Shown: positions 1-64,000, counted from the stretch's first letter. The stretch is DNA of 64,000 nucleotides from Aliarcobacter sp. (GCA_028690445.1 JAQVBE010000016.1:1-64000); one strand, 5' to 3'. Notes: generated from the letters alone by a model not told the origin. Numbers and translations are program-made.

Positions 1-371
1 ACTTCTACAGGTGTACCTTCCCAGATACCATGTTTTGTACAGTAACCATGAGCTACTAGATTTAATTTACTTCCAGTTGGAATGATTGTAAATGTAGTTG
101 TATTATGAGCTTTAACATTTCCTAGTGTTCCTGGAACATAAGAAGCTTTAGCTAATTGAATATCCCCATTATATAAAGTTACAGATTCAATATAATGATC
201 AAAATCATCTGGATGAGTATATTCGTTACCCATTTTTACAGTTACTTCAAAAGGTTCACCTTTTTTTGCAGTTGCTGCACAGTGAATAAATGGACTGTGT
301 CTATCAATTAAATCCTTTTTTGCTTCTCTTTCAACAGTATCAATATCAACATATTTGTTAATTTTTGGCAT
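1..371 (-). CDS. superoxide reductase (desulfoferrodoxin/neelaredoxin family), 3' end outside window
   Basis: The first 123 residues are visible; the C-terminus runs off the left edge. Superoxide reductases reduce superoxide to hydrogen peroxide in the cytoplasm at a mononuclear iron held by four histidines and one cysteine. Matching residues can be seen: a His in DRHSPF near the start, two His in THPDDFDHYI, and the Cys and last His in YCTKHGIWEG. There is no N-terminal desulforedoxin domain with four cysteines, so this is the one-iron type. The start is the ATG at 369-371, preceded on its strand by the ribosome binding sequence AGGAGA. It is divergent from thiL. The electron donor cannot be judged here. 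Confidence 0.85.
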   Translation of the reverse strand, partial: MPKINKYVDIDTVEREAKKDLIDRHSPFIHCAATAKKGEPFEVTVKMGNEYTHPDDFDHYIESVTLYNGDIQLAKASYVPGTLGNVKAHNTTTFTIIPTGSKLNLVAHGYCTKHGIWEGTPVE

Positions 372-505
372 AGTAATCTCCTAATTAAATTTTTAAAAGC
401 CAATTATACAATAATTTATCTAAAATAAAAAGGATATCTTTTATCCCCTTTATAAAATTATCCAGAAATATAAAATACTGTATATGTTTTTTTGTTCATC
501 TTTGA

Positions 506-511
506 TATAAT
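506..511 (+). promoter_or_regulatory. possible -10 box (TATAAT) directly before thiL
   Basis: A perfect TATAAT lies only five bases before the thiL start codon, and no clear Shine-Dalgarno sequence is present. If it is used, transcription would begin at or next to the ATG and the mRNA would be leaderless. No good -35 box is seen, and such boxes arise by chance in AT-rich DNA. Confidence 0.3.
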
Positions 512-516
512 AAAGA

Positions 517-1338
517 ATGAATAAAGAAGAATATTTTATAAAACAATTTTCAAATAATAAAATTATTGGCGATGATGGCGCTTTTATTGATGGTTTTGTT
601 TACTCAATGGATGCTTTTTTTGAAAATGTACATTTTAAAAAAGAGTGGATGAGTTTAAAACAAATCGCTTACAAATCAATGATTGTAAATATTTCAGATG
701 CAATTGTAATGAACGCAGTTCCTTTATATGCACTTTTAAGTGTAGCAATTCCAAAATCATATACAAATGATGATTTAAAAGAGTTAGCAAAGGGATTTAA
801 AAAAGCAGCTAAGAAGTTTGATATTCAAATTATTGGTGGAGATACAATCTCAAATGAAAAACTTGATATTTCAATAACTATAATTTCAAAAACATCAAAT
901 CCAGTTTTAAGAAGTGGAATTAAAAAAAATGATTTACTTTGTTACACTGGAATTTTAGGCTCTTGTAAAGAGGATTTACAAAAACTTTTTGAAAATAAAG
1001 AAATTTCAAAAAAATCAAAATTTATAAAACCAAAATTAAATCCGTACTTTTTTTATGAAATTGCACCATATATTACAGCTTCAATGGATATTTCAGATGG
1101 ATTATTTTTTGAATTGGAAAAATTATCAAAAGCGAGTTCTGTGGGATTTGAGTTTTTTAATGAAATTGATGAAAGTATTGGAAGTTCTGGGGAAGAATAT
1201 GAGGTTTTATTTTCTTTTGATGAGAAGAATTTAGAAAAAATAAATAAAATAGCTTTAAAACATAAAGTAGATTTAAATATATTTGCAAAAGCTGTAAAAG
1301 GTAAATATAGAACTACTTGTAAAAATCATCATTTTTAA
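517..1338 (+). CDS. thiL: thiamine-monophosphate kinase
   Basis: ThiL phosphorylates thiamine monophosphate to thiamine pyrophosphate with ATP in the cytoplasm, the last step of cofactor synthesis. The 273-residue product has the PurM/ThiL-type N-terminal metal-nucleotide motif GDDGA (residues 18-22), the NISDA segment (Asp61), IGGDT at about 106-110, and a later MDISDGL. It is shorter than the roughly 325-residue E. coli enzyme, as is usual in this phylum. The start is the ATG at 517, since the GDDGA motif follows too closely for a later start. truD follows 25 bp downstream, so they are probably co-transcribed. A PnuC-family transporter and a small-molecule kinase near 38-39 kb may feed the same pathway. 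Confidence 0.9.
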   Translation: MNKEEYFIKQFSNNKIIGDDGAFIDGFVYSMDAFFENVHFKKEWMSLKQIAYKSMIVNISDAIVMNAVPLYALLSVAIPKSYTNDDLKELAKGFKKAAKKFDIQIIGGDTISNEKLDISITIISKTSNPVLRSGIKKNDLLCYTGILGSCKEDLQKLFENKEISKKSKFIKPKLNPYFFYEIAPYITASMDISDGLFFELEKLSKASSVGFEFFNEIDESIGSSGEEYEVLFSFDEKNLEKINKIALKHKVDLNIFAKAVKGKYRTTCKNHHF

Positions 1339-1363
1339 AATATAAATAAAACAAGGAAAAATA

Positions 1364-2428
1364 TTGGAACAATTACAAAGATATTTAAATCATTCAAAAA
1401 TTGATGTGTTATTTAAACAAAACAAAGATGACTTCGTGGTTACAGAAATCCCACTTTATGAATTTTCAGGTGAGGGTGAGCATCTAGTTTTAAAAATTAG
1501 AAAAAAAGATTTAGCAACTTGGGATGCAATAGAAATACTTGCAAAATATTTAAATTGTAGTTCAAGAGAGTTTGGATATGCAGGTCTAAAAGATAAAAAT
1601 GCACTAACTGTTCAATCAATATCTGTTCATAGAAAATATGAAGAGGTTTTAAAATCTTTCCAACATGAAAATCTAAAAATACTTGAAACAACATATCATA
1701 ATAACAAAATAAAAGTTGGTCACTTAAAAGGTAATAAATTTTTTATTAGACTAAAAAGAGTGGGAGCAATTGAAAAAAGAAAAATTGAAGAAGCTTTAGG
1801 TTCGATCGTAACTCATGGAATTCCTAACTATTTTGGTTTTCAAAGGTTTGGAATTGAGGGTGACAACTACAAAAAAGGTAAAGATATTATTGATGGAAAA
1901 CTAAAAGAGAAAAGAAGAAATTTAAAACAAATGTATATCAATGCATATCAAAGTTATCTTTTTAACTCTTGGCTTTCAAAAAGAATTGAAATATCAAAAT
2001 TAGTTGATGCTTTTGAGCCAAAAGAGATTTATCAAAGATTAAATTTACCTCTTGATGTAGTAAAACAGATGAAAAAACAAAAACATCCTTTTAAACTAAT
2101 AACTGGAGATCTACTTTCTCATTATCCATTTGGAAAAATTTTTACAATTGAAAATTTAGAAGAAGAATCTCAAAAATTTAATGAAAGAGATAGAGTTCCG
2201 ACAGGACTTTTAAGTGGAAAAAGAGTTAAAAACTCTGAAGGCTTAGCTTATGAAATAGAAAAAGAGTATGAAGAAAATACAGGTGAAGATGGTGCAAGAA
2301 GATTTGCATGGGTTTTTCCTGAAGATATATCAAGTAATTATAAAGAAGATAAAAACTGGTTTGAAGTACAATTTTTCTTACCAAAAGGATCATACGCAAC
2401 TGAAGTAATTGCAGAAATAATACATTAA
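1364..2428 (+). CDS. truD: tRNA pseudouridine(13) synthase TruD
   Basis: TruD isomerises uridine 13 of tRNA-Glu to pseudouridine. The 354-residue protein carries the family motif GLKDKNA at residues 74-80; Asp77 is the expected catalytic aspartate. The RNA-binding motif NYFGFQRFG appears at about 155. The start is TTG at 1364, with AAGGA seven bases upstream; no ATG fits the conserved N-terminus. It follows thiL closely. Length and motifs are normal for the family. Confidence 0.92.
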   Translation: MEQLQRYLNHSKIDVLFKQNKDDFVVTEIPLYEFSGEGEHLVLKIRKKDLATWDAIEILAKYLNCSSREFGYAGLKDKNALTVQSISVHRKYEEVLKSFQHENLKILETTYHNNKIKVGHLKGNKFFIRLKRVGAIEKRKIEEALGSIVTHGIPNYFGFQRFGIEGDNYKKGKDIIDGKLKEKRRNLKQMYINAYQSYLFNSWLSKRIEISKLVDAFEPKEIYQRLNLPLDVVKQMKKQKHPFKLITGDLLSHYPFGKIFTIENLEEESQKFNERDRVPTGLLSGKRVKNSEGLAYEIEKEYEENTGEDGARRFAWVFPEDISSNYKEDKNWFEVQFFLPKGSYATEVIAEIIH

Positions 2429-2506
2429 TAATTAAATAAATATAAAATATATTAAGTTAGAATAAGTTAAACTCTTTAAAAGTAACTAAAAAATAAAGGA
2501 AGTTTT

Positions 2507-2860
2507 ATGTCATACGAAGAATTAATTGCGCAATTATGTGAAGTTATAAAAGAATCAGAGATGAATGCTCAATTAATTTATGATAATATCGAATCAATTG
2601 AAGAAATTATAAGTGATTCAGAACTACCTTTACATAAAAAAGATAAAGCTATAAATAAAATTTCTGATATTTTTGGTTTATTACAACATCATGATTTACA
2701 TAGACAAAAAATCGAAAGAGTTGTGAATTTTGTTTGTGAAAAAAATGATATAGATAAAAGCCAATATAATCTAGCTCCTAGTGCTAAAAACATTGATTCA
2801 TGTGAGGAAACTCTTTCGGATGATGAATTAGAAGCTTTGATTAAACAAATGCAAGCTTAA
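2507..2860 (+). CDS. small CheZ-like chemotaxis phosphatase candidate
   Basis: A 117-residue, highly helical protein. The stretch HDLHRQKIERV (residues 62-72) matches the CheZ catalytic signature, in which an Asp and a Gln four residues later (here Asp63 and Gln67) act on phospho-CheY. The tail DDELEALIKQMQ resembles the acidic, CheY-binding C-terminal peptide of CheZ. Known CheZ proteins are about 200-250 residues, so this would be a minimal version. The ATG at 2507 has AAGGA upstream. The gene faces a chemotaxis receptor gene and shares a terminator with it, which fits a chemotaxis role. The assignment rests on a short motif and could be wrong. Confidence 0.6.
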   Translation: MSYEELIAQLCEVIKESEMNAQLIYDNIESIEEIISDSELPLHKKDKAINKISDIFGLLQHHDLHRQKIERVVNFVCEKNDIDKSQYNLAPSAKNIDSCEETLSDDELEALIKQMQA

Positions 2861-2864
2861 GATG

Positions 2865-2900
2865 AAGAGGATAAGAGAAATCTTCTTTTATCCTCTTTTA
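2865..2900. terminator. bidirectional rho-independent terminator
   Basis: A 15-bp stem (2865-2879 with 2883-2897, one mismatch) with a 3-base loop lies between two converging genes. T-rich sequence follows on the plus strand and A-rich sequence precedes it, so it can serve both. Confidence 0.8.
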
Positions 2901-2902
2901 TT

Positions 2903-5086
2903 TTAACTTCTTTTATTTACTTTAATATTATTAAGATTTGTAAAAATTTTAAAAGTATCAATTTCTATTTCTTTTGCTTTTTTATTTAAAGTTTCATTTG
3001 CTTCTTTATTTGAGTTTGCATCTACTAAATCTTGCAGGTTACTATGGAATTTTTTATTTAATTTGTCTATATTACTCAGTATTTCCACATCAACTCTTTT
3101 ATCTGAATTTACATAATTTTCGCACCATTGTTTTAAACTTTGATTTTCTTCAATTTTAAATGATTTATAATTACCCAATTTTGCGTACGCTTTATCTTTT
3201 GTATTTAGTAATTCTACTTTTAATAAAGCTATATCATATACTAAATCTACATCAGCAACCTTATCTAAAGAGTCTTGTAAAAACGAAGCTTTTGCAGCGG
3301 CTGTTACTAATGAGTTTGACATATTAGCAATATTTTCAGCCATAGTAGAAATTTGATCTGCAACTTGTGCATTTTTTTGAGTTGCTTGGTCTAATAAATT
3401 AATAGCATCATTAATTTGAACTATTCCTTTTTCTTGTTCTTTTGAGGCACTTGCAACTTCATTTATTGTTAAGATTGTATTTGAAATATTTTCATTTAGT
3501 TCTTTATATCCTTCAATCATATTATCAGAGATACTTTTACCTTCTTTAGCTTTTCTACTAGCTAATTCAACAATATTTTTAATTTCTTTAGCTGCATCGG
3601 CACTTCTATTTGCAAGATTTCTCACTTCAGCTGCAACAACAGCGAATCCTTTTCCAGCTTCTCCCGCAGTTGCTGCTTCAACGGCTGCATTTAATGAAAG
3701 AATATTTGTTTGGAATGCTATTTGATCAATAACTTCAATAGCTTCATTTATAGAGCTTACTTCTTTGTTTATTTCATCCATAGAATTAGCTGTTTGATTT
3801 GCTAAATCTTGTCCATTTTTTGCAGATGTAGTAACATTTTGTGCAAGTTGTGACATTTTATTTGTTGCTAGGGTATTTGCTTGAATAGTTGATGTTATTT
3901 CTTCTAAAGCAGCAGCTGTTTCTTCTAAAGATGCAGCTTGTTGATTTGAAGAAGCAGAAAGATTATTTGATGCACTTGAAAGTGTTTGTGTATTTTCGTT
4001 TAGTGCATTTCCAGTGTTCATAACCATTGCTAAAATTTCAGAAGTATTATTTCCCACAAGTTTAATACCAGCTGTTAATGAACCTAAGTTTCCATAAATT
4101 CCATCATCATTAATTTTATAATCAAATTTTGATTCAGAGTAATATCTTAGTGTTTCATTTATTTTATCTACAGTATTTTTTGTACTTAAAATCATAGAAT
4201 TTAATCTATTTTTTAAATCTTCAACGTGAGGATTAGATGCAGTTCCTTCAACTTTATAAACAAAAAATCCATTTGCAGTTTTTTCTAAAACATCACTTGC
4301 TTCTTCGATTACTCTTTCATCTTGTTTTAATCCAGCTCTTACTTTGTCCATATAAGCATTGAATAAAGTAGCAACTTCTCCTATTTCATCTTTTGATTCA
4401 ATAGCTAAAGAGATATTTGTATCATTTGAATGTAATAAATTTTCGAATCCATTTTTTAATTTTTCAATTGGATTTGTAGCCTTTCTTACAATAACAAGAA
4501 TTAAACCAATAGTTATAAAAGCTAATATTATAGATATAATTGAAATTTCTGTAACTAAACTTCTTATTTGAGTGTCGGCTTCAGCAAGTGAAAAAGTCAA
4601 ATCCATTACTCCAATTACATCACCTTCATTTTGATTACCATGACACATTAAGCACTCTGCTGTTGCAATCATTGGTTTTATCATTCTAATATTATGACCT
4701 GTTTCATTGTTTGTTTGTAAAAGTAAAGGTTGTTTTGAATCAAAGGTATTAAGAACTTCTTTATCTGTTGTATATGGAATATTTGAAGGATACAATTCCA
4801 TTAAAGGCTTTCCTTTTGCAACAGTTAAATCTTTAACACCTTTTATATGTCTAGCATCTTCTTCTGCTTTTGCTATTTGTACAGGGTCTCCAGTATTCAT
4901 AGCATTTCTTAGACTTTGAAACATTGCAGAGTTTAACATTTCAAGATTGTCTTTTGTTTTTTCAATAGAATCTTTGGTCACTTTTTCTGTAGTGAAATAT
5001 ACAACTGTAATACTACTTAGCGACATTAAAATAAATAGAGCAAAAATTATCTTATTGCTTATTTTTTTTGTTATTAATTCAAGCAT
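2903..5086 (-). CDS. methyl-accepting chemotaxis protein with haem-c sensor domain
   Basis: A 727-residue receptor. Residues about 13-31 form the first membrane helix. The periplasmic part (about 32-180) resembles the DUF3365/Tll0287-like domain and contains a c-type haem motif, Cys145-Leu-Met-Cys148-His149. A second helix spans about 181-200, followed by a HAMP region and the cytoplasmic signalling domain with the hairpin tip [18 protein letters not shown]. The last 100 residues continue beyond the signalling domain and contain QWCENYV and KKFHSNL, weakly like a CZB zinc-binding domain. A haem-bearing receptor would sense redox state or a gas such as NO or O2; that is inference. It converges with the CheZ-like gene. 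Confidence 0.88.
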
Positions 5087-5192
5087 GACACCAGCCTTTT
5101 TGTTTAAGTGTATTTATTATATAATGAACTTCATTTATTAAATATTAATTAAATATTAAATTCAGGATTTTATTACATAAAGAGTTAGAATA

Positions 5193-5756
5193 ATGATAGT
5201 CGGGCTTATAGGTAAAATAATAAAAAAAGAACCAACGTTATTAAATGTAAATGTAAGTGGAATAATTTATGAGATTTTTGTTTCTCTAAACTGTAGTTCA
5301 AAAATTATTTCCGATGATGTTAAACTAGAAATTACTCATATAATTAGAGAAGATGCTCAATCTTTATATGGTTTTTTAGATGTAAATGAGAAAAAACTTT
5401 TTGATACAGTAATTAAAATAAATGGAGTGGGTCCAAAAGTCGCCCTTGCCATTTGTTCAACTTTTACACCAACATCTTTTGCACAAATTGTAAGTGAGAA
5501 TGATGTTACTATGTTAAAAAGAGTTCCAGGGCTTGGACCAAAAGGTGCAAGTAGAATATTAGTGGAACTTTCAGGATTTATTGTTGATTCCCATGATGAA
5601 AGTGATAATTCAGCACTTTCTGCGTCATTTGAAGCAGCACTTGCTTTAGAATCGTTAGGATTTAAAAAAGATTTAGTTTCTAAAATATTAAAAACTTGTG
5701 TGAGTGGAAACACAAGTGATTTAGTAAAAGAAGCATTAAAAAAATTACAAAAATAA
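5193..5756 (+). CDS. ruvA: Holliday junction branch migration protein RuvA
   Basis: RuvA binds four-way DNA junctions and loads the RuvB motor during recombinational repair. The 187-residue protein has the N-terminal OB-fold start MIVGLIGKI, two helix-hairpin-helix motifs ([10 protein letters not shown] at about 76 and [13 protein letters not shown] at about 111) and a C-terminal helical domain that contacts RuvB. The length is normal. It is the first gene of a five-gene block with ddl, a hydrolase, murF and a HIT protein, an order also found in Campylobacter. ruvB and ruvC are not in this window. Confidence 0.95.
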
Positions 5757-5785
5757 AAAAAATATATTTATAAAAAAGGAATTTG

Positions 5786-6829
5786 ATGAAGATAGCTATA
5801 GTTTTTGGTGGAATAAGTTTTGAACATGAAATCTCAATAGTAAGTTCAATTGCTATGAAAGATGTATTAAATAATGACGAATTAATTTATTTATTTTTAG
5901 ATGCATCGCGAGATTTATATCTTATTCCAACTAATATTATTAAATCAAAACTGTTTAGTTCAGGTGAATACAAAAAGTTTGACAAAGTTTATTTCCAAAA
6001 AGGTGGATTTTACAAAAAAGGTGGACTTTTTTCAAAAGAGCAAACCATACCTTATGATGTTGTTTTAAATCTTTCTCATGGTGGAGATGGAGAAGATGGA
6101 ATTTTATCTTCTGTTTTAGATTTTTACAATATTCCATTTATTGCTCCAAGAACTGAAGCTTGTGTAGTTAGTTCAAATAAATTTTTAACAAAAGGTTATG
6201 CTTCAAGTGTTGGAGTTAATACTTTAGATTATAAATATTTTACAAAAGGGCAAAAAGTTACTGTTGATTCATTTCCAGTTATTTTAAAACCTGTAAAACT
6301 TGGAAGTTCAATTGGTGTTTCAATTGTTAAAAATCAAGAAGAGTTAGAATATGCACTTGATGTGGCTTTTGAATTTGATAATGCAATTATAATTGAGCCA
6401 TTTATAAGTGGAGTAAAAGAATACAACTTAGCGGGAACAAAAGTAAATGGAGAGTTTAGATTTTCTATTATTGAAGAGCCACAAAAAGCTGAATTTTTAG
6501 ATTTTGATAAAAAATATTTAGATTTTTCAAGAACTTCAAAAGCTTTAGAAGTTGATTTAGGAGAAAAATTAAATGAAGAGATAAAAGAGTCATTTAGAAG
6601 ACTTTATAATACTTTATTTGAAGGTTCAATCATTAGATGTGATTTTTTTGTTGTAAATGACACAGTTTATTTAAATGAAATAAACTCAATTCCTGGATCT
6701 ATGGCAAATTATCTATTCCAAGATTTTGCAACTTTATTTAATGATGTTGCAAATAACCTTCCAAGAAAAAAAAATATTCCAATAACTTATGAATATGTGA
6801 ATAAAATACAAGCGACTAAAGGAAAATAA
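5786..6829 (+). CDS. ddl: D-alanine--D-alanine ligase
   Basis: Ddl joins two D-alanines with ATP for the peptidoglycan peptide; MurF, encoded two genes on, uses the product. The protein has the ATP-grasp layout: GGISFEHEIS at the N-terminus, LSHGGDGEDG near 95, ILKPVKLGSSIGVS near 170, and the metal-binding end NEINSIPGSM near 300. The ATG at 5786 is preferred over the TTG just before it because AAAAGGA ends five bases upstream. The D-Ala substrate would come from alanine racemase, encoded at 35-36 kb. Confidence 0.95.
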   Translation: MKIAIVFGGISFEHEISIVSSIAMKDVLNNDELIYLFLDASRDLYLIPTNIIKSKLFSSGEYKKFDKVYFQKGGFYKKGGLFSKEQTIPYDVVLNLSHGGDGEDGILSSVLDFYNIPFIAPRTEACVVSSNKFLTKGYASSVGVNTLDYKYFTKGQKVTVDSFPVILKPVKLGSSIGVSIVKNQEELEYALDVAFEFDNAIIIEPFISGVKEYNLAGTKVNGEFRFSIIEEPQKAEFLDFDKKYLDFSRTSKALEVDLGEKLNEEIKESFRRLYNTLFEGSIIRCDFFVVNDTVYLNEINSIPGSMANYLFQDFATLFNDVANNLPRKKNIPITYEYVNKIQATKGK

Positions 6830-6832
6830 GTT

Positions 6833-7552
6833 TTGGCTTCAAAAAATCTGATTGTTGATAATAAAAGTTTTGATATTTCTTATGAAATAGTAAACCCAAC
6901 AGCTAAAAAAGATATAATTTTTTTGCATGGTTGGGGTTCAAATAAAGATATTATGAAAAATGTTTTTTCACCTTATTTGAAAGATTTTAGACATATTTAT
7001 ATTGACTTACCAGGATTTGGGAAAAGTTTGAATAATTATGTATTAACAACACAAGATTATGCCAAAATTGTTGATGAATTTTTAAAGCTTTTAGATTCTT
7101 CAAAGGATATAATTGCAGGTCACTCTTATGGTGGAAAAGTTGCAGTTTTATTAAATCCAAAAAATTTAGTAATGTTAAGTAGTGCTGGAATTTTAGAAAA
7201 GAAACCTTTTGATGTAAAAGCAAAAATCTTTTTTGCAAAGGTTTTTAATGCTTTGGGATTAAGAGCTGTTACAAAAAGATTTAGAAGTAAAGATGTAAAT
7301 ACAATGAGTGAAAATATGTATGCAACTTTTAAAAATGTTGTAAATGAAGATTTTTCATCGTATTTTTCAAACTTTTCAAATAATGCTTTGGTTTTTTGGG
7401 GAGAAAAGGATACCGCTACTTCAATAGAATCTGGTAAAAAAATGGCATCATTACTAAAAAAATCGACATTTACATCTTATGATGGAGATCATTACTTCTT
7501 TGCAAAAAATGCAAAAAATATAAGTGAGAGAATTGAAAATGGAATACTTTAA
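6833..7552 (+). CDS. alpha/beta-fold hydrolase
   Basis: A 239-residue protein of the alpha/beta-hydrolase superfamily. HGWGSNKDIM near residue 32 is the oxyanion-loop region, GHSYGGK near 97 is the nucleophile elbow with the catalytic Ser, and GDHYFF near the C-terminus supplies the likely catalytic His. The start is TTG at 6833, three bases after ddl and with GGAAAA upstream. The 3' end overlaps the start of murF by 14 bases. A homologue lies at the same place between ddl and murF in Campylobacter. The substrate cannot be told from the sequence. Confidence 0.85.
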   Translation: MASKNLIVDNKSFDISYEIVNPTAKKDIIFLHGWGSNKDIMKNVFSPYLKDFRHIYIDLPGFGKSLNNYVLTTQDYAKIVDEFLKLLDSSKDIIAGHSYGGKVAVLLNPKNLVMLSSAGILEKKPFDVKAKIFFAKVFNALGLRAVTKRFRSKDVNTMSENMYATFKNVVNEDFSSYFSNFSNNALVFWGEKDTATSIESGKKMASLLKKSTFTSYDGDHYFFAKNAKNISERIENGIL

Positions 7553-8975
7553 TATTATTACGCACATTATTTTAATAATGAGTTTAGGTTGGTATTTAAT
7601 TACTAATCTTCAATGGTATAACTATAAATTAGAAAGAGTTATCCTAAAACATCATAAATGGCAATGGCATATTACATATTTCCTTTCTCCAATCGTTCTT
7701 TTTTATATTATTCCTGAACCTTATTATGCTATTTATTTTTACCTTATATATATGACAAGTTTTGTTTTATGGAATAAAAAATTAGATAAACAACTTGTTT
7801 TGACATCAAGGGTTAAAAGATTTTTAGCAATATTACTTTTTATAACATTTGCAATGACAGCTCTTTGTTTAGCAAGTCCTAATTGCACAAATATGTTTAT
7901 TTTTATTCCATTGATTTTAGTTTATGTTATTTCAACAATTATGGAAAAGATATTTTTTATCTCTTTCAAACATAAAGCAAAACAAAGATTCCAAAGTATT
8001 GCAGGATTACGAACAGTTGCAATTACTGCTTCATTTGGAAAAACATCTATTAAAAACTATTTATATCATGTTTTAAAAAAGAAGTATAAAACATATAAAA
8101 CTCCAAGAAGTGTAAATACTATTGGAGGAATAGTTCTTGATGTAAATAAAGATATTCCTCTTGATACACAAATATACATTGCAGAAGCAGGAGCTAGAGT
8201 AAAAGGTGATATTGAAGAAATCACAATGTTTTTAGAACCTGATATTTGTGTTATTGGAAGTGTTGGTGAACAACATATTGAATATTTTAAAACCCTAGAC
8301 AATATAATTCACACAAAAATGGAAATTTTAAAATCTCCAAAAATGAAAATGGGATTTGTTCATGAATCGGTTCCTATTAAACCTTATTCAACTATTACAA
8401 AATATCCAAATAATTTACATATTACAAAAAGCAATTTAGATGGTATTTGGTTTGATGTTGAAGTTGCAGGAAATATAGAACATTTCCATGCTCCAATTTT
8501 AGGAAGTTTTAATGCAATAAATTTAACAGCAGTTATTTTAGTATCGCACTATTTAGGTATGAGTATAAATGAAATAAAAATGGCGCTTTGTACTCTTCCT
8601 CAAGTTGAACATAGACTTCAAAAAATAGAAGCAGGTGGAAAAATCATAATAGATGATTCTTTTAATGGAAATTTAACTGGAATGCTTGAAGCTGTAAGCA
8701 TTTGTTCAACTCATACAGGAAGAAAAGTAATTATAACTCCAGGACTTGTTGAATCAACTGATGAAGCAAATATTTTATTAGCAAAAGAGATAAATAAGAA
8801 TTTTGATTTTGTAATTTTAACAGGAAGTTTAAATACTCATTTATTTAGTGCAAATATCGATAAAGAGAAAGTATATGTTCTAAAAGATAAAGCATTAATG
8901 GAAGCAACTTTAGCAAAAACAACAAGATCTGGTGATTTGATTTTATTTGCAAATGATGCTCCAAATTTCATATAA
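7539..8975 (+). CDS. murF: UDP-N-acetylmuramoyl-tripeptide--D-alanyl-D-alanine ligase
   Basis: MurF adds D-Ala-D-Ala to the UDP-MurNAc-tripeptide, the last cytoplasmic step of the peptidoglycan precursor. The first 130 residues hold several hydrophobic segments, so unlike E. coli MurF this form is probably membrane-associated, as in other Campylobacterota. The Mur ligase P-loop reads ASFGKTSIKNY, and TPRSVNTIGGI follows. IIDDSFNGNL is the expected ligand-binding stretch of the C-terminal half. The ATG at 7539 was chosen over an earlier GTG at 7524; it overlaps the hydrolase gene, typical for translational coupling. Confidence 0.9.
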   Translation: MEYFNIITHIILIMSLGWYLITNLQWYNYKLERVILKHHKWQWHITYFLSPIVLFYIIPEPYYAIYFYLIYMTSFVLWNKKLDKQLVLTSRVKRFLAILLFITFAMTALCLASPNCTNMFIFIPLILVYVISTIMEKIFFISFKHKAKQRFQSIAGLRTVAITASFGKTSIKNYLYHVLKKKYKTYKTPRSVNTIGGIVLDVNKDIPLDTQIYIAEAGARVKGDIEEITMFLEPDICVIGSVGEQHIEYFKTLDNIIHTKMEILKSPKMKMGFVHESVPIKPYSTITKYPNNLHITKSNLDGIWFDVEVAGNIEHFHAPILGSFNAINLTAVILVSHYLGMSINEIKMALCTLPQVEHRLQKIEAGGKIIIDDSFNGNLTGMLEAVSICSTHTGRKVIITPGLVESTDEANILLAKEINKNFDFVILTGSLNTHLFSANIDKEKVYVLKDKALMEATLAKTTRSGDLILFANDAPNFI

Positions 8976-8990
8976 AATTTAGGAAATAAA

Positions 8991-9479
8991 ATGGAACATT
9001 TATATGCGCCATGGCGATATGATTATGTTAGTGAGGAAAAAATAGAGGGTTGTGTTTTTTGTCATATTTCAAAAAATATAGATGATAAAAAAATGCAAGT
9101 TGTATTTTGGGATGAATATTGTTATGTGGTTATGAATAAATTTCCATATAGTCCAGGTCATATGATGGTTGTTCCTTTTTTTCATACTTCAAATATTGAA
9201 GATTTACAAGATGATGTTTGGATGCAAATGAGCATTCGTGTGCGTCAAGGAGTAAAGCTTCTAAAAGAAGTTATGCCATGTGAAGGTGTAAATATTGGTA
9301 TGAACTTAGGAAAGGCAGCAGGTGCAGGAATTGAACAACATGTACACTATCATATGCTTCCAAGATGGAATGGAGATACAAATTTTATAAGTACACTTGG
9401 TGGAACAAGAGTATATCCAGCTTCTTTTGATGAGATTTTTAAAAAACTAAAAGATAACGCACCAAAATATTTTATATAA
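8991..9479 (+). CDS. HIT-family nucleotide hydrolase/transferase
   Basis: A 162-residue histidine-triad protein. The triad HVHYHML (His117, His119, His121) is the catalytic motif; such enzymes hydrolyse nucleoside phosphoramidates or act as Ap4A phosphorylases. The N-terminus has a CVFCH zinc-type motif at 21-25. The N-terminal EHLYAPWRYDYV is typical of the Ap4A phosphorylase-like branch. The ATG at 8991 has AGGAAA upstream, 15 bp after murF, making it the last gene of this operon. Confidence 0.9.
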   Translation: MEHLYAPWRYDYVSEEKIEGCVFCHISKNIDDKKMQVVFWDEYCYVVMNKFPYSPGHMMVVPFFHTSNIEDLQDDVWMQMSIRVRQGVKLLKEVMPCEGVNIGMNLGKAAGAGIEQHVHYHMLPRWNGDTNFISTLGGTRVYPASFDEIFKKLKDNAPKYFI

Positions 9480-9953
9480 ATAATAATTTAATAATAGTAA
9501 TAAAATAAATGTCGTGATGTAATAAACAGCTCAATTATTAATGATATTAATCAATATTTTTATTCAAAAGATAATTATACTAACTATGAACTTTTATCCT
9601 TGTTGTCAAAAATTTAATGTCAACCCTGCAATATACAACAGTTTAAAATACAAGATATAGTTAAAAAGAGTGGATTTAGGCCACTAACGCCAAATGATAT
9701 GCTCTTAATTGGAAGAAATAAGAGTACAAAGAACTTAATCTACAAAATGGGCTTAGGAGGCTAGGAATGACATTTACACAAAGGGTAGTGTGATGTATTG
9801 TTTAAAATGTATGTATTCTCTAAAAGGTTTATTCTCAATTTTTAGCCCATATTATCGGCTTTTATTTCCTTATTCTAGTGCAGTTGTTAAAATGTTGTCA
9901 AACGAAGTGTAAAAATAGGCAGTTAAATTAATAAAAAAGTTACCATCTGAAAC
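9480..9953. other. gene-poor stretch with small open-frame remnants
   Basis: No convincing intact gene. An open stretch at 9618-9764 (plus strand) encodes 48 residues ending KSTKNLIYKMGLGG but has no good start, and looks like the tail of a lost gene. A 39-codon frame starts at ATG 9793 (MYCLKCMYSLKGL) and ends at 9912; it follows the 8-codon frame at 9767 through a TGATG overlap and an upstream AGGAGG. Neither resembles a family I can name. The stretch adjoins a broken gene and a phage-like regulator, so it is probably scar tissue from mobile DNA. Confidence 0.45.
9801..9817 (+). repeat. left copy of 17-bp perfect inverted repeat
   Basis: TTTAAAATGTATGTATT is the exact reverse complement of 11321-11337. 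The pair brackets the broken DUF2971 gene and the S24 regulator. It may mark the ends of a decayed element or be operator sites of the regulator. Confidence 0.6.
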
Positions 9954-10579
9954 TTAAACCATCTCAGTTTTTTCAACCATTTTTATTGAACTTTTAGCTC
10001 CAAACTTATAAATATCTGAATTTAAAATTCCTTGATCTATTTCTATGTTTATCCCCTTAACAATCTGATTTCCTTTATCAATTATTCTAACTTCATTTTC
10101 ATGTTCGAAAGATTTTCGTTTATGTAAAAAAGAATTAAATACATTAGTTGGATTAATAGTGTCTTTTTCAAAGTCAATATATCTTACTTTTCCTATCATA
10201 ATATCATTAGGAAGTACATTTTTTAATTTACAATAAGTAGTTTCAATAGCAATTGATTCATTTGTTTTTGAATAAAGTTTCCACATGGCAGCTGATTCAT
10301 ATTCATTCATATGCCAACAATTTATATATGTAATTTGTTTAAATTGATTAAACAAATCTTTTCATTAAAATTATCTATGTTGTCGATAAAGTCACTTTTG
10401 TTCGCATTTAGAATTGTTTCTTCAAAATTATCTTCAAAGGTATTTGCATTAGATAAATAAATACTTTTATTTAATAACATTGATACAAATTTTATAAAAT
10501 CCATATATCTCCATAATTTAACATTATCGTTTTCTGGTTGATTATTTACAAATGATGGATGAGAAGTATTTGCAGCCAA
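9954..10579 (-). pseudogene. frameshifted DUF2971-type gene
   Basis: Two overlapping minus-strand frames together look like one DUF2971 protein. The upstream part (10322-10579) has KLWRYMDFIKFVSML and YLSNANTFEDNFEE, the usual N-terminal region. The downstream part (9954-10355) has NCWHMNEYESAAMWKLYS, the conserved core, and FEHENEVRI. The two are in different frames, and the switch must lie between about 10332 and 10370, consistent with a single-base indel. The end also looks short for the family. DUF2971 proteins are often found in phage and defence neighbourhoods; their function is unknown to me. A sequencing error at the shift cannot be excluded. Confidence 0.75.
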
Positions 10580-10606
10580 TTAATTTCCTTTTTAATATAA
10601 TTCTTT

Positions 10607-11248
10607 ATGCAAAACTATAACGAAATACTAGAAAAAATAAAAGATATATTCTCTCAAGAGTTAGGTAATAAAAAGATACTTGATAAAAATATTGCAGCAG
10701 CACTTGAAATAAACTACGATAACTTCAGAAAACAAAAAGCTAGAAATAAAATCCCATACTATGAAATAATGAGTTTCCTAGCAAGAAGAAACATATCTAT
10801 TAATTGGTTCTTCTTTAATCAACTCCCTGAGAGCTTAATAGAAAATACATCTAACTACATTATATTAAAGTATCAAAAAAATATTATTGGCTCAGCTGGA
10901 GCTGGAGCAATTAACTATTCAATAAATAGTGAGCCACTTATAATAGATAAACAACTCTTGAATTATATAAATAGCAGCTACAAATATACAGAGATAATTA
11001 AAGTATTTGGTGAGAGTATGAATCCTCTTATTAAAGATAATAGTTTGATATTTATAGATACTTCAATCAAAGATATAAAAGATAAACATACATATGTAGT
11101 AAATATAAATGGTGAAATATTTATCAAACAAATTATCATTAAAAAAGATTACTACTATTTAAAGAGCATTAACTTAGATTATGAAGATATAAAAGTAAAA
11201 GATTTAGTTGTAATAGGTAAAGTAACAGGAGTGTTTAATAAGATTTAA
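10607..11248 (+). CDS. phage-type transcriptional regulator, HTH plus S24 (LexA-like) peptidase
   Basis: A 213-residue protein. Residues about 1-70 form a helix-turn-helix-type DNA-binding region (IAAALEINYDNFRKQKARN). The C-terminal half is an S24/LexA-like peptidase domain: SAGAGA near 96-101 is a plausible self-cleavage site, FGESMNPLI carries the expected catalytic Ser137, and EIFIKQI the catalytic Lys174. Such proteins are phage repressors that cleave themselves during DNA damage. No other phage genes are present, so it is an orphan. It is divergent from the broken DUF2971 gene with only 27 bp between starts. Copies of a TACATACATTT motif downstream could be binding sites. Confidence 0.85.
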   Translation: MQNYNEILEKIKDIFSQELGNKKILDKNIAAALEINYDNFRKQKARNKIPYYEIMSFLARRNISINWFFFNQLPESLIENTSNYIILKYQKNIIGSAGAGAINYSINSEPLIIDKQLLNYINSSYKYTEIIKVFGESMNPLIKDNSLIFIDTSIKDIKDKHTYVVNINGEIFIKQIIIKKDYYYLKSINLDYEDIKVKDLVVIGKVTGVFNKI

Positions 11249-11320
11249 TTTGCTTGTGAAATGTAGGTAAAATAGCATTAAAACCTATGTTTTTTATGTG
11301 TACATACATTTCATAAGCAA

Positions 11321-11337
11321 AATACATACATTTTAAA
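11321..11337 (-). repeat. right copy of 17-bp perfect inverted repeat
   Basis: AATACATACATTTTAAA is the reverse complement of 9801-9817. A related TACATACATTT copy lies about 21 bp upstream (two helical turns), which suits a protein binding site as well as an element end. Confidence 0.6.
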
Positions 11338-11486
11338 AGCGGTTTTACAACTTTTCTCTAGATTTTATCAAGAATAAGAATAACTTTTATCCTTAAATAG
11401 AACTTATTTAACTTCATAAACTATCAATACAGTCCTTTATAAAAGGAAATAAAATTATGAATTTTTTCTACAAAGCCCCATAATAC

Positions 11487-11515
11487 TTGACATTTAACTA
11501 CTATTAAGTTATAAT
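11487..11515 (+). promoter_or_regulatory. consensus sigma-70 promoter of the S10-spc ribosomal operon
   Basis: TTGACA (11487-11492) and TATAAT (11510-11515) are perfect consensus boxes with 17 bp between them. Transcription should start near 11522, giving a leader of about 60 bases before rpsJ. Confidence 0.9.
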
Positions 11516-11521
11516 CCGCGT

Positions 11522-11560
11522 CCACTAAATGTGGTTAGGGTGCATTTATGCGCATCTAAC
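11522..11560 (+). promoter_or_regulatory. structured leader of the ribosomal operon mRNA
   Basis: CCAC (11522-11525) can pair with GTGG (11531-11534), and GTTAG (11534-11538) with CTAAC (11556-11560). These could form alternative hairpins before the rpsJ ribosome binding site AAAGGAAA. In E. coli, L4 represses this operon through leader RNA; whether it does here is unknown. Confidence 0.4.
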
Positions 11561-11580
11561 GAGTTCTTTAAAGGAAAAAA

Positions 11581-11895
11581 ATGGAAAAGATTAGATTAAA
11601 GCTTAAAGCTTATGATCATAGAGTTTTAGACAGAAGTGTTGCTTCAATTGTTGAAGCCGTTAAAAGAACTGGTGCTGATTTAAGAGGTCCTATTCCTCTT
11701 CCTACAAAAATCAGAAGATATACAGTTATTAAAGGTCCTCACGTAAATAAGGATTCTAGAGAGCAATTTGAAATCAGAGTTCATTCAAGAATTATTGATA
11801 TTATAGCTGCAACTCCAGATACTGTAGATTCGTTAATGAAACTTGACTTAGCTCCTGAAGTTGATGTTGAAGTTAGATCTATGGGTCAAGAATAA
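11581..11895 (+). CDS. rpsJ: 30S ribosomal protein S10
   Basis: First gene of the ribosomal cluster. S10 sits in the 30S head and doubles as the transcription antitermination factor NusE. The 104-residue sequence has [20 protein letters not shown] and [14 protein letters not shown], standard S10 segments. It starts at ATG 11581 after AAAGGAAA and is followed 18 bp later by rplC. Confidence 0.97.
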
Positions 11896-11913
11896 GAAGA
11901 AAGGGTAATATAG

Positions 11914-12489
11914 ATGGAATTTATAGTTCAAAAAATCGGTATGAGTAGAACAGTTTCTGTTCCTAGTACTCCTGTTACACTTTTAAAAGTTCTTGATACT
12001 AAAGTGTGTGAAGTGACTGACGGTGTAGCAATTGTATCGTATAGCAATGGTAAAAAAATTAACAAAGCTATCGAAGGTATACAAAAAAAATATAACTTAT
12101 CTAAAGAGTTTAACAGATTTGCAACAATGAATGTAGCAAACGCTGAAGCTGGTGATTTAGATGTTTCTGGATTAAGTGAAGCGCAAACGTTAAAAACAAC
12201 TTTTAAAACAAAAGGTAGAGGGTTTACTGGAGCTGTTAAAAGATGGAATTTTGCGGGTGGTAGAGCATCTCATGGTCACAGAATGGGTAGAAGAGTTGGT
12301 TCAATCGGTAACTGCGAATGGCCAGGTAGAGTTCAGCCAGGTAAAAAAATGCCAGGGCAATACGGAAATACAAATGTATCTGTGAAAAATGATGTTATTT
12401 CATTTGACGCTGAAACTGGAATTTTAGTTCTTAAAGGTTCAGTATCTGGTCCAAACGGAGCATTAGGAAAAGTAAAGGTTGCTAAATGA
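11914..12489 (+). CDS. rplC: 50S ribosomal protein L3
   Basis: L3 is an early assembly protein of the 50S subunit whose central loop reaches toward the peptidyl transferase centre. The 191-residue protein shows this loop as [17 protein letters not shown] followed by [14 protein letters not shown] and KKMPGQYGN. It starts at ATG 11914 and ends in an ATGA-type overlap with rplD. Confidence 0.97.
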
Positions 12490-13097
12490 GCAAAGCAATA
12501 GTATTAAACGAAAAATTTGAAAATAATGGTGAAGTAGTTTTACCAGCAAGTTATGATGAGATTAACAAACATAATTTATATTTATATGTTAAATCTTATT
12601 TAGCGGCATTAAGATCAAATACAGCGAGAGCTAAAACAAGAGCAGAAGTAAGCGGTGGTGGTAAAAAACCTAAAGCTCAAAAAGGTTCTGGTGCAGCTAG
12701 ATGGGGATCAAAAAGATCACCTTTATTCGTTGGTGGGGGACAAGCATTTGGACCTACTAAAAGAAACTATAACCAAAAAGTTAACAAAAAACAAAAAGCA
12801 TTAGCATTAAAATATGCTATTAATGCTCAAGCAAATAATAGTACTTTATTTGTTGTTGATTCTATCAAAATTGAATCAGGAAAAACTAAAGAAGCAGTTG
12901 CAGTTTTAAGTAAAATAAACAAAAGAGATACATTAATTGTATGTGATACAATTGATGAGAAAACTTATTTAGCGTTTAGAAACATTAAAAACTGTTATAT
13001 GGTTGAAAAGCAAGAAGTTAACGCTTATTTAATTGCTGCATACCACTCAGTACTTATTGAAAAATCAGTACTTGATGCATTAACAAAAGAGGCTTAA
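12486..13097 (+). CDS. rplD: 50S ribosomal protein L4
   Basis: L4 helps line the peptide exit tunnel and in E. coli represses its own operon. The 203-residue protein has the tunnel loop with [19 protein letters not shown] and [13 protein letters not shown]. Its ATG overlaps the stop of rplC by four bases, indicating coupled translation. Confidence 0.97.
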
Positions 13098-13098
13098 G

Positions 13099-13380
13099 AT
13101 GGCAGATATTACAGATATTAAAGCAATATTATATACAGAAAAAACAATTGAGCTTCAAGAAAATGGTGTAATCGTTGTTCAAACTAGTCCAAGAATGACT
13201 AAAAACGGTTTAAAAGAAGTATTTAAAGAATATTTTGGAGTAACTCCTTCAAAAGTAAATTCTTTAAGACAAAATGGTAAAGTAAAAAGATTTAAAGGGA
13301 AAATAGGTAAAAGACCTGATTTCAAAAAATTCTATGTAACATTACCAGAGGGCGCAGCAATTGCGAACCTTTCAGCTTAA
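13099..13380 (+). CDS. rplW: 50S ribosomal protein L23
   Basis: L23 sits at the tunnel exit and docks trigger factor and the signal recognition particle. The 93-residue protein shows [15 protein letters not shown] and [15 protein letters not shown], typical of L23. It starts at ATG 13099, one base after rplD ends. Confidence 0.95.
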
Positions 13381-13391
13381 GGGGATTATAG

Positions 13392-14219
13392 ATGGCAATT
13401 AAAAAATTTAGACCAATAACTCCTGCAAGAAGATTTATGTCTGTTATGGATACTTCAGATATTACTTCTAAACCAACTGTAAAATCTTTACTTGTAAGAG
13501 TAAAAGCAGCAGCTGGTAGAAATAATAACGGTAGAATTACATCTAGACACAAAGAAGCAGGTGCTAAAAAATTATATAGAATTATTGATTTCAAAAGAGA
13601 TAAATTCGGTGTTGAAGGTACAATTTCAACTGTTGAATACGATCCATATAGAAACTGTAGAATTTGTTTAGTTACTTACCTAGACGGTGATAAAAGATAT
13701 ATCATTCAACCATCTGGATTAAAAGTTGGAGATAAAGTACAAGCTGCTGAATCTGGACTTGATATCTTACCTGGTAATGCAATGAGATTATTGAGTATTC
13801 CTGTTGGAACAATGGTACATAATATTGAGATGAAACCAGGAAAAGGTGGACAAATCGCTAGATCTGCTGGTGGATATGCTCAAATTATGGGTAGAGAAGA
13901 CAAATATGTTATCATGAGATTACCATCTGGTGAAATGAGAAAAATTCTTGGTGTTTGTATAGCTACAATTGGTGTAGTTGGAAACGAAGATTTCTCAAAT
14001 ATGGTAATTGGTAAAGCGGGTAGAAGTAGACACCTTGGTATTAGACCTCAAACTAGAGGTTCAGCAATGAATCCTATTGATCACCCTCATGGTGGTGGTG
14101 AAGGTAAAACTAACTCTGGTAGACATCCTGTTACTCCATGGGGTATGCCAACTAAAGGTTATAAAACTAGAAAGAAAAAAGCTAGTGATAAACTAATCAT
14201 TTCAAAAAGAAAGAAGTAA
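13392..14219 (+). CDS. rplB: 50S ribosomal protein L2
   Basis: L2 is a 50S core protein near the peptidyl transferase centre and is needed for subunit association. The 275-residue length is normal. The C-terminal signature [20 protein letters not shown] includes the conserved functional His, and the basic tail ends KSKRKK-like. ATG 13392 follows GGGGATT eleven bases after rplW. Confidence 0.97.
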
Positions 14220-14228
14220 GGGTTTAAG

Positions 14229-14504
14229 ATGGCAAGATCGATAAAAAAAGGTCCATTCGTAGACGCACACCTAATGAAGAAAGTTATCAAAGCTAATGAA
14301 GCTAATGATAAAAAACCAATTAAAACTTGGTCAAGAAGATCTACTGTATTACCAGATATGATCGGATTAACTTTCAATGTGCATAATGGAAGAAACTTCG
14401 TTCCAGTTAACGTTACTGAGAACCATGTTGGATATAAATTAGGTGAATTCGCACCAACTAGAACATTTAAGGGCCATAAAGGTTCTGTTCAAAGAAAGGC
14501 ATAA
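14229..14504 (+). CDS. rpsS: 30S ribosomal protein S19
   Basis: S19 is a 30S head protein near the decoding site. The 91-residue protein begins [19 protein letters not shown] and contains [17 protein letters not shown] and [10 protein letters not shown], all diagnostic. It lies between rplB and rplV with very short gaps, as in other bacteria. Confidence 0.97.
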
Positions 14505-14506
14505 GA

Positions 14507-14839
14507 ATGGCTAAAGCAATATTAAAATTTATTAGACTTTCTCCAATTAAAGCTAGATTAATTGCAAGAGAAGTTCAAGGAATGAATGCAGAGTATGCAA
14601 TCGCATCTTTACAATTTACTCCAAATAAAGCTGCTGGAATTATTTCTAAAGTTATAGCTTCTGCTGTAGCTAATGCAGGTTTAGATCCAGTTGATGCAGT
14701 TGTTGTATCTGCAAGAGTTGATAAAGGTCCAGTTCTTAAAAGATTTACTCCAAGAGCAAGAGGTTCTGCTTCACCAAAGCATAAACCAACTGCACATATT
14801 ATGATTGAAGTAGCTGCTGCGACTAAAGGAGATAAGTAA
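14507..14839 (+). CDS. rplV: 50S ribosomal protein L22
   Basis: L22 lines the exit tunnel, and its beta-hairpin contributes to macrolide sensitivity. The 110-residue protein has [19 protein letters not shown] at the N-terminus and the hairpin tip with [20 protein letters not shown]. Its stop overlaps the rpsC start by one base. Confidence 0.96.
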
Positions 14840-15543
14840 TGGGTCAAAAAGTTAATCCAATAGGTTTAAGATTAGGTATTAATAGAAATTGGGAATCAAG
14901 ATGGTTTCCTAAATTTGAAACAATGCCAGCAAACGTTGCAGAAGATGACAAAATCAGAAAGTATGTTAAAAAAGAATTATACTATGCTGGAATTGCTCAA
15001 ACTATCGTAGAAAGAACTGCAAAAAAAGTAAGAGTTACAGTAGTTGCTGCACGTCCAGGTATCATTATTGGTAAAAAAGGTGCAGATGTTGAAAAACTAA
15101 AAGATGCACTTTCTAAGTTAGTTGGTAAAGAAATCGCTGTTAATATTAAAGAAGAGAGAAAACCTCAAACTTCTGCTCAATTATCTGCTGAAAATGTTGC
15201 TCAACAATTAGAAAGAAGAGTTGCATTCAGAAGAGCTATGAAAAGAGTTATGCAAAACGCTTTAAAAGGTGGAGCAAAAGGTATTAAAGTATCTGTTTCT
15301 GGTAGACTTGGTGGAGCTGAAATGGCTAGAACTGAATGGTATTTAGAAGGAAGAGTTCCTTTACATACTTTAAGAGCTAGAATTGATTATGGTTTTGCTG
15401 AAGGTCATACAACTTATGGTTGTATTGGTATCAAAGTTTGGATTTTTAAAGGTGAAGTATTAGCAAAAGGTATTCCAACTGAAAAAGCTGAAGACACTTC
15501 TTCTAAACCTAAAAGAAGACCAACTAAGAAAAGAGGTAAATAA
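14839..15543 (+). CDS. rpsC: 30S ribosomal protein S3
   Basis: S3 forms part of the mRNA entry channel. The 234-residue protein starts [18 protein letters not shown] and has the KH-domain GxxG loop in [17 protein letters not shown]. The C-terminus is a basic tail rich in Lys and Arg. ATG 14839 overlaps the rplV stop. Confidence 0.97.
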
Positions 15544-15545
15544 TT

Positions 15546-15971
15546 ATGTTAATGCCTAAAAGAACGAAATTTAGAAAAATGATGAAAGGCCGAAATAGAG
15601 GTATGGCTCATAGAGGAAACTCTTTAGCATACGGAGATATCGGTATTAAAGCTGTAGAACACGGTAGAATTGATTCAAGACAAATCGAAGCATCAAGAAT
15701 TGCGATGACTAGAAAAGTTAAGAGACAAGCAAAAGTTTGGATTATGGTATTCCCTGATAAACCACTTACTGCTAAACCATTAGAAACAAGAATGGGAAAA
15801 GGTAAGGGTTCTGTTGATAAATGGGTTATGAACATTAAGCCTGGAAGAATTTGTTTTGAAATGGCTGGAGTATCTGATGAATTAGCTAGAGAAGCTTTAA
15901 CTTTAGCAATGCACAAGCTACCATTTAAAACTAAAATTGTAACAAGAGATAGCGAAAATGAACTATACTGA
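15546..15971 (+). CDS. rplP: 50S ribosomal protein L16
   Basis: L16 sits near the A-site and positions tRNA. The 141-residue protein starts [19 protein letters not shown], the usual L16 N-terminus, which supports ATG 15546 over the ATG two codons later. [20 protein letters not shown] is also characteristic. It overlaps rpmC by 14 bases. Confidence 0.96.
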
Positions 15972-16149
15972 TTTAAAAGACAAAAACTTGAATGAACTTC
16001 AAGTATTATTAAAAGAGAAAAAGGTGCTTCTTTTTGAATTAAAAGCTAAGCTAAAAACAATGCAGTTAACGAATACGTCTGAATTAAGAGTTGCTAAAAA
16101 AGACATCGCTAAAATTCAAACAGCTATGACTGCTGCAAAAGCTAACTAA
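15958..16149 (+). CDS. rpmC: 50S ribosomal protein L29
   Basis: L29 is a small helical protein next to the exit tunnel. The 63-residue sequence has the family pattern [18 protein letters not shown] and a central helix pair. Its start ATG lies inside the 3' end of rplP, so the two genes are probably translated together. Confidence 0.93.
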
Positions 16150-16159
16150 GGATCTAAGT

Positions 16160-16411
16160 ATGACACATAAAAGAGAGATTCAAGGTGTAGTGGTAAAAAG
16201 ATCAGGTGATAAAACTGCTTCTGTATTAGTTACAAGATCAGTTATGCATCCAAAATATCACAAAACTGTAAAAAGATTTAAAAAATACTTAATTCATGAC
16301 GAAAGAAATGAATTAAACGTTGGAGATAGTGTTATCGCTGTTGAGTGTAGACCATTGTCAAAAACTAAATCTTTTAGATTAAAGACAATTGTAGCTACAG
16401 GAGTTAAATAA
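16160..16411 (+). CDS. rpsQ: 30S ribosomal protein S17
   Basis: S17 is a primary 16S rRNA-binding protein of the 30S subunit with an OB fold. The 83-residue protein has [33 protein letters not shown] and [12 protein letters not shown], all typical. It starts at ATG 16160 after GGATCT and overlaps rplN by one base. Confidence 0.96.
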
Positions 16412-16779
16412 TGATTCAAAGTTTTACAAGATTAAACGTAGCTGACAACACAGGTGCTAAAGAGATTATGTGTATCAAAGTTTTAGGTGGTTCTAAAAGA
16501 AGATACGCAACTGTTGGTGATGTTATTGTTGCTTCAGTTAAAAAAGCTCTACCAACTGGTAAGATCAAAAAAGGTCAAGTTGTTAAAGCAGTAGTTGTTA
16601 GAACTCATAAAGAAGTTCAAAGAGAAAATGGTTCATTAATTAGATTTGACGACAACGCAGCGGTTATTCTTGATGCAAAAAGAGAACCTGTTGGAACAAG
16701 AATCTTTGGACCAGTTGCTAGAGAAGTTAGATATTCAGGTTTCATGAAAATCGTTTCACTTGCACCGGAGGTATTATAA
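16411..16779 (+). CDS. rplN: 50S ribosomal protein L14
   Basis: L14 contributes to the intersubunit bridge and to the binding site of silencing factor RsfS. The 122-residue protein begins [18 protein letters not shown] and ends with [21 protein letters not shown], near-universal L14 sequences. It overlaps rpsQ by one base. Confidence 0.97.
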
Positions 16780-16780
16780 T

Positions 16781-17020
16781 ATGGCAATTAAATTAAAAAT
16801 CAAAAAAGGTGATACTGTAAAAATTATCGCTGGAGATGACAAAGGTAAAACTGGAGAAGTTTTAAGAGTATTACCTTCAAAAAATAAAGTAATCGTTAAA
16901 GATTGTAAAGTTGCTAAAAAAACTGTTAAACCTGATCAAGAAAAAAACCCTGAGGGTGGATTCATTAACAAAGAAATGCCAATTGACATTTCAAATGTAG
17001 CAAAAGTAGAAGGTGAGTAA
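16781..17020 (+). CDS. rplX: 50S ribosomal protein L24
   Basis: L24 initiates 50S assembly at domain I of 23S rRNA. The KOW motif region reads [23 protein letters not shown] 16781 was chosen because GGAGG at 16767-16771 is well placed before it; an open frame begins earlier inside rplN but would add residues absent from the family. The length is 79 residues. Confidence 0.94.
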
Positions 17021-17021
17021 G

Positions 17022-17570
17022 ATGGCAGCAAGATTATTTGAAAAATATAAATCAGAAATCAAACCAGTATTAGAATCAGAATTTGTAAAAAATAAAACTT
17101 TAACTGCAAAAGTAGAAAAAGTTGTTATTTCTGTGGGTGCTGGTGAAGCGATGAAAGATTCTAAATTAATCCAAAATATTGAAGATACAATTTCTTTAAT
17201 TGCTGGTCAAAGAGCTGTTAAAGTTATTGCTAAAAAATCAGTAGCTGGTTTTAAAGTTAGAGAAGGTATGCCAGTTGGTGTAAAAGTTACTTTAAGAGGT
17301 GAACAAATGTATCATTTCTTAGATAAATTATGTAACGTTGCATTACCAAGAGTTAAAGACTTTAGAGGTCTTAACAAAAATGGTTTTGATGGTAGAGGAA
17401 ACTTCAACTTTGGATTAGATGAGCAATTAATGTTCCCAGAAGTTGTATATGATAACATTATTAAAACACACGGTATGAATATTTCAATTACTACAAGTTC
17501 TACAGATGATGCAGAAGCATTTAGATTATTAGAATTAGTAGGAATTCCATTTACAAAAGGAAGAGCGTAA
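17022..17570 (+). CDS. rplE: 50S ribosomal protein L5
   Basis: L5 binds 5S rRNA and contacts the P-site tRNA. ATG 17022 gives 182 residues beginning [17 protein letters not shown], the normal N-terminus; an in-frame GTG at 17013 is the poorer choice. [18 protein letters not shown] and the ending LLELVGIPF are diagnostic. The stop overlaps the S14 start codon by one base. Confidence 0.96.
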
Positions 17571-17755
17571 TGGCAAAGAAATCAATGATTGCTAAACAAC
17601 AAAGAACACCTAAGTTTGCAGTACGTGCATACACAAGATGTTCTGTTTGTGGAAGACCTCATTCTGTATATAAAGATTTTGGTTTATGTAGAATTTGTTT
17701 AAGAAAAATGGCTAACGAAGGTTTATTACCTGGTGTTAGAAAAGCTAGTTGGTAG
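17570..17755 (+). CDS. rpsZ: 30S ribosomal protein S14, zinc-binding short type
   Basis: The 61-residue protein is the zinc-ribbon form of S14, with [20 protein letters not shown] giving two CxxC pairs. Many bacteria carry a longer zinc-independent S14 as well; none is seen here. The gene lies between rplE and rpsH as usual. Confidence 0.95.
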
Positions 17756-17768
17756 GAGAATTTAAGCT

Positions 17769-18167
17769 ATGATGAATGATATAATCGCAGATGCTTTAAC
17801 AAGAATTAGAAATGCTGCAATGAGAAAATTAGAAGTTGCAACATTATTACACTCAAATACTGTAGTAGGTGTTTTAAACGTTTTATTACAAAAAGAGTAT
17901 ATTACTGGATTCAAAGTTATCGATGGACAAAACAATAAGAAAACAATTCAAGTTGAATTGAAATATGATGATAATGAGAAATCAGTAATCAACGAAATTA
18001 AAAGAGTTTCTAAACCAGGAAGAAGAGTTTATAAAAACGCTTCTGAAATTAAAAACTTCAAAAATGGATACGGTACAATTATCGTTTCAACTAACAAAGG
18101 TGTAATTGCTAATGATGAAGCACATGCAGCTAATGTTGGTGGCGAATTACTTTGTACTGTATGGTAG
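17769..18167 (+). CDS. rpsH: 30S ribosomal protein S8
   Basis: S8 binds the central domain of 16S rRNA and in E. coli represses the spc operon. The 132-residue protein has [19 protein letters not shown] at the N-terminus and ends [11 protein letters not shown]. The first of two adjacent ATG codons gives the best fit to the Campylobacter protein as I remember it. Confidence 0.95.
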
Positions 18168-18176
18168 GAGAGAGTA

Positions 18177-18713
18177 ATGTCTAGAATTGGAAAAAAACCT
18201 ATCGCAATCCCAGCTGGGATTGAAGTAACAGCTAATGGTTCTTTAATTAGTGTTAAAAAAGGAAACAACATTTCTACTGTGGAAACACATGGAAGAGTTG
18301 GTATTGAAATTGCTGATGGACAAATTGTTTTAACTAGAAATGGTGAAACAAAAGAGTCTTCTGCATTTTGGGGAACTTATAGAGCTTTAACTGCTAATGC
18401 TATAAATGGTCTTGCTACAGGATTTACAAAATCTTTAGAGATAAATGGTGTTGGTTATAGAGCTGCTGTAAAAGGTGAAGTTTTAGAACTACAATTAGGT
18501 TATTCTCACCCAATTAACTATGAAATCCCAGCGGGATTAGAAGTTACTGTTGAAAAAAACATAATTAACGTAAAAGGTGCTGACAAACAACAAGTTGGTC
18601 AAGCTGCTGCAATTATTAGAGGCTATAGAAAACCAGAACCGTACAAAGGTAAAGGTGTTAAATATACTGATGAGAAAATCATCAGAAAAGCCGGAAAAAC
18701 TTCTAAGAAGTAA
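18177..18713 (+). CDS. rplF: 50S ribosomal protein L6
   Basis: L6 lies at the base of the stalk near the GTPase-associated centre. The 178-residue protein begins [17 protein letters not shown] and contains [12 protein letters not shown] and [14 protein letters not shown], the standard signature. It starts at ATG 18177, nine bases after rpsH. Confidence 0.97.
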
Positions 18714-18722
18714 GGTGTAACT

Positions 18723-19082
18723 ATGAGTAGAATTAAAGATTTAGCTAAAAAAAATGCGTTAAGAATCAAAAGAAAAAAAAGAGTTAGAGGTTCAATTTTT
18801 GGTACAGCTGAAAAGCCAAGAGTATCAATTTTCAAGTCTAACAAATATGTTAGTGCACAAGCTATTAATGATGTTGAAGGTGTAACTTTGGCAGCTGTTA
18901 GCTCTCAAGCTATGGGTTTAAGCATTAATAAAGTAAATGCAGTAAAAGTAGCAGCACAACTTGCTGAAAATTTAAAAGCTGCTGGAATTGAAACAGTAGT
19001 TTATGACAGAAACGGTTATCTTTATCATGGTGTAGTTGCAGCTTTTGCAGATGCATTAAGAGATAACGGTATCAAATTATAA
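18723..19082 (+). CDS. rplR: 50S ribosomal protein L18
   Basis: L18 binds 5S rRNA in the central protuberance. The 119-residue protein has KPRVSIFKSNKYVSAQAI and ends YHGVVAAFADALRDNGI, typical of L18. The N-terminus is strongly basic. It follows rplF after nine bases. Confidence 0.96.
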   Translation: MSRIKDLAKKNALRIKRKKRVRGSIFGTAEKPRVSIFKSNKYVSAQAINDVEGVTLAAVSSQAMGLSINKVNAVKVAAQLAENLKAAGIETVVYDRNGYLYHGVVAAFADALRDNGIKL

Positions 19083-19088
19083 GGGTTA

Positions 19089-19535
19089 ATGATGGCAGCA
19101 GTTAATAGAGAAGATTTTCAAGAAGCAATCGTTAAAATCGGAAGAGTAACAAAAGTTGTAAAGGGTGGTAGAAGATTCAGATTTACAGCTTTAGTTGTTG
19201 TTGGTGATAAAAACGGTACAGTAGGATTTGGAACAGGTAAAGCTAAAGAGGTTCCTGATGCAATTAAAAAAGCGTTAGATGATGCATTCAAAAGCTTAGT
19301 TACTGTTTCTATTAAAGGAACTACAATAGCACATGATATTGAACATAAATATAATGCAAGTAAAATATTATTAAAACCAGCATCTGAAGGTACTGGGCTA
19401 ATCGCTGGAGGAGCTGCAAGACCTGTTCTTGAGCTTTCAGGGGTTAAAGATATTATTGCAAAATCTTTAGGTTCTAATAATCCAAACAACCTTGTACAAG
19501 CTACTGTTGAAGCATTAGCTAGAATTAAAGGATAG
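19089..19535 (+). CDS. rpsE: 30S ribosomal protein S5
   Basis: S5 lies at the mRNA entry site and affects decoding accuracy. The 148-residue protein has the double-stranded-RNA-binding-like segment [19 protein letters not shown] and [18 protein letters not shown]. The next gene is rplO with no rpmD (L30) between, an absence normal for this phylum. Confidence 0.96.
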
Positions 19536-19539
19536 AACA

Positions 19540-19938
19540 ATGGAATTAAATAACTTACAACCAGCAGCTGGTAGTACTAAAAATACTAAAAGAATTGGTA
19601 GAGGTCAAGGAAGCGGTACAGGTAAAACTGCAGGAAAAGGTAATAAAGGTCAAAAAGCTAGATCTGGTTATAAAATGAAAAGAGGATTTGAAGGTGGTCA
19701 ACAACCACTTTACAAAAGACTTCCTAAAGTTGGATTCTTTTCAAGAGTAGCTAAACCTTATTCTATTAATGTAGATAAAGTATCTCAAATTGCAACACTT
19801 GAAGAAATTACATTAGATTCTATCAAATCTGTGTATAAATTATCAAGATCAGTTGAAAAAGTTAAATTAATTGGATCAACTGCGAAAGATTTAGTAGCTA
19901 AGATTAAAGACGAAAATATTACAACTACTGGAAAATAG
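19540..19938 (+). CDS. rplO: 50S ribosomal protein L15
   Basis: L15 is a late 50S assembly protein. The 132-residue protein has the glycine-rich N-terminal extension [20 protein letters not shown] and RRLPK-like [11 protein letters not shown]. The first ATG lies five bases after rpsE. secY follows directly. Confidence 0.95.
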
Positions 19939-19940
19939 CC

Positions 19941-21203
19941 ATGAGTAAAGATCTAATAAATAAGATTCTTATTACATTAGGCTTTATTTTCCTTTACAGG
20001 TTATTGGCATACGTGCCAGTACCTGGAGTTAATTTAGACGTAGTTAAAGAATTTTTCGACTCAAATGCAAATAATGCACTAGGTCTTGTTAATATGTTTA
20101 GTGGAAATGCAGTTGAAAGATTGTCTATTATTTCACTAGGAATTATGCCTTACATTACTGCTTCTATTATTATGGAACTTCTAGCAGCAACTTTCCCAGC
20201 ACTTGGTAAAATGAAAAAAGAGAGAGATGGGATGCAAAAATATATGCAAATCATCAGATATACAACAATTGTTATTACATTAATTCAATCTATTGGTGTT
20301 TCAGTTGGTCTTAATTCATTAACAGGTCATAGCGGTCAAGGTGCTATTTCAATCGATATGAATACATTTATTGCAGTTTCTGCAATTTCAATGTTAACTG
20401 GTACTATGCTTTTAATGTGGATTGGTGAACAAATCACACAAAAAGGTATTGGAAATGGTATTTCATTAATTATTTTTGCTGGTATTGTTTCTGCAATTCC
20501 GCATGCAATTAGTGGAACTATTGAATTAGTTAATAATGGACAAATGAATTTCTTAGTTGTAATTGCTATTTTAATTATTGTAATTGCTACTGTTGGAGCG
20601 ATTATTTATGTTGAATTAGGTGAAAGAAGAGTGCCTGTATCATATTCTAGAAAAGTAATGATGCAAAATCAGAAAAAAAGAGTTATGAATTATATTCCTA
20701 TTAAAGTGAATTTAAGTGGAGTTATTCCAGCAATTTTTGCAAGTGCTATTTTGATGTTTCCAGCAACTGTGTTGCAAGGGTCACAAAATAAATATTTAAT
20801 AATGATTGCTGATTATTTAAGTCCACACTCATATACTTTTAATGTATTTATGTTCTTATTTGTAGTTTTCTTTGCATTCTTTTATGCATCAATTACATTT
20901 AATGCAAAAGATATTTCAGAAAACTTAAAAAAACAAGGTGGATTTATTCCAGGGGTAAGACCAGGAGCAAGTACAGCTGAATTTTTAAATGAAGTAGCAA
21001 GTAGATTAACTTTCTGGGGAGCTATTTATATGGGATTAATTTCAACTCTTCCTTGGCTTATTGTAAAAGCTATGGGTGTACCTTTCTATTTTGGAGGGGT
21101 TGCAGTACTAATTGTTGTACAAGTTGCAATTGATACTATGAGAAAAATTGAAGCTCAACAGTATATGAATAAATATCAAACATTAAGTGCGGTTGGATTA
21201 TAA
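19941..21203 (+). CDS. secY: protein translocase subunit SecY
   Basis: SecY is the channel of the general secretion pathway in the inner membrane. The 420-residue protein shows ten hydrophobic segments, the early RLLAYVPVPGV, the GIMPYITASIIMELL helix, the cytosolic loop with ERRVPVSYSRK and the conserved FMFLFVVFFAFFYAS. Length and order agree with the family. It sits between rplO and map; adenylate kinase, often found here in other bacteria, is instead at 30 kb. Confidence 0.97.
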   Translation: MSKDLINKILITLGFIFLYRLLAYVPVPGVNLDVVKEFFDSNANNALGLVNMFSGNAVERLSIISLGIMPYITASIIMELLAATFPALGKMKKERDGMQKYMQIIRYTTIVITLIQSIGVSVGLNSLTGHSGQGAISIDMNTFIAVSAISMLTGTMLLMWIGEQITQKGIGNGISLIIFAGIVSAIPHAISGTIELVNNGQMNFLVVIAILIIVIATVGAIIYVELGERRVPVSYSRKVMMQNQKKRVMNYIPIKVNLSGVIPAIFASAILMFPATVLQGSQNKYLIMIADYLSPHSYTFNVFMFLFVVFFAFFYASITFNAKDISENLKKQGGFIPGVRPGASTAEFLNEVASRLTFWGAIYMGLISTLPWLIVKAMGVPFYFGGVAVLIVVQVAIDTMRKIEAQQYMNKYQTLSAVGL

Positions 21204-21205
21204 AA

Positions 21206-21970
21206 ATGGCAATCCCATTAAGAAAACCAAATGAAATAGAAAAACTTCGAAATGCAAATATTGTAGTATCAAAAACATTAAACTTTTTAAGTAAATCAGT
21301 TAAAGCTGGTATGACTTTAAAAGAAGTTGATACAATGGGGGAAAAGTTTCTAAGAGATTTAGGAGCTAGACCTTCATTTAAAGGCTTATATGGTTTCCCT
21401 GCTGCTATTTGTACTTCATTAAATGAAGTAATTATCCATGGAATTCCAACTGATATTGTTTTAAAAGAAGGTGATATCTTAGGCATTGATATTGGTACTG
21501 AAATTGATGGTTGGTATGGTGATTCTGCTATTACTATGCCTATTGGAAAAGTTTCAAAAGAAGATGAAGAATTGATTGCTTGTTCAAAAGATGCTTTATA
21601 TTATGCTATTGATATTATCCAAGAAGGTATGAGATTTAAAGAATTATCTAAAGCTATCGAAGATTTTATTGTATCAAGAGGTTATCAACCACTAGTTAGA
21701 TTTTGTGGACATGGTATCGGAAGAAAACCACATGAAGAGCCAGAAATTCCTAATTACTTAGAAAATGGAAATGCAAAATCTGGTCCAAAAATCAAAAATG
21801 GAATGGTATTTTGTATAGAGCCAATGATTTGTTCTAAAAACAGAAACCCTGTTATTTTAGAAAATGGTTGGGACGTTGTGTCTGCTGATGGGCTAAGAGG
21901 TAGTCATTACGAACACACAGTTGCTGTTATTAATGGTAAAGCAGTTATTTTAAGTAATTCGGAAGATTAA
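21206..21970 (+). CDS. map: type I methionine aminopeptidase
   Basis: MAP removes the initiator methionine from new proteins at a two-metal centre. The metal ligands can be located: Asp in [14 protein letters not shown] (two Asp), His in [11 protein letters not shown], Glu in FCIEPM and Glu near the C-terminus in HYEHTV. The 254-residue length is normal for a type Ia enzyme without an N-terminal zinc finger. It starts two bases after secY. Confidence 0.96.
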
Positions 21971-21980
21971 GGGAGAAAAA

Positions 21981-22199
21981 GTGGCAAAAGATGATGTAAT
22001 AGTAGTAGATGGAAAAGTAATTGAAGCTTTACCAAATGCTATGTTTAGAGTTGAATTAGATAATGGACATGTAGTTTTATGTCATATCTCAGGAAAAATG
22101 AGAATGCACTATATTAAAATTTTACCTAATGACACTGTAAAAGTAGAAATAACACCTTATTCACTAGATAAAGGTAGAATAACTCATAGATATAAATAG
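21981..22199 (+). CDS. infA: translation initiation factor IF-1
   Basis: IF-1 occupies the A-site during initiation. The 72-residue OB-fold protein has [20 protein letters not shown] and [20 protein letters not shown]. The start is GTG at 21981 after GGGAGA. It is the last gene of the operon and is followed by a terminator; rpmJ, rpsM, rpsK, rpsD, rpoA and rplQ are not here, so the alpha operon is separate. Confidence 0.96.
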
Positions 22200-22217
22200 T
22201 ATATTTATATCTAAATT

Positions 22218-22247
22218 AAATAAGGAATTTATTTCCTTATTTTTTCT
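22218..22247 (+). terminator. rho-independent terminator after infA
   Basis: A 10-bp perfect stem (22218-22227 with 22233-22242) with a 5-base loop, followed by a T run, closes the ribosomal operon. Confidence 0.85.
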
Positions 22248-22353
22248 TCAAAAAATTAAAAATCCCAAATATAAAAAACTATGAAGCCAAAACTATAATA
22301 TTTCGCACACTTTAAAAAAGTTATATTATAAAATAGCCCCATAACTTTGCATA

Positions 22354-22566
22354 CTAATTTATTCTATCTTTTGTAAGAATAATTTCTTTTTCGATTAAAT
22401 TTTTTTGTTCAAGCAATAATTCTAAATGTTTTTTTAATACATCTTTATTTTTATAAGATTCAATAATAAATTCAAAAAGTTTAGGTCTATTTTTTTTCCA
22501 ATTATGTAATGTTGTTTTATTTACATCTAAATCAAATTCTAGTTTTCTTAAACTAGGTGTAGTCAT
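22354..22566 (-). CDS. small putative DNA-binding protein
   Basis: A 70-residue protein of unknown family. The segment LDVNKTTLHNWKKNRPKLFE reads like a helix-turn-helix of the kind in phage or plasmid regulators, followed by a coiled-coil-like helix. The ATG at 22564-22566 was chosen because AGGAAA lies six bases upstream; an earlier ATG at 22587 has no binding site. A 23-bp direct repeat lies just upstream and could be its operator. It is divergent from the glycosylase-like gene. Confidence 0.55.
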   Translation of the reverse strand: MTTPSLRKLEFDLDVNKTTLHNWKKNRPKLFEFIIESYKNKDVLKKHLELLLEQKNLIEKEIILTKDRIN

Positions 22567-22593
22567 TTTATTTCCTATTCTAAACATTTTTAT

Positions 22594-22658
22594 ATTTTAT
22601 AAATAATTGGAACAAAAGTCAAGTATTTTTAATAAATTTTATAAATAATTGGAACAAA
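22594..22658. repeat. pair of 23-bp perfect direct repeats
   Basis: ATTTTATAAATAATTGGAAC plus AAA occurs at 22594-22616 and again at 22636-22658, spaced 42 bp (four helical turns), between two divergent genes. An adjacent GAACA...TGTTC half-palindrome (22652-22667) overlaps the second copy. This layout suits an operator. Confidence 0.8.
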
Positions 22659-22692
22659 TATATGTTCAAGAAAGATTTATGTACAATTTCAT

Positions 22693-23361
22693 ATGACAAA
22701 ATTAGTAAAAAATCGTGTGTTGCAACATTTAAATTATTTAAAATCATTTGGTTATGAATATCATGAACCTTTAGATTTCTTTTCGAATAATATTAGAAAT
22801 GTAAAGTTGCCAAAGAATATGAATGACTTAAGCATTAGTGTAAGTCATTGTTATTTATGTGAACTTTCAAAATGCCGTAAAAATGTATTGTTTGGATATG
22901 GAAACTCTAATTCAGACATTATGTTTATAAGTGATGAACCAAGTAATAGCGAAGATGAACTAGGGCTTTTTTATGTTGGGAAAAGTGGCGAATTACTTAC
23001 TAAAATGATAGAAAATGTACTTAATATTACTAAAGAAGATGTTTATTACACAACTTTAGTAAAATGTAAAAGTTTAAATGGTTTGAATAATTCAAATATT
23101 GAAACTTGTCATGATTATTTATTAAAACAAATTGAGTTGATAAAACCCAAATTGATTGTTGCGCTTGGAGAAAAAACTTATTCGTACTTATTGAAAAATG
23201 GAGATAATTTCTCTCAAATTAGAGGGAAAGAGATAGTTTTTAATGGTATTTCATTAATAACTACATTTTCACCAACTTTTTTATTAAGGAATCCATCTTC
23301 TAAAAAAGATGCATATTATGATATGTTAAAAATAAAAAATTACATGGAGAGTTTAAATTGA
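22693..23361 (+). CDS. uracil-DNA glycosylase family 4-like protein with altered active site
   Basis: The 222-residue protein has the layout of iron-sulphur family 4/5 uracil-DNA glycosylases: Cys53-x2-Cys56, then Cys125-x13-Cys139 as likely cluster ligands, YVGKSGELL, and LIVALGEKTYSYLL. Two motifs that build the active site are changed. The usual GEAPG loop reads SDEPSNSED (80-88), and the usual HPS motif reads FSPTFLLR, with Ser193 in place of His. It may act on another substrate, be inactive on uracil, or bind DNA only. ATG 22693 is used. Its stop overlaps the TTG start of the next gene. Confidence 0.75.
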   Translation: MTKLVKNRVLQHLNYLKSFGYEYHEPLDFFSNNIRNVKLPKNMNDLSISVSHCYLCELSKCRKNVLFGYGNSNSDIMFISDEPSNSEDELGLFYVGKSGELLTKMIENVLNITKEDVYYTTLVKCKSLNGLNNSNIETCHDYLLKQIELIKPKLIVALGEKTYSYLLKNGDNFSQIRGKEIVFNGISLITTFSPTFLLRNPSSKKDAYYDMLKIKNYMESLN

Positions 23362-24665
23362 AGCAAATAATTGCCCTAATAATACTAGTATTTGTATTTT
23401 TTGGTTGTACTCAAAGACAAACTGTACAATTAAAAATGCCAAATAAACAAAATACATTTGCAAAACCTGCAAAAACAACGCCTATTAAAGAGGACAAAAT
23501 AACTGTTGTTCAAGAATTAGAACCAATAGATATAATTGAATCTGATTCAAAAGGTAAAACTTCTAAGAAAACTGAAACTATAAAAGATGAGCCAGTTGAG
23601 TATGAAGTTGCACCAATAATTGAAGGTGATAAAATTGAGAGTCAACCTCAATCGAAACCAAAAGGTTCAAGTGAAAACCAGATAGATAATCCAACAGAAA
23701 ATAAAGTTGTGGATAAAGTTGTAGATAATCAAATTGAAATTGATACAACAAAAGTTAAAATGAAAGTTGCTTTTTTATATCCTTCAAACTTAGTTTCAAA
23801 ATATGCTAAATCGTCGATAAGTACCGTTTCAGGGTATTTATCGCACCAAAATTCTGATTATGAATTAATGGTTATAGATACAGAAAGTGAAAGTGCAAGT
23901 AGAATAGATTCAGCATTTCAAGAAGTGAAAAAATCAAATATTAAAAATGTAATTGCTTTATTTACACCTAATGCAGTTGGAACTTTAAATAATGTAGTTT
24001 CAAATGATTTGAAAGTTTATTTACCTCTTATTGAAAAAAAAGAAGTATCTTCTAGTAATAGTAGTTTGATTTTTGGTTCTATTTCTTATGAGGAACAAGT
24101 TAAAAAATTGGTAAATTATTCAAGTGGTAATAATGTTATGTTTTATCAAGATACATATTTAGGCTTAAAATTAAAAAAATCTTATGAATCAGTAGTTTCT
24201 GATACAAGATTAAAAAAAGAAATTAGTAAGCATGAAAATAATTTTAAAGGAATAGTAACAGGTTCTGGATTAGCAAATTCAACACTATTTTTAAATACTG
24301 ATATTGTAAAAAGTTCATTAATCTTATCACAATTAAGATCTTATGATATTTATCCAAAAGTTATTCTTTCTACACAGCTTAGTTATGACCCTTTATTAAT
24401 GACATTAACACAAGACAAAGATAGAGATAAATTAATTGTGGCTAATTCAATCGATGTTGTTGATAAAGAGTTAAGAGATGATATTGCAATTTCTGGAGGA
24501 AATATAGTTTATGAATGGGTTGATTATTCAACATTAGTTGGAATAAACTATTTATACTATGGAAAAAACTCAAATTTAGTTCCTACAAAAATAGAAAATA
24601 ATCAAGCAATGTATAATCCTCGATTATTTAGTTGTACAGAATTTGGCTTTTCAGAAATTAAGTAA
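23358..24665 (+). CDS. lipoprotein with periplasmic-binding-protein-like domain
   Basis: The 435-residue product has a hydrophobic signal ending in a lipobox, VFFGC, with Cys17 as the lipidated residue. Residues about 20-135 are a low-complexity linker rich in Lys, Glu and Pro. The rest, starting KMKVAFLYPSNLVSKYA, resembles a type I periplasmic binding fold like that of LppC/LpoA-type proteins. The function is unknown; a cell-envelope role is likely. The TTG start at 23358 overlaps the upstream stop and has GGAGA before it. Confidence 0.7.
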   Translation: MKQIIALIILVFVFFGCTQRQTVQLKMPNKQNTFAKPAKTTPIKEDKITVVQELEPIDIIESDSKGKTSKKTETIKDEPVEYEVAPIIEGDKIESQPQSKPKGSSENQIDNPTENKVVDKVVDNQIEIDTTKVKMKVAFLYPSNLVSKYAKSSISTVSGYLSHQNSDYELMVIDTESESASRIDSAFQEVKKSNIKNVIALFTPNAVGTLNNVVSNDLKVYLPLIEKKEVSSSNSSLIFGSISYEEQVKKLVNYSSGNNVMFYQDTYLGLKLKKSYESVVSDTRLKKEISKHENNFKGIVTGSGLANSTLFLNTDIVKSSLILSQLRSYDIYPKVILSTQLSYDPLLMTLTQDKDRDKLIVANSIDVVDKELRDDIAISGGNIVYEWVDYSTLVGINYLYYGKNSNLVPTKIENNQAMYNPRLFSCTEFGFSEIK

Positions 24666-24710
24666 AAATTAGATAAAATCGCGAATATTTATGTGAATGG
24701 AGATTAGAAT

Positions 24711-26468
24711 TTGAGAACACATTATTGTACAGATGTAACTGAAGCTAAAATTGGTGAAACTGTAACTGTTGCTGGTTGGGTAAACAGTAGACGTGACCAC
24801 GGTGGAATTATATTTATAGATTTAAGAGATAAAAGTGGATTAGTTCAACTTGTAGCTGATCCAAGTGATAGTAAAGATGCTTTAGTAATTGCTGAAACTG
24901 TAAGAGATGAATATGTTTTAATTGCAACTGGAATCATAAGAGCAAGAGGTGAAGGACTTGAAAATCCAAATCTTAAAACTGGAAAAATTGAAATTGTTTT
25001 AAAAGATTTAGTTATTGAAAACAAATCTAAACCAATGCCATTTGATATTAATGATGAAAAAGTAAATGATGAGATTAAATTAAGAAATAGATTTTTAGAA
25101 CTTAGATCAACAAAATCATTTAATATTTTTCAATTAAGAAGTAAAGCTGCTATTCAAGTTAGAAATACTTTAGATGAATTAGGATTTTTAGATGTTGAAA
25201 CTCCAATTTTAACAAAATCAACTCCAGAAGGTGCAAGGGATTATTTAGTTCCATCAAGAGTTCATCCCGGTGAATTTTATGCACTTCCTCAATCGCCACA
25301 GTTATTTAAACAACTATTAATGGTTGCTGGATTTGATAAATATTTTCAAATTGCAAAATGTTTTAGAGATGAAGATTTAAGAGCTGATAGACAACCTGAG
25401 TTTACTCAAATCGACGTTGAAATGTCTTTTTGTACTCAAGATGATGTAATTGCAGTGGCTGAAAGATTAATCTACGATGTATTTACAAAATGTGGCAAAA
25501 CAATTCCATCAACTTTTAGAAGAATGAAATATTCTGAAGCTATGGAAAAATATGGTTCTGATAAACCTGATTTAAGAATTGATATGCCGCTTGTGGATGT
25601 TATTGATATTTTTGCTAACTCTACAAATGAAATTTTTGCTGAAATTGCAAAGGATAAAAAGAACAATAGAATCAAAGCTTTAAAATGTAAAAACGGAGAT
25701 AACATTTTCTCTAAAAGACAAATGAAAGGTTTTGAAGATTATGTTAGAAAATTTGGAGCTAAAGGGTTAGGTTACTTCCAAATGAAAGAAGATGGATTAA
25801 AAGGTCCATTAACTAAATTCTTCTCAGAAGCTGATTTAGAAGAAATCGTAAAAGTTACTGAATTAGAAGTTGGTGACGTTGTATTCTTTGGAGCTGGAGC
25901 TAAAAAAGTAGTTTGGGATTATATGGGAAGATTTAGATTATTCCTAGCATCTGAGATGAATATTGTTCCTGAAAATGCTTTAGAGTTCTTATGGGTTGTA
26001 GATTTCCCAATGTTTGAAGTTGAAGATGGAAGAACAAAAGCTTTACACCATCCATTTACAATGCCTAAATCACTTGATAATATTGATGATTTAGAAGAGA
26101 TTGAATCAATCGCTTATGATATTGTTTTAAATGGTACTGAACTTGGTGGTGGAAGTATAAGAATTCACAAAGAAGAGATTCAATCAAAAGTATTTGAATT
26201 AATGGGAATCTCGCAAGAAGAAGCAAGAGAGAAATTTGGTTTCTTACTTGATGCACTTCAATATGGAGCGCCATCACATGGTGGATTTGCGATGGGACTT
26301 GATAGAATGATTATGCTTTTAGCTGGAACTGATTCAATCAGAGATGTAATAGCATTCCCAAAAACACAAAAAGCTCAATGTTTATTAACTCAAGCTCCAT
26401 CTTCGGTTGATGAAGAGCAGTTAAAAGAGTTAGGTATTAGACTTAGAAAAACAATTTCTGACTTATAG
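24711..26468 (+). CDS. aspS: aspartate--tRNA(Asp/Asn) ligase
   Basis: Class II aminoacyl-tRNA synthetase charging tRNA-Asp. The 585-residue protein has the OB-fold anticodon domain ([11 protein letters not shown]), motif 2 ([16 protein letters not shown] with the usual TQIDVEMSF), the bacterial GAD insert region, and motif 3 ([16 protein letters not shown]). Whether it also charges tRNA-Asn cannot be decided by eye; many bacteria of this phylum rely on GatCAB, which is not in this window. The start is TTG at 24711 after GGAGATT. Confidence 0.95.
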
Positions 26469-26502
26469 TAATTGTTTAGTTTAAATTAGAGGAAATAATA
26501 TA

Positions 26503-27282
26503 TTGTTTAGAATGATTCTTTTATTGTTATTTCCTCTTTTTCTTTTTTCAAAAAATCTAGTTGTTACATATTTCCCTTTGGAAACTCATCTTGTGAATAA
26601 AATTGCACAAAAAGAGGTAAAAATAAGGGAAATTACAAGTAGATATGTAAGTACATATAAAGAACTTCCTTTTTCAGAACTTTCAAAATTAGCAAATACA
26701 AAAATATTTTTTCATTTTGGTTTGGATATTGAAAAACAATATGCAGAAGCTTTATTAAAACATAATCCTAAATTAATAGTAGTTGATATTTCTTCAAATA
26801 TAAAAAAAATAAAAAACAATCCTTATGTTTGGACGGATCCACTTAATTTGAGAGCTGTTGCAAAAAATATTTATGATACTTTTATAGAATATGATAAAAG
26901 TAAAGAGAGTTATTATAAAGAAAATTATGAAAAATTTCTTGATGAAATTGACCAAACTTTTTTAAAAATCAAAGAAAAATTAAATAGTTGTGAAGTTCAA
27001 TATATTTATGTTTTTGACGATTTTTGGGAGTATTTTGCAAAAAGATTTGGAATAACTACAGTTTTTAGAGAGAAAAAGAATTTAAATGTTGCAGAAGTCC
27101 AACAATTAAATGAATATACAAAAGATAAAAATATTAAAAAATTATTATTTTCTAAAGATGATAAACAAGATTTTATTACTTCACTTACTAAGAATTTAAA
27201 TATTAGTGCTATTGAAGATGATATTTTTGTTGATCTTTGGCAATTAAATATACTTGATTTTACACAACACATCTCAGAATAA
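26503..27282 (+). CDS. ZnuA/TroA-like metal-binding periplasmic protein
   Basis: A 259-residue protein with an N-terminal signal (LLLLFPLFLFSKN) and the pattern of the cluster A-I metal-binding family: VVTYFPLETHLVNKI at the N-terminus, FFHFGLDIEKQY, and YVWTDPLNLRAVAKNI, where most ZnuA proteins read HVWLDP. The metal-binding His of that last motif is therefore a Tyr. No histidine-rich loop and no permease or ATPase gene are next to it. It may be an orphan zinc or manganese chaperone. The start is TTG at 26503 with AGAGGAAA upstream; ATG 26512 is an alternative. Confidence 0.7.
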   Translation: MFRMILLLLFPLFLFSKNLVVTYFPLETHLVNKIAQKEVKIREITSRYVSTYKELPFSELSKLANTKIFFHFGLDIEKQYAEALLKHNPKLIVVDISSNIKKIKNNPYVWTDPLNLRAVAKNIYDTFIEYDKSKESYYKENYEKFLDEIDQTFLKIKEKLNSCEVQYIYVFDDFWEYFAKRFGITTVFREKKNLNVAEVQQLNEYTKDKNIKKLLFSKDDKQDFITSLTKNLNISAIEDDIFVDLWQLNILDFTQHISE

Positions 27283-27400
27283 ATACACAAAAAAATTATT
27301 TTACTTAAAAGACTACTTTTTATATAATAGTGTATATATTTAATAAAATTTAACATATATAATTTAATCTAGACTATTTAAAGATTTAGGAAATAATAAA

Positions 27401-27991
27401 ATGTAAAAAAAGAGTTATATCCTATCATTAAATACATTGAAGATGTAGATAAATATAAAGATGAGTTAGGAAGATTAAGCTCTTCATAGGATATGTTAGC
27501 ACTTTTAGGTCAGCTAGTTTTAAATGAGAATTATAAAATAGTATTATTTAAAGGTAGAGATTATTTAGCAAAAACTTGTAAAACAAAGGGTTATCAAGGA
27601 TTTTATGGACTTAAATGGTACGGACATATAATGATTTCTTTGGATTATGCTTTTTTAAGTGATGAGTTAAACTCTTAGTAGTTTTGAAGTAGATAGTCAT
27701 TTAAATTTAGAAGATAAATTTTTAACTACATCTAAACCAAAATATACGCCTACAAGTGTAGCGTTAGCAACCTTTTGTTTAGGGAAAAAATTATTGGCTG
27801 TAAATGCAAAAAATGTAATTGAGTTAATAAGTATGGTGGAAGAAAAATCTATTCAACATATTCAAAACCATTTTTTAGGAACAAGAACTTTAGTTGAAAG
27901 TATTGTTGAAAAAAATGATTTTGAAAATTCTAAAGTTGCAATGGTTTTAGATATTAAAAAAATAGATGAAAATTTAACAAAAAGAATATAA
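27401..27991 (+). pseudogene. decayed chemotaxis-type gene with CheW-like C-terminus
   Basis: A well-placed AGGAAA and ATG 27401 are followed at once by TAA, and then by an open frame (KELYPIIKYIEDVDKYKDEL) with a TAG at about 27488. The frame continues with GYQGFYGLKWYGHIMISLDY to stops near 27676, and the rest is in another frame (SVALATFCLGKKLLAVNAKN to 27991). The last part resembles a CheW domain. Two in-frame stops and one frameshift make it a pseudogene. The family of the N-terminal part was not recognised. Confidence 0.65.
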
Positions 27992-28062
27992 ATTTTTCCA
28001 TAGTAGGGGTTAAAATATATTTGGGCACAATACAAGAAAACTAATATATTTAAAGAAGAAAA

Positions 28063-29832
28063 ATGAGTAATATGAATAAACCGAATAAATTTTTACCTAC
28101 GACTAAAGAAGAGATGAAACAACGAGGTTGGGATGAACTTGATGTTGTTTTAATCACTGGAGATGCCTATATTGATTCTCCTTTTATGGGAATTGCAGTT
28201 GTTGGAAGAATTCTTGAAGATATGGGTCTTCGTGTGGGAATTATTGGTCAGCCAGATGTAAATAGTGATGTTGATATAAATAGAATGGGTGAACCAAAAC
28301 TTTTTTGGGGAGTAAGTGGTGGAAGTATCGATTCTATGGTTTCAAATTATACAGCTACTAAAAGATATCGAAGTACGGACGACTATACACCAGGTGGGAA
28401 AAATGATAAAAGACCAGATAGGGCAACTTTAGTTTATACAAATCTAATAAGAAGATATTTTAAAAATACTGTTCCTATTGTTCTTGGAGGAATTGAAGCG
28501 TCTTTGAGAAGGCTTACTCATTATGATTATTGGTCTGATAAGCTTAGAAAACCAATATTATTTGATACAAAAGCTGATTATATGGTCTATGGTATGGGTG
28601 AACAAGCTATTATAGATTTGGGAAATTATCTAAAAAATGGAAAAGATCCACGAACTATAAAAGGGCTTTGTTACATTTCAAAAGAACCAGTTGTTGAATA
28701 TATTCAAATACCTTCACACAAAGAATGCTTAGATGAAAAAGAAAAATATATAGATTTATTCAAAACTTTTTATGATAATAATGATCCTATTTATTCAAAA
28801 GGTCTTTGTCAAGAAGTAGATGGAAGATATTTAATACAAAATCCACCAAGTCGTCATATGGAAGAAGAAGAAATGGATAAAATTGCATCTTTTCCATATC
28901 AAAGAAATGCTCATCCATATAATACAAAAGATGGAAAAGTTAAATGTCTTGAAACTATTAAATTCTCAATTATGACACACCACGGATGTTGGGGAGAGTG
29001 TAATTTTTGTGCGATTGCTGCCCATCAAGGAAGAACCATAAGAACAAGAAGTGAAGCAAATATTTTACAAGAAGCAAAACATTTTACAACACTAAAAGAT
29101 TTTAAAGGAATTATTTCAGATGTTGGCGGACCAACAGCAAATATGTATGGATTTGAGTGTGTTAAAAAAGAGAATTTAGGAACTTGTACCGAAAATAAAA
29201 GATGTGTAGATGCCCATAGGCTTTGCAAAACTATGAAAGTTGACCATATCAGAAATATTCAACTTCTAAAAGATATAAGAGCAATTCCTGGAATTAAAAA
29301 AGCATTTGTGGCTTCAGGAGTAAGATATGATTTAATTACAGCTGATAAAAAACATGGATATGAGTATTTAAAAGAAATGGTAGATCATCATATTTCGGGT
29401 CAAATGAAAGTGGCTCCTGAGCATACAAACGACGAAGTACTTCATCATATGGGAAAACCAGGGAAGCAAACACTTATTGATTTTAAAGCTATGTATGACA
29501 AACTAAATAAAGAATCAGGGAAAAAGCAGTTCTTAACATATTATTTGATTGCAGCTCATCCTGGATGTGAAGAAAAGCATATGCATGAGTTAAAACAGTT
29601 TACAACCCATGAGTTAAAAATGAATCCAGAACAAGCACAAGTTTTTACTCCAACTCCTGGAACTTACTCAGCTGTTATGTATTATACAGAACTTGACCCA
29701 TTTACAAAAAAGAAAATTTTTGTTGAAAAAGACCAGCGAAGAAAAGAGAAACAAAAAGAGATTGTTGTAGCAAAAAATCAATTTGTCTGTAAAAGTAAAA
29801 AAAATAGTTCAACTGCTGGAATGCAAGGTTAA
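28063..29832 (+). CDS. YgiQ family radical SAM protein
   Basis: A 589-residue protein with the radical SAM cluster motif CWGECNFCAIAAHQGR (Cys-x3-Cys-x2-Cys) near 308. The N-terminal half has the YgiQ-type features DVVLITGDAYIDSPFMG and VPIVLGGIEASLRRLTHYDYW. The biochemical role of YgiQ is not established to my knowledge. The start is ATG 28063. It is followed by a strong terminator shared with adk. Confidence 0.9.
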   Translation: MSNMNKPNKFLPTTKEEMKQRGWDELDVVLITGDAYIDSPFMGIAVVGRILEDMGLRVGIIGQPDVNSDVDINRMGEPKLFWGVSGGSIDSMVSNYTATKRYRSTDDYTPGGKNDKRPDRATLVYTNLIRRYFKNTVPIVLGGIEASLRRLTHYDYWSDKLRKPILFDTKADYMVYGMGEQAIIDLGNYLKNGKDPRTIKGLCYISKEPVVEYIQIPSHKECLDEKEKYIDLFKTFYDNNDPIYSKGLCQEVDGRYLIQNPPSRHMEEEEMDKIASFPYQRNAHPYNTKDGKVKCLETIKFSIMTHHGCWGECNFCAIAAHQGRTIRTRSEANILQEAKHFTTLKDFKGIISDVGGPTANMYGFECVKKENLGTCTENKRCVDAHRLCKTMKVDHIRNIQLLKDIRAIPGIKKAFVASGVRYDLITADKKHGYEYLKEMVDHHISGQMKVAPEHTNDEVLHHMGKPGKQTLIDFKAMYDKLNKESGKKQFLTYYLIAAHPGCEEKHMHELKQFTTHELKMNPEQAQVFTPTPGTYSAVMYYTELDPFTKKKIFVEKDQRRKEKQKEIVVAKNQFVCKSKKNSSTAGMQG

Positions 29833-29851
29833 ATATTTTTTGATAATCTAT

Positions 29852-29890
29852 AAAAAAAGGGCAACTATTTCAAATAGTTGCCCTTTTTTT
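29852..29890. terminator. strong bidirectional terminator
   Basis: A perfect inverted repeat of about 19 bp (29852-29870 with 29872-29890), with A run on one side and T run on the other, sits between the converging YgiQ gene and adk. Confidence 0.92.
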
Positions 29891-29916
29891 GTTTTTATAA
29901 ATATAAAAAAAATGAT

Positions 29917-30558
29917 TTACGAAAGTGAAGCCATCATATCAGCTGTAACTTCTGAAACATCTTTTGTTCCATCAAGTTCCATAAATACACCCATTTTTGT
30001 ATAAAAATCAATAAGTGGTGCAGTTTGTGTATGGTATGCGTCAAGTCTGCTAATTACAGTTTCAGCATTGTCATCTTTTCTGATGATTAATTCACCATCA
30101 CAATAATCACAATTTGATTCTTTTTTAGATGGATTAAATTCAACATGAAAAGATGCTCCACATTTTGAACAAACTCTTCTTCCTGTAATTCTTCCAACAA
30201 TTAATTCATCTGGAACATTTAAAGAGATTACTTTATCTAAAGAAATTCCCATATTTTTCATTAACTCATTTAAAGCTTCAGCTTGAGCTAAAGTTCTTGG
30301 AAAACCATCAAGGATAAAACCATCTTTACAGTCAGACTCAGCAAGTCTATCTTTGATAATACCAATAATAGTTGAATCAGGAACTAATTTCCCTTCATCC
30401 ATAAATTTTTTTGCTTCCATTCCCATATCTGTTTTATCAACAATAGCTGCTCTTAAAATGTCACCTGTTGAGATTTGTGGAATATTATATTTTTCAATCA
30501 AAAACTTTGCTTGTGTCCCTTTACCAGCGCCAGGTGCTCCAAATAGCATTAAATTCAT
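29917..30558 (-). CDS. adk: adenylate kinase, long form with zinc lid
   Basis: Catalyses ATP + AMP to 2 ADP. The 213-residue protein has the P-loop FGAPGAGKGTQA, the AMP-site DGFPRT, and a full-length LID domain with CSKCGASF and CDYCDGEL, four Cys for structural zinc. Campylobacter enzymes are usually the short form without this lid. A second, short adenylate kinase-like gene starts 130 bp away in the opposite direction. ATG at 30556-30558 has AAGGAAA upstream. Confidence 0.93.
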   Translation of the reverse strand: MNLMLFGAPGAGKGTQAKFLIEKYNIPQISTGDILRAAIVDKTDMGMEAKKFMDEGKLVPDSTIIGIIKDRLAESDCKDGFILDGFPRTLAQAEALNELMKNMGISLDKVISLNVPDELIVGRITGRRVCSKCGASFHVEFNPSKKESNCDYCDGELIIRKDDNAETVISRLDAYHTQTAPLIDFYTKMGVFMELDGTKDVSEVTADMMASLS

Positions 30559-30688
30559 ATTTCGTTTCCTTAGTTTTTTCGTATTGTATAGAAAAAGGTT
30601 TTAATTACAGATAAGGTTCTAATAGTACATAAAGAATTTAAATGATTTTTGATACAATCGTTTCTTTAAAATTCAACTAAGGGCATAA

Positions 30689-31258
30689 ATGAAAAAATTA
30701 TTTCTAATTATTGGAGCACCTGGAAGCGGTAAAACTACCGATGCTGAACTAATCGCTGCAAAACATAATAATATTACTCACTATTCAACTGGAGATATGT
30801 TTAGAGCAGAAGTTGCAAGTGGTTCACAACGAGGTGAAATAATCAATACTTATATAAGTGCTGGAAATATTGTACCAATTGATATTGCAATTGAGACGAT
30901 TTTAACAGCTATTAAAAATGCATCAACTGATGTTGTAATCATTGATGGGTATCCTAGAAGTATCGAACAAATGGTTGAATTAGATAAATACTTGACTAAA
31001 GAAAATGAAGTACAATTAACAAATGTTATTGAGGTTGAAGTATCTGAACAAGTAGCAAGAGATAGAGTTTTAGGGCGTTCAAGGGGAAGTGATGATAATG
31101 AGGAAGTATTTAATAACAGAATGAGAGTTTATACTGAACCATTAGTGCAAATCCAAGAGTTTTACACAAAAAAAGATTTATTGAAAAAAATCAATGGTGA
31201 AAGAACAATTGAAAAAATCGTAACTGAAATGGATGAATATATCCAATCTAAAATCTAA
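30689..31258 (+). CDS. adenylate kinase, short form
   Basis: A 189-residue nucleoside monophosphate kinase with P-loop [35 protein letters not shown] and the catalytic Arg region [13 protein letters not shown]. It has no zinc lid and is the type usually annotated as adk in Campylobacter. With the long-form adk beside it, the pair may divide the work or differ in substrate; this one could prefer another NMP. It is followed three bases later by the CinA-like gene. Confidence 0.88.
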
Positions 31259-31261
31259 ATC

Positions 31262-32032
31262 ATGTTAAAAAAACCAAATTTTTATAGCGTAATAATTGGA
31301 ACTGAACTTTTAAATGGACGGAGGACTGATGCCCATTTTGCATTTTTAAACCAACAACTTTTAAGTAGAGGTTGGGAACAAAAAGCCTCTTTTGTCATAA
31401 ATGATGACATAAATCTTATGAAAAATATTTTTAATCTAATAAAAAGCGACCCAAACTCTGTAATGTTTTGTTTTGGTGGAATCGGTGCAACTCCTGATGA
31501 TTACACAAGAGTTGTAGCAGGAAAAGTTTTTCGTGATGGAAAAATGGAATTTCACGAAGAGGCAAAAACTAGAATCATAAATCAGTTTGGAGATGAAGCC
31601 TATCCACATAGAATAAATATGGCATATCTGCCAATAAATGCAAAACTTCTTACAAATGTAGTAAATAATGTAGCAGGATTTTACCTAGAAGATAGATTTT
31701 TCTTTACCCCAGGTTTCCCATCAATGAGCCAATCCATGGTTGTTGAAGCATTAGATAAGTTATATCCAAAATCAAATATTGAAAAATATCGAAAAGTAAT
31801 GACAATAAATGCAAGCGAAAATGACCTAATAGATACTATGAAAAAAATCCCTGAAAATATAGATTTATCTTCACTTCCTAAGATTTTAGGAGATAAAAGA
31901 AAAGTGGTTATTTCTTTGGCTGGATATGATAAGGATGAGGTTGAGAAATATTTTAAATTGTTTGTTGATTATTGTATTGAGTTTGAGAAAGAGTCTGTTT
32001 TTGAGGATGTGAGTAATAAGGAGAGTAAATGA
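31262..32032 (+). CDS. CinA-like molybdopterin-binding-domain protein
   Basis: The 256-residue protein has the MoaB/MogA-type fold at the N-terminus: VIIGTELLNGRRTDAH and CFGGIGATPDDYTRV. This is the COG1058 part of CinA, without the C-terminal nicotinamide deamidase domain. In CinA this part has ADP-ribose pyrophosphatase activity in NAD metabolism; whether that holds here is unknown. Its stop overlaps the mcrB start in ATGA, so mcrBC may be read from the same transcript. Confidence 0.82.
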   Translation: MLKKPNFYSVIIGTELLNGRRTDAHFAFLNQQLLSRGWEQKASFVINDDINLMKNIFNLIKSDPNSVMFCFGGIGATPDDYTRVVAGKVFRDGKMEFHEEAKTRIINQFGDEAYPHRINMAYLPINAKLLTNVVNNVAGFYLEDRFFFTPGFPSMSQSMVVEALDKLYPKSNIEKYRKVMTINASENDLIDTMKKIPENIDLSSLPKILGDKRKVVISLAGYDKDEVEKYFKLFVDYCIEFEKESVFEDVSNKESK

Positions 32033-33864
32033 CTTTATATGAGGGATATGAATTTTATAAGAGTGTGCAAGGTACAAAATATGATGTAAATGATTTAGAG
32101 AAGAAAGAAAAACTACAAGAATTTAGAAATAATTTAGGTAATTTTACAGATAAAATTTTTAAGGATAGACATTCTTTACTAGCACTTGAAAAAGGTATGT
32201 GGCAAAATAGTGGCAATTTTACAAAATATATGTGGAATAGATATAAATATAAAGATGATAATTCAAGTCTAGTTATTTATTTTAATGCTTCTACAAATGA
32301 AGAAGGTTTATTTGTTTCTATTGGTTTAATTGATAATAAATTAAGTGAATTAGAAAAGATAAATAGTCAAAAAATATATGATTATTTAGAACAAGAATGT
32401 AAAAAAATAAATTCTATTGGTTTTGAAAGAAAAAATACTGGTTGGGGAGAAAGAGTTTTTTCTGTTATAGATAAAGAAAATTTTGAGACTTTAGATTATG
32501 ATGATTTAATACAAAAATTAAAAAAAATTTATGATGATGCATATAAAAAGTTTTATTTAAATCAAGATAATAATACTAAAAATAGAGTATTTAATATGTT
32601 TAGACAATCATTAAACCAAATCCTTTTTGGACCTCCAGGTACTGGAAAAACATTTAATACTATAAATAAAGCTTTAGAGATTATTGATAGTGATTTCTTT
32701 CAAGCAAATAAAGATGATAGAAAAGCTTTAAAAGATAAGTTTGAAGAGCATAAAAAAGCTGGACAAATAGAGTTTGTAACATTTCATCAAAGTTATGGAT
32801 ATGAAGAATTTGTTGAGGGAATAAAAGCTGATTTGGACAGTGATGAAATTAAATATAAACTTGAAAAAGGTATTTTTAGAAAATTATCAAATTTAGCAGA
32901 ATTAAATTATAGAAAATCTATTGCAACAATTGAAACAAAAAAAGATTTTGATACTTTGTTTAAAGAACAAATACTTGATAAATTAATAGATGATGAAAAA
33001 TTAAAGATTTCAACTCCAAAAAAACATTTTTTTATAACGGAAGTTAATGAAAAAACTATATTTTTTGAAAAAGCAGAAGGACAAACTGACCATTCTTTAT
33101 CAATTAGAACATTAAAAGAAATGTATGAAAGTGGCAAAAATGAGAAAATAAAAGGTGGTTTATCAGTTTATTATGAACCTATTTTAAATTTTTTGTTAGA
33201 AAATTCTTTATTTGATAAAGTTGATGAAGAACCACTTAAAAACCATATCCTAATAATTGATGAAATCAATAGAGGAAACATCTCAAAAATCTTTGGAGAA
33301 CTTATTACACTTATCGAGCCATCAAAAAGAATAGGTGCAGAAGAAGAGATAAAAGTGAAACTTCCATACTCAAATGATGAGTTTGGAGTGCCTCAAAATC
33401 TTTATATAATAGGCACTATGAATACAGCTGATAGAAGTATTGCTTTGATGGATACGGCTTTACGAAGAAGATTTGAGTTTATAGAGATGTTGCCAGATTT
33501 GGAAGTTTTAAAAGGTATAAAAGTAGAAGAAATAGAAATTTATAAACTTCTTGAAATAATAAATAAAAGAGTAGAGTATCTATATGATAGAGACCATACA
33601 ATAGGTCATGCTTATTTTATGAGTTTAAAAGAAAATGCAACTTTAGAAGAGTTGGAAAATATATTTAAAAACAAAATAATTCCACTTTTACAAGAGTATT
33701 TTTATGATGATTGGGAAAAGATTTTAATGGTTTTAGGAAATGGCTTTATAGAAAAAAAAGATATTAGTGATGATATTTTTGATTATAAAGTTAATGATTA
33801 TTTAGAAGAAGAGAAAAGTGTATATAAAATAAAAGATAAATTTGATTTTAGTAGTTTTAAATAA
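32029..33864 (+). CDS. mcrB: McrB-type AAA+ GTPase, type IV restriction system
   Basis: McrB recognises modified DNA and, with McrC, cleaves it using GTP-driven translocation. The 611-residue protein has an N-terminal domain of about 190 residues of the DUF3578 kind, Walker A FGPPGTGKTFNTI (GPPGTGKT at 201-208), Walker B ILIIDEINRGNISK near 406, and the McrB signature MNTADRSIALMDTALRRR near 462. The N-terminal recognition domain differs from E. coli McrB, so the target modification is not known. It overlaps both neighbours, four bases with the CinA-like gene and one base with mcrC. Confidence 0.92.
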   Translation: MTLYEGYEFYKSVQGTKYDVNDLEKKEKLQEFRNNLGNFTDKIFKDRHSLLALEKGMWQNSGNFTKYMWNRYKYKDDNSSLVIYFNASTNEEGLFVSIGLIDNKLSELEKINSQKIYDYLEQECKKINSIGFERKNTGWGERVFSVIDKENFETLDYDDLIQKLKKIYDDAYKKFYLNQDNNTKNRVFNMFRQSLNQILFGPPGTGKTFNTINKALEIIDSDFFQANKDDRKALKDKFEEHKKAGQIEFVTFHQSYGYEEFVEGIKADLDSDEIKYKLEKGIFRKLSNLAELNYRKSIATIETKKDFDTLFKEQILDKLIDDEKLKISTPKKHFFITEVNEKTIFFEKAEGQTDHSLSIRTLKEMYESGKNEKIKGGLSVYYEPILNFLLENSLFDKVDEEPLKNHILIIDEINRGNISKIFGELITLIEPSKRIGAEEEIKVKLPYSNDEFGVPQNLYIIGTMNTADRSIALMDTALRRRFEFIEMLPDLEVLKGIKVEEIEIYKLLEIINKRVEYLYDRDHTIGHAYFMSLKENATLEELENIFKNKIIPLLQEYFYDDWEKILMVLGNGFIEKKDISDDIFDYKVNDYLEEEKSVYKIKDKFDFSSFK

Positions 33865-35081
33865 TGATTTTAAAAGAGTTTGAATTTCTTCAATATAAAG
33901 ATGATAAAAAAGAAAACTATATCAAGTCTGAAACTTTTGAAGCAATAGAAAAATTTGTTCTTGAAAATGAAACTGAACAATATTTAAAAATCACTACAAA
34001 AAAAGGTTTTGGAAAAGTTTTACAAGCTCAAAATTATGTGGGAGTTATTCAAACAAAAGATGGAACTACAATAGAAATTTTGCCAAAGATTAAAAATTTT
34101 GATGAGCAAAAATTAAAAGAAATTTTAATAAATATGCTTAAAACTCTTAAAAAATCTCCATTTAAAAAGTTTAACACAGCAAATTTAAAAGCTCATAAAA
34201 TGCCACTATTAGAGATTTTTATTTCAATGTTTTTAGAAGAGTTATCAAAGCTTATTCAAAAAGGAATAAAAAGTGATTATGTTCAAAAAGAAGAAAATTT
34301 AAAATTTCTAAAAGGCAAACTCAAAATCTCTGAACAAATTAAACAAAATAGTGTTCATAAAGAAAGATTTTTTGTTTTATATGAAGAGTTTAGTAGTGAC
34401 AGAGTTGAAAATAGACTTATAAAAACCACACTTGAATATCTTTATAAAAAATCGAAATCAAATAAAAATCAGCAAAGAATTAGGGAATTTTTATTTGTTT
34501 TTGATGAAATAAAAATATCACACAATATTAAAACAGATTTTGAAAAAATCAAGTTAAATCGTCAAATGAAAGATTATGAACAAGTGCTTTTGTGGTGTAA
34601 AACTTTTTTACTTGAAAATTCTTTTTCTCCGTATAAGGGAAATGATATTGCATTTGCACTTTTATTTGATATGAATTTACTTTTTGAAAGTTATGTTTAT
34701 GATTATTTGAAAAGAAAAGACAGTTTTGAGAATATAAAGAATCAAGATAAAAAACATCATTTAGCCTATGAAAATGAAAAAGGTAAATTTGCTCTAAAAC
34801 CTGATATTGTAGTAGATGATGGGAAAATCATAATTGATACAAAATGGAAGATTTTGAATGAGAATAAAAGCAATCAAGGTATTTCTCAAAGTGATATGTA
34901 TCAACTTTATGCTTATGGAAAAAAATATAAAATTTGTGAAAATTTGTATTTGATTTATCCAAAAGATGAGGTAGAAAAAGGAAATTTATATCACTATTAT
35001 GAGGATAAAAAATTACCTTTAAAAGTTTTGTTTTTTGATGTTGAAAATTTGGAAAATAATGAGAATTTATTAAATAAGTAA
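33864..35081 (+). CDS. mcrC: McrC-type nuclease subunit, type IV restriction system
   Basis: The 405-residue partner of McrB. The C-terminal third carries a PD-(D/E)xK nuclease core: LKPDIVVDDGK (Pro313-Asp314) and IIIDTKWKIL (Asp325-Thr-Lys327). ALLFDMNLLFESYVYDYL just before is the usual conserved helix. The N-terminal half matches the McrC segment that contacts McrB. The start codon shares its A with the mcrB stop (TAATG). The pair looks intact. Confidence 0.9.
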   Translation: MILKEFEFLQYKDDKKENYIKSETFEAIEKFVLENETEQYLKITTKKGFGKVLQAQNYVGVIQTKDGTTIEILPKIKNFDEQKLKEILINMLKTLKKSPFKKFNTANLKAHKMPLLEIFISMFLEELSKLIQKGIKSDYVQKEENLKFLKGKLKISEQIKQNSVHKERFFVLYEEFSSDRVENRLIKTTLEYLYKKSKSNKNQQRIREFLFVFDEIKISHNIKTDFEKIKLNRQMKDYEQVLLWCKTFLLENSFSPYKGNDIAFALLFDMNLLFESYVYDYLKRKDSFENIKNQDKKHHLAYENEKGKFALKPDIVVDDGKIIIDTKWKILNENKSNQGISQSDMYQLYAYGKKYKICENLYLIYPKDEVEKGNLYHYYEDKKLPLKVLFFDVENLENNENLLNK

Positions 35082-35082
35082 T

Positions 35083-35112
35083 AAAAAAGAGATTTTAAAC
35101 AATCTCTTTTTT
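35083..35112. terminator. terminator between mcrC and alr
   Basis: A 12-bp perfect stem (35083-35094 with 35101-35112) with a 6-base loop, A-rich on one side and T-rich on the other, serves both converging genes and overlaps the alr stop codon. Confidence 0.85.
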
Positions 35113-36117
35113 TATAAATGGACTTAAAGTTGTTGTGATTTCATAAGTGATTGTGTCATGGATTTTTGCTAATTCATTAACATCTTCAAAGATACAAACA
35201 TCTTCGTCTTTTGTATTTAAAGATAAGTTATCCATAGAAACTCGACCTAAAACTTTATAACCCTTTGGTGTTGTGTAAGAGTTTCTTTCGTTTAGTCTTA
35301 AAAATCCATCCCCATAACCTAAATCATAAGTTGAAACGGTCATATCTTTGTCTGCTGTAAATGTTCCACCATAACCAACACTTTGTCCTTTTTTTAAATC
35401 TCTTGTCGCTAATCTTGAAGCCCAAAGTGACATAACAGGTTTTAATTTTGGAAATTTAAAAATTCCTGCATTATCTAAATATCCATAAGTTGCAATTCCA
35501 ACTCTTGCAAAATCTTCATCGAAATTTGATGTTCTAAAAAGTGCTGCTGAATTGCACGAATGAAAGGCTGGAATAGGTAATAAAAGTTTTTCACATATCT
35601 TTTTCACATCCTCTTTAACCCTAGTAAAAACAGACTTTTGCCAGTAAAAATCAGTGCTTAATTCATCTGCACTTCTATGGTGTGTGAAAACCCCAGTAAT
35701 TCGGATATTTTTTTTAGAAAGCCCTACGAAAGCCTCTTCTAGTTCATCTGGCATTACTCCATTTCGGTGCATACCTGTATCTACCTTAATATGAACTTTT
35801 ATATTTTCAGGTAAGTTTTTTATAGCATCTAAGCTATTTACAGCTATGTGAAAAGTATGTGAATAAGTGTGAACATCTTTTTGTGCAAGGATTACAATAT
35901 CATCAAATAATTTTTCTATAATAAGAGCTTCATCAAGATTTTTTACTACTGCTTTTTTGATTCCAAACTCACTTGCTAGTGTTGCAATTTCTAAAAGTCC
36001 ATGCCCATAAGCGTTATCTTTTAGAACAACAGCGACCTTTTCAACTGAACCTGTTTGTTTTGAAATAACTTCGAAATTGTGAAATAGATTTTCTTTATTT
36101 AATAAGATTTTTGCCAA
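35095..36117 (-). CDS. alr: alanine racemase
   Basis: PLP enzyme that interconverts L- and D-alanine and supplies Ddl. The 340-residue protein has the PLP lysine in [11 protein letters not shown] (Lys33), DTGMHRNG, and the region [10 protein letters not shown] toward the C-terminus. The start is TTG at 36117 with AAAGGA upstream; no ATG fits the conserved N-terminus [11 protein letters not shown]. It lies two bases after uvrC and probably shares its transcript. Confidence 0.92.
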
Positions 36118-36119
36118 AA

Positions 36120-37970
36120 TTAATCCTTTGGGTTAATAAAATAATTTGATATGATAGTTGCATCTTTTTCATTTAAAACATTTTGTAATTCTTCAATAGA
36201 TGCATTTTTGATTTTTTCAAACTCACCAAAATATAAAAGAAGCTTTTTGATTTTTGCTTCTCCTATTCCTTTTATTTGCAATAAAGATATTTGTTTATCT
36301 TCTGCTCTTTTTTGTTTTTTATGAAAATTGATTACAAACCTATGGGCTTCATCACGCTGTCTTTGCACAAATTGAAGTCTTTTATCACTTGTTGATAATT
36401 TTAGATTTTTAAATTCACCACTTTTTGTTTTGTAGTGAATTATATCTTTTGCTGCACCCTTTGCTCTATGGGCTTTTGCATCAACTTTCTCTTTTGCAAC
36501 TGCAATTATATCAAGATTTACTCCAACTGATAACACAATATCATAGGCTAATTTCAAAAGAGTTTCTCCACCATCAATTATCCATAAATCAGGAGCTGGA
36601 TTTTTTTCAAAACTTTCTACTCTTCGTATTAACATCTCTCTCATTTGAGAGTATTCATCTTTTGATTCAAGGTTATAGTGTCTAAAAGCTTTTTTATCAA
36701 ATGCATTTAACTCTTCATTCCATACAATCATAGCTCCAACAGTTGCTTGTCCCATCATATGAGAGTTATCGAAGCTTTCGATTCTAAAAGGAAGAGTTTG
36801 AAGTGTAAATAAGTCTTTCAGTTCTTCATAAATATTTGTTTGATTTTTACTTGAATCAATTCGTAAAAGTTCATCACAGTTGCTAAGGGCAATTTGAACT
36901 ATATCTTTTTTCTTATCTTTTTTTGGATTTATGATTTTGATTTTTTTATTAAATCTTATTTGTAAAAACTCTTCAAGTTCAGCTGTATTACTTAATTCAA
37001 TTCCTACTAAAATCTCTTTTGGTAAAAGAGGGATTTCATTGTCATAGTAGTTAATTATTGCTCTTTTATAAGCTTCTTCAAAATCAAATTCAAACTCTTC
37101 TTCGTAATTATCAACCTTTAAAAAATCATGACTTGAAGAGGCAATTTTTCCATCTCTTATAAACATTCGTACAATTACTGCTTTTTTGTTTGATGCAGTT
37201 ATGGCAAAAATATCTATATCTTCATTTGATGCTAAATCAATTCCTGATTTTATTTGAGATTTTTCTATAGTTTTTATTCTATCTCTTAAATTCATTGCAT
37301 CTTCAAATCTAAAATCATTTGAGTATTGCAACATTTTTTCATTTAGTTTTGAGATGAGTTTTGTTTTATTGTAGATATATTCTAGGGCATTTTCTACAAT
37401 TTTTGCATACTCTTTTTTTGAAATTTTATTTTCACAAGGTGCAAAACATTTTTTTATTTGGTGGAACAAACAAGCTGTTTTTCCTTTAACACAAGATTTC
37501 TTTTGAACAAGTGGAACTATTTCATAAATGCTATCAAGCATATCTTTTGCACCTGTTGAATATGGTCCAAAATATTTGATATTTTTGCCTTTATGAATTT
37601 TTCTTGTGATTTCAAGTCTTGGAAAATCTTCTCCATAATCAATTACAATATATGGATAGGTTTTATCATCACGAAGTAAAATATTGTATTTTGGTTTTAG
37701 TTGTTTGATTAAAGAGTTTTCCAAAATCAACGCATCATGTTCATTTGGAACAACTATCCATTCAAGACTTTCAACTTCGCTAATCATTTTATAAATTCTA
37801 GCCCCCAACTTATCAGCAGGAAGTAGTTTTGGAGTAAATTTAAAATAAGATTTAACTCTATTTTTTAGGACTTTTGCTTTTCCAATATATAGAAGATGAC
37901 CGTTTTTATCGAAATATTGATAAACACCAGCATCGTTAGGAAGTTGTTTGAGTTTGTCTTGTAGATTCAT
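36120..37970 (-). CDS. uvrC: excinuclease ABC subunit C
   Basis: UvrC makes both incisions in nucleotide excision repair. The 616-residue protein has the N-terminal GIY-YIG nuclease domain ([20 protein letters not shown]), a CxxxxxCxFHQxxxCxxPC-like cluster ([20 protein letters not shown]), a UVR motif near 200, the RNase H-like second nuclease ([24 protein letters not shown]) and a C-terminal helix-hairpin-helix ([16 protein letters not shown]). Order and length are normal. Confidence 0.95.
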
Positions 37971-38006
37971 TGGGGAATAATAGCAAAAAGAGGTTAAATA
38001 TCTCTT

Positions 38007-38753
38007 TTAAATATTTGCCTCAAACCAAAGTTTACAGAAACTATCATAAATAATTTTGTAGTGTTTTAGTTTTATTTTGTGATAACTTTTTTTAGTTTTA
38101 AAATAGCTATTTAAAACTACTTTTTCTTGATTTTTGTTTAATTTAAATTCCACACAAATAGAAGCCAAATCAAAAAAACTATCATTAACTCCTGCATATT
38201 CCCAGTCAATAATTTTAAAGCCCATTTCGTTAAAAATTATATTTTTGGGATTTAAATCATGATGAGTTAATGCAAAGTTATATTTGTATTTTTTTAGTAT
38301 TTGCAGACTTTTATAACAATTTTTTATTAATTTTTTGCTTTTTTTATTAGTAAGTTTTTGAGAATAATTTTTTAAATCCAAAAGTAAATCATAAGGTTTT
38401 TCTTTTATTTTAAATTTATGAAATTTTTTTACTTTTAAAACCAATTCTTTTAATTCAAAATTTGATAGTTTAGTTTTATGAATACCTTTTTCATACTCAT
38501 AAATCATAAATTTGTCATTTAAAAAAATAGGTTTTGAAGCTATGTCTTTTTTGTAAGCTTTTTTCTGAATTTTATATTCAAATTCACGGCTTATATTTAC
38601 ACTTTCATTTGATTTAAAAACTCTTATCACATAAAAATTCTCGGCAGTTGATAGAAGATAAGATATATTATTAAAACCTTGATTTTTTAATAATTCAAGG
38701 CTTAATAACTCTTCTTTGAAAATATTATATTTCTTTAATTTTTCAATTGTCAA
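38007..38753 (-). CDS. choline/thiamine kinase-type phosphotransferase
   Basis: A 248-residue protein of the aminoglycoside phosphotransferase/choline kinase fold. LTHHDLNPKNIIF holds the Brenner-type catalytic motif (HxDxxxxN) and FKIIDWEYAGVND the metal-binding Asp. The N-terminal LLSTAENFYVIRVF contains the ATP-site strand. LicA choline kinases and ThiK thiamine kinases both look like this. The overlap with a PnuC-family transporter gene suggests uptake and phosphorylation of one substrate; thiamine is an attractive candidate since thiL is nearby. uvrC follows 36 bp downstream. Confidence 0.75.
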   Translation of the reverse strand: MTIEKLKKYNIFKEELLSLELLKNQGFNNISYLLSTAENFYVIRVFKSNESVNISREFEYKIQKKAYKKDIASKPIFLNDKFMIYEYEKGIHKTKLSNFELKELVLKVKKFHKFKIKEKPYDLLLDLKNYSQKLTNKKSKKLIKNCYKSLQILKKYKYNFALTHHDLNPKNIIFNEMGFKIIDWEYAGVNDSFFDLASICVEFKLNKNQEKVVLNSYFKTKKSYHKIKLKHYKIIYDSFCKLWFEANI

Positions 38754-39315
38754 AACTTAAATACTCTTTTTCCCATTGTTTATAGGCAATCATTGCAAGA
38801 AGTGTGTATATCAAAAATAATATAGCGGTTAAATAAAAACCTTTATGAATATAAATATAAATTGAAATAGCATCAATTACAATCCAATAAAGCCAGTTTT
38901 CTAATACTTTTTTTGTAAGCATATATGTAGCAAATACAGCAAATACAGTTGTAAAAGTATCTAAATATGCAAAATCAGCTCTTGTATAATTTGCCATAAA
39001 ATAACCCAAACATAAAGAGATAATTATTAAAATAAATATGATTTTTATATTTGTAAAAAAACTATAACTAGTGATTCCAAGCTCTTTTTCTATTTTTCGA
39101 CTATTCCCATATTTCCATGAATACCAACCATAAATAGCCATTATTAAATAAAAAATATTTAAAGCACTATCCATTAAAAGTGAAGCATCAAAAAATAAAA
39201 TACTATAAATTAAAGTACTAAAAAATGCAGCTCCCCAACACCAAAGATTTTGTTTAATTGCAAGTAATAAATAACTAACTGATAAAAAAACAGCTAACAT
39301 TTCCCAAGAAGTCAT
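38743..39315 (-). CDS. PnuC-family vitamin transporter
   Basis: A 190-residue membrane protein with about seven hydrophobic segments. IYGWYSWKYG and FTTVFAVFATYMLTKKVLEN are typical of the PnuC family, whose members carry nicotinamide riboside (PnuC), thiamine (PnuT) or riboflavin (PnuX) by facilitated diffusion with trapping by phosphorylation. The linked kinase gene overlaps by 11 bases, which fits that scheme. The ATG at 39315 has no ribosome binding site; an open frame runs 19 codons further upstream with AAAGGA before an in-frame ATA at 39355-39357, so the true start may be non-standard. Confidence 0.85.
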   Translation of the reverse strand: MTSWEMLAVFLSVSYLLLAIKQNLWCWGAAFFSTLIYSILFFDASLLMDSALNIFYLIMAIYGWYSWKYGNSRKIEKELGITSYSFFTNIKIIFILIIISLCLGYFMANYTRADFAYLDTFTTVFAVFATYMLTKKVLENWLYWIVIDAISIYIYIHKGFYLTAILFLIYTLLAMIAYKQWEKEYLSFDN

Positions 39316-39440
39316 ATATGCTATGGCTTCTTGAATATTACTTATAAAATTTTCTATTAGATTTCCTTTATTTTAGAAGTTTTTTTATGATATCTTCTAT
39401 TGATTTATGTGTAGTTGTAGATGTATATCTATTGTGATTA

Positions 39441-40688
39441 TTAGTCTATTAAATCTTTAATTCTTGATTCAAGTGTTTTAATAACATCATTTAAATCATT
39501 TATTCTTTTTATTTTTTCTCCATTTGTTTTAGTTAAAAGGTCAAGTTCTTTTTTTGTAGCAGCAATTTCTATATTGGCTTCTTTATTTTTTTCTAAAAGT
39601 ATTTTTTTTTCTTGTTTTAGAATAGCTACGGTTCTTGAGTATTCATCTGCCTCTTTACTTTTTAGAGTCATATGCCCTTGGTATTTTTCATCGATATTAT
39701 GCATTTGTATTTCATAATGTTCAAGTTGTCTTTGTCTACTCATAGTTTTTGCTTTTTGTTCTTCTAATTCTTCTTGTAATTTAGGAATATATAATTCTAA
39801 TTGTTTAAGTTTGTTATTTAATTCAATTACAAGTTTTTTATATGTAAACTCTTTTTTATTAAATTCTTGAATTGTTTTTATAACTTTTTTTTGAAATTCT
39901 CTTTTTTCATTATTCTCTTGAGTTGTAGAAAAACCAATAGTTATATACTCATCTTTGTGATTTGATTCTATTTTAAAAATTGTATTTTTTAAGTAAAAAG
40001 TTTCTTTGTCTTTTGTGATAAATTTAGTATTTCCTGTCCAAATCTTACCTTTTTTTAGAATTTCCCATGTTTCATCAATTGATTGTTTGGTTACATCTGG
40101 ATGAATAAGTTCGTTAAAATTTATATTTTTTAATTCATCAAGAGTATATTTTGAAGTAAGTAATAAACTTTTATTTGCAAAAGAGATAACACCATTTTCG
40201 TCCATTTTATAGATTAATGCCACACCATCAACAGCATCTAAATATGTTTGAAGTTCTTTTTGTTTATCTTGAAGTTGTGTCTCAAAATAGCTTTTTTCAC
40301 AAACTTCAGTTATTTTTTTTACAAGAATAGTTGTGTCTATTGGTTTCATAATATAATTACTAACATTTAAGTCAATAGCTCTTAATAAATTATCCGTTTC
40401 ACTTCTGGCTGTTGTAAAAATTAAAGGAATAAAAGAGTCTATTTCTCTAATTCTTTCTAACATTTCAAGACCATTCATAATTGGCATATTAATATCAGAA
40501 ATGATTAAATCAATTTTTTCATTTGTAATTTTTGATTTTTCGTATTTTTCTAATCCCTCAAGACCATTTGAGGCTAAAATAACTTCTTTAAAGAGTTTAC
40601 TTAATAGTTTTGCTAATTTTTCTCTAGCAAGTTCTTCATCTTCAACAAAAAGTACTCTTTGGTTTTTTAGAAATTCAGGTGTTAACAT
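39441..40688 (-). CDS. response regulator with PAS domain and coiled coil
   Basis: The 415-residue protein has a receiver domain (residues about 9-128; LFVEDEE acidic pocket, LIISDINMP with phosphoacceptor Asp65, and YIMKPID with the conserved Lys), then a PAS domain (about 148-250) and a long coiled coil (about 265-415) rich in Lys, Glu and Leu. There is no DNA-binding, GGDEF or kinase output domain. It probably acts through protein contacts. The gene starts 11 bases after an uncharacterised gene, so they likely form an operon. Confidence 0.85.
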   Translation of the reverse strand: MLTPEFLKNQRVLFVEDEELAREKLAKLLSKLFKEVILASNGLEGLEKYEKSKITNEKIDLIISDINMPIMNGLEMLERIREIDSFIPLIFTTARSETDNLLRAIDLNVSNYIMKPIDTTILVKKITEVCEKSYFETQLQDKQKELQTYLDAVDGVALIYKMDENGVISFANKSLLLTSKYTLDELKNINFNELIHPDVTKQSIDETWEILKKGKIWTGNTKFITKDKETFYLKNTIFKIESNHKDEYITIGFSTTQENNEKREFQKKVIKTIQEFNKKEFTYKKLVIELNNKLKQLELYIPKLQEELEEQKAKTMSRQRQLEHYEIQMHNIDEKYQGHMTLKSKEADEYSRTVAILKQEKKILLEKNKEANIEIAATKKELDLLTKTNGEKIKRINDLNDVIKTLESRIKDLID

Positions 40689-40699
40689 AACTTTTTCCT

Positions 40700-41446
40700 T
40701 TATTCGTAAGGAGTTATCGATGGAGGAAACTCTTCAAAAGCTTTTTTAATAGAATTTATAATCGAGCTTTTATATTTATAATTTTGCATTGGATTTGAAA
40801 ATTGTAAATAATCAATAGCACCTTGTTCAGTTTTTTCTTTTTTATAAACAAAAACTACTTTTTTACCTAGTTTTACACTATTTTCATAAAGTGTTTTGGC
40901 ATAATCATTTATGTATGGGAATTCTTTTTCTTTTATTTTATCTCCCCAACAAAAGAATACAAATTTTCCACTTGGGATTAAATTTGCAGCATCTAAATAC
41001 ATAATATCCCTGTCAAATTGTGTAGTTTGAAAAGAGTTATAACTCTCTAAATCATTATTAAATTTTTCTAATAATACAGGAATATCAATATTTTTTTCTA
41101 TTAGATTAAATAGATTTCTTATTTCAACTATTTTTCCTGCACAATGTTCTCTCATTGCTTGTTTAAAAACTGTGATATGATTTTCACCTTTTAATTCAAT
41201 CATTTTTCCAAAATCTTCAAAATCTTGTTCTAGTAAATATTTGTTTGAATCAAATCCAATTGGAGTTACTAATGGACTATATAAAAATACAGTTCCAATA
41301 ATATTTTTTTTTCTATCTTTTGTAGTTTTTATTTTTTCTTTAAATTCTTTAATACTTAGTTCTTCATCTTCTGCATTAAAATACATATAACTTTGCGTTA
41401 AAAAAATCTCATCATATTTAGTTTCAATTGTTCCAAAATATTGCAT
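40700..41446 (-). CDS. uncharacterised protein in response-regulator operon
   Basis: I do not recognise this 248-residue protein. It has no signal peptide or membrane segment. The segment GKFVFFCWGDKIKEKEF followed by YENSVKLGKKVVFVYKKEK suggests an alpha/beta fold, and the region is loosely like DUF1643-type proteins, which I cannot confirm. It ends with ITPYE. It lies just upstream of the receiver-PAS gene on the same strand with an 11-base gap. Confidence 0.6.
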   Translation of the reverse strand: MQYFGTIETKYDEIFLTQSYMYFNAEDEELSIKEFKEKIKTTKDRKKNIIGTVFLYSPLVTPIGFDSNKYLLEQDFEDFGKMIELKGENHITVFKQAMREHCAGKIVEIRNLFNLIEKNIDIPVLLEKFNNDLESYNSFQTTQFDRDIMYLDAANLIPSGKFVFFCWGDKIKEKEFPYINDYAKTLYENSVKLGKKVVFVYKKEKTEQGAIDYLQFSNPMQNYKYKSSIINSIKKAFEEFPPSITPYE

Positions 41447-41502
41447 TAAATTCCCTTGTTAATTATTAAATATATATTATCAAATATTCCTAAATACCTT
41501 GC

Positions 41503-43122
41503 TTATATTAGTTTTTTGACTCTATTTTTTTTCAGCCATTCTTCTTGTAATTCTTTACTTTTCTTATTATCAGCTCGTTTGCTTATAAATCTTGATTTTA
41601 CATGAGTTGTTGAGTCATCATTTTCATTGTAAGTGTAACTTAGATTTAAATCAGCTAGTTGTATTGCATTTTTGGCTCTTGTTGCTGCCACATAATAGAT
41701 ATTTAACTCTTCATTTATTCTTAGATATGAGAGTTTATTTTTTGTATTTACTATCTCTTTTTTTGAGATAAAATCATCTGCCATTATTACTTGATTATAT
41801 TCTAAACCTTTTGATTTATGGGTTGTTGTAAAAATAATATCAGCATCTTTTTTATCATTTACCAAAAACTCTTTTATCTTTTTATTTATCTCAAAAATAT
41901 TATCTCCGTAAGTATTTATAAACTTGATAATATTTAAATAATCTTGATTTTTTGTATCTTTTGCGAACTGTTCTAGCTCATTTATTGTGTCAAAATCTTT
42001 GATTTCATCAATTGTAATTTTGTCATTTTTTTTCTGTTTTAGATAAAAAATAGAGTAAACAGTTTGATTCATAAATGAATAAGAGTTATATCCACCCTCA
42101 AAATAAACCTTTTTTTTATCATGGATAAAATAGACTAATTGTTGAATCAGTCCAAAAGTACTTCTGGCAATCACACAAAATTGTTTTGAAAAATCTATAT
42201 GATTTTTTCCAATCAAAGTAGTTTTCTCTAAACCTGATATTTTAAGAGGTTTTGAGGAGTTTGTTTCATATAAACTATTTAGATTATTTTGTAGAACTTT
42301 AGCAAAATTATCTCCAAATCTAAAACTTTGTGTTAAATCATACGAGGGTAAATCTATTTTATTTAAAGCATTAGTAGCAAATCTAAAAGTATAAATTTGC
42401 TGAAATGAATCACCAACATAAATTCGTCTGCAACTTTGATTTTCAACAATTCCAATCATAACATCGCTAATATCTTGGGCTTCATCAACCAAAATCAAAT
42501 CATAAGGAAGATTTGTCGATACTTTTTTATTTAGATAAAACATCTTTAGATAAAAATCGTGGGTTGCATCTATGATTTTGTTTTTCATAGCACTTAAAAT
42601 TGTTTTTAGATGTTCAATTACTCTTGTTTCATTTTTGCTTATAAGCTCTAGGATTTTGGCTCCTAATTCTGATTGTTTTTTATAAAACTCAATTAGTTTT
42701 GAATCAAGGGCAATCAACGAAGAGTTACAATAAAAATTTACTAAATCTTTTATTAATGCCACATATTCAGGAATTGGATAATAAGCTTTTTGATTTACTG
42801 TAAGTTCGTGTTTTGTTATCACATTTTCTATAATTTGATTTTTTAAATCATGGGCAAGATTGTAGTTGTATGCTTCAATTTTATTATAAGCAAGTGAATG
42901 AATGGTGCTTATATGCATTGATGGTAAATTGTACTCTTTTAATTTATCTTGCAGTGAAGTTTGTAGAGATTTATTATATGCCAGATATAAAATTTTTAAA
43001 TTAGAATTTTTTTTTGCATATTCAAGTAGCGTTGTTGTTTTTCCACTTCCTGCAACGGCATTTATTTTAAATGAGAGCTTATCACTGTTGATTATCTCTT
43101 CTTGTTCTTTGGTTAATATCAT
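41503..43122 (-). CDS. UvrD/Rep-like superfamily 1 DNA helicase
   Basis: A 539-residue ATP-dependent helicase. Motif I is INAVAGSGKTTTLLEYA near the start, motif II ILVDEAQDIS near 213, motif III-IV LTQSFRFG, motif V TTHKSKGLEYNQVIMADDF and motif VI YYVAATRAKNAI. It is shorter than UvrD or Rep (about 670-720) and lacks parts of the accessory domains. Similar short helicases are known as DNA-repair or anti-recombination enzymes. It is a single gene, 56 bp before the uncharacterised gene on the same strand. Confidence 0.88.
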   Translation of the reverse strand: MILTKEQEEIINSDKLSFKINAVAGSGKTTTLLEYAKKNSNLKILYLAYNKSLQTSLQDKLKEYNLPSMHISTIHSLAYNKIEAYNYNLAHDLKNQIIENVITKHELTVNQKAYYPIPEYVALIKDLVNFYCNSSLIALDSKLIEFYKKQSELGAKILELISKNETRVIEHLKTILSAMKNKIIDATHDFYLKMFYLNKKVSTNLPYDLILVDEAQDISDVMIGIVENQSCRRIYVGDSFQQIYTFRFATNALNKIDLPSYDLTQSFRFGDNFAKVLQNNLNSLYETNSSKPLKISGLEKTTLIGKNHIDFSKQFCVIARSTFGLIQQLVYFIHDKKKVYFEGGYNSYSFMNQTVYSIFYLKQKKNDKITIDEIKDFDTINELEQFAKDTKNQDYLNIIKFINTYGDNIFEINKKIKEFLVNDKKDADIIFTTTHKSKGLEYNQVIMADDFISKKEIVNTKNKLSYLRINEELNIYYVAATRAKNAIQLADLNLSYTYNENDDSTTHVKSRFISKRADNKKSKELQEEWLKKNRVKKLI

Positions 43123-43239
43123 TTTGTAATTGTAGCAATAAAGACTAAATTATCAATAAAAATCTTAGAAATTATTTTGAATAGATTCCTTAATTTTTTA
43201 TGATAGAATTATTATAAGAAATATACAAGGGGGAATTAA

Positions 43240-45267
43240 ATGAGTATAAGAAATAAAATTGTTGGAGCATTTTTAATATTGTTGATGTTATCAATAACAT
43301 CAAGTATTTATGTTTCATACAATATATCAAATATGAAATCAAATGTAAAAGAGTTAGCTGATGTGAATTTTTTAGGAATTACATTTCTTCTTGAAGCCGA
43401 TAGAGATTCTTATCAATCAAATGTAGCATTACTTCAAATAATGAGTTTAGATGATACTGAAAAGATAAATAAGATAATCGCAAAAGGTGTTAATGATAAT
43501 ATGCTTCAAATTTCTCAAAGGTTTGGAAAATTTAAAGCAAATTTAGAAAATAAATTATCAAGTAGTAAAGATAAGTTTGGTGAGTTTGATAAATATTATG
43601 CTTTAACAAAAACTAATGTAGAAAAAATCTTAGAATTAGTAAAAGATAAAAAAATAGAGGATGCTAAAACTTTTTATTTTGCAACATATTTAAAAGACTA
43701 TGAATCAATGAGAGGTATAATTGACCATTTTACTGATGAAACTTATAAAGTTATTGAGTCAAATAAAAAGGACACTAATGATTTAATTGATTTATCATTA
43801 AATATATTTTTGATAATTTCTATATTAGCTATATTAATAACAATTATTTTTTCATTTGTACTTGGAAAAAATATTAATAATTCTATTAAAAAATTAGAAG
43901 ATGGATTATTGGGATTTTTTGCTTTTTTAAATAAACAAACAAAAGATGTATCTTTACTTGACACAAGTTCAAATGATGAAATTAGTAAAATATCAGAAGT
44001 TGTAAACACAAATATTGAAAAAACAAGAAAATTAATTGGACAAGATGAACAATTAATTGCAGATGTTAAAAAAGTTGTTGAAGTTGTAAAAACAGGTAAT
44101 TTAAGTATAAAAGTAAATGCGAATACTGATAATGAATCTCTGGAAGAGTTAAAAATAATTTTTAATGAAATGTTAAATGTTGTAGCTCAAAAAGTTTCAA
44201 CAGATATAAATAAAATTGAGGGTGCACTAACTCAGTTCCAAAAACTAAATTTTGCATATAGAATTCCAGATGCAACAGGACAAACAGCAATTGGATTAAA
44301 CTCTTTGGCAAAAGTTATAAGTGATATGTTAGTTTTAAATAAAACGAATGGTTTATCACTTCAAGATAGTGCTGATTATCTTTTATCAAATGTGGATAAA
44401 TTAAGTAGAGCTTCAACACAAGCAGCTGCAAGTATTGAAGAAACAGCAGCAGCTTTAGAAGAAATTACAGGTAATATGGCAAGTAATACACAAAATGTAA
44501 TACAAATGGTTTCTTATGCAAATGAACTTACTAATTCTGCAAATGAAGGACAAAAACTTGCAAGTGAAACAACTGTTTCAATGGATGAGATTAATAATCA
44601 AGTAAATGCAATAAACGAAGCAATTACCGTAATTGACCAAATCGCATTCCAAACAAATATTCTTTCTCTAAATGCAGCCGTAGAAGCTGCAACTGCTGGA
44701 GAAGCGGGAAAAGGATTTGCAGTTGTAGCAGCAGAAGTTCGAAATCTAGCTTCAAGAAGTGCGGATGCAGCAAAAGAGATAAAAGCTCTAGTTGGAAATG
44801 CTACAAATAAAGCAAATGATGGGAAAAATATAGCTGGTAAAATGATTGCTGGATATGGTGGATTAACTGAAAATATTGCTAAAACAATGGAATTAATAAA
44901 AGGTGTTGAAGTAGCTATAAAAGAGCAACAACAAGGAATAGAACAAATCAACAATGCAATTAATTCTCTTGATCAACAAACACAAGCAAATGCTAATGTT
45001 GCTAGTCAAACTAAAGATATTGCAAATCAAACACAAAGTATCGCTTTAACTATTGTTTCTGATGCAGATGAAAAAGAGTTTGAGGGAAAACATAATGTGA
45101 AAGCAAAAAAATATGATGGACAAATTGTTTCAAATCAAACAATAACTTCAAAACCACAAGCTAAAAAAATTGAATCAGCAGTAAGTATAAAAAAAGAAGT
45201 TACAAAAGAAGTTAAAAAAGAAATAACAGCTAATACAAAAGATAATGACGAGTGGGAGAGTTTTTAA
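43240..45267 (+). CDS. methyl-accepting chemotaxis protein, four-helix sensor, CheR-docking tail
   Basis: A 675-residue receptor: TM helix at about 9-29, a helical periplasmic domain of the four-helix-bundle type (to about 185), a second TM (about 186-208), a HAMP-like linker, and the signalling domain with tip [18 protein letters not shown], identical over this stretch to the other receptor in the window. The C-terminus is a flexible Lys-rich tail ending in EWESF, a CheR-binding pentapeptide pattern (xWxxF). It is therefore methylated probably with CheR tethered to it. RBS GGGGG-type lies upstream of ATG 43240. Confidence 0.93.
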
Positions 45268-45309
45268 ACTCTGCCTTTGTCCGTTGGATAAAGAATAAAA
45301 TTAGTTAAG

Positions 45310-45798
45310 TCATTTACTATCAATTTCTAAAAGAAGTTTATAAATTTGTTTTTTTATTCTATTTCTTTCAAATTCAAGTAATATTTTTTCAAATTTCTCT
45401 AATTCTTTATATTTATCACTTAAAAGTTTTAGTTTAGAATATTCAATTAAAATTAACTCACAATTTTCTGTAAAATAAAAAGTTCGTTTTGATTTTTCTT
45501 TTTTTACTAAATTACTATAATCTGATACAAAACAAAATGAATAATTAAAGAACATCATATCTTTCTTATAATTATAAAAATCTAACTTTTGGTTTGAATC
45601 TAAAGTTGCTTTTATATGTCCAGAATTAATAAAATATATAAAGTTATTTAAATCTAATACATCATTTTGAGAATAAGTTTGTATTTTTAGAATAGATTCC
45701 AATGAATACCAAACTTTTTCATTTTGAGATATGTATTTTTGAATAAATTCTCTCAATCCAATTAATTTAATATTTATTTTATTTAATCTTTTATACAT
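45310..45798 (-). CDS. Crp/Fnr-like cyclic-nucleotide-binding-fold protein lacking a DNA-binding domain
   Basis: The 162-residue protein has the arrangement of a Crp-type sensor domain: a helical start, ILKIQTYSQNDVLDLNNFIYFINSG (core beta strands) and ENCELILIEYSKLKLL, then a dimer-helix-like end. It stops where the helix-turn-helix would begin, so it may bind a ligand or signal but not DNA. No glycine-rich phosphate-binding cassette is evident, so a cyclic nucleotide ligand is uncertain. It overlaps the FISUMP gene upstream by 16 bases. Confidence 0.55.
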   Translation of the reverse strand: MYKRLNKINIKLIGLREFIQKYISQNEKVWYSLESILKIQTYSQNDVLDLNNFIYFINSGHIKATLDSNQKLDFYNYKKDMMFFNYSFCFVSDYSNLVKKEKSKRTFYFTENCELILIEYSKLKLLSDKYKELEKFEKILLEFERNRIKKQIYKLLLEIDSK

Positions 45799-46994
45799 CT
45801 AACGGAAAATCCTGCTGTTTTATATATCGTACTTATTCCTTTATAATTTGGATTAAATATTAGAAAATATGCATAAGAATTTGAAACATCTTTCGTCCAG
45901 TAATTACCATATAATCCTTCAGATAAGATATTACTATTATTATTTAATTTATAACCTGCCATAGTTAACTTTAAATCATTATTGTTATCGTTTAAAATTA
46001 AGCCAGCATTAAATTCATTTTCAAATTCTACTTTAGTTGGTAATCTCCAGCCATTAGGACAAACATTATTTGTACTATCAACACCATCCCATAATTTATC
46101 ATTCTTATTAACTCTCCAATCAAAAGGATATTTATTTGAAATTATATGAAAATTATGAGTTGGATTATCTGATGGATAATTCATATTTACAGATAATTCT
46201 TGCTTATTTCTAAACTCATGACCATCAGATTTTCTACCCCATTGAAATAAACTTCCATAAGCATTTACATCTACTATAGATTTTGCTTGTTTAAAAGGAT
46301 TACCACATAAATAAATATTATTCATATCTGAATATTTTGCACCAAGATTATTATTTAACCAAATTTTACCTGTAATGGGACTTACTACGGGATAATATAC
46401 AAAATTATGACTTTGTGTATTTCCTGTATTATCTTTCTTTTTGTACATTTTATCTTTTATACCAGAGATTACTTTTATTTCAAGCACTCCATATTGATTA
46501 TATAAAAGATTGCGAGGATAAGTAAACTCTGCCAATGTGTATCCATCGTCTTTTTCAATTTGTAATTGCTTAGTTTTAAATTTATTATCTGGAATACTTG
46601 ATTCTTTATCATCAATTTCTAAAGTTGCATTTATATATCCATTTCCAGTTAAGCCAAATTGTTTTGGATAAGAAAGTATAAGTTTTGCATTGTGTTCATT
46701 TTCACTTGAATAATTATTATTCAAAGTTACTACTTGTTTGTATTCGTCTAAATCCACTTTTTTAGAGCTATTTATATAATAAGGAATTTTAATTTGCTGA
46801 TTAGTCTTAATATCAATATTTCCTTCTATATTAATGTTATATTTTAAATCATTTATTGAAATTATGTAGTAAGTTAATCTCTCTTCAATATATGTATTTT
46901 GAAAATACTTCTCAATCTTTGTAAAATTAATATAAAATTCAAAAATTATTCTTGAAATGAAAATTCCAAGAATTACATAAATAATTTTTTTCAT
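45783..46994 (-). CDS. membrane-anchored FISUMP-domain protein
   Basis: A 403-residue protein with one N-terminal membrane anchor (about 4-20), a beta-rich region of about 170 residues, and a C-terminal FISUMP domain (Fibrobacter major paralogous domain): YGSLFQWGRKSDGHEF, NVCPNGWRLPTKVEFEN and AGFSVRCIKD are its landmarks. Such domains are extracellular and resemble C-type lectin-like folds; the ligand is unknown. The protein probably faces the periplasm or surface. It overlaps both neighbours, so the three genes form one operon. Confidence 0.75.
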   Translation of the reverse strand: MKKIIYVILGIFISRIIFEFYINFTKIEKYFQNTYIEERLTYYIISINDLKYNINIEGNIDIKTNQQIKIPYYINSSKKVDLDEYKQVVTLNNNYSSENEHNAKLILSYPKQFGLTGNGYINATLEIDDKESSIPDNKFKTKQLQIEKDDGYTLAEFTYPRNLLYNQYGVLEIKVISGIKDKMYKKKDNTGNTQSHNFVYYPVVSPITGKIWLNNNLGAKYSDMNNIYLCGNPFKQAKSIVDVNAYGSLFQWGRKSDGHEFRNKQELSVNMNYPSDNPTHNFHIISNKYPFDWRVNKNDKLWDGVDSTNNVCPNGWRLPTKVEFENEFNAGLILNDNNNDLKLTMAGYKLNNNSNILSEGLYGNYWTKDVSNSYAYFLIFNPNYKGISTIYKTAGFSVRCIKD

Positions 46995-47461
46995 TTTCTA
47001 CTCCTAAGATTCAAAAAATTAGATATATTTTCAAGTATTTCATATATTATTTTATATTCTAGTATTCTAATATTTTTGGAATCTCTTAAAAGAGAAAAAG
47101 AAATATTTAAAAATTCTATATCACCCCTTAATATAATTAATAGTTCTTTATCATTTAAATTATTTTCATCTAGATAAAAATATGTTAAATGATAAATTAA
47201 TTTTTGCATAAAAGATGTATTTGTTAAATATTTAATTACAGGTTTTTTATTTACATAAATAATTTCAGGTATAACTTTATAAGTATTATCTATTAATCTA
47301 TCTCTTAATATTATAGGAATATTCTTATATTTCAATTTGTATAAATTCTTTTTATAATAAATTTTATATAAATTATAAAATAACACTTTTTTTTCTAAGA
47401 TTTCATCATTACTAAATAAACTACTCAAAATTATAAACCTTGTTTTTAATTTCATCCACAT
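46991..47461 (-). CDS. uncharacterised protein, first gene of FISUMP operon
   Basis: I do not recognise this 156-residue protein. It is rich in Ile, Leu, Asn, Lys and Tyr, basic, without a clear signal peptide or membrane helix. The gene is the most AT-rich of the local genes and overlaps the next by four bases (ATGA). It lies opposite the XRE-type regulator, from which 178 bp of repeat-bearing DNA separate it. The low-complexity composition suggests foreign origin. Confidence 0.6.
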   Translation of the reverse strand: MWMKLKTRFIILSSLFSNDEILEKKVLFYNLYKIYYKKNLYKLKYKNIPIILRDRLIDNTYKVIPEIIYVNKKPVIKYLTNTSFMQKLIYHLTYFYLDENNLNDKELLIILRGDIEFLNISFSLLRDSKNIRILEYKIIYEILENISNFLNLRSRK

Positions 47462-47480
47462 ATTCTATTTTAAATAGAAT
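47462..47480. repeat. palindrome just upstream of the FISUMP operon
   Basis: ATTCTATTTTAAATAGAAT is a perfect inverted repeat with 8-bp arms and a 3-base spacer, immediately upstream of the first gene. It is a plausible operator for the divergent XRE-type regulator. Confidence 0.6.
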
Positions 47481-47486
47481 ATTTTA

Positions 47487-47528
47487 TATATCATATTAAT
47501 TATATCATATTAATTATATCATATTAAT
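47487..47528. repeat. three perfect 14-bp tandem repeats
   Basis: TATATCATATTAAT occurs three times head to tail (47487-47500, 47501-47514, 47515-47528) in the intergenic space between the FISUMP operon and the XRE-type gene. Copy number could change by slippage and shift promoter spacing. It has no unique spacers, so it is not CRISPR. Confidence 0.9.
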
Positions 47529-47639
47529 TATATTCTAAATATATTTTTTTATTTTAAATGGATTAATTGAGGTCATTTTTTGATATATGCTATAAAAATA
47601 CTCAGTATAATTATCAAAAAATGATTAAAAAGGATAAAA

Positions 47640-48104
47640 ATGGAAGTCTATGAAAAGATAAATGAAATTTTAAAAAATAACAATTTATCAAAAAAAGCTT
47701 TTTCATTAAAACTTATTGAATTGGAACCAAAATTAAGAAATACGGGAGAAGTTCCAACTATTAATGCTTTATATTCATATTTAAGTGGTGATGTATCTCT
47801 TAGAGTTGAATTGATTCCTTATATTGCAGAAGTATTAGATATTCCCGAACAAATATTATTTGATGATAGTAATCGTGCTAGGATGAAAATATTAAAATAC
47901 ATTATAGAGGATATTAATTCTCAAGAACGCAATTTTCTAATTAGTAAATTAAATATTAAAGAAAAAAATCATGAAAATGAAAATGTTCAGAAAGATATAA
48001 TTAACTCAATCAATGATTTACTTAAATATGCACCTGAACCATTTTTAAAGAATATTGAACATACATTGAAAGATTTTAAATCTCTCAGTGATAAATTTGA
48101 ATAA
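47640..48104 (+). CDS. XRE-type helix-turn-helix regulator
   Basis: A 154-residue protein whose first 75 residues look like an XRE-type HTH domain: INEILKNNNLSKKAFSLKL, then PTINALYSYLSGDVSLRVEL as the recognition region, and YIAEVLDIPEQILFDD as the closing helix. The remainder is helical and may mediate dimerisation. It is divergent from the three-gene FISUMP operon and converges with the OmpR-type gene, 13 bp away. Control of the FISUMP operon is a fair inference from position. Confidence 0.75.
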   Translation: MEVYEKINEILKNNNLSKKAFSLKLIELEPKLRNTGEVPTINALYSYLSGDVSLRVELIPYIAEVLDIPEQILFDDSNRARMKILKYIIEDINSQERNFLISKLNIKEKNHENENVQKDIINSINDLLKYAPEPFLKNIEHTLKDFKSLSDKFE

Positions 48105-48116
48105 TTTATTACTTTA

Positions 48117-48806
48117 CTATAAAGAATCTATCATATAACCTTTATTTGATACATTCTTTATAAAAGTATCATAAGTTTTCAATCTAATACTTTTTACAAA
48201 ATTTCTTAAAGAAAAAATAGAAAAATTCTTTTTCCCCCATATACAAGTAGATATTTCTTGATAATCAACTAATCTATTTATATTTTTCAATAATAAAACA
48301 ACTAATTTTATTTCCATTTTTGTCAAATTTATTATTTCTCTATCTTTAAATAAAAATTCTTTACTCATATCAAAAGTGAAACCTCTTTCTAATGTAATTT
48401 TATTATTTAAATAAACATAATTAATACATAAGCCTATTGATACAAATAATAACTGGGTATTAATTGGTTTATAGATAACTGTATAAGTATTTGTAGAATT
48501 ATAATAAGATAAATCAACTTTTAACCGATCTTCAATAACAATAATTGGTACATTTAAATTATTATTAAATTTAGTTAAACTTAAAGTAAAAAATTTTAAA
48601 TCATCTGATACATTATCAAAAACTATAACATCCACTCGTTCTGTAAATTTATTTAAAAAAAAGTCATCTTTATTCTTATATATAAAATTATATATTTGTT
48701 TATTTTGTTCAAAATTCGATTTTAAGTCTAAAAAAAAATTAAAATCATTGCTAATAAATAATACTGTCTTTTTTAAAGAGCTATTTTCTTTTTCTATTAT
48801 TTCCAA
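48117..48806 (-). CDS. divergent OmpR-type response regulator
   Basis: The 229-residue protein has a poor receiver domain (residues about 13-130) in which VIVFDN keeps Asp64 at the phosphoacceptor position and VIYKP the Lys, but the acidic pocket reads ISNDF. The C-terminal part (about 135-229) is a winged helix: LTKMEIKLVVLLLKNINRLV, CIWGKKNFSIFSLRNFVKSI and SNKGYMI. No histidine kinase gene is adjacent. It may work without a partner or with a distant one. The gene is very AT-rich. Confidence 0.75.
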   Translation of the reverse strand: MEIIEKENSSLKKTVLFISNDFNFFLDLKSNFEQNKQIYNFIYKNKDDFFLNKFTERVDVIVFDNVSDDLKFFTLSLTKFNNNLNVPIIVIEDRLKVDLSYYNSTNTYTVIYKPINTQLLFVSIGLCINYVYLNNKITLERGFTFDMSKEFLFKDREIINLTKMEIKLVVLLLKNINRLVDYQEISTCIWGKKNFSIFSLRNFVKSIRLKTYDTFIKNVSNKGYMIDSL

Positions 48807-49239
48807 AATATAAACCCCTATTAATAATTTATTTATAATAGAATATTTTATCTTAAATATAAATAATTAAGTACATATTTTATATTAAATAAATTAATAT
48901 AGTTTATAACTTTCTCAACATCATAACAAACTCAGTTAATCAAACCTAAAATCCCATCCAAGAATAAGCAATCAAAAGTTCGATAAATTGGCTATTTCTT
49001 TTTTCTATAAATATTTTTTTTAATATATTTTTATTGGATTTGAAATTTAGTCTTTAAAGCTCCCGACTAGCCGGTGTTTTAAAAGAATAAAAAATTTTGA
49101 ATTATTACAAAATTGGGAAAACTTATTACAGAAAGTGGCTTTACATCGTACTTTTGATTACAAATTTGGGATTTAACAATAGTAAATATTAGAAATATTT
49201 CTAATATTTTAGGTTAAAGATTAAGAAATTGGGATTTTT
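48807..49239. other. AT-rich intergenic region with iteron-like repeats upstream of rep remnant
   Basis: Three related 15-mers occur on the plus strand: ATTACAAAATTGGGA (49104-49118), ATTACAAATTTGGGA (49157-49171) and ATTAAGAAATTGGGA (49220-49234), spaced 53 and 63 bp. A 26-bp palindrome lies between the second and third. No coding sequence was found. This may be what remains of an iteron-type plasmid origin, although true iterons are usually closer together. Confidence 0.5.
49184..49209. repeat. perfect 26-bp palindrome upstream of rep remnant
   Basis: The 13-mer AAATATTAGAAAT (49184-49196) is followed directly by its reverse complement (49197-49209), 30 bp before the rep start. Rep_3 initiators often repress their own gene by binding an inverted repeat here. 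Confidence 0.85.
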
Positions 49240-50131
49240 ATGAAAAAAGAGTTAATTGTAGTACAGAAGAATAATTCTATAAGAGGGGATTTTTCAAATC
49301 TTGAAATAAGAGATATGAAAATATTAAAACTTTTAGTTTCAAAAGTTAATGCAACAGGAGATAAGTTTAATGACTATTACTACATTACAAAAGATGAAGT
49401 TAGATTATTTCAATTTAATGAAAGAAATATACATAGCTATATTAAAACAAGTCTTAGAAGATTAAGTTCTGTTTTTATAGTTGTTAAAAATGATGATAAG
49501 GAAGAAATTGAAATTTCACTTGTAGGAAAAATCATCTATGATAAGAAGAATGGTATTTACAAAGTGCCACTTAGCGCAGATTTAAAAGAATATTTAATTG
49601 ATATTAAAAAAGAGTTCACAAAATATAATCTTTCTAATTTAGTATATCTTACAAGAAAAGAACAATTAAAACTGTATGAATATCTAAAAAGTATTAGCTT
49701 TGAAATATTTGTTATATCAATTGAAAATTTAAAAACTATTATGGAAATTAATAAAAAGAGTTTTGAATCATTTTTAACTTTCATAAAAAGTTAAAAGAAA
49801 CAATTTTAACTATTAATGAAGCAACAGATATAAGTGTTAAATTCAAAATAGTAAAAGAGAATAATCAATCTAAAAATGTTCAATTTTCAATTAAAAGATT
49901 TGAAACAAAAACTTTTATTCCTAATACTCTAACAATTGAAAATCTAAATTTAAAATACTCAAATAAAAATATCATGTTAAATTCAACCATATACATGCTT
50001 AAAACACTCGAACTATGTGAGGGCTATGTATAATTGCATCAGTTTATTCGAAAGAGTTAAATTTGGTAGGTAAATTGAAGTTTAAGAGTTTGGAGGACTG
50101 TGATGCGTATTTTGAAAGGGAAATTAATTAA
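49240..50131 (+). pseudogene. frameshifted plasmid replication initiator (Rep_3/RepB family)
   Basis: The first 184 codons read as the N-terminal part of a Rep_3 initiator: VVQKNNSIRGDFSNLEIRD and LKEYLIDIKKEFTKYNLSNL. The frame ends at 49794 soon after SFLTF, and the next frame continues from about 49783 with HKKLKETILTINEATDISV, the expected second winged-helix domain, to a stop at 50031-50033. A third frame carries a further tail (KSLEDCDAYFEREIN) to 50131, suggesting a second shift. The first shift is clear, the second less so. It is a decayed plasmid gene in a chromosomal setting. Confidence 0.8.
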
Positions 50132-50143
50132 AATCCAAAGAAG

Positions 50144-51973
50144 TTAAACGAATAATCGTTTATCTTCAACTTTTTTAATATCTGAATAATTATCTAAATA
50201 ATCAAGATAAGTAATCAGATATTTTCTACTTAAATCAAATCTTTCTTTAAAGTTTGGAATTCCTATAAATCCATCATTTTTTATGATTTCTCTCATAGCT
50301 TTTACGATTTTATTTAAACTTTCAAAATGAATAAATAAATTATGTTGTAGTCGTATTACTTGTTTTTTTGCGGTTAAAGATTTCAAAATATCATCACCTA
50401 ATTTTCTATCTAAATCTAAATCATCGTAAATATTATAAGGTGCAGTTGGGCTTATATCTTCTTGTTTTAATCTTAATAAAACAATATCTTCTAAATCTTT
50501 TGCAAAATCTTCTTTGATATTTGCATTTTTATATAAAGATATATCTTTTGTTAGAAAATTCTCAGCTTCAAGTTCATCTAAAGCACTTTGAATAAATGCA
50601 ACACTTGCCCATTTTAATCGCAAAGCTATTGAAGTGTTTGAAAGTAGGGCATAAGTATTTTTTGTATAAATCTCTTTTATAAAATCTTTTACAAACTTTT
50701 TTGTAGAAAGAGGATAAATAACCAAATCCTTTTTATCTATAAAAACATCTTGCATTTTTTTTGCAAACTCTATTGCTTCACTATGAGAAAGTGCGAATCT
50801 TTGAGTTGAAGAGATGATTCCTAAACCTTTTTTGTGGGCTTCAAGTAATTCTTTGTAAGCACTTGTAAAATCTTTTTTATCTAAAGCTTCTAATAAATTT
50901 CTTTTTTGATTTTTTTTCATGGGGTCAATAATTGGGTTTAAAACAATTCCCCCACAAATCGTATCATTTCCACTTCTTAATAAGACTTTTTCTCCAAAAA
51001 TTGTATATAAATTTTCACTTGCTTTTATTGTTGCAAAACCCTCTTCAAGATTTGTAATACAATCAAAAAGTAATATTTTTACCTCTATTTTTTTTGCTCC
51101 AATAAATAAAGAATAAGTTTGGTTATGATTTAATTTTTTTGTTTTTAGACATTTAAAAGATATATCAATACCATCAAATCCTCTAATATGACCTTTTTTT
51201 GTAATTAAATCACCTTTATTTATATGAGAAATATTTACACCTTGCAGATTTAAAGCAGCTCGGTTTGAGATATTTGCTTCAAGGGCATTTTCGTTATGAA
51301 CTTGAATATTTTTTATTTTTGTTTCTTTTTGAGATTGACAAATATATAATTTTTCATTTAGTTCACATTTTTTTCCTAAAACAGTCCCTGTTACAACTGT
51401 TCCAATTCCTTTTGGTGAAAAAACTCTATCCACATAAAACCTAAAAAAATTCTCTTCTTGTTTTGTGCTATTATTTATAGTAAAAAGTTGATTCTTTAGT
51501 TTTTCGATTGAAAAATTATCATAAATAGATACGCAACTTACAAATTTTATTTTAAAATCAAAAGTTGATAAAAACTCTAAAATTTCCTCTTTTTTTATGA
51601 TTAATTCATCATCTGTAATCAAATCTTTTTTTGTAAGTACTACAATTATCTCTTTTAATCCTAAAAGATTGATAATTTCAATATGTTCAACCGTTTGAGG
51701 TTTTATTCCCTCAGCTGCACTAATCACAAGCATTACATAATCAAATCCAAAAGCACCAGCAATCATATTTTTTACCAGTTTTTCATGTCCTGGGACATCA
51801 ATAAAAGCTATATTTTGTTGACCTTTTGTCATATTAGAAAAAGACAAATCTATTGTAATTCCTCTTTCTTTTTCTTCATTTGTGCTATCCCCCTCAAAAC
51901 CATTTAAAGCTTTGATTAAGGCTGTTTTACCATGGTCAATGTGACCTGCTGTTCCTATAATAATATTTGACAT
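50144..51973 (-). CDS. selB: selenocysteine-specific elongation factor
   Basis: SelB brings selenocysteyl-tRNA to UGA codons marked by a SECIS hairpin. The 609-residue GTPase has G1 GTAGHIDHGKTALIKAL, G2-G3 ERGITIDLSF and DVPGHEKLVKNM, and G4 LTKKD. After the EF-Tu-like domains, the C-terminal 200 residues form winged helices that bind the SECIS RNA. It shares one base with the selA stop-start junction, so the two are coupled. selD and tRNA-Sec lie close by. Confidence 0.95.
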   Translation of the reverse strand: MSNIIIGTAGHIDHGKTALIKALNGFEGDSTNEEKERGITIDLSFSNMTKGQQNIAFIDVPGHEKLVKNMIAGAFGFDYVMLVISAAEGIKPQTVEHIEIINLLGLKEIIVVLTKKDLITDDELIIKKEEILEFLSTFDFKIKFVSCVSIYDNFSIEKLKNQLFTINNSTKQEENFFRFYVDRVFSPKGIGTVVTGTVLGKKCELNEKLYICQSQKETKIKNIQVHNENALEANISNRAALNLQGVNISHINKGDLITKKGHIRGFDGIDISFKCLKTKKLNHNQTYSLFIGAKKIEVKILLFDCITNLEEGFATIKASENLYTIFGEKVLLRSGNDTICGGIVLNPIIDPMKKNQKRNLLEALDKKDFTSAYKELLEAHKKGLGIISSTQRFALSHSEAIEFAKKMQDVFIDKKDLVIYPLSTKKFVKDFIKEIYTKNTYALLSNTSIALRLKWASVAFIQSALDELEAENFLTKDISLYKNANIKEDFAKDLEDIVLLRLKQEDISPTAPYNIYDDLDLDRKLGDDILKSLTAKKQVIRLQHNLFIHFESLNKIVKAMREIIKNDGFIGIPNFKERFDLSRKYLITYLDYLDNYSDIKKVEDKRLFV

Positions 51974-53319
51974 TAGTTAAAAACCTTATTGAAAATATCA
52001 GCTATTTTTTCTATTTCATTTTCTTGAATAGTTCTAAAATCAAGAAGAATTTTTTCATTTTCAATTCTTGATATTAGATTGTTTTTTCTTAAAAGTTTTT
52101 CCAGTTGGTTTGCTTTGAATCTTTCATCATTTATACAAAGTGCAATTGATGGTATTTTTTTATTTGGAGTTGTTCCTCCACCAATTAAAGTTTGAGTTTT
52201 TATAACTTCACAGTTACAAATATCTTTTATTTTTTCAAAAAGAGTATTTGCTTTTTGCTCTAAAGTTTCAATAGTTGTAAAAAGCATTTGTAAAGTTGGG
52301 ATATTTTCAAGTTCATTTTTTAAGTAAGAATTTAATGTATCTTCTAAAATACTAAGAGTTATTTTATCAACCCTTAACATTCGTAAAAGTTGATTCTTTT
52401 TGATTTTTTCAATTAGTTCTTTTTTTCCAATTATGATTCCAGCTTGAACACTTCCTAAAAGTTTATCACCTGAAAAACTCAAAAGAGAAGGATTATATTT
52501 CATGATTTCTAAAATAGATGGTTCTTTTTGAGATAGATTAAAAGGTAAATCAATAATATGTCCACTTCCCATATCATAGTAATCAATTATGTTGTTTTCA
52601 TTGGCTATTTTTACAATTTCTTCAAAATCAACTTCACTTGTAAATCCTTCGATTGAATAGTTTGATTTATGTACTTTCATAAGCATTGATGTGTTTTCAT
52701 TTATAGAATTTTCATAATCACTTAAATGAGTTTTATTTGTAGTCCCAACTTCTTTTAAAATAGCTCCGCTTTGATTCATAACTTCAGGAACTCGAAAACT
52801 TCCTCCAATTTCCACAAGTTCTCCCCTGCTTACAACTACTTCTTTATTCTTTGAAAAGGTATTTAAAATCAAAAAAACAGCACTTGCATTGTTATTTACA
52901 ACAATTGCATCTTCGCAGCCTGTTAAATTTTGAAGAGTTTTTACAATATGAGCATATCTTTCACCTCTTTTACCCTCAAGTAAATCATATTCAAGATTGT
53001 TATAAGAAGTTGCTATTTCTATGGCTTTTTCAAGGCTTTTTTTGTTTATTAAACTTCTACCAAGATTTGTGTGAATTATGATTCCTGTGGCATTTATCAA
53101 AGTTTGTAATGACGGAGCTGTGATCGATTCATACTCTTTTAGTACATTTGAAACAATTGTATTTTCATCTATATTTTGGATTTTATTATTCAGTATATCT
53201 TCTCTTAAATTTGCTATTATTTTTTTTGAAATTTTAGTAATTAAAGTTGTAGATAATCCTTCAAAAGCTTTGTTTATGATAAACTTATCAACCTTTGGAA
53301 TGGATTTTAGTAAAGACAT
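51973..53319 (-). CDS. selA: L-seryl-tRNA(Sec) selenium transferase
   Basis: SelA converts seryl-tRNA-Sec to selenocysteyl-tRNA-Sec using selenophosphate from SelD. The 448-residue PLP enzyme has TNLGRSLI, AVVNNNASAVFL near 140 and SFSGDKLLGSVQAGIIIG, which holds the PLP lysine. The length is normal. It is transcribed away from tRNA-Sec, starting 57 bp from it, and is followed by selB. Confidence 0.95.
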   Translation of the reverse strand: MSLLKSIPKVDKFIINKAFEGLSTTLITKISKKIIANLREDILNNKIQNIDENTIVSNVLKEYESITAPSLQTLINATGIIIHTNLGRSLINKKSLEKAIEIATSYNNLEYDLLEGKRGERYAHIVKTLQNLTGCEDAIVVNNNASAVFLILNTFSKNKEVVVSRGELVEIGGSFRVPEVMNQSGAILKEVGTTNKTHLSDYENSINENTSMLMKVHKSNYSIEGFTSEVDFEEIVKIANENNIIDYYDMGSGHIIDLPFNLSQKEPSILEIMKYNPSLLSFSGDKLLGSVQAGIIIGKKELIEKIKKNQLLRMLRVDKITLSILEDTLNSYLKNELENIPTLQMLFTTIETLEQKANTLFEKIKDICNCEVIKTQTLIGGGTTPNKKIPSIALCINDERFKANQLEKLLRKNNLISRIENEKILLDFRTIQENEIEKIADIFNKVFN

Positions 53320-53376
53320 TTTTACCCTTTCAGATGGTTTTAAAATTGTTTTATGTAATATTTGTTTCTTACAAGT

Positions 53377-53476
53377 GGGAGGTTAGTGTACCTGGTGGGC
53401 ACCACAGGCTTCAACCCTGATTGACGGTTTATGTGTAATACGCCGTGGTAGGTTCGATTCCTACACCTTCTCGCCA
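53377..53476 (+). tRNA. selC: tRNA-Sec (anticodon UCA)
   Basis: A 100-base tRNA with an encoded CCA end. The anticodon arm is CAGG-CTTCAAC-CCTG with TCA at 53411-53413. The T arm is GTAGG-TTCGATT-CCTAC, and a long variable arm (about 53420-53446) is present, as in selenocysteine and serine tRNAs. An 8-base acceptor stem can be drawn from 53377-53384 and 53465-53472, with two G-U pairs and one mismatch; exact ends may differ by a base. The selA gene next to it supports the call. Confidence 0.9.
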
Positions 53477-53629
53477 CTTTAAATTTAAATGATTATATCT
53501 TATCCACAATACTAAAAAGCTTAACTTAGGTAAAGTTTTTTTTACTTATTTCTTAAAAACCAAAAATTGTTTCTCAATATATTTTGGTTATAATTACAAC
53601 TATTTATAGTATAAAATTCAAGGAAAAAA

Positions 53630-54073
53630 ATGAAAAAAGTATTTTTAGGCTTAATAGTTTTAGTTGTATTAGTAGGTACAATAATTTTTATTAATAAACC
53701 TCTATCTTCAAATGATTCAAAACAAAATGTTCAGAATAATAAAGAAAAACCTAAACAGGGATTTGAAACTTTACAAGAAAAAGCTAAAAAAGGTGATTCT
53801 AAAGCTCAGAATGAATTAGGAAATATGTATGCAAACGGTTCTATTTCAGATCCTTCAAATAAAGAAGCTTTAAAATTGTTTGAACAATCAGCAAATCAAG
53901 GATATGCAGAAGCCCAATACAATCTGGGAACTATGTATCAAAATGCTATTGGAGTAGATCAAGATTTAAAAAAAGCAGTTATGTATTTTAAATTAGCTGC
54001 TAATCAAGGGCATAAAGAAGCAAAAGAGAATCTTGAAATATTATGTGAACAAGATTCTACTTTATGCAATTAA
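53630..54073 (+). CDS. Sel1-repeat protein with membrane anchor
   Basis: The 147-residue protein has an N-terminal membrane helix (about 4-23), a polar linker, and two to three Sel1-like repeats (AKKGDSKAQNELGNMYANG, ANQGYAEAQYNLGTMYQN, ANQGHKEAKENL). Such repeats mediate protein contacts. The C-terminus has two Cys (CEQDSTLC) that could form a disulphide in the periplasm. It sits between tRNA-Sec and selD, ending one base from the selD stop. The link to selenium metabolism is positional only; Sel1 is a repeat name, unrelated to selenium. Confidence 0.8.
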   Translation: MKKVFLGLIVLVVLVGTIIFINKPLSSNDSKQNVQNNKEKPKQGFETLQEKAKKGDSKAQNELGNMYANGSISDPSNKEALKLFEQSANQGYAEAQYNLGTMYQNAIGVDQDLKKAVMYFKLAANQGHKEAKENLEILCEQDSTLCN

Positions 54074-54074
54074 T

Positions 54075-55112
54075 TTAGTGAATAATTATAGGCGTAATTC
54101 CTCTTGGGATTACTTGTCCTATAATATTTGCATATCCAAATGATAACTCTTCTATTTCTTTTATATACTCTTTTGCATCTTCTTCTTTCATAGCAATTAA
54201 TAATCCGCCAGAAGTTTGAGCATCACAAAGTAAAGCTTTGCAATGAATTGATAAATTATTCATATATGTAATTTTATCTTCTACATATTTCATATTTCTT
54301 TTTGTTCCACCTGGAATTACATCATCATTTGCTAAATCAATTGCTTCATAAACCATTGGAACATTATTGCATGAAATTGAAAATGAAACTAGCTCATTTA
54401 TACACTCTAAAGCATGACCCATAAGTCCAAATCCTGTAACATCTGTACATGAACTTACATCATATTTTCTCATTATTTTTGATGGTAAGAAGTTTAAACT
54501 AGCCATTATTTTTGCGCAATCTTTAATACTATCTAAAGGTAATAAATCTCTTTTTATTGCTGTTGATAAAATTCCCATTCCTAAAGGTTTTGTTAAAACT
54601 AATACATGACCAATTTGGGGCGTATTATTTCTAATAATTTTATCTGGATGAATCATCCCTGTAACTGATAAACCATAATACATTTCAGGTGACTCAATAG
54701 TGTGACCACCTAATAAAACTCCACCACACTCTTTGATTTTTTCATTTCCACCTTTTAATATTAGCCCTAAAGCTTCTTTTGATATGTTTTTTTTATCAAA
54801 ACCTACAATATTCATAGCTGTTTTTACATCAGCACCCATTGCAAACACATCACTAAGTGCATTTGCAGCTGCTATTTGTCCATAAATATATGGGTCATCA
54901 ACAACTGGCGTAATAAAATCAAGTGTTTGAACTATGGCTTGTGATTCATTTATTTGATAAACACTAGCATCTTCACTTGTATCAAAACCTACTAAAATTC
55001 TTTCATCATTTGGTACTAAACCGCAAATAGTTTGTTTGAGATCACCCGGACCCATTTTTGCAGCTCAACCAGCAGCTTGAACGAATTTTGTTAGTTTATA
55101 TTCATTATTCAT
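54075..55112 (-). CDS. selD: selenide, water dikinase (SelD), itself a selenoprotein
   Basis: SelD makes selenophosphate from selenide and ATP. Starting at ATG 55112 gives 345 residues with one in-frame TGA at codon 16 (55065-55067), in the context AAG-TGA-AAKMGPGDL; this is the catalytic Cys/Sec position of SelD, so it is read as selenocysteine. A start at the ATG after the TGA would remove the catalytic residue. DVFAMGADVKTAMNIV, GGHTIESPEMYYGLSV and TDVTGFGLMGHALE are further family motifs. SelD thus needs its own product. Confidence 0.93.
55037..55067 (-). promoter_or_regulatory. bacterial SECIS-like hairpin in selD mRNA
   Basis: Counting the U of UGA as 1, bases 16-19 (GGUC) can pair with 25-28 (GAUC), closing a CGGGU loop with G23 and U24. 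In the E. coli fdhF element, as I recall, G23 and U24 in the loop contact SelB. The stem is short and includes a G-U pair. Confidence 0.5.
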
Positions 55113-55343
55113 AAAACTAATCCTTGCAATATTGCAATTTTTTGGTGCCAATTATAACAATATTTTTATTAAATTGTAGATTAAATAAGTAAATTATTTT
55201 TTACTTTTTAAGCTTTCGTTTATAAATGATATATTAATATTTGGTAAATTTAGTTCAAGACCATAGGTTATGGTTTGACATAAAGAGAGCTTTTACTCAC
55301 TTTATCTCTTAATAGAACAAAAACTATTAGAGGTTAATTCCCC

Positions 55344-56438
55344 ATGCAAAGAAGAACATTTTTAAAAGGCTCAGCAATCCTATCATCTGCTGTTTTATTA
55401 GCTCCCCATTTTACTTTTGCAAATGAAGAAAAAAATCCATTTGGAATTAGTACAAAACCTAGAAAATTTAGCATTTTAAATAACTATTCCATTAATCCAG
55501 CCAAAGAAATAACACAATTATGGATTCCTCTTCCAAAAGATGAAAGTTATCATAAAGTTGTAGATTTTACTTATAAAGGAAATTTTACTGAAGCAAAAGT
55601 TGTGAAAAATGATTATGACACAAGAGTTTTATATGTAAAATGGGATAAATCAGATAAAAAATCTGAACTAGAAGTTTCATTTGATGTAATTATGCAAGAA
55701 AGAACAACTGATTTCTCAAAAGCTACATCAAATACAAATTATCCTGAGGATATAAAAGTTTATTTAAAAGGAACAACACATGTTCCTGTAACTTCTGGGT
55801 TACAAGAGTATGCAAAAAATATCATAAAAAATTCAAAAACACCACTTGAAAAAGCACAAGCTATTTATGATTGGACGGTTACAACTATGTATCGAGATGA
55901 AAGTGTAAAAGGTTGTGGAATTGGTGATGCTAAAAAAGCTATTGAAGAAAAAATTTATGGAGGAAAATGTACAGATACTAGTTCAGTATTTGTTTGTTTA
56001 TTAAGAAATGTAGGAATTCCAGCAAGAGAAATATTTGGTATTAGAGCAGGACAATCAAAAATTTCAAATGCTTGTGGAAAAGCAGATGAGAAAGGTTTTG
56101 CAAATATTACAGGTGCGCAACATTGTAGAGCAGAGTTTTATATAGATGGTTTAGGTTGGGTTCCAGCAGATCCAGCTGATGTAACAAAAGTAAGACTTGC
56201 AGAAAAATTAACAAATGAAGATCAAAAAATAAAAGATGTAAAAAAATATTTCTTTGGTTCATGGGAAATGAATTGGGTTGCATTTAATAGTGCAAGAGAT
56301 TTTGTTTTAACTCCAAAACCAACTCAATTTCCTCTTAATATGTTAGGTTATCCTTATGCTGAAATTGGTGAAGATGCTTTAGATTATTATGATACTAAAG
56401 CATTTTCATATACATACTCTTCACAAGAAAGATTATGA
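55344..56438 (+). CDS. Tat-exported transglutaminase-like protein
   Basis: The 364-residue product starts with a twin-arginine signal (QRRTFLKGS followed by a hydrophobic stretch). The core has the transglutaminase-type catalytic triad: Cys in GGKCTDTSSVFVCLL, His in QHCRAEFYIDGLGW, and Asp in VPADPADV. Bacterial members are usually proteases or amidases acting on peptides rather than cross-linkers. Export folded by Tat suggests a cofactor or rapid folding. The end overlaps the MerT-like gene by four bases, so the three genes form an operon. Confidence 0.85.
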   Translation: MQRRTFLKGSAILSSAVLLAPHFTFANEEKNPFGISTKPRKFSILNNYSINPAKEITQLWIPLPKDESYHKVVDFTYKGNFTEAKVVKNDYDTRVLYVKWDKSDKKSELEVSFDVIMQERTTDFSKATSNTNYPEDIKVYLKGTTHVPVTSGLQEYAKNIIKNSKTPLEKAQAIYDWTVTTMYRDESVKGCGIGDAKKAIEEKIYGGKCTDTSSVFVCLLRNVGIPAREIFGIRAGQSKISNACGKADEKGFANITGAQHCRAEFYIDGLGWVPADPADVTKVRLAEKLTNEDQKIKDVKKYFFGSWEMNWVAFNSARDFVLTPKPTQFPLNMLGYPYAEIGEDALDYYDTKAFSYTYSSQERL

Positions 56439-56761
56439 AAAAAGAAAGATTTGTGATAATAAGTGCAGTTACAACTGCACTTTTATCAACTCTTTGTTGT
56501 TTACCAGCATTTTTATTTATTTTTTTTGGCTTTTCAAGTGGAGTTTTGACATATTTTGCAACTTTAGAATATACAAGAATTCCACTTGCTATTTTGGCAA
56601 TAATACTTTTTGTTTTTGCATTTAAAAGTTTGAAGAAAAAGATTTCTTGCAAATGTGAAAGAAAAGAGATTTTTAAACAATATCTATTTTTTTTCATATT
56701 TTTTATTTTGATAATAGCTTTGCTTTTTTATCCTGAATTTTTGCCACTATTTATGGAGTAG
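56435..56761 (+). CDS. MerT-like membrane protein
   Basis: The 108-residue membrane protein has three hydrophobic segments and a Cys pair in the first (LLSTLCCLPAFLF), the arrangement of MerT mercuric ion transporters. A further CKCERKE lies in the loop after the second helix. No mercuric reductase gene is present, so the metal may be other than mercury, for example copper. It is followed three bases later by a MerP-like gene. Confidence 0.75.
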   Translation: MKKERFVIISAVTTALLSTLCCLPAFLFIFFGFSSGVLTYFATLEYTRIPLAILAIILFVFAFKSLKKKISCKCERKEIFKQYLFFFIFFILIIALLFYPEFLPLFME

Positions 56762-56764
56762 TTT

Positions 56765-57037
56765 ATGAAAATATTTATTATGTTTATTTTGCTTATTTGT
56801 TCTTGTTTCGCTTCAACTATTTCAGTTATAAAAGTAGAAGCAATGCATTGTCCTTTATGTACAACTGCTGTCAAAAAAGCCATAAAAGAACTGGATGGAA
56901 TTGAAAAAGTAAGTGTAATATTAAATACAAAAGAAGTTACAGTTACATATAATGACAAAACAAATTTAAAAGATATTTTAACTGCAATTAAAACAACTTC
57001 TTATGAAGGTGTGGAGATTTCTACTCAAAGGCAATAA
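56765..57037 (+). CDS. MerP-like periplasmic heavy-metal-binding protein
   Basis: The 90-residue protein has a signal peptide (about 1-17, FIMFILLICSCFAS) and a single HMA domain with the metal motif AMHCPLCTTAV (MxCxxC). It is the size of MerP and would pass a soft metal ion to the MerT-like protein. It is the last gene of the transglutaminase operon and converges with the response regulator gene. Confidence 0.82.
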   Translation: MKIFIMFILLICSCFASTISVIKVEAMHCPLCTTAVKKAIKELDGIEKVSVILNTKEVTVTYNDKTNLKDILTAIKTTSYEGVEISTQRQ

Positions 57038-57052
57038 AAAGCTTTTGAATAT

Positions 57053-57715
57053 TTAGACGCTTTCTAAAGTACTTTCATTAAACCTATAAGTTTTATGTTG
57101 TACTTTTGTAAGAATATTTTTTTCTGCTAAATCTTTAAAAAGTTTTATTAGAGTTGGTTTTGAGATTGAAAAATTATCCATAATATCTGTATATGAAGCT
57201 GTAAAAAGATTTTGATTATCCAGATTATTGATTATATGTTTTACAATTTCTACTTGTTTCCCATCTGATATTGCTGAGATTGTTTTTATTACATTATTGT
57301 TTTTTTGAATCTCTTTTTTTTGAACAATTGGAAGTAAAATATCGTATAAACTATTTAAAAGTTCTTTGATATTTATAGGTTTTACTATGTAGTTTTCTAC
57401 TTTTAATTTTATTGCATCTAGTAAATATTGTGTATCTGTATGAGCTGTTGTAACAATTGCTGGAGTATTTATATTTTTACTTTTTATATATTTTAAGAAA
57501 TCTATTCCATTTTCATCTTTTAGTAATATGTCACAAATAATTACATCTATTCTTTTGTGTAATAAAATATCCAAAGCTTCACTTGAAATTTTTGCCGTGT
57601 AAATATTGTTTACAAAATCTTCCAAAATACTTTTTGTATGTTTTAATAAATCTTCATCATCTTCAAGATATAAAACATTAAAATTTTGTAATATAGTTAA
57701 ATCATTATTTGTCAT
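57053..57715 (-). CDS. response regulator with winged-helix-like output
   Basis: The 220-residue protein has a receiver domain (VLYLEDDED acidic pocket; VIICDILLKDENG with phosphoacceptor Asp62; YIVKPIN with Lys) and a C-terminal domain with FSISKPTLIKLFKDLAEKNI, which reads as a winged helix like that of MarR or HTH-Crp types. It overlaps the kinase gene by four bases and is the last of the three-gene operon. Its likely target is the formate dehydrogenase operon on the far side. Confidence 0.85.
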   Translation of the reverse strand: MTNNDLTILQNFNVLYLEDDEDLLKHTKSILEDFVNNIYTAKISSEALDILLHKRIDVIICDILLKDENGIDFLKYIKSKNINTPAIVTTAHTDTQYLLDAIKLKVENYIVKPINIKELLNSLYDILLPIVQKKEIQKNNNVIKTISAISDGKQVEIVKHIINNLDNQNLFTASYTDIMDNFSISKPTLIKLFKDLAEKNILTKVQHKTYRFNESTLESV

Positions 57716-59298
57716 TCTTTTAGCTCACTATTTTCATTTTGTAAAGGGATTTTTATTGTGAATAATGAACAATCAAATACTTTGTCATTTTTCATTTTAT
57801 GAATGATATTTTTGCAAAGTATTTCACCATTCATATGTTTTTCAATTATCTGTTTTGACATATAAAGTCCAATTCCCGTTCCTGCACTTTTATATTTTGT
57901 TGTGTAATAAGGTTCAAAAATTTTTGGTAAAATATCTTGTGGAATTCCACCACCATTATCAAGAATATTTACAACAAGATGATTTTTAAACTTATTTACA
58001 ATTATTTTTATTATTCTATCATTTTTGTCAACATTAGAACATAAAGCATCTTTTGAATTAGAAATAATATTTAAAAACACATGAGATAACTCATTATAAT
58101 AACTATTTATTTCCACATCTTTTCTAACTTTTAGTTTAACTTCAATATTTTCTTGAGTTAATAAATATTTAGATAATTCAATAGATCTTTCGATACAACT
58201 TTTTATACTAAATTCTATCTTGACTTTATTTGGAGAAAAGAAATTTCTAAAATCATCAAGTGTTGTTGACATATTATTTGCTAGAAGTAGGGCATCATTA
58301 ACTTTATCATCTATAAATTCAGGAGTTAATTTTCCTAAAGACATTTTTGTTTGGAAACTTTGAATAATCATAGTAATAGAACCCAAAGGTTGTCTCCATT
58401 GATGTGCTATATTATTTAGCATTTCACCCAAAGAGGCAAACCTCGCTTGTTGGAACATGATAATGTCTTTTTTTCTATTTTGTAAAACTTCTTTTGAAAT
58501 TTTTTTTTCAAGAGAATTATTTAGGTTTTGAAGTTCTTTTGTTTTTTCATTTACTTTTTGTGCTAAAGAATTATGAAGTTTTTTAAAGTTGCCAATAACA
58601 AATAAAGATAAAATTACTGAAAATAAAAATACTATAAAAATTGAAATTATAGAAAAAATGATAATAGTATTAAAAATACTATCAGTATTTCTTTTTTCAT
58701 TTATAGCAAGTGATAAATCATAATTTATCAAACTTGTTAAATATATTGAAATAGCATTTATTTCAAGATTTAGGTTTATAAAATAATCATCTTGTTTTAT
58801 AGGATTTATTTTATTAATTTCATTTTTTATTAGCTCATTTTTTTTGTCAATATTTTTTATTATAGAATCTTTTAAAGGTTTATTTTCATAATAATTTTCT
58901 TCTTTAATAATAGAATCTTTTACAAATGAAGTTAAAAATTCTCTATTTTGTAACTCTAGTTCATGTTTATATAAAACCCAATTTTTATCTATTATTTCTT
59001 GAGCTAATTGTAAAACTTCAATAGTTTGTGCATAATTAATTTGTTTTTTTTCAAAATCAAATAAAGTATCTTGAATATTTACTTTATAAGAATCTTTTAC
59101 TTGTTCAAGTTGCATTAAGCTTTTTGTTCTTTTATTAAATAAAGTATCAAAATCTTGTTTCATTGTAAAAATAGAAATTTGAGATAAAATAATTATACAA
59201 ATCATTCCACCCGCAATTATGAAAATTAAAAAAGCTGTTTTATAGTTAAAATTTAAACTATCAAAATATAAAATTAATTTTCTTAATATATTTTTCAT
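57712..59298 (-). CDS. membrane histidine kinase
   Basis: The 528-residue sensor kinase has a TM helix at about 22-42, a periplasmic helical region to about 208, a second TM at about 209-236, a coiled coil, and the kinase core with H-box LNNIAHQWRQPLGSI (His299), N-box NIISNSKDAL, G1 ILDNGGGIPQDILPKIFEP and G2 GTGIGLYMSK. The AHQWRQPL box is common in this phylum. The gene overlaps its neighbours by four bases on both sides. The signal probably comes via the linked binding protein. Confidence 0.92.
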   Translation of the reverse strand: MKNILRKLILYFDSLNFNYKTAFLIFIIAGGMICIIILSQISIFTMKQDFDTLFNKRTKSLMQLEQVKDSYKVNIQDTLFDFEKKQINYAQTIEVLQLAQEIIDKNWVLYKHELELQNREFLTSFVKDSIIKEENYYENKPLKDSIIKNIDKKNELIKNEINKINPIKQDDYFINLNLEINAISIYLTSLINYDLSLAINEKRNTDSIFNTIIIFSIISIFIVFLFSVILSLFVIGNFKKLHNSLAQKVNEKTKELQNLNNSLEKKISKEVLQNRKKDIIMFQQARFASLGEMLNNIAHQWRQPLGSITMIIQSFQTKMSLGKLTPEFIDDKVNDALLLANNMSTTLDDFRNFFSPNKVKIEFSIKSCIERSIELSKYLLTQENIEVKLKVRKDVEINSYYNELSHVFLNIISNSKDALCSNVDKNDRIIKIIVNKFKNHLVVNILDNGGGIPQDILPKIFEPYYTTKYKSAGTGIGLYMSKQIIEKHMNGEILCKNIIHKMKNDKVFDCSLFTIKIPLQNENSELKE

Positions 59299-60443
59299 TT
59301 TTTAATCTCTACAAATTCACTGTTTTTATACTCAAAAAGAAAAGTTTTATTTAGAAGTTGAGAATTTTTGTACTCTAATGGAATTCCTTCTAATAAATTT
59401 TCAGGTGTATTTTTTAAAGTTGAAATAAGTTTTTCTCTTGTTATTTTTCCATCTATTCTTGAAAGTGCGTTTACTAAAACTTTTGAAGATAAAAATGCTT
59501 CAAGAGATAAAAAACCAAAAGGTTCATCTGGGAAATATTTTCGCATAATCGTTTGATACTCTTTAACTGCTTTTATGTTTAAATCAGAATAACTAGGAAC
59601 AACTTGAGAAAAAATTATGTTTTGCGTTGTTGTATTTAGATTTTCAAGTTCTTTTACCATTGAGTTTGCATCACCAAAAGAGATATTACAAAATATTACA
59701 TCTTTTAAATTTTCACTTTCTTTTGCTTTTTTTATAAATAAAGAGTTTGTTTTATAAGCACCAATCATAAAAATAACTTCAGGTTTTGCATCTTTTATTT
59801 CATTGAAAGCATGATTTATAGATAAAGTATTTCTTTTATAAGAACCCTCAGCTACTAATTTTAGATTTCTTTCTTTTAATAAATTTATTAAAGAAATATA
59901 TCCTTCTTCTCCATAATCATCATTTTGATAAAAAACAGCAATTTTATTTAGCTTTTTTTCTTCATTTAAATAATTAATCAAAGTATCTATTTCTTGTTCA
60001 TAAGAACTTCTAAAATTTATAAACTTTTGATTTTTATTATTTCTTAAAAATGAAGCTCCTGAAAATGGTGAAAAAAATGGAACATTTTCATCGTATAAAA
60101 TAGGTAAAACTCTTTTTATTGTTGGAGTTCCTACAAAACCAAAAAGTGCAAATACTTTATTTTTATAAACTAATTCTTTTGTATTTTCAATGGTTAGTTC
60201 AGGTTCATATTTATCATCATAAACTAAAAATTCTATTTTTCTATTTTTTATAAGATTATTTTCATTTGTATAATTGAAGTAAGCATTTACTCCTTTTGAT
60301 ACAGATTCTCCCCAAGCATTAATAATTCCTGTATTTGGTAGTGATGCTCCCATAACTAGGGTTTTTTCTTCAAAAACTTCATCTTTAAAGTAGGTATAAA
60401 AAATAATGAAAATAAGTATAAATATAAGTGATTTTTTTAACAT
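59295..60443 (-). CDS. periplasmic ligand-binding protein of sensory operon
   Basis: The 382-residue protein has an N-terminal hydrophobic anchor (LIFILIFIIFYTYF) and a type I periplasmic binding fold of the branched-chain amino acid family: VMGASLPNTGIINAWGES, VFALFGFVGTPTIKRVLP and FYQNDDYGEEGY. There is no ABC permease or ATPase, so it likely serves as the ligand sensor for the kinase encoded next. It is divergent from the formate dehydrogenase operon. The ligand may be a small organic acid or related molecule, which is inference. Confidence 0.85.
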   Translation of the reverse strand: MLKKSLIFILIFIIFYTYFKDEVFEEKTLVMGASLPNTGIINAWGESVSKGVNAYFNYTNENNLIKNRKIEFLVYDDKYEPELTIENTKELVYKNKVFALFGFVGTPTIKRVLPILYDENVPFFSPFSGASFLRNNKNQKFINFRSSYEQEIDTLINYLNEEKKLNKIAVFYQNDDYGEEGYISLINLLKERNLKLVAEGSYKRNTLSINHAFNEIKDAKPEVIFMIGAYKTNSLFIKKAKESENLKDVIFCNISFGDANSMVKELENLNTTTQNIIFSQVVPSYSDLNIKAVKEYQTIMRKYFPDEPFGFLSLEAFLSSKVLVNALSRIDGKITREKLISTLKNTPENLLEGIPLEYKNSQLLNKTFLFEYKNSEFVEIKK

Positions 60444-60504
60444 AAAGAAGTGTACAAAAAAATTACAAAAAATACTTTAAAAAAGTAACACTATATATCT
60501 AAAT

Positions 60505-60577
60505 GGTAAAAAATATTTTAACTTTTAAGGTTTGTTTAATTTTTAAACTTATAGAATAAAGTAAAATATTTTTTACC
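60505..60577. promoter_or_regulatory. 16-bp perfect inverted repeat in the fdh divergent promoter region
   Basis: GGTAAAAAATATTTTA (60505-60520) matches the reverse complement of 60562-60577 exactly, with 41 bp between. It lies between the sensory operon and the formate dehydrogenase operon and ends 15 bases before the start codon of the latter. It could bind the response regulator encoded at 57053-57715. Confidence 0.6.
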
Positions 60578-60592
60578 AAAAGGGCATAGTTT

Positions 60593-62269
60593 ATGCAAGA
60601 TTTTATTTATTATAATGCTTCAGGGCTGGATTTTCCCGTTAGTGAGCAAATATTTGTAACAACAAATATTGAAGATACTAAAAATAAGAATTTTTTGATT
60701 TCTAATACAAATGAAATCCCTAATGAATTAACTGCTTTAGAAATAGATTTTTATATTAAAAATTCACAAGATAATCTATCAAATAAAATTAAAAATGTTT
60801 CAAAACTTTATGAAATAGCTGCCACAAAATATGATTTAGCACTTGATATTCCTTTTTCAGCAGAAATTTCAAATAATGTTTTATTAATCACACAAAATCA
60901 AGAACAATATGACAAATTTATATCAAATATAGAAGCAAAAGATTTTGAACTATTTTCAATAAGTGAAGATATTATAAAATCAATTTCTGGAAATATTGGA
61001 GATTTACAAGTTGTTGTTAATGATGAAAACGAAGATATTACTTTAAATGTTTCTCAAATAGTTTGGTTTGATGCAAAACAAACAGGGAAAGAAAGAAGTG
61101 GTGTTTTTGATACAAACTTGTCAAATGTCGAAGATATTATAAAAGAATTAAAAGAAAATATAAACTCATATTCATATAAAAAATTTACAACTTATGACCC
61201 AGCTATTTGTCAATATAACGAAAGAAGAGTTGAAATTTGTAGTAAATGTGAAGAAGTTTGTCCTACAGTTGCAATTACAAAAGATGATAAAACTAAAACT
61301 TTAACTTTTTCTCAAATTGACTGTGATGGCTGTGGAGGCTGTGTTAGTGTATGTCCAAGTGGAGCGCTTGATTATGCTCCAACAAATAGAGATTCTATTT
61401 TTGAAATGAGTAAATTTTATAAAGAAACTCATCCTTTGATTGTTCCTTCTAAAATGAATATGCAAAATTTAATGATAAATTTAAAAGAAAATGTTTTACC
61501 TTTTGCAATTGAGGGTGAAAAATTTTTAAGCGAAGTCTCTTTTTTAACACTACTTCAAATGTCAGGTTCTCAAGTAGTTTTTTATAGTGATGTTTTATCT
61601 AAAGGAACAAAAGATTCAATTAGAATTTTAAATGATATTTATCAAAAAAAATACCAAAAAGATGCAATTTTAGTAGCAATGGATAAAGAAGAATTAGAAG
61701 ATGCTTTAAATGAAGTATCTTTTATAGAAGATTCTTATTTTAACTTCAACCAAAATGACCTAAAAAAAAGAGAAGCTTTCTCTCAAAGATTACAAAAAAT
61801 TGTTGGAACAGAAGATTTAGGTGTAGTAAAAACAGGTGAACATATTCATTATGGAAGAGTGTTAGTGAATGAAGCGAATTGTACTTTATGTTTAGCCTGT
61901 GTTGGCGCATGTAATGTTGATGCATTATTTGCAAATGAAAGTGACTTTACTCTTAGGGTCAATCCATCTTTATGTACGGCCTGTGGTTATTGTGAAGTTT
62001 CATGTCCAGAAGTTGATTGCTTAACAATAGTAAGAGATGAGATTGAACTACAACCTACATGGTTCAAAGAAAACATTTTGGCAAAAGATAAACTTTTTGC
62101 TTGTGTTGAGTGTGGTAAAGAGTTTGCTACAACAAAAGCTATTGAAAAAATAGCAAATATGATGGGAGCGATATTTGCTCTTTCAAGTGAAACTAAAAAA
62201 AGAACACTTTATTGCTGTGAAGATTGTAAACCAAAAATCATGATAAAACAAGGATTATTAGATGCATAA
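60593..62269 (+). CDS. poly-ferredoxin (four [4Fe-4S] cluster protein) of fdh operon
   Basis: The 558-residue cytoplasmic protein has several ferredoxin-type Cys motifs: CSKCEEVCPTVAI near 215 and CDGCGGCVSVCPSGAL near 243 in the first half, and CTLCLACVGACNVDAL near 430 and CTACGYCEVSCPEVDC near 462 in the second. The C-terminus has CVECGKEF and CCEDC, a zinc-ribbon-like site. Similar proteins precede fdhA in Campylobacterota and may carry electrons or help assembly. The ATG at 60593 has AAAAGGG upstream. It overlaps the TorD gene by eight bases. Confidence 0.9.
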   Translation: MQDFIYYNASGLDFPVSEQIFVTTNIEDTKNKNFLISNTNEIPNELTALEIDFYIKNSQDNLSNKIKNVSKLYEIAATKYDLALDIPFSAEISNNVLLITQNQEQYDKFISNIEAKDFELFSISEDIIKSISGNIGDLQVVVNDENEDITLNVSQIVWFDAKQTGKERSGVFDTNLSNVEDIIKELKENINSYSYKKFTTYDPAICQYNERRVEICSKCEEVCPTVAITKDDKTKTLTFSQIDCDGCGGCVSVCPSGALDYAPTNRDSIFEMSKFYKETHPLIVPSKMNMQNLMINLKENVLPFAIEGEKFLSEVSFLTLLQMSGSQVVFYSDVLSKGTKDSIRILNDIYQKKYQKDAILVAMDKEELEDALNEVSFIEDSYFNFNQNDLKKREAFSQRLQKIVGTEDLGVVKTGEHIHYGRVLVNEANCTLCLACVGACNVDALFANESDFTLRVNPSLCTACGYCEVSCPEVDCLTIVRDEIELQPTWFKENILAKDKLFACVECGKEFATTKAIEKIANMMGAIFALSSETKKRTLYCCEDCKPKIMIKQGLLDA

Positions 62270-62873
62270 TGTTGAAATAGACAAAGCGAGAGGTTTTTTA
62301 TACAACATTTTATCACTTTTATTTGTAGAAGAGAATGTAAAAAATAATACACCAAAAATTATTGAATGTTTAGAAATTTTGTCAAATAATGCTTTTGATG
62401 ATGAAGTTGCAACAGCTTCGAATGATATTTTAGAATATTTAAAACAAAATGGTAGTGAGAAATTATATGTTGATTATCAAGATTTATTTATCGTTCCTTT
62501 TGGAGAGTTTATTCATTTGAGTGCATCTTGGTATCATGAACAAAGAGAAGGTGGCTATATGCAAATAAAAGTTAGAGATATTTTAGCCAAAACAAAAATT
62601 AGAAAAGATGAAAACTTTTTTAGCGCACCTGAAGATCATTATGGATTTATTTTTACTTTAAGTTCATATTTAATCGAACAACAAATTAATAATGAAATAA
62701 AAGAAGACTTACAAAAAGAGCTATTTAAAGAAGTAATAAATCCTTATTGTGAAGAGTTATTTTATAAACTAATATCAAGTTCAAGTGTTGTTTATTCGAA
62801 AGTTGGATTAATTTTTGGAAATATTTGTAATCTTGAAAGATCGTATTTAGAAGTTCCTAAACCAAAAAAATAG
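62262..62873 (+). CDS. TorD-like molybdoenzyme maturation chaperone
   Basis: The 203-residue all-helical protein belongs to the TorD/DmsD chaperone family, which binds Tat signal peptides of molybdoenzymes and prevents export before cofactor insertion. The region SASWYHEQREGGYMQIKVRD and the following FFSAPEDHYGFIF are typical (the family motif is YxxxxxDHxxxE-like). Its client should be FdhA. It overlaps the ferredoxin gene and is followed by a hairpin before the next gene. Confidence 0.87.
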   Translation: MHNVEIDKARGFLYNILSLLFVEENVKNNTPKIIECLEILSNNAFDDEVATASNDILEYLKQNGSEKLYVDYQDLFIVPFGEFIHLSASWYHEQREGGYMQIKVRDILAKTKIRKDENFFSAPEDHYGFIFTLSSYLIEQQINNEIKEDLQKELFKEVINPYCEELFYKLISSSSVVYSKVGLIFGNICNLERSYLEVPKPKK

Positions 62874-62897
62874 GCTTTAGAAATCAGAAAAAGGTCG

Positions 62898-62925
62898 CTC
62901 TAAAAACTTAATAGAGTTTTTAGAG
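62898..62925 (+). promoter_or_regulatory. intercistronic hairpin in fdh operon
   Basis: An 11-bp perfect stem (CTCTAAAAACT at 62898-62908 with 62915-62925) and a 6-base loop, extendable to about 17 pairs, lies between the TorD and small Tat genes. It is not followed by a clear T run. It may stabilise or separate mRNA segments, or attenuate. Confidence 0.55.
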
Positions 62926-62959
62926 GGGCTTTCTACCCAAATCTAAATAAGGAGTTATC

Positions 62960-63178
62960 ATGGCTGATGAGTTAAGAAGAGACTTTATCAAAAGAGCCGG
63001 TATAGCAGCTACTGTTATCGCTGGTTCTGTGGTTGCGACAGCTGCAACAACACAAAGCCAATCTAGAGGTGCTGGAAGTGACACGGGTAGTGGTGTCGTA
63101 ACTGGTAGATCTAAGAAAAAAGAGATACTTTATAAAAAAACTGCCGCTTGGAATGAATTTTATAGCGCTGCAAAATAA
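62960..63178 (+). CDS. small Tat-signal protein of formate dehydrogenase locus (FdhX-like)
   Basis: A 72-residue protein with a twin-arginine motif (LRRDFIKRAG) and hydrophobic stretch, then a Ser/Gly-rich linker and a C-terminal KKTAAWNEFYSAAK. Small proteins like this precede fdhA in many Campylobacterota and match the family called formate dehydrogenase region TAT target. Its role is not clear to me. The ATG at 62960 follows AAGGAG. It ends 20 bases before fdhA. Confidence 0.8.
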   Translation: MADELRRDFIKRAGIAATVIAGSVVATAATTQSQSRGAGSDTGSGVVTGRSKKKEILYKKTAAWNEFYSAAK

Positions 63179-63198
63179 TAAAATAAAAGGAGGATAAA

Positions 63199-64000
63199 AT
63201 GGAAATGCTTAAAAGCTTTGGAAGAAGAAGTTTCCTAAAAGTAGCTTCACTTGCAACAGCTGTAACAGCAACATCTGCCTTTGCCTCGACAGAAAAAGTT
63301 TTAAGAAATGCGACACAAGAAGAGATTAAAAATCCTTTTCCTGGTTCAAAATTAATTAAAACAATCTGTTCGCATTGTTCAGTTGGTTGTGGAGTTATTG
63401 CTGAAGTTTATAATGGTGTATGGGTGAGACAAGAAGTTGCTCAAGACCATCCTATAAGTCACGGTGGACATTGTTGTAAAGGTGCTGATATGATTGATAA
63501 AATCAGAGCAACTAATAGATTACAATATCCAATTGAAAAAGTAGCTGGAAAATGGAATAGAATTTCTTGGGATGATGCTATGAGAAAAGTTACTGATAAG
63601 TTATTAGCTCTTAGAGAAAAATATGGTCCTGATTCAGTACAATTTTTGGGTTCTGCAAAAGTAAGTAATGAGCAAGCTTATTACATTAGAAAATTTGCAG
63701 CTATGTTTGGAACAAACAACATAGATCACCAAGCTAGAATTTGACATAGTCCAACAGTTGCCGGTGTGGCAAATACATGGGGTTATGGAGCTATGACAAA
63801 TCATCTAGGTGACATGCAAAACTCGAAAGCAATTATAATTATGGGATCAAACCCAGCGTCAAACCATCCAATTGCAATGCAGCATATATTAAAAGCTAAA
63901 GAGCAAAATGGTGCAAAAATTATAGTTGTAGATCCAAGATTTACAAAAACAGCTGCAAAAGCTGATATTTATTGTCGAATTAGAACAGGAACTGATATTG
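63199..64000 (+). CDS. fdhA: formate dehydrogenase major subunit FdhA, selenocysteine-containing, 3' end outside window
   Basis: The N-terminal 267 codons of a periplasmic molybdenum or tungsten enzyme oxidising formate to CO2. It has a Tat signal ([10 protein letters not shown]), then the [4Fe-4S] motif with Cys57, Cys60, Cys64 and Cys92 or 93 ([10 protein letters not shown]). The in-frame TGA at 63742-63744 (codon 182), in [16 protein letters not shown], is the selenocysteine that binds the metal. Downstream GSNPASNHP and [10 protein letters not shown] are typical pterin-binding segments. The gene is intact past the TGA to the window edge. AAAGGAGG lies upstream of ATG 63199. Confidence 0.94.
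63742..63775 (+). promoter_or_regulatory. bacterial SECIS-like hairpin in fdhA mRNA
   Basis: With the U of UGA as 1, bases 18-21 (UGCC) pair with 27-30 (GGCA) to close the loop GGUGU, with G23 and U24 in the loop and U17 just below the stem. From memory these positions are those SelB needs in E. coli fdhF. Stem: 63759-63762 with 63768-63771. Confidence 0.7.

Follow-up and report, generated by a model that had tools for sequence, protein, structure and literature searches.

A probable RT-less, "frozen" derivative of a FISUMP-type DGR in an Aliarcobacter accessory insertion

What are the five genes that lie together in an accessory region of the window (the whole 64,000-nucleotide stretch analysed here), and do they form one system? 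The original prediction described them as an unnamed accessory system, with an unknown basic protein (P0003), a membrane-anchored FISUMP protein (P0002) and a Crp-like sensor fold (P0001) in one operon, opposite an XRE-type gene (P0004) and an OmpR-type regulator (P0005), possibly serving surface recognition or defence. Here, we propose, with a probability of roughly 0.6, that the recurring part of this set is a retired, "frozen" derivative of a FISUMP-type diversity-generating retroelement (DGR), lacking a reverse transcriptase (RT) and having a fixed binding specificity.

All five predicted ORFs are present (Table 1), the three overlapping genes do overlap, by 4 bases (P0003/P0002) and 16 bases (P0002/P0001), and GC content falls to 18-25% in this region, in keeping with the AT-richness described. 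Together with a Rep3-type rep gene, they lie in an insertion of about 4.86 kb, flanked by the 3' end of an MCP gene on one side and that of selB on the other. Two close relatives (G004, locus L101; G023, locus L102) have these 3' ends within about 20 bases of each other, and the empty site there shows the insertion to be accessory. The plasmid remnant predicted nearby is the rep gene (Rep3_N), which is frameshifted near 49795, the remaining Rep being legible in another frame to about 50033, and its product is 35-39% identical to plasmid Rep proteins of Arcobacter and Aliarcobacter. A 26-base perfect palindrome lies about 30 bases upstream of it (49184-49209). Elsewhere in the window, two adjacent genes at 32029-35081 look, by eye, McrB- and McrC-like (modification-dependent restriction system).

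Table 1. Features of the insertion, in window coordinates
Feature	Position	Strand	Basis or content
Accessory insertion	45283..50143	.	MCP and selB 3' ends abut in G004 and G023
P0001, cNMP-sensor-like fold without C-terminal HTH	45310..45798	-	truncated CRP-type gene at insertion edge
P0002, membrane-anchored FISUMP protein	45783..46994	-	TIGR02145; homology to DGR variable protein
P0002 FISUMP domain	~45786-46376	-	TIGR02145
P0002 region equivalent to DGR variable region (residues 345-397)	45804..45962	-	ungapped alignment to L165 VR/TR
P0002 signal anchor	~46929-46985	-	N-terminal hydrophobic stretch from residue 4, KD19 = 2.14
P0003, stand-alone N-terminal (fingers) fragment of DGR-type RT	46991..47461	-	no palm, no YxDD
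Divergent intergenic region, 178 bases	47462..47639	.	a palindrome, and a 14-base sequence repeated three times in tandem
P0004, XRE-like regulator divergent from P0003-P0002	47640..48104	+	78% identical gene in same divergent position in G012
P0005, extra copy of OmpR-like regulator, degenerate receiver	48117..48806	-	Trans_reg_C
Rep3-type plasmid replication gene, frameshifted remnant	49240..50033	+	PF01051; continuation in another frame

Which of these genes belong together? Of the 104 genomes in the family, only one besides the window genome (G000), that of a second species (G012), had close homologues of both P0003 and P0002. The identities are 47-50% for P0003, 58% over the full length of P0002 and 78% for the XRE gene P0004, and the second species keeps the gene order, the divergent placement of the XRE gene, the 4-base P0003/P0002 overlap and intact reading frames. 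Its cassette occupies a different chromosomal site, with a CcoG-adjacent gene on one side and several accessory genes in a row on the other; at that site G005 lacks the cassette. Because P0003, P0002 and P0004 recur together, their association goes beyond chance, and the real unit comprises three of the five genes: the P0003-P0002 pair and, divergent from it, the XRE gene P0004. The co-occurrence that the original prediction proposed to look for (P0003, P0002 and P0001) was thus found for the first two, joined by the XRE gene, and not for P0001; similarly, its accessory and undescribed set stands, but two of its members do not. Neither P0003 nor P0002 had relatives on plasmids (tblastn), the P0003 profile found none among viral contigs, and two scans of genome contigs gave no relatives. 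Beside the G012 cassette (L080, 10396-18440) there are an M23 peptidase gene (Pfam) and, by eye, genes for an Hcp-like protein, a KAP-type NTPase and a ParB-like protein.

Copies of P0001 and P0005 are absent beside the G012 cassette, which has P0003, P0002 and the XRE gene, and both therefore fall outside the recurring unit; the Crp-like and OmpR-like genes were accordingly rejected as members of the system. Together with the frameshifted rep, they are local passengers of the insertion. P0001, which ends about 27 bases from the insertion edge, can be aligned with CRP-type proteins of 198-213 aa (one of which matches PF00027 at 45.6 bits) and stops before the C-terminal HTH DNA-binding domain that characterises CRP/FNR proteins, as had been predicted. 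P0005 has a significant Trans_reg_C domain and no Response_reg match in the domain search, and belongs to a genus-wide family with a second copy at G000:C8:165097.

The description of P0003 as an unknown basic protein was correct as to charge (pI 9.6) and missed its origin: by homology, P0003 is the N-terminal (fingers) part of a DGR-type RT. When a profile made of P0003 and its G012 homologue was searched against 399 genomes of the order, the single clear further match, and the best non-self one (E 4.4e-8), fell within a 399-aa RT of G105. This RT belongs to a complete DGR (locus L165), where it stands beside a FISUMP variable protein, Avd and a template repeat (TR). With this RT as query, tblastn detected P0003 in the window (E 1.6e-8) and its G012 counterpart (E 2.3e-9), and hhalign of P0003 against eleven DGR RTs gave a probability of 77% (P 2e-5) over residues 19-99 (47165-47407), which correspond to the fingers segment. 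In the family, the only other genome matched by P0003 was G039, with a 29% identical stretch inside a 400-aa RT that has RYVDDFF and an adjacent Avd gene. The homology spans about 80 residues at 25-33% identity, and no curated family recognised P0003 in domain, PHROG and PADLOC searches; low identity and the absent family match are what one would expect if P0003 had no kinship with RTs and AT-rich composition had produced the match by chance. We consider this very improbable, as the best matches in two different genomes are both DGR RTs, cover the same RT segment and in one case lie beside a P0002 homologue, and as the profile and tblastn E-values reach 1e-8 to 1e-9. Structure prediction, which had been suggested as a check, was carried out and gave weak models. 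That of P0003 (pLDDT 53) has a beta hairpin at residues 64-79, where RT fingers have one, which is not evidence by itself, and Foldseek with this poor model gave no match of use, with no RT among the fold matches shown; that of P0002 (pLDDT 35) is too weak to show a fold.

P0002 scores 48.6 bits against TIGR02145 (cut-off 41.65) and 33.0 against Pfam PF09603, just below the cut-off of 33.9; with its N-terminal anchor, it is the membrane-anchored FISUMP protein that was predicted. By blastp it is 32% identical to the G105 variable protein over 364 aa (E 7.7e-64), the N-terminal beta-rich part included, and the TIGR02145 match and full-length homology together indicate a variable protein with a C-type-lectin fold and a C-terminal variable region (VR). 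FISUMP-domain relatives of P0002 are numerous in the family and the order, and among the loci viewed an RT adjoins only the G105 one. As the other viewed FISUMP loci have no adjoining RT, a FISUMP domain alone is no proof of a DGR; the P0003-P0002 pair, judged by its homology, does prove such kinship. Five genomes (G149, G162, G330, G425 and G455; L181-L196) carry multi-copy large proteins with a P0002-type N-terminal domain and FISUMP, several of them with lipoprotein-like signals.

Both genes are homologous to adjacent genes of one complete DGR, and at the level of sequence homology we take descent of the unit from a FISUMP-type DGR to be shown. What, then, is left of the machine? A functional DGR has an RT with motif 4 SQ and YxDD, a TR nearly identical to the VR, Avd or HRDC, and hypervariability at template-adenine positions. 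Of the RT, the insertion holds the fingers only, and tblastn gave no palm or Avd match there above chance, whereas Avd is present in L126, L127 and L165. Neither G000 nor G012 has a template repeat, in contrast to L165, or a DGR-type RT, the RT matches in G000 being weak and partial and lying in frames of 496 and 638 aa. Within the sequences examined, the window and G012 alike have lost the template, Avd and the catalytic RT palm.

The VR itself is informative. In the G105 locus, 22 of the 23 TR/VR mismatches fall at TR adenines and therefore bear the signature of DGR mutagenesis. With the asparagine (AAY) codons of the G105 template mapped onto P0002 as mutable positions, 13 of 16 (81%) are identical between G000 and G012, against 16 of 37 others (43%; Fisher P=0.016), so that these positions are more conserved than the rest. 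The signal depends on the exact register and disappears once the alignment is moved by one to six residues. When every codon with an A in its first or second position is counted as mutable, the difference points the same way but is weaker and not significant (18/28 against 11/25, P 0.17). A running DGR would show the opposite, with the mutable positions variable. Supported by one species pair and a small sample of 16 positions, the former binding-site positions of P0002 thus appear conserved. These results bear on the notion that the DGR is still active, with an RT and template supplied from another place in the cell or from a different element. There are multi-target DGRs whose targets lie far away (PMC8867640), and complete DGRs exist in other genomes of the family, but G000 and G012 have no TR-like repeat, the G000 RT matches are those described above, and the mutable positions are conserved instead of variable. 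This notion is barely credible, and we rejected an active DGR.

Complete or near-complete DGRs in other genomes of the family lie at L126, L127, L128, L129, L130, L131/L149, L132, L133, L150 and L151; they have RT and Avd, and several also a template within a short ORF beside DUF1566- or FGE-type targets. A second target gene begins inside the end of the RT gene in L127 and L128.

Are the genes of the dismantled element still maintained? Between G000 and G012, dS is 0.77 for P0003, 1.08 for P0002 and 0.88 for P0004, values like that of the core gene selB (1.01), which put the age of the cassette close to that of the species split. The corresponding dN/dS values are 0.50, 0.29 and 0.16 (selB, 0.20). 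For P0003, the bootstrap 95% interval is 0.31-0.79 (Fisher P 0.004), with 0.38 in the fingers and 0.72 in the C-terminal part, and neutral simulations to the same nucleotide divergence left its frame open in 0 of 2000 runs, without indels, which would only raise frame loss. On this one species pair, from which all selection estimates come, P0003 is thus, as far as substitution patterns tell, under purifying selection after loss of activity, and both P0003 and P0002 appear to be kept by selection.

The same figures weigh on the chief competing account, a decaying DGR remnant in which P0002 functions alone and P0003 is a leftover, at most a leader coupling translation to P0002; a plain leader-peptide role of P0003 is the main rival. 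P0003 is indeed the fastest-evolving gene of the set, with a weakly constrained C-terminal part, inactivated DGR RTs are already known (PMC3521204), and, given the 4-base overlap, P0002 would benefit from translation running through P0003. We nevertheless find decay unlikely: an intact frame at dS of about 0.8 is unexpected under neutrality, and the dN/dS of P0003 stays below 1 up to its upper bound, with the fingers lower still. Beyond the retired, frozen DGR that we favour, we suggest tentatively, as possible rather than probable, that the retroelement was retired for a fixed receptor and that its dead RT fingers fragment has persisted as a separate new protein, perhaps as a regulator that binds nucleic acid or as a partner of the receptor. 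This would be a domesticated DGR, in which diversification in vivo preceded the fixing of the chosen variant.

P0004 does stand opposite the operon, as predicted of the XRE-type gene, although its own regulator match is weak (PHROG E 0.0015); its family occurs in 43 of 104 genomes. Its homologues elsewhere (52-61% identity) are divergent from surface-related genes, and the family may possibly regulate surface polysaccharides. At least six of these face Wzz-like chain-length genes (L088, L089, L091, L092, L093 and L098) and two face another surface-polysaccharide-type operon (L097 and L099). The intergenic region at 47462-47639 contains probable promoters and a probable operator, and by analogy P0004 probably controls the divergent P0003-P0002 operon. 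A k-mer comparison of 14 upstream regions gave no convincing shared XRE operator. The sequence ATAGAATATTTTATMT occurs exactly twice in the window (47474-47489 and 48838-48853), just upstream of P0003 and P0005, a count that is partly circular since the motif was derived from its own sites; in L088, a similar sequence precedes the XRE gene.

A small basic protein and a membrane protein under an XRE regulator could also make up a defence or toxin-antitoxin-like module, and the island adjoins the rep remnant while the G012 copy lies near genes that by eye are Hcp-like and ParB-like. Against this, no protein had a PADLOC match, homology indicates DGR parts, and the XRE family elsewhere adjoins surface-polysaccharide genes; we regard such a module as highly unlikely. 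Of the surface-recognition or defence idea in the original prediction, a membrane-anchored recognition protein at the centre is retained, no defence model was matched, and the kinship with DGR variable proteins had been missed.

If the unit is a retired DGR, how might it work? As its signal anchor and C-type-lectin (CLec) domain suggest, P0002 would be anchored in the inner membrane with the CLec domain facing the periplasm, for recognition there or at the surface, and would act as a receptor or adhesin whose fixed ligand specificity was chosen while the ancestor still diversified. The XRE protein P0004 would repress or gate the operon. Least certain, and a guess from its RT origin and charge, P0003 may be kept for a non-catalytic role, such as nucleic-acid binding or an adjustment of how strongly the receptor gene downstream is expressed.

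The usual picture of DGRs is of machines that go on diversifying. Here, the machine appears dismantled, the winning variant fixed and an RT part kept, which makes it possible to test what becomes of hypermutating elements in the end and whether fragments of an RT can acquire new functions in bacteria. In addition, an unannotatable small protein, P0003, gains an identity, and so does a FISUMP gene, P0002, that an RT-domain survey would miss, since no RT family model recognises P0003. Our search of the open-access literature turned up neither a description of a short RT fragment conserved as a separate gene alongside a fixed variable protein nor a paper joining DGRs, or FISUMP, with Arcobacter.

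How does the unit compare with known systems? DGRs are known to target FISUMP (Fib_succ_major) domains and the related DUF1566 (PMC4159848). With such DGRs, represented here by L165 of G105, the window unit shares full-length variable-protein homology, a CLec-type FISUMP C-terminus whose last residues are GFSVRC, and an RT-derived gene beside the variable-protein gene. Unlike them, it has no TR, Avd, RT palm or YxDD, its mutable positions are conserved, P0002 begins with a signal anchor in place of the lipoprotein-like signal of the G105 protein, and the RT-derived gene comes first and the variable-protein gene second. The inactivated DGRs of the DiGReF survey carry nonsense, IS or frameshift lesions with TR and VR intact (PMC3521204); they resemble the unit in having a non-working RT, whereas the window unit no longer has a TR, and its RT fragment is encoded by a short, unbroken gene that two species share, apparently under purifying selection. 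The FISUMP protein of G031 (L024) has the same N-terminal and FISUMP domains and likewise no adjoining RT, but adjoins a two-component system and an adhesin-like gene, without P0003 or the XRE gene. Finally, the XRE-like/Wzz-like loci of related genomes have P0004 homologues in the same divergent arrangement with surface-related genes, the difference being that the divergent operon is here P0003-P0002.
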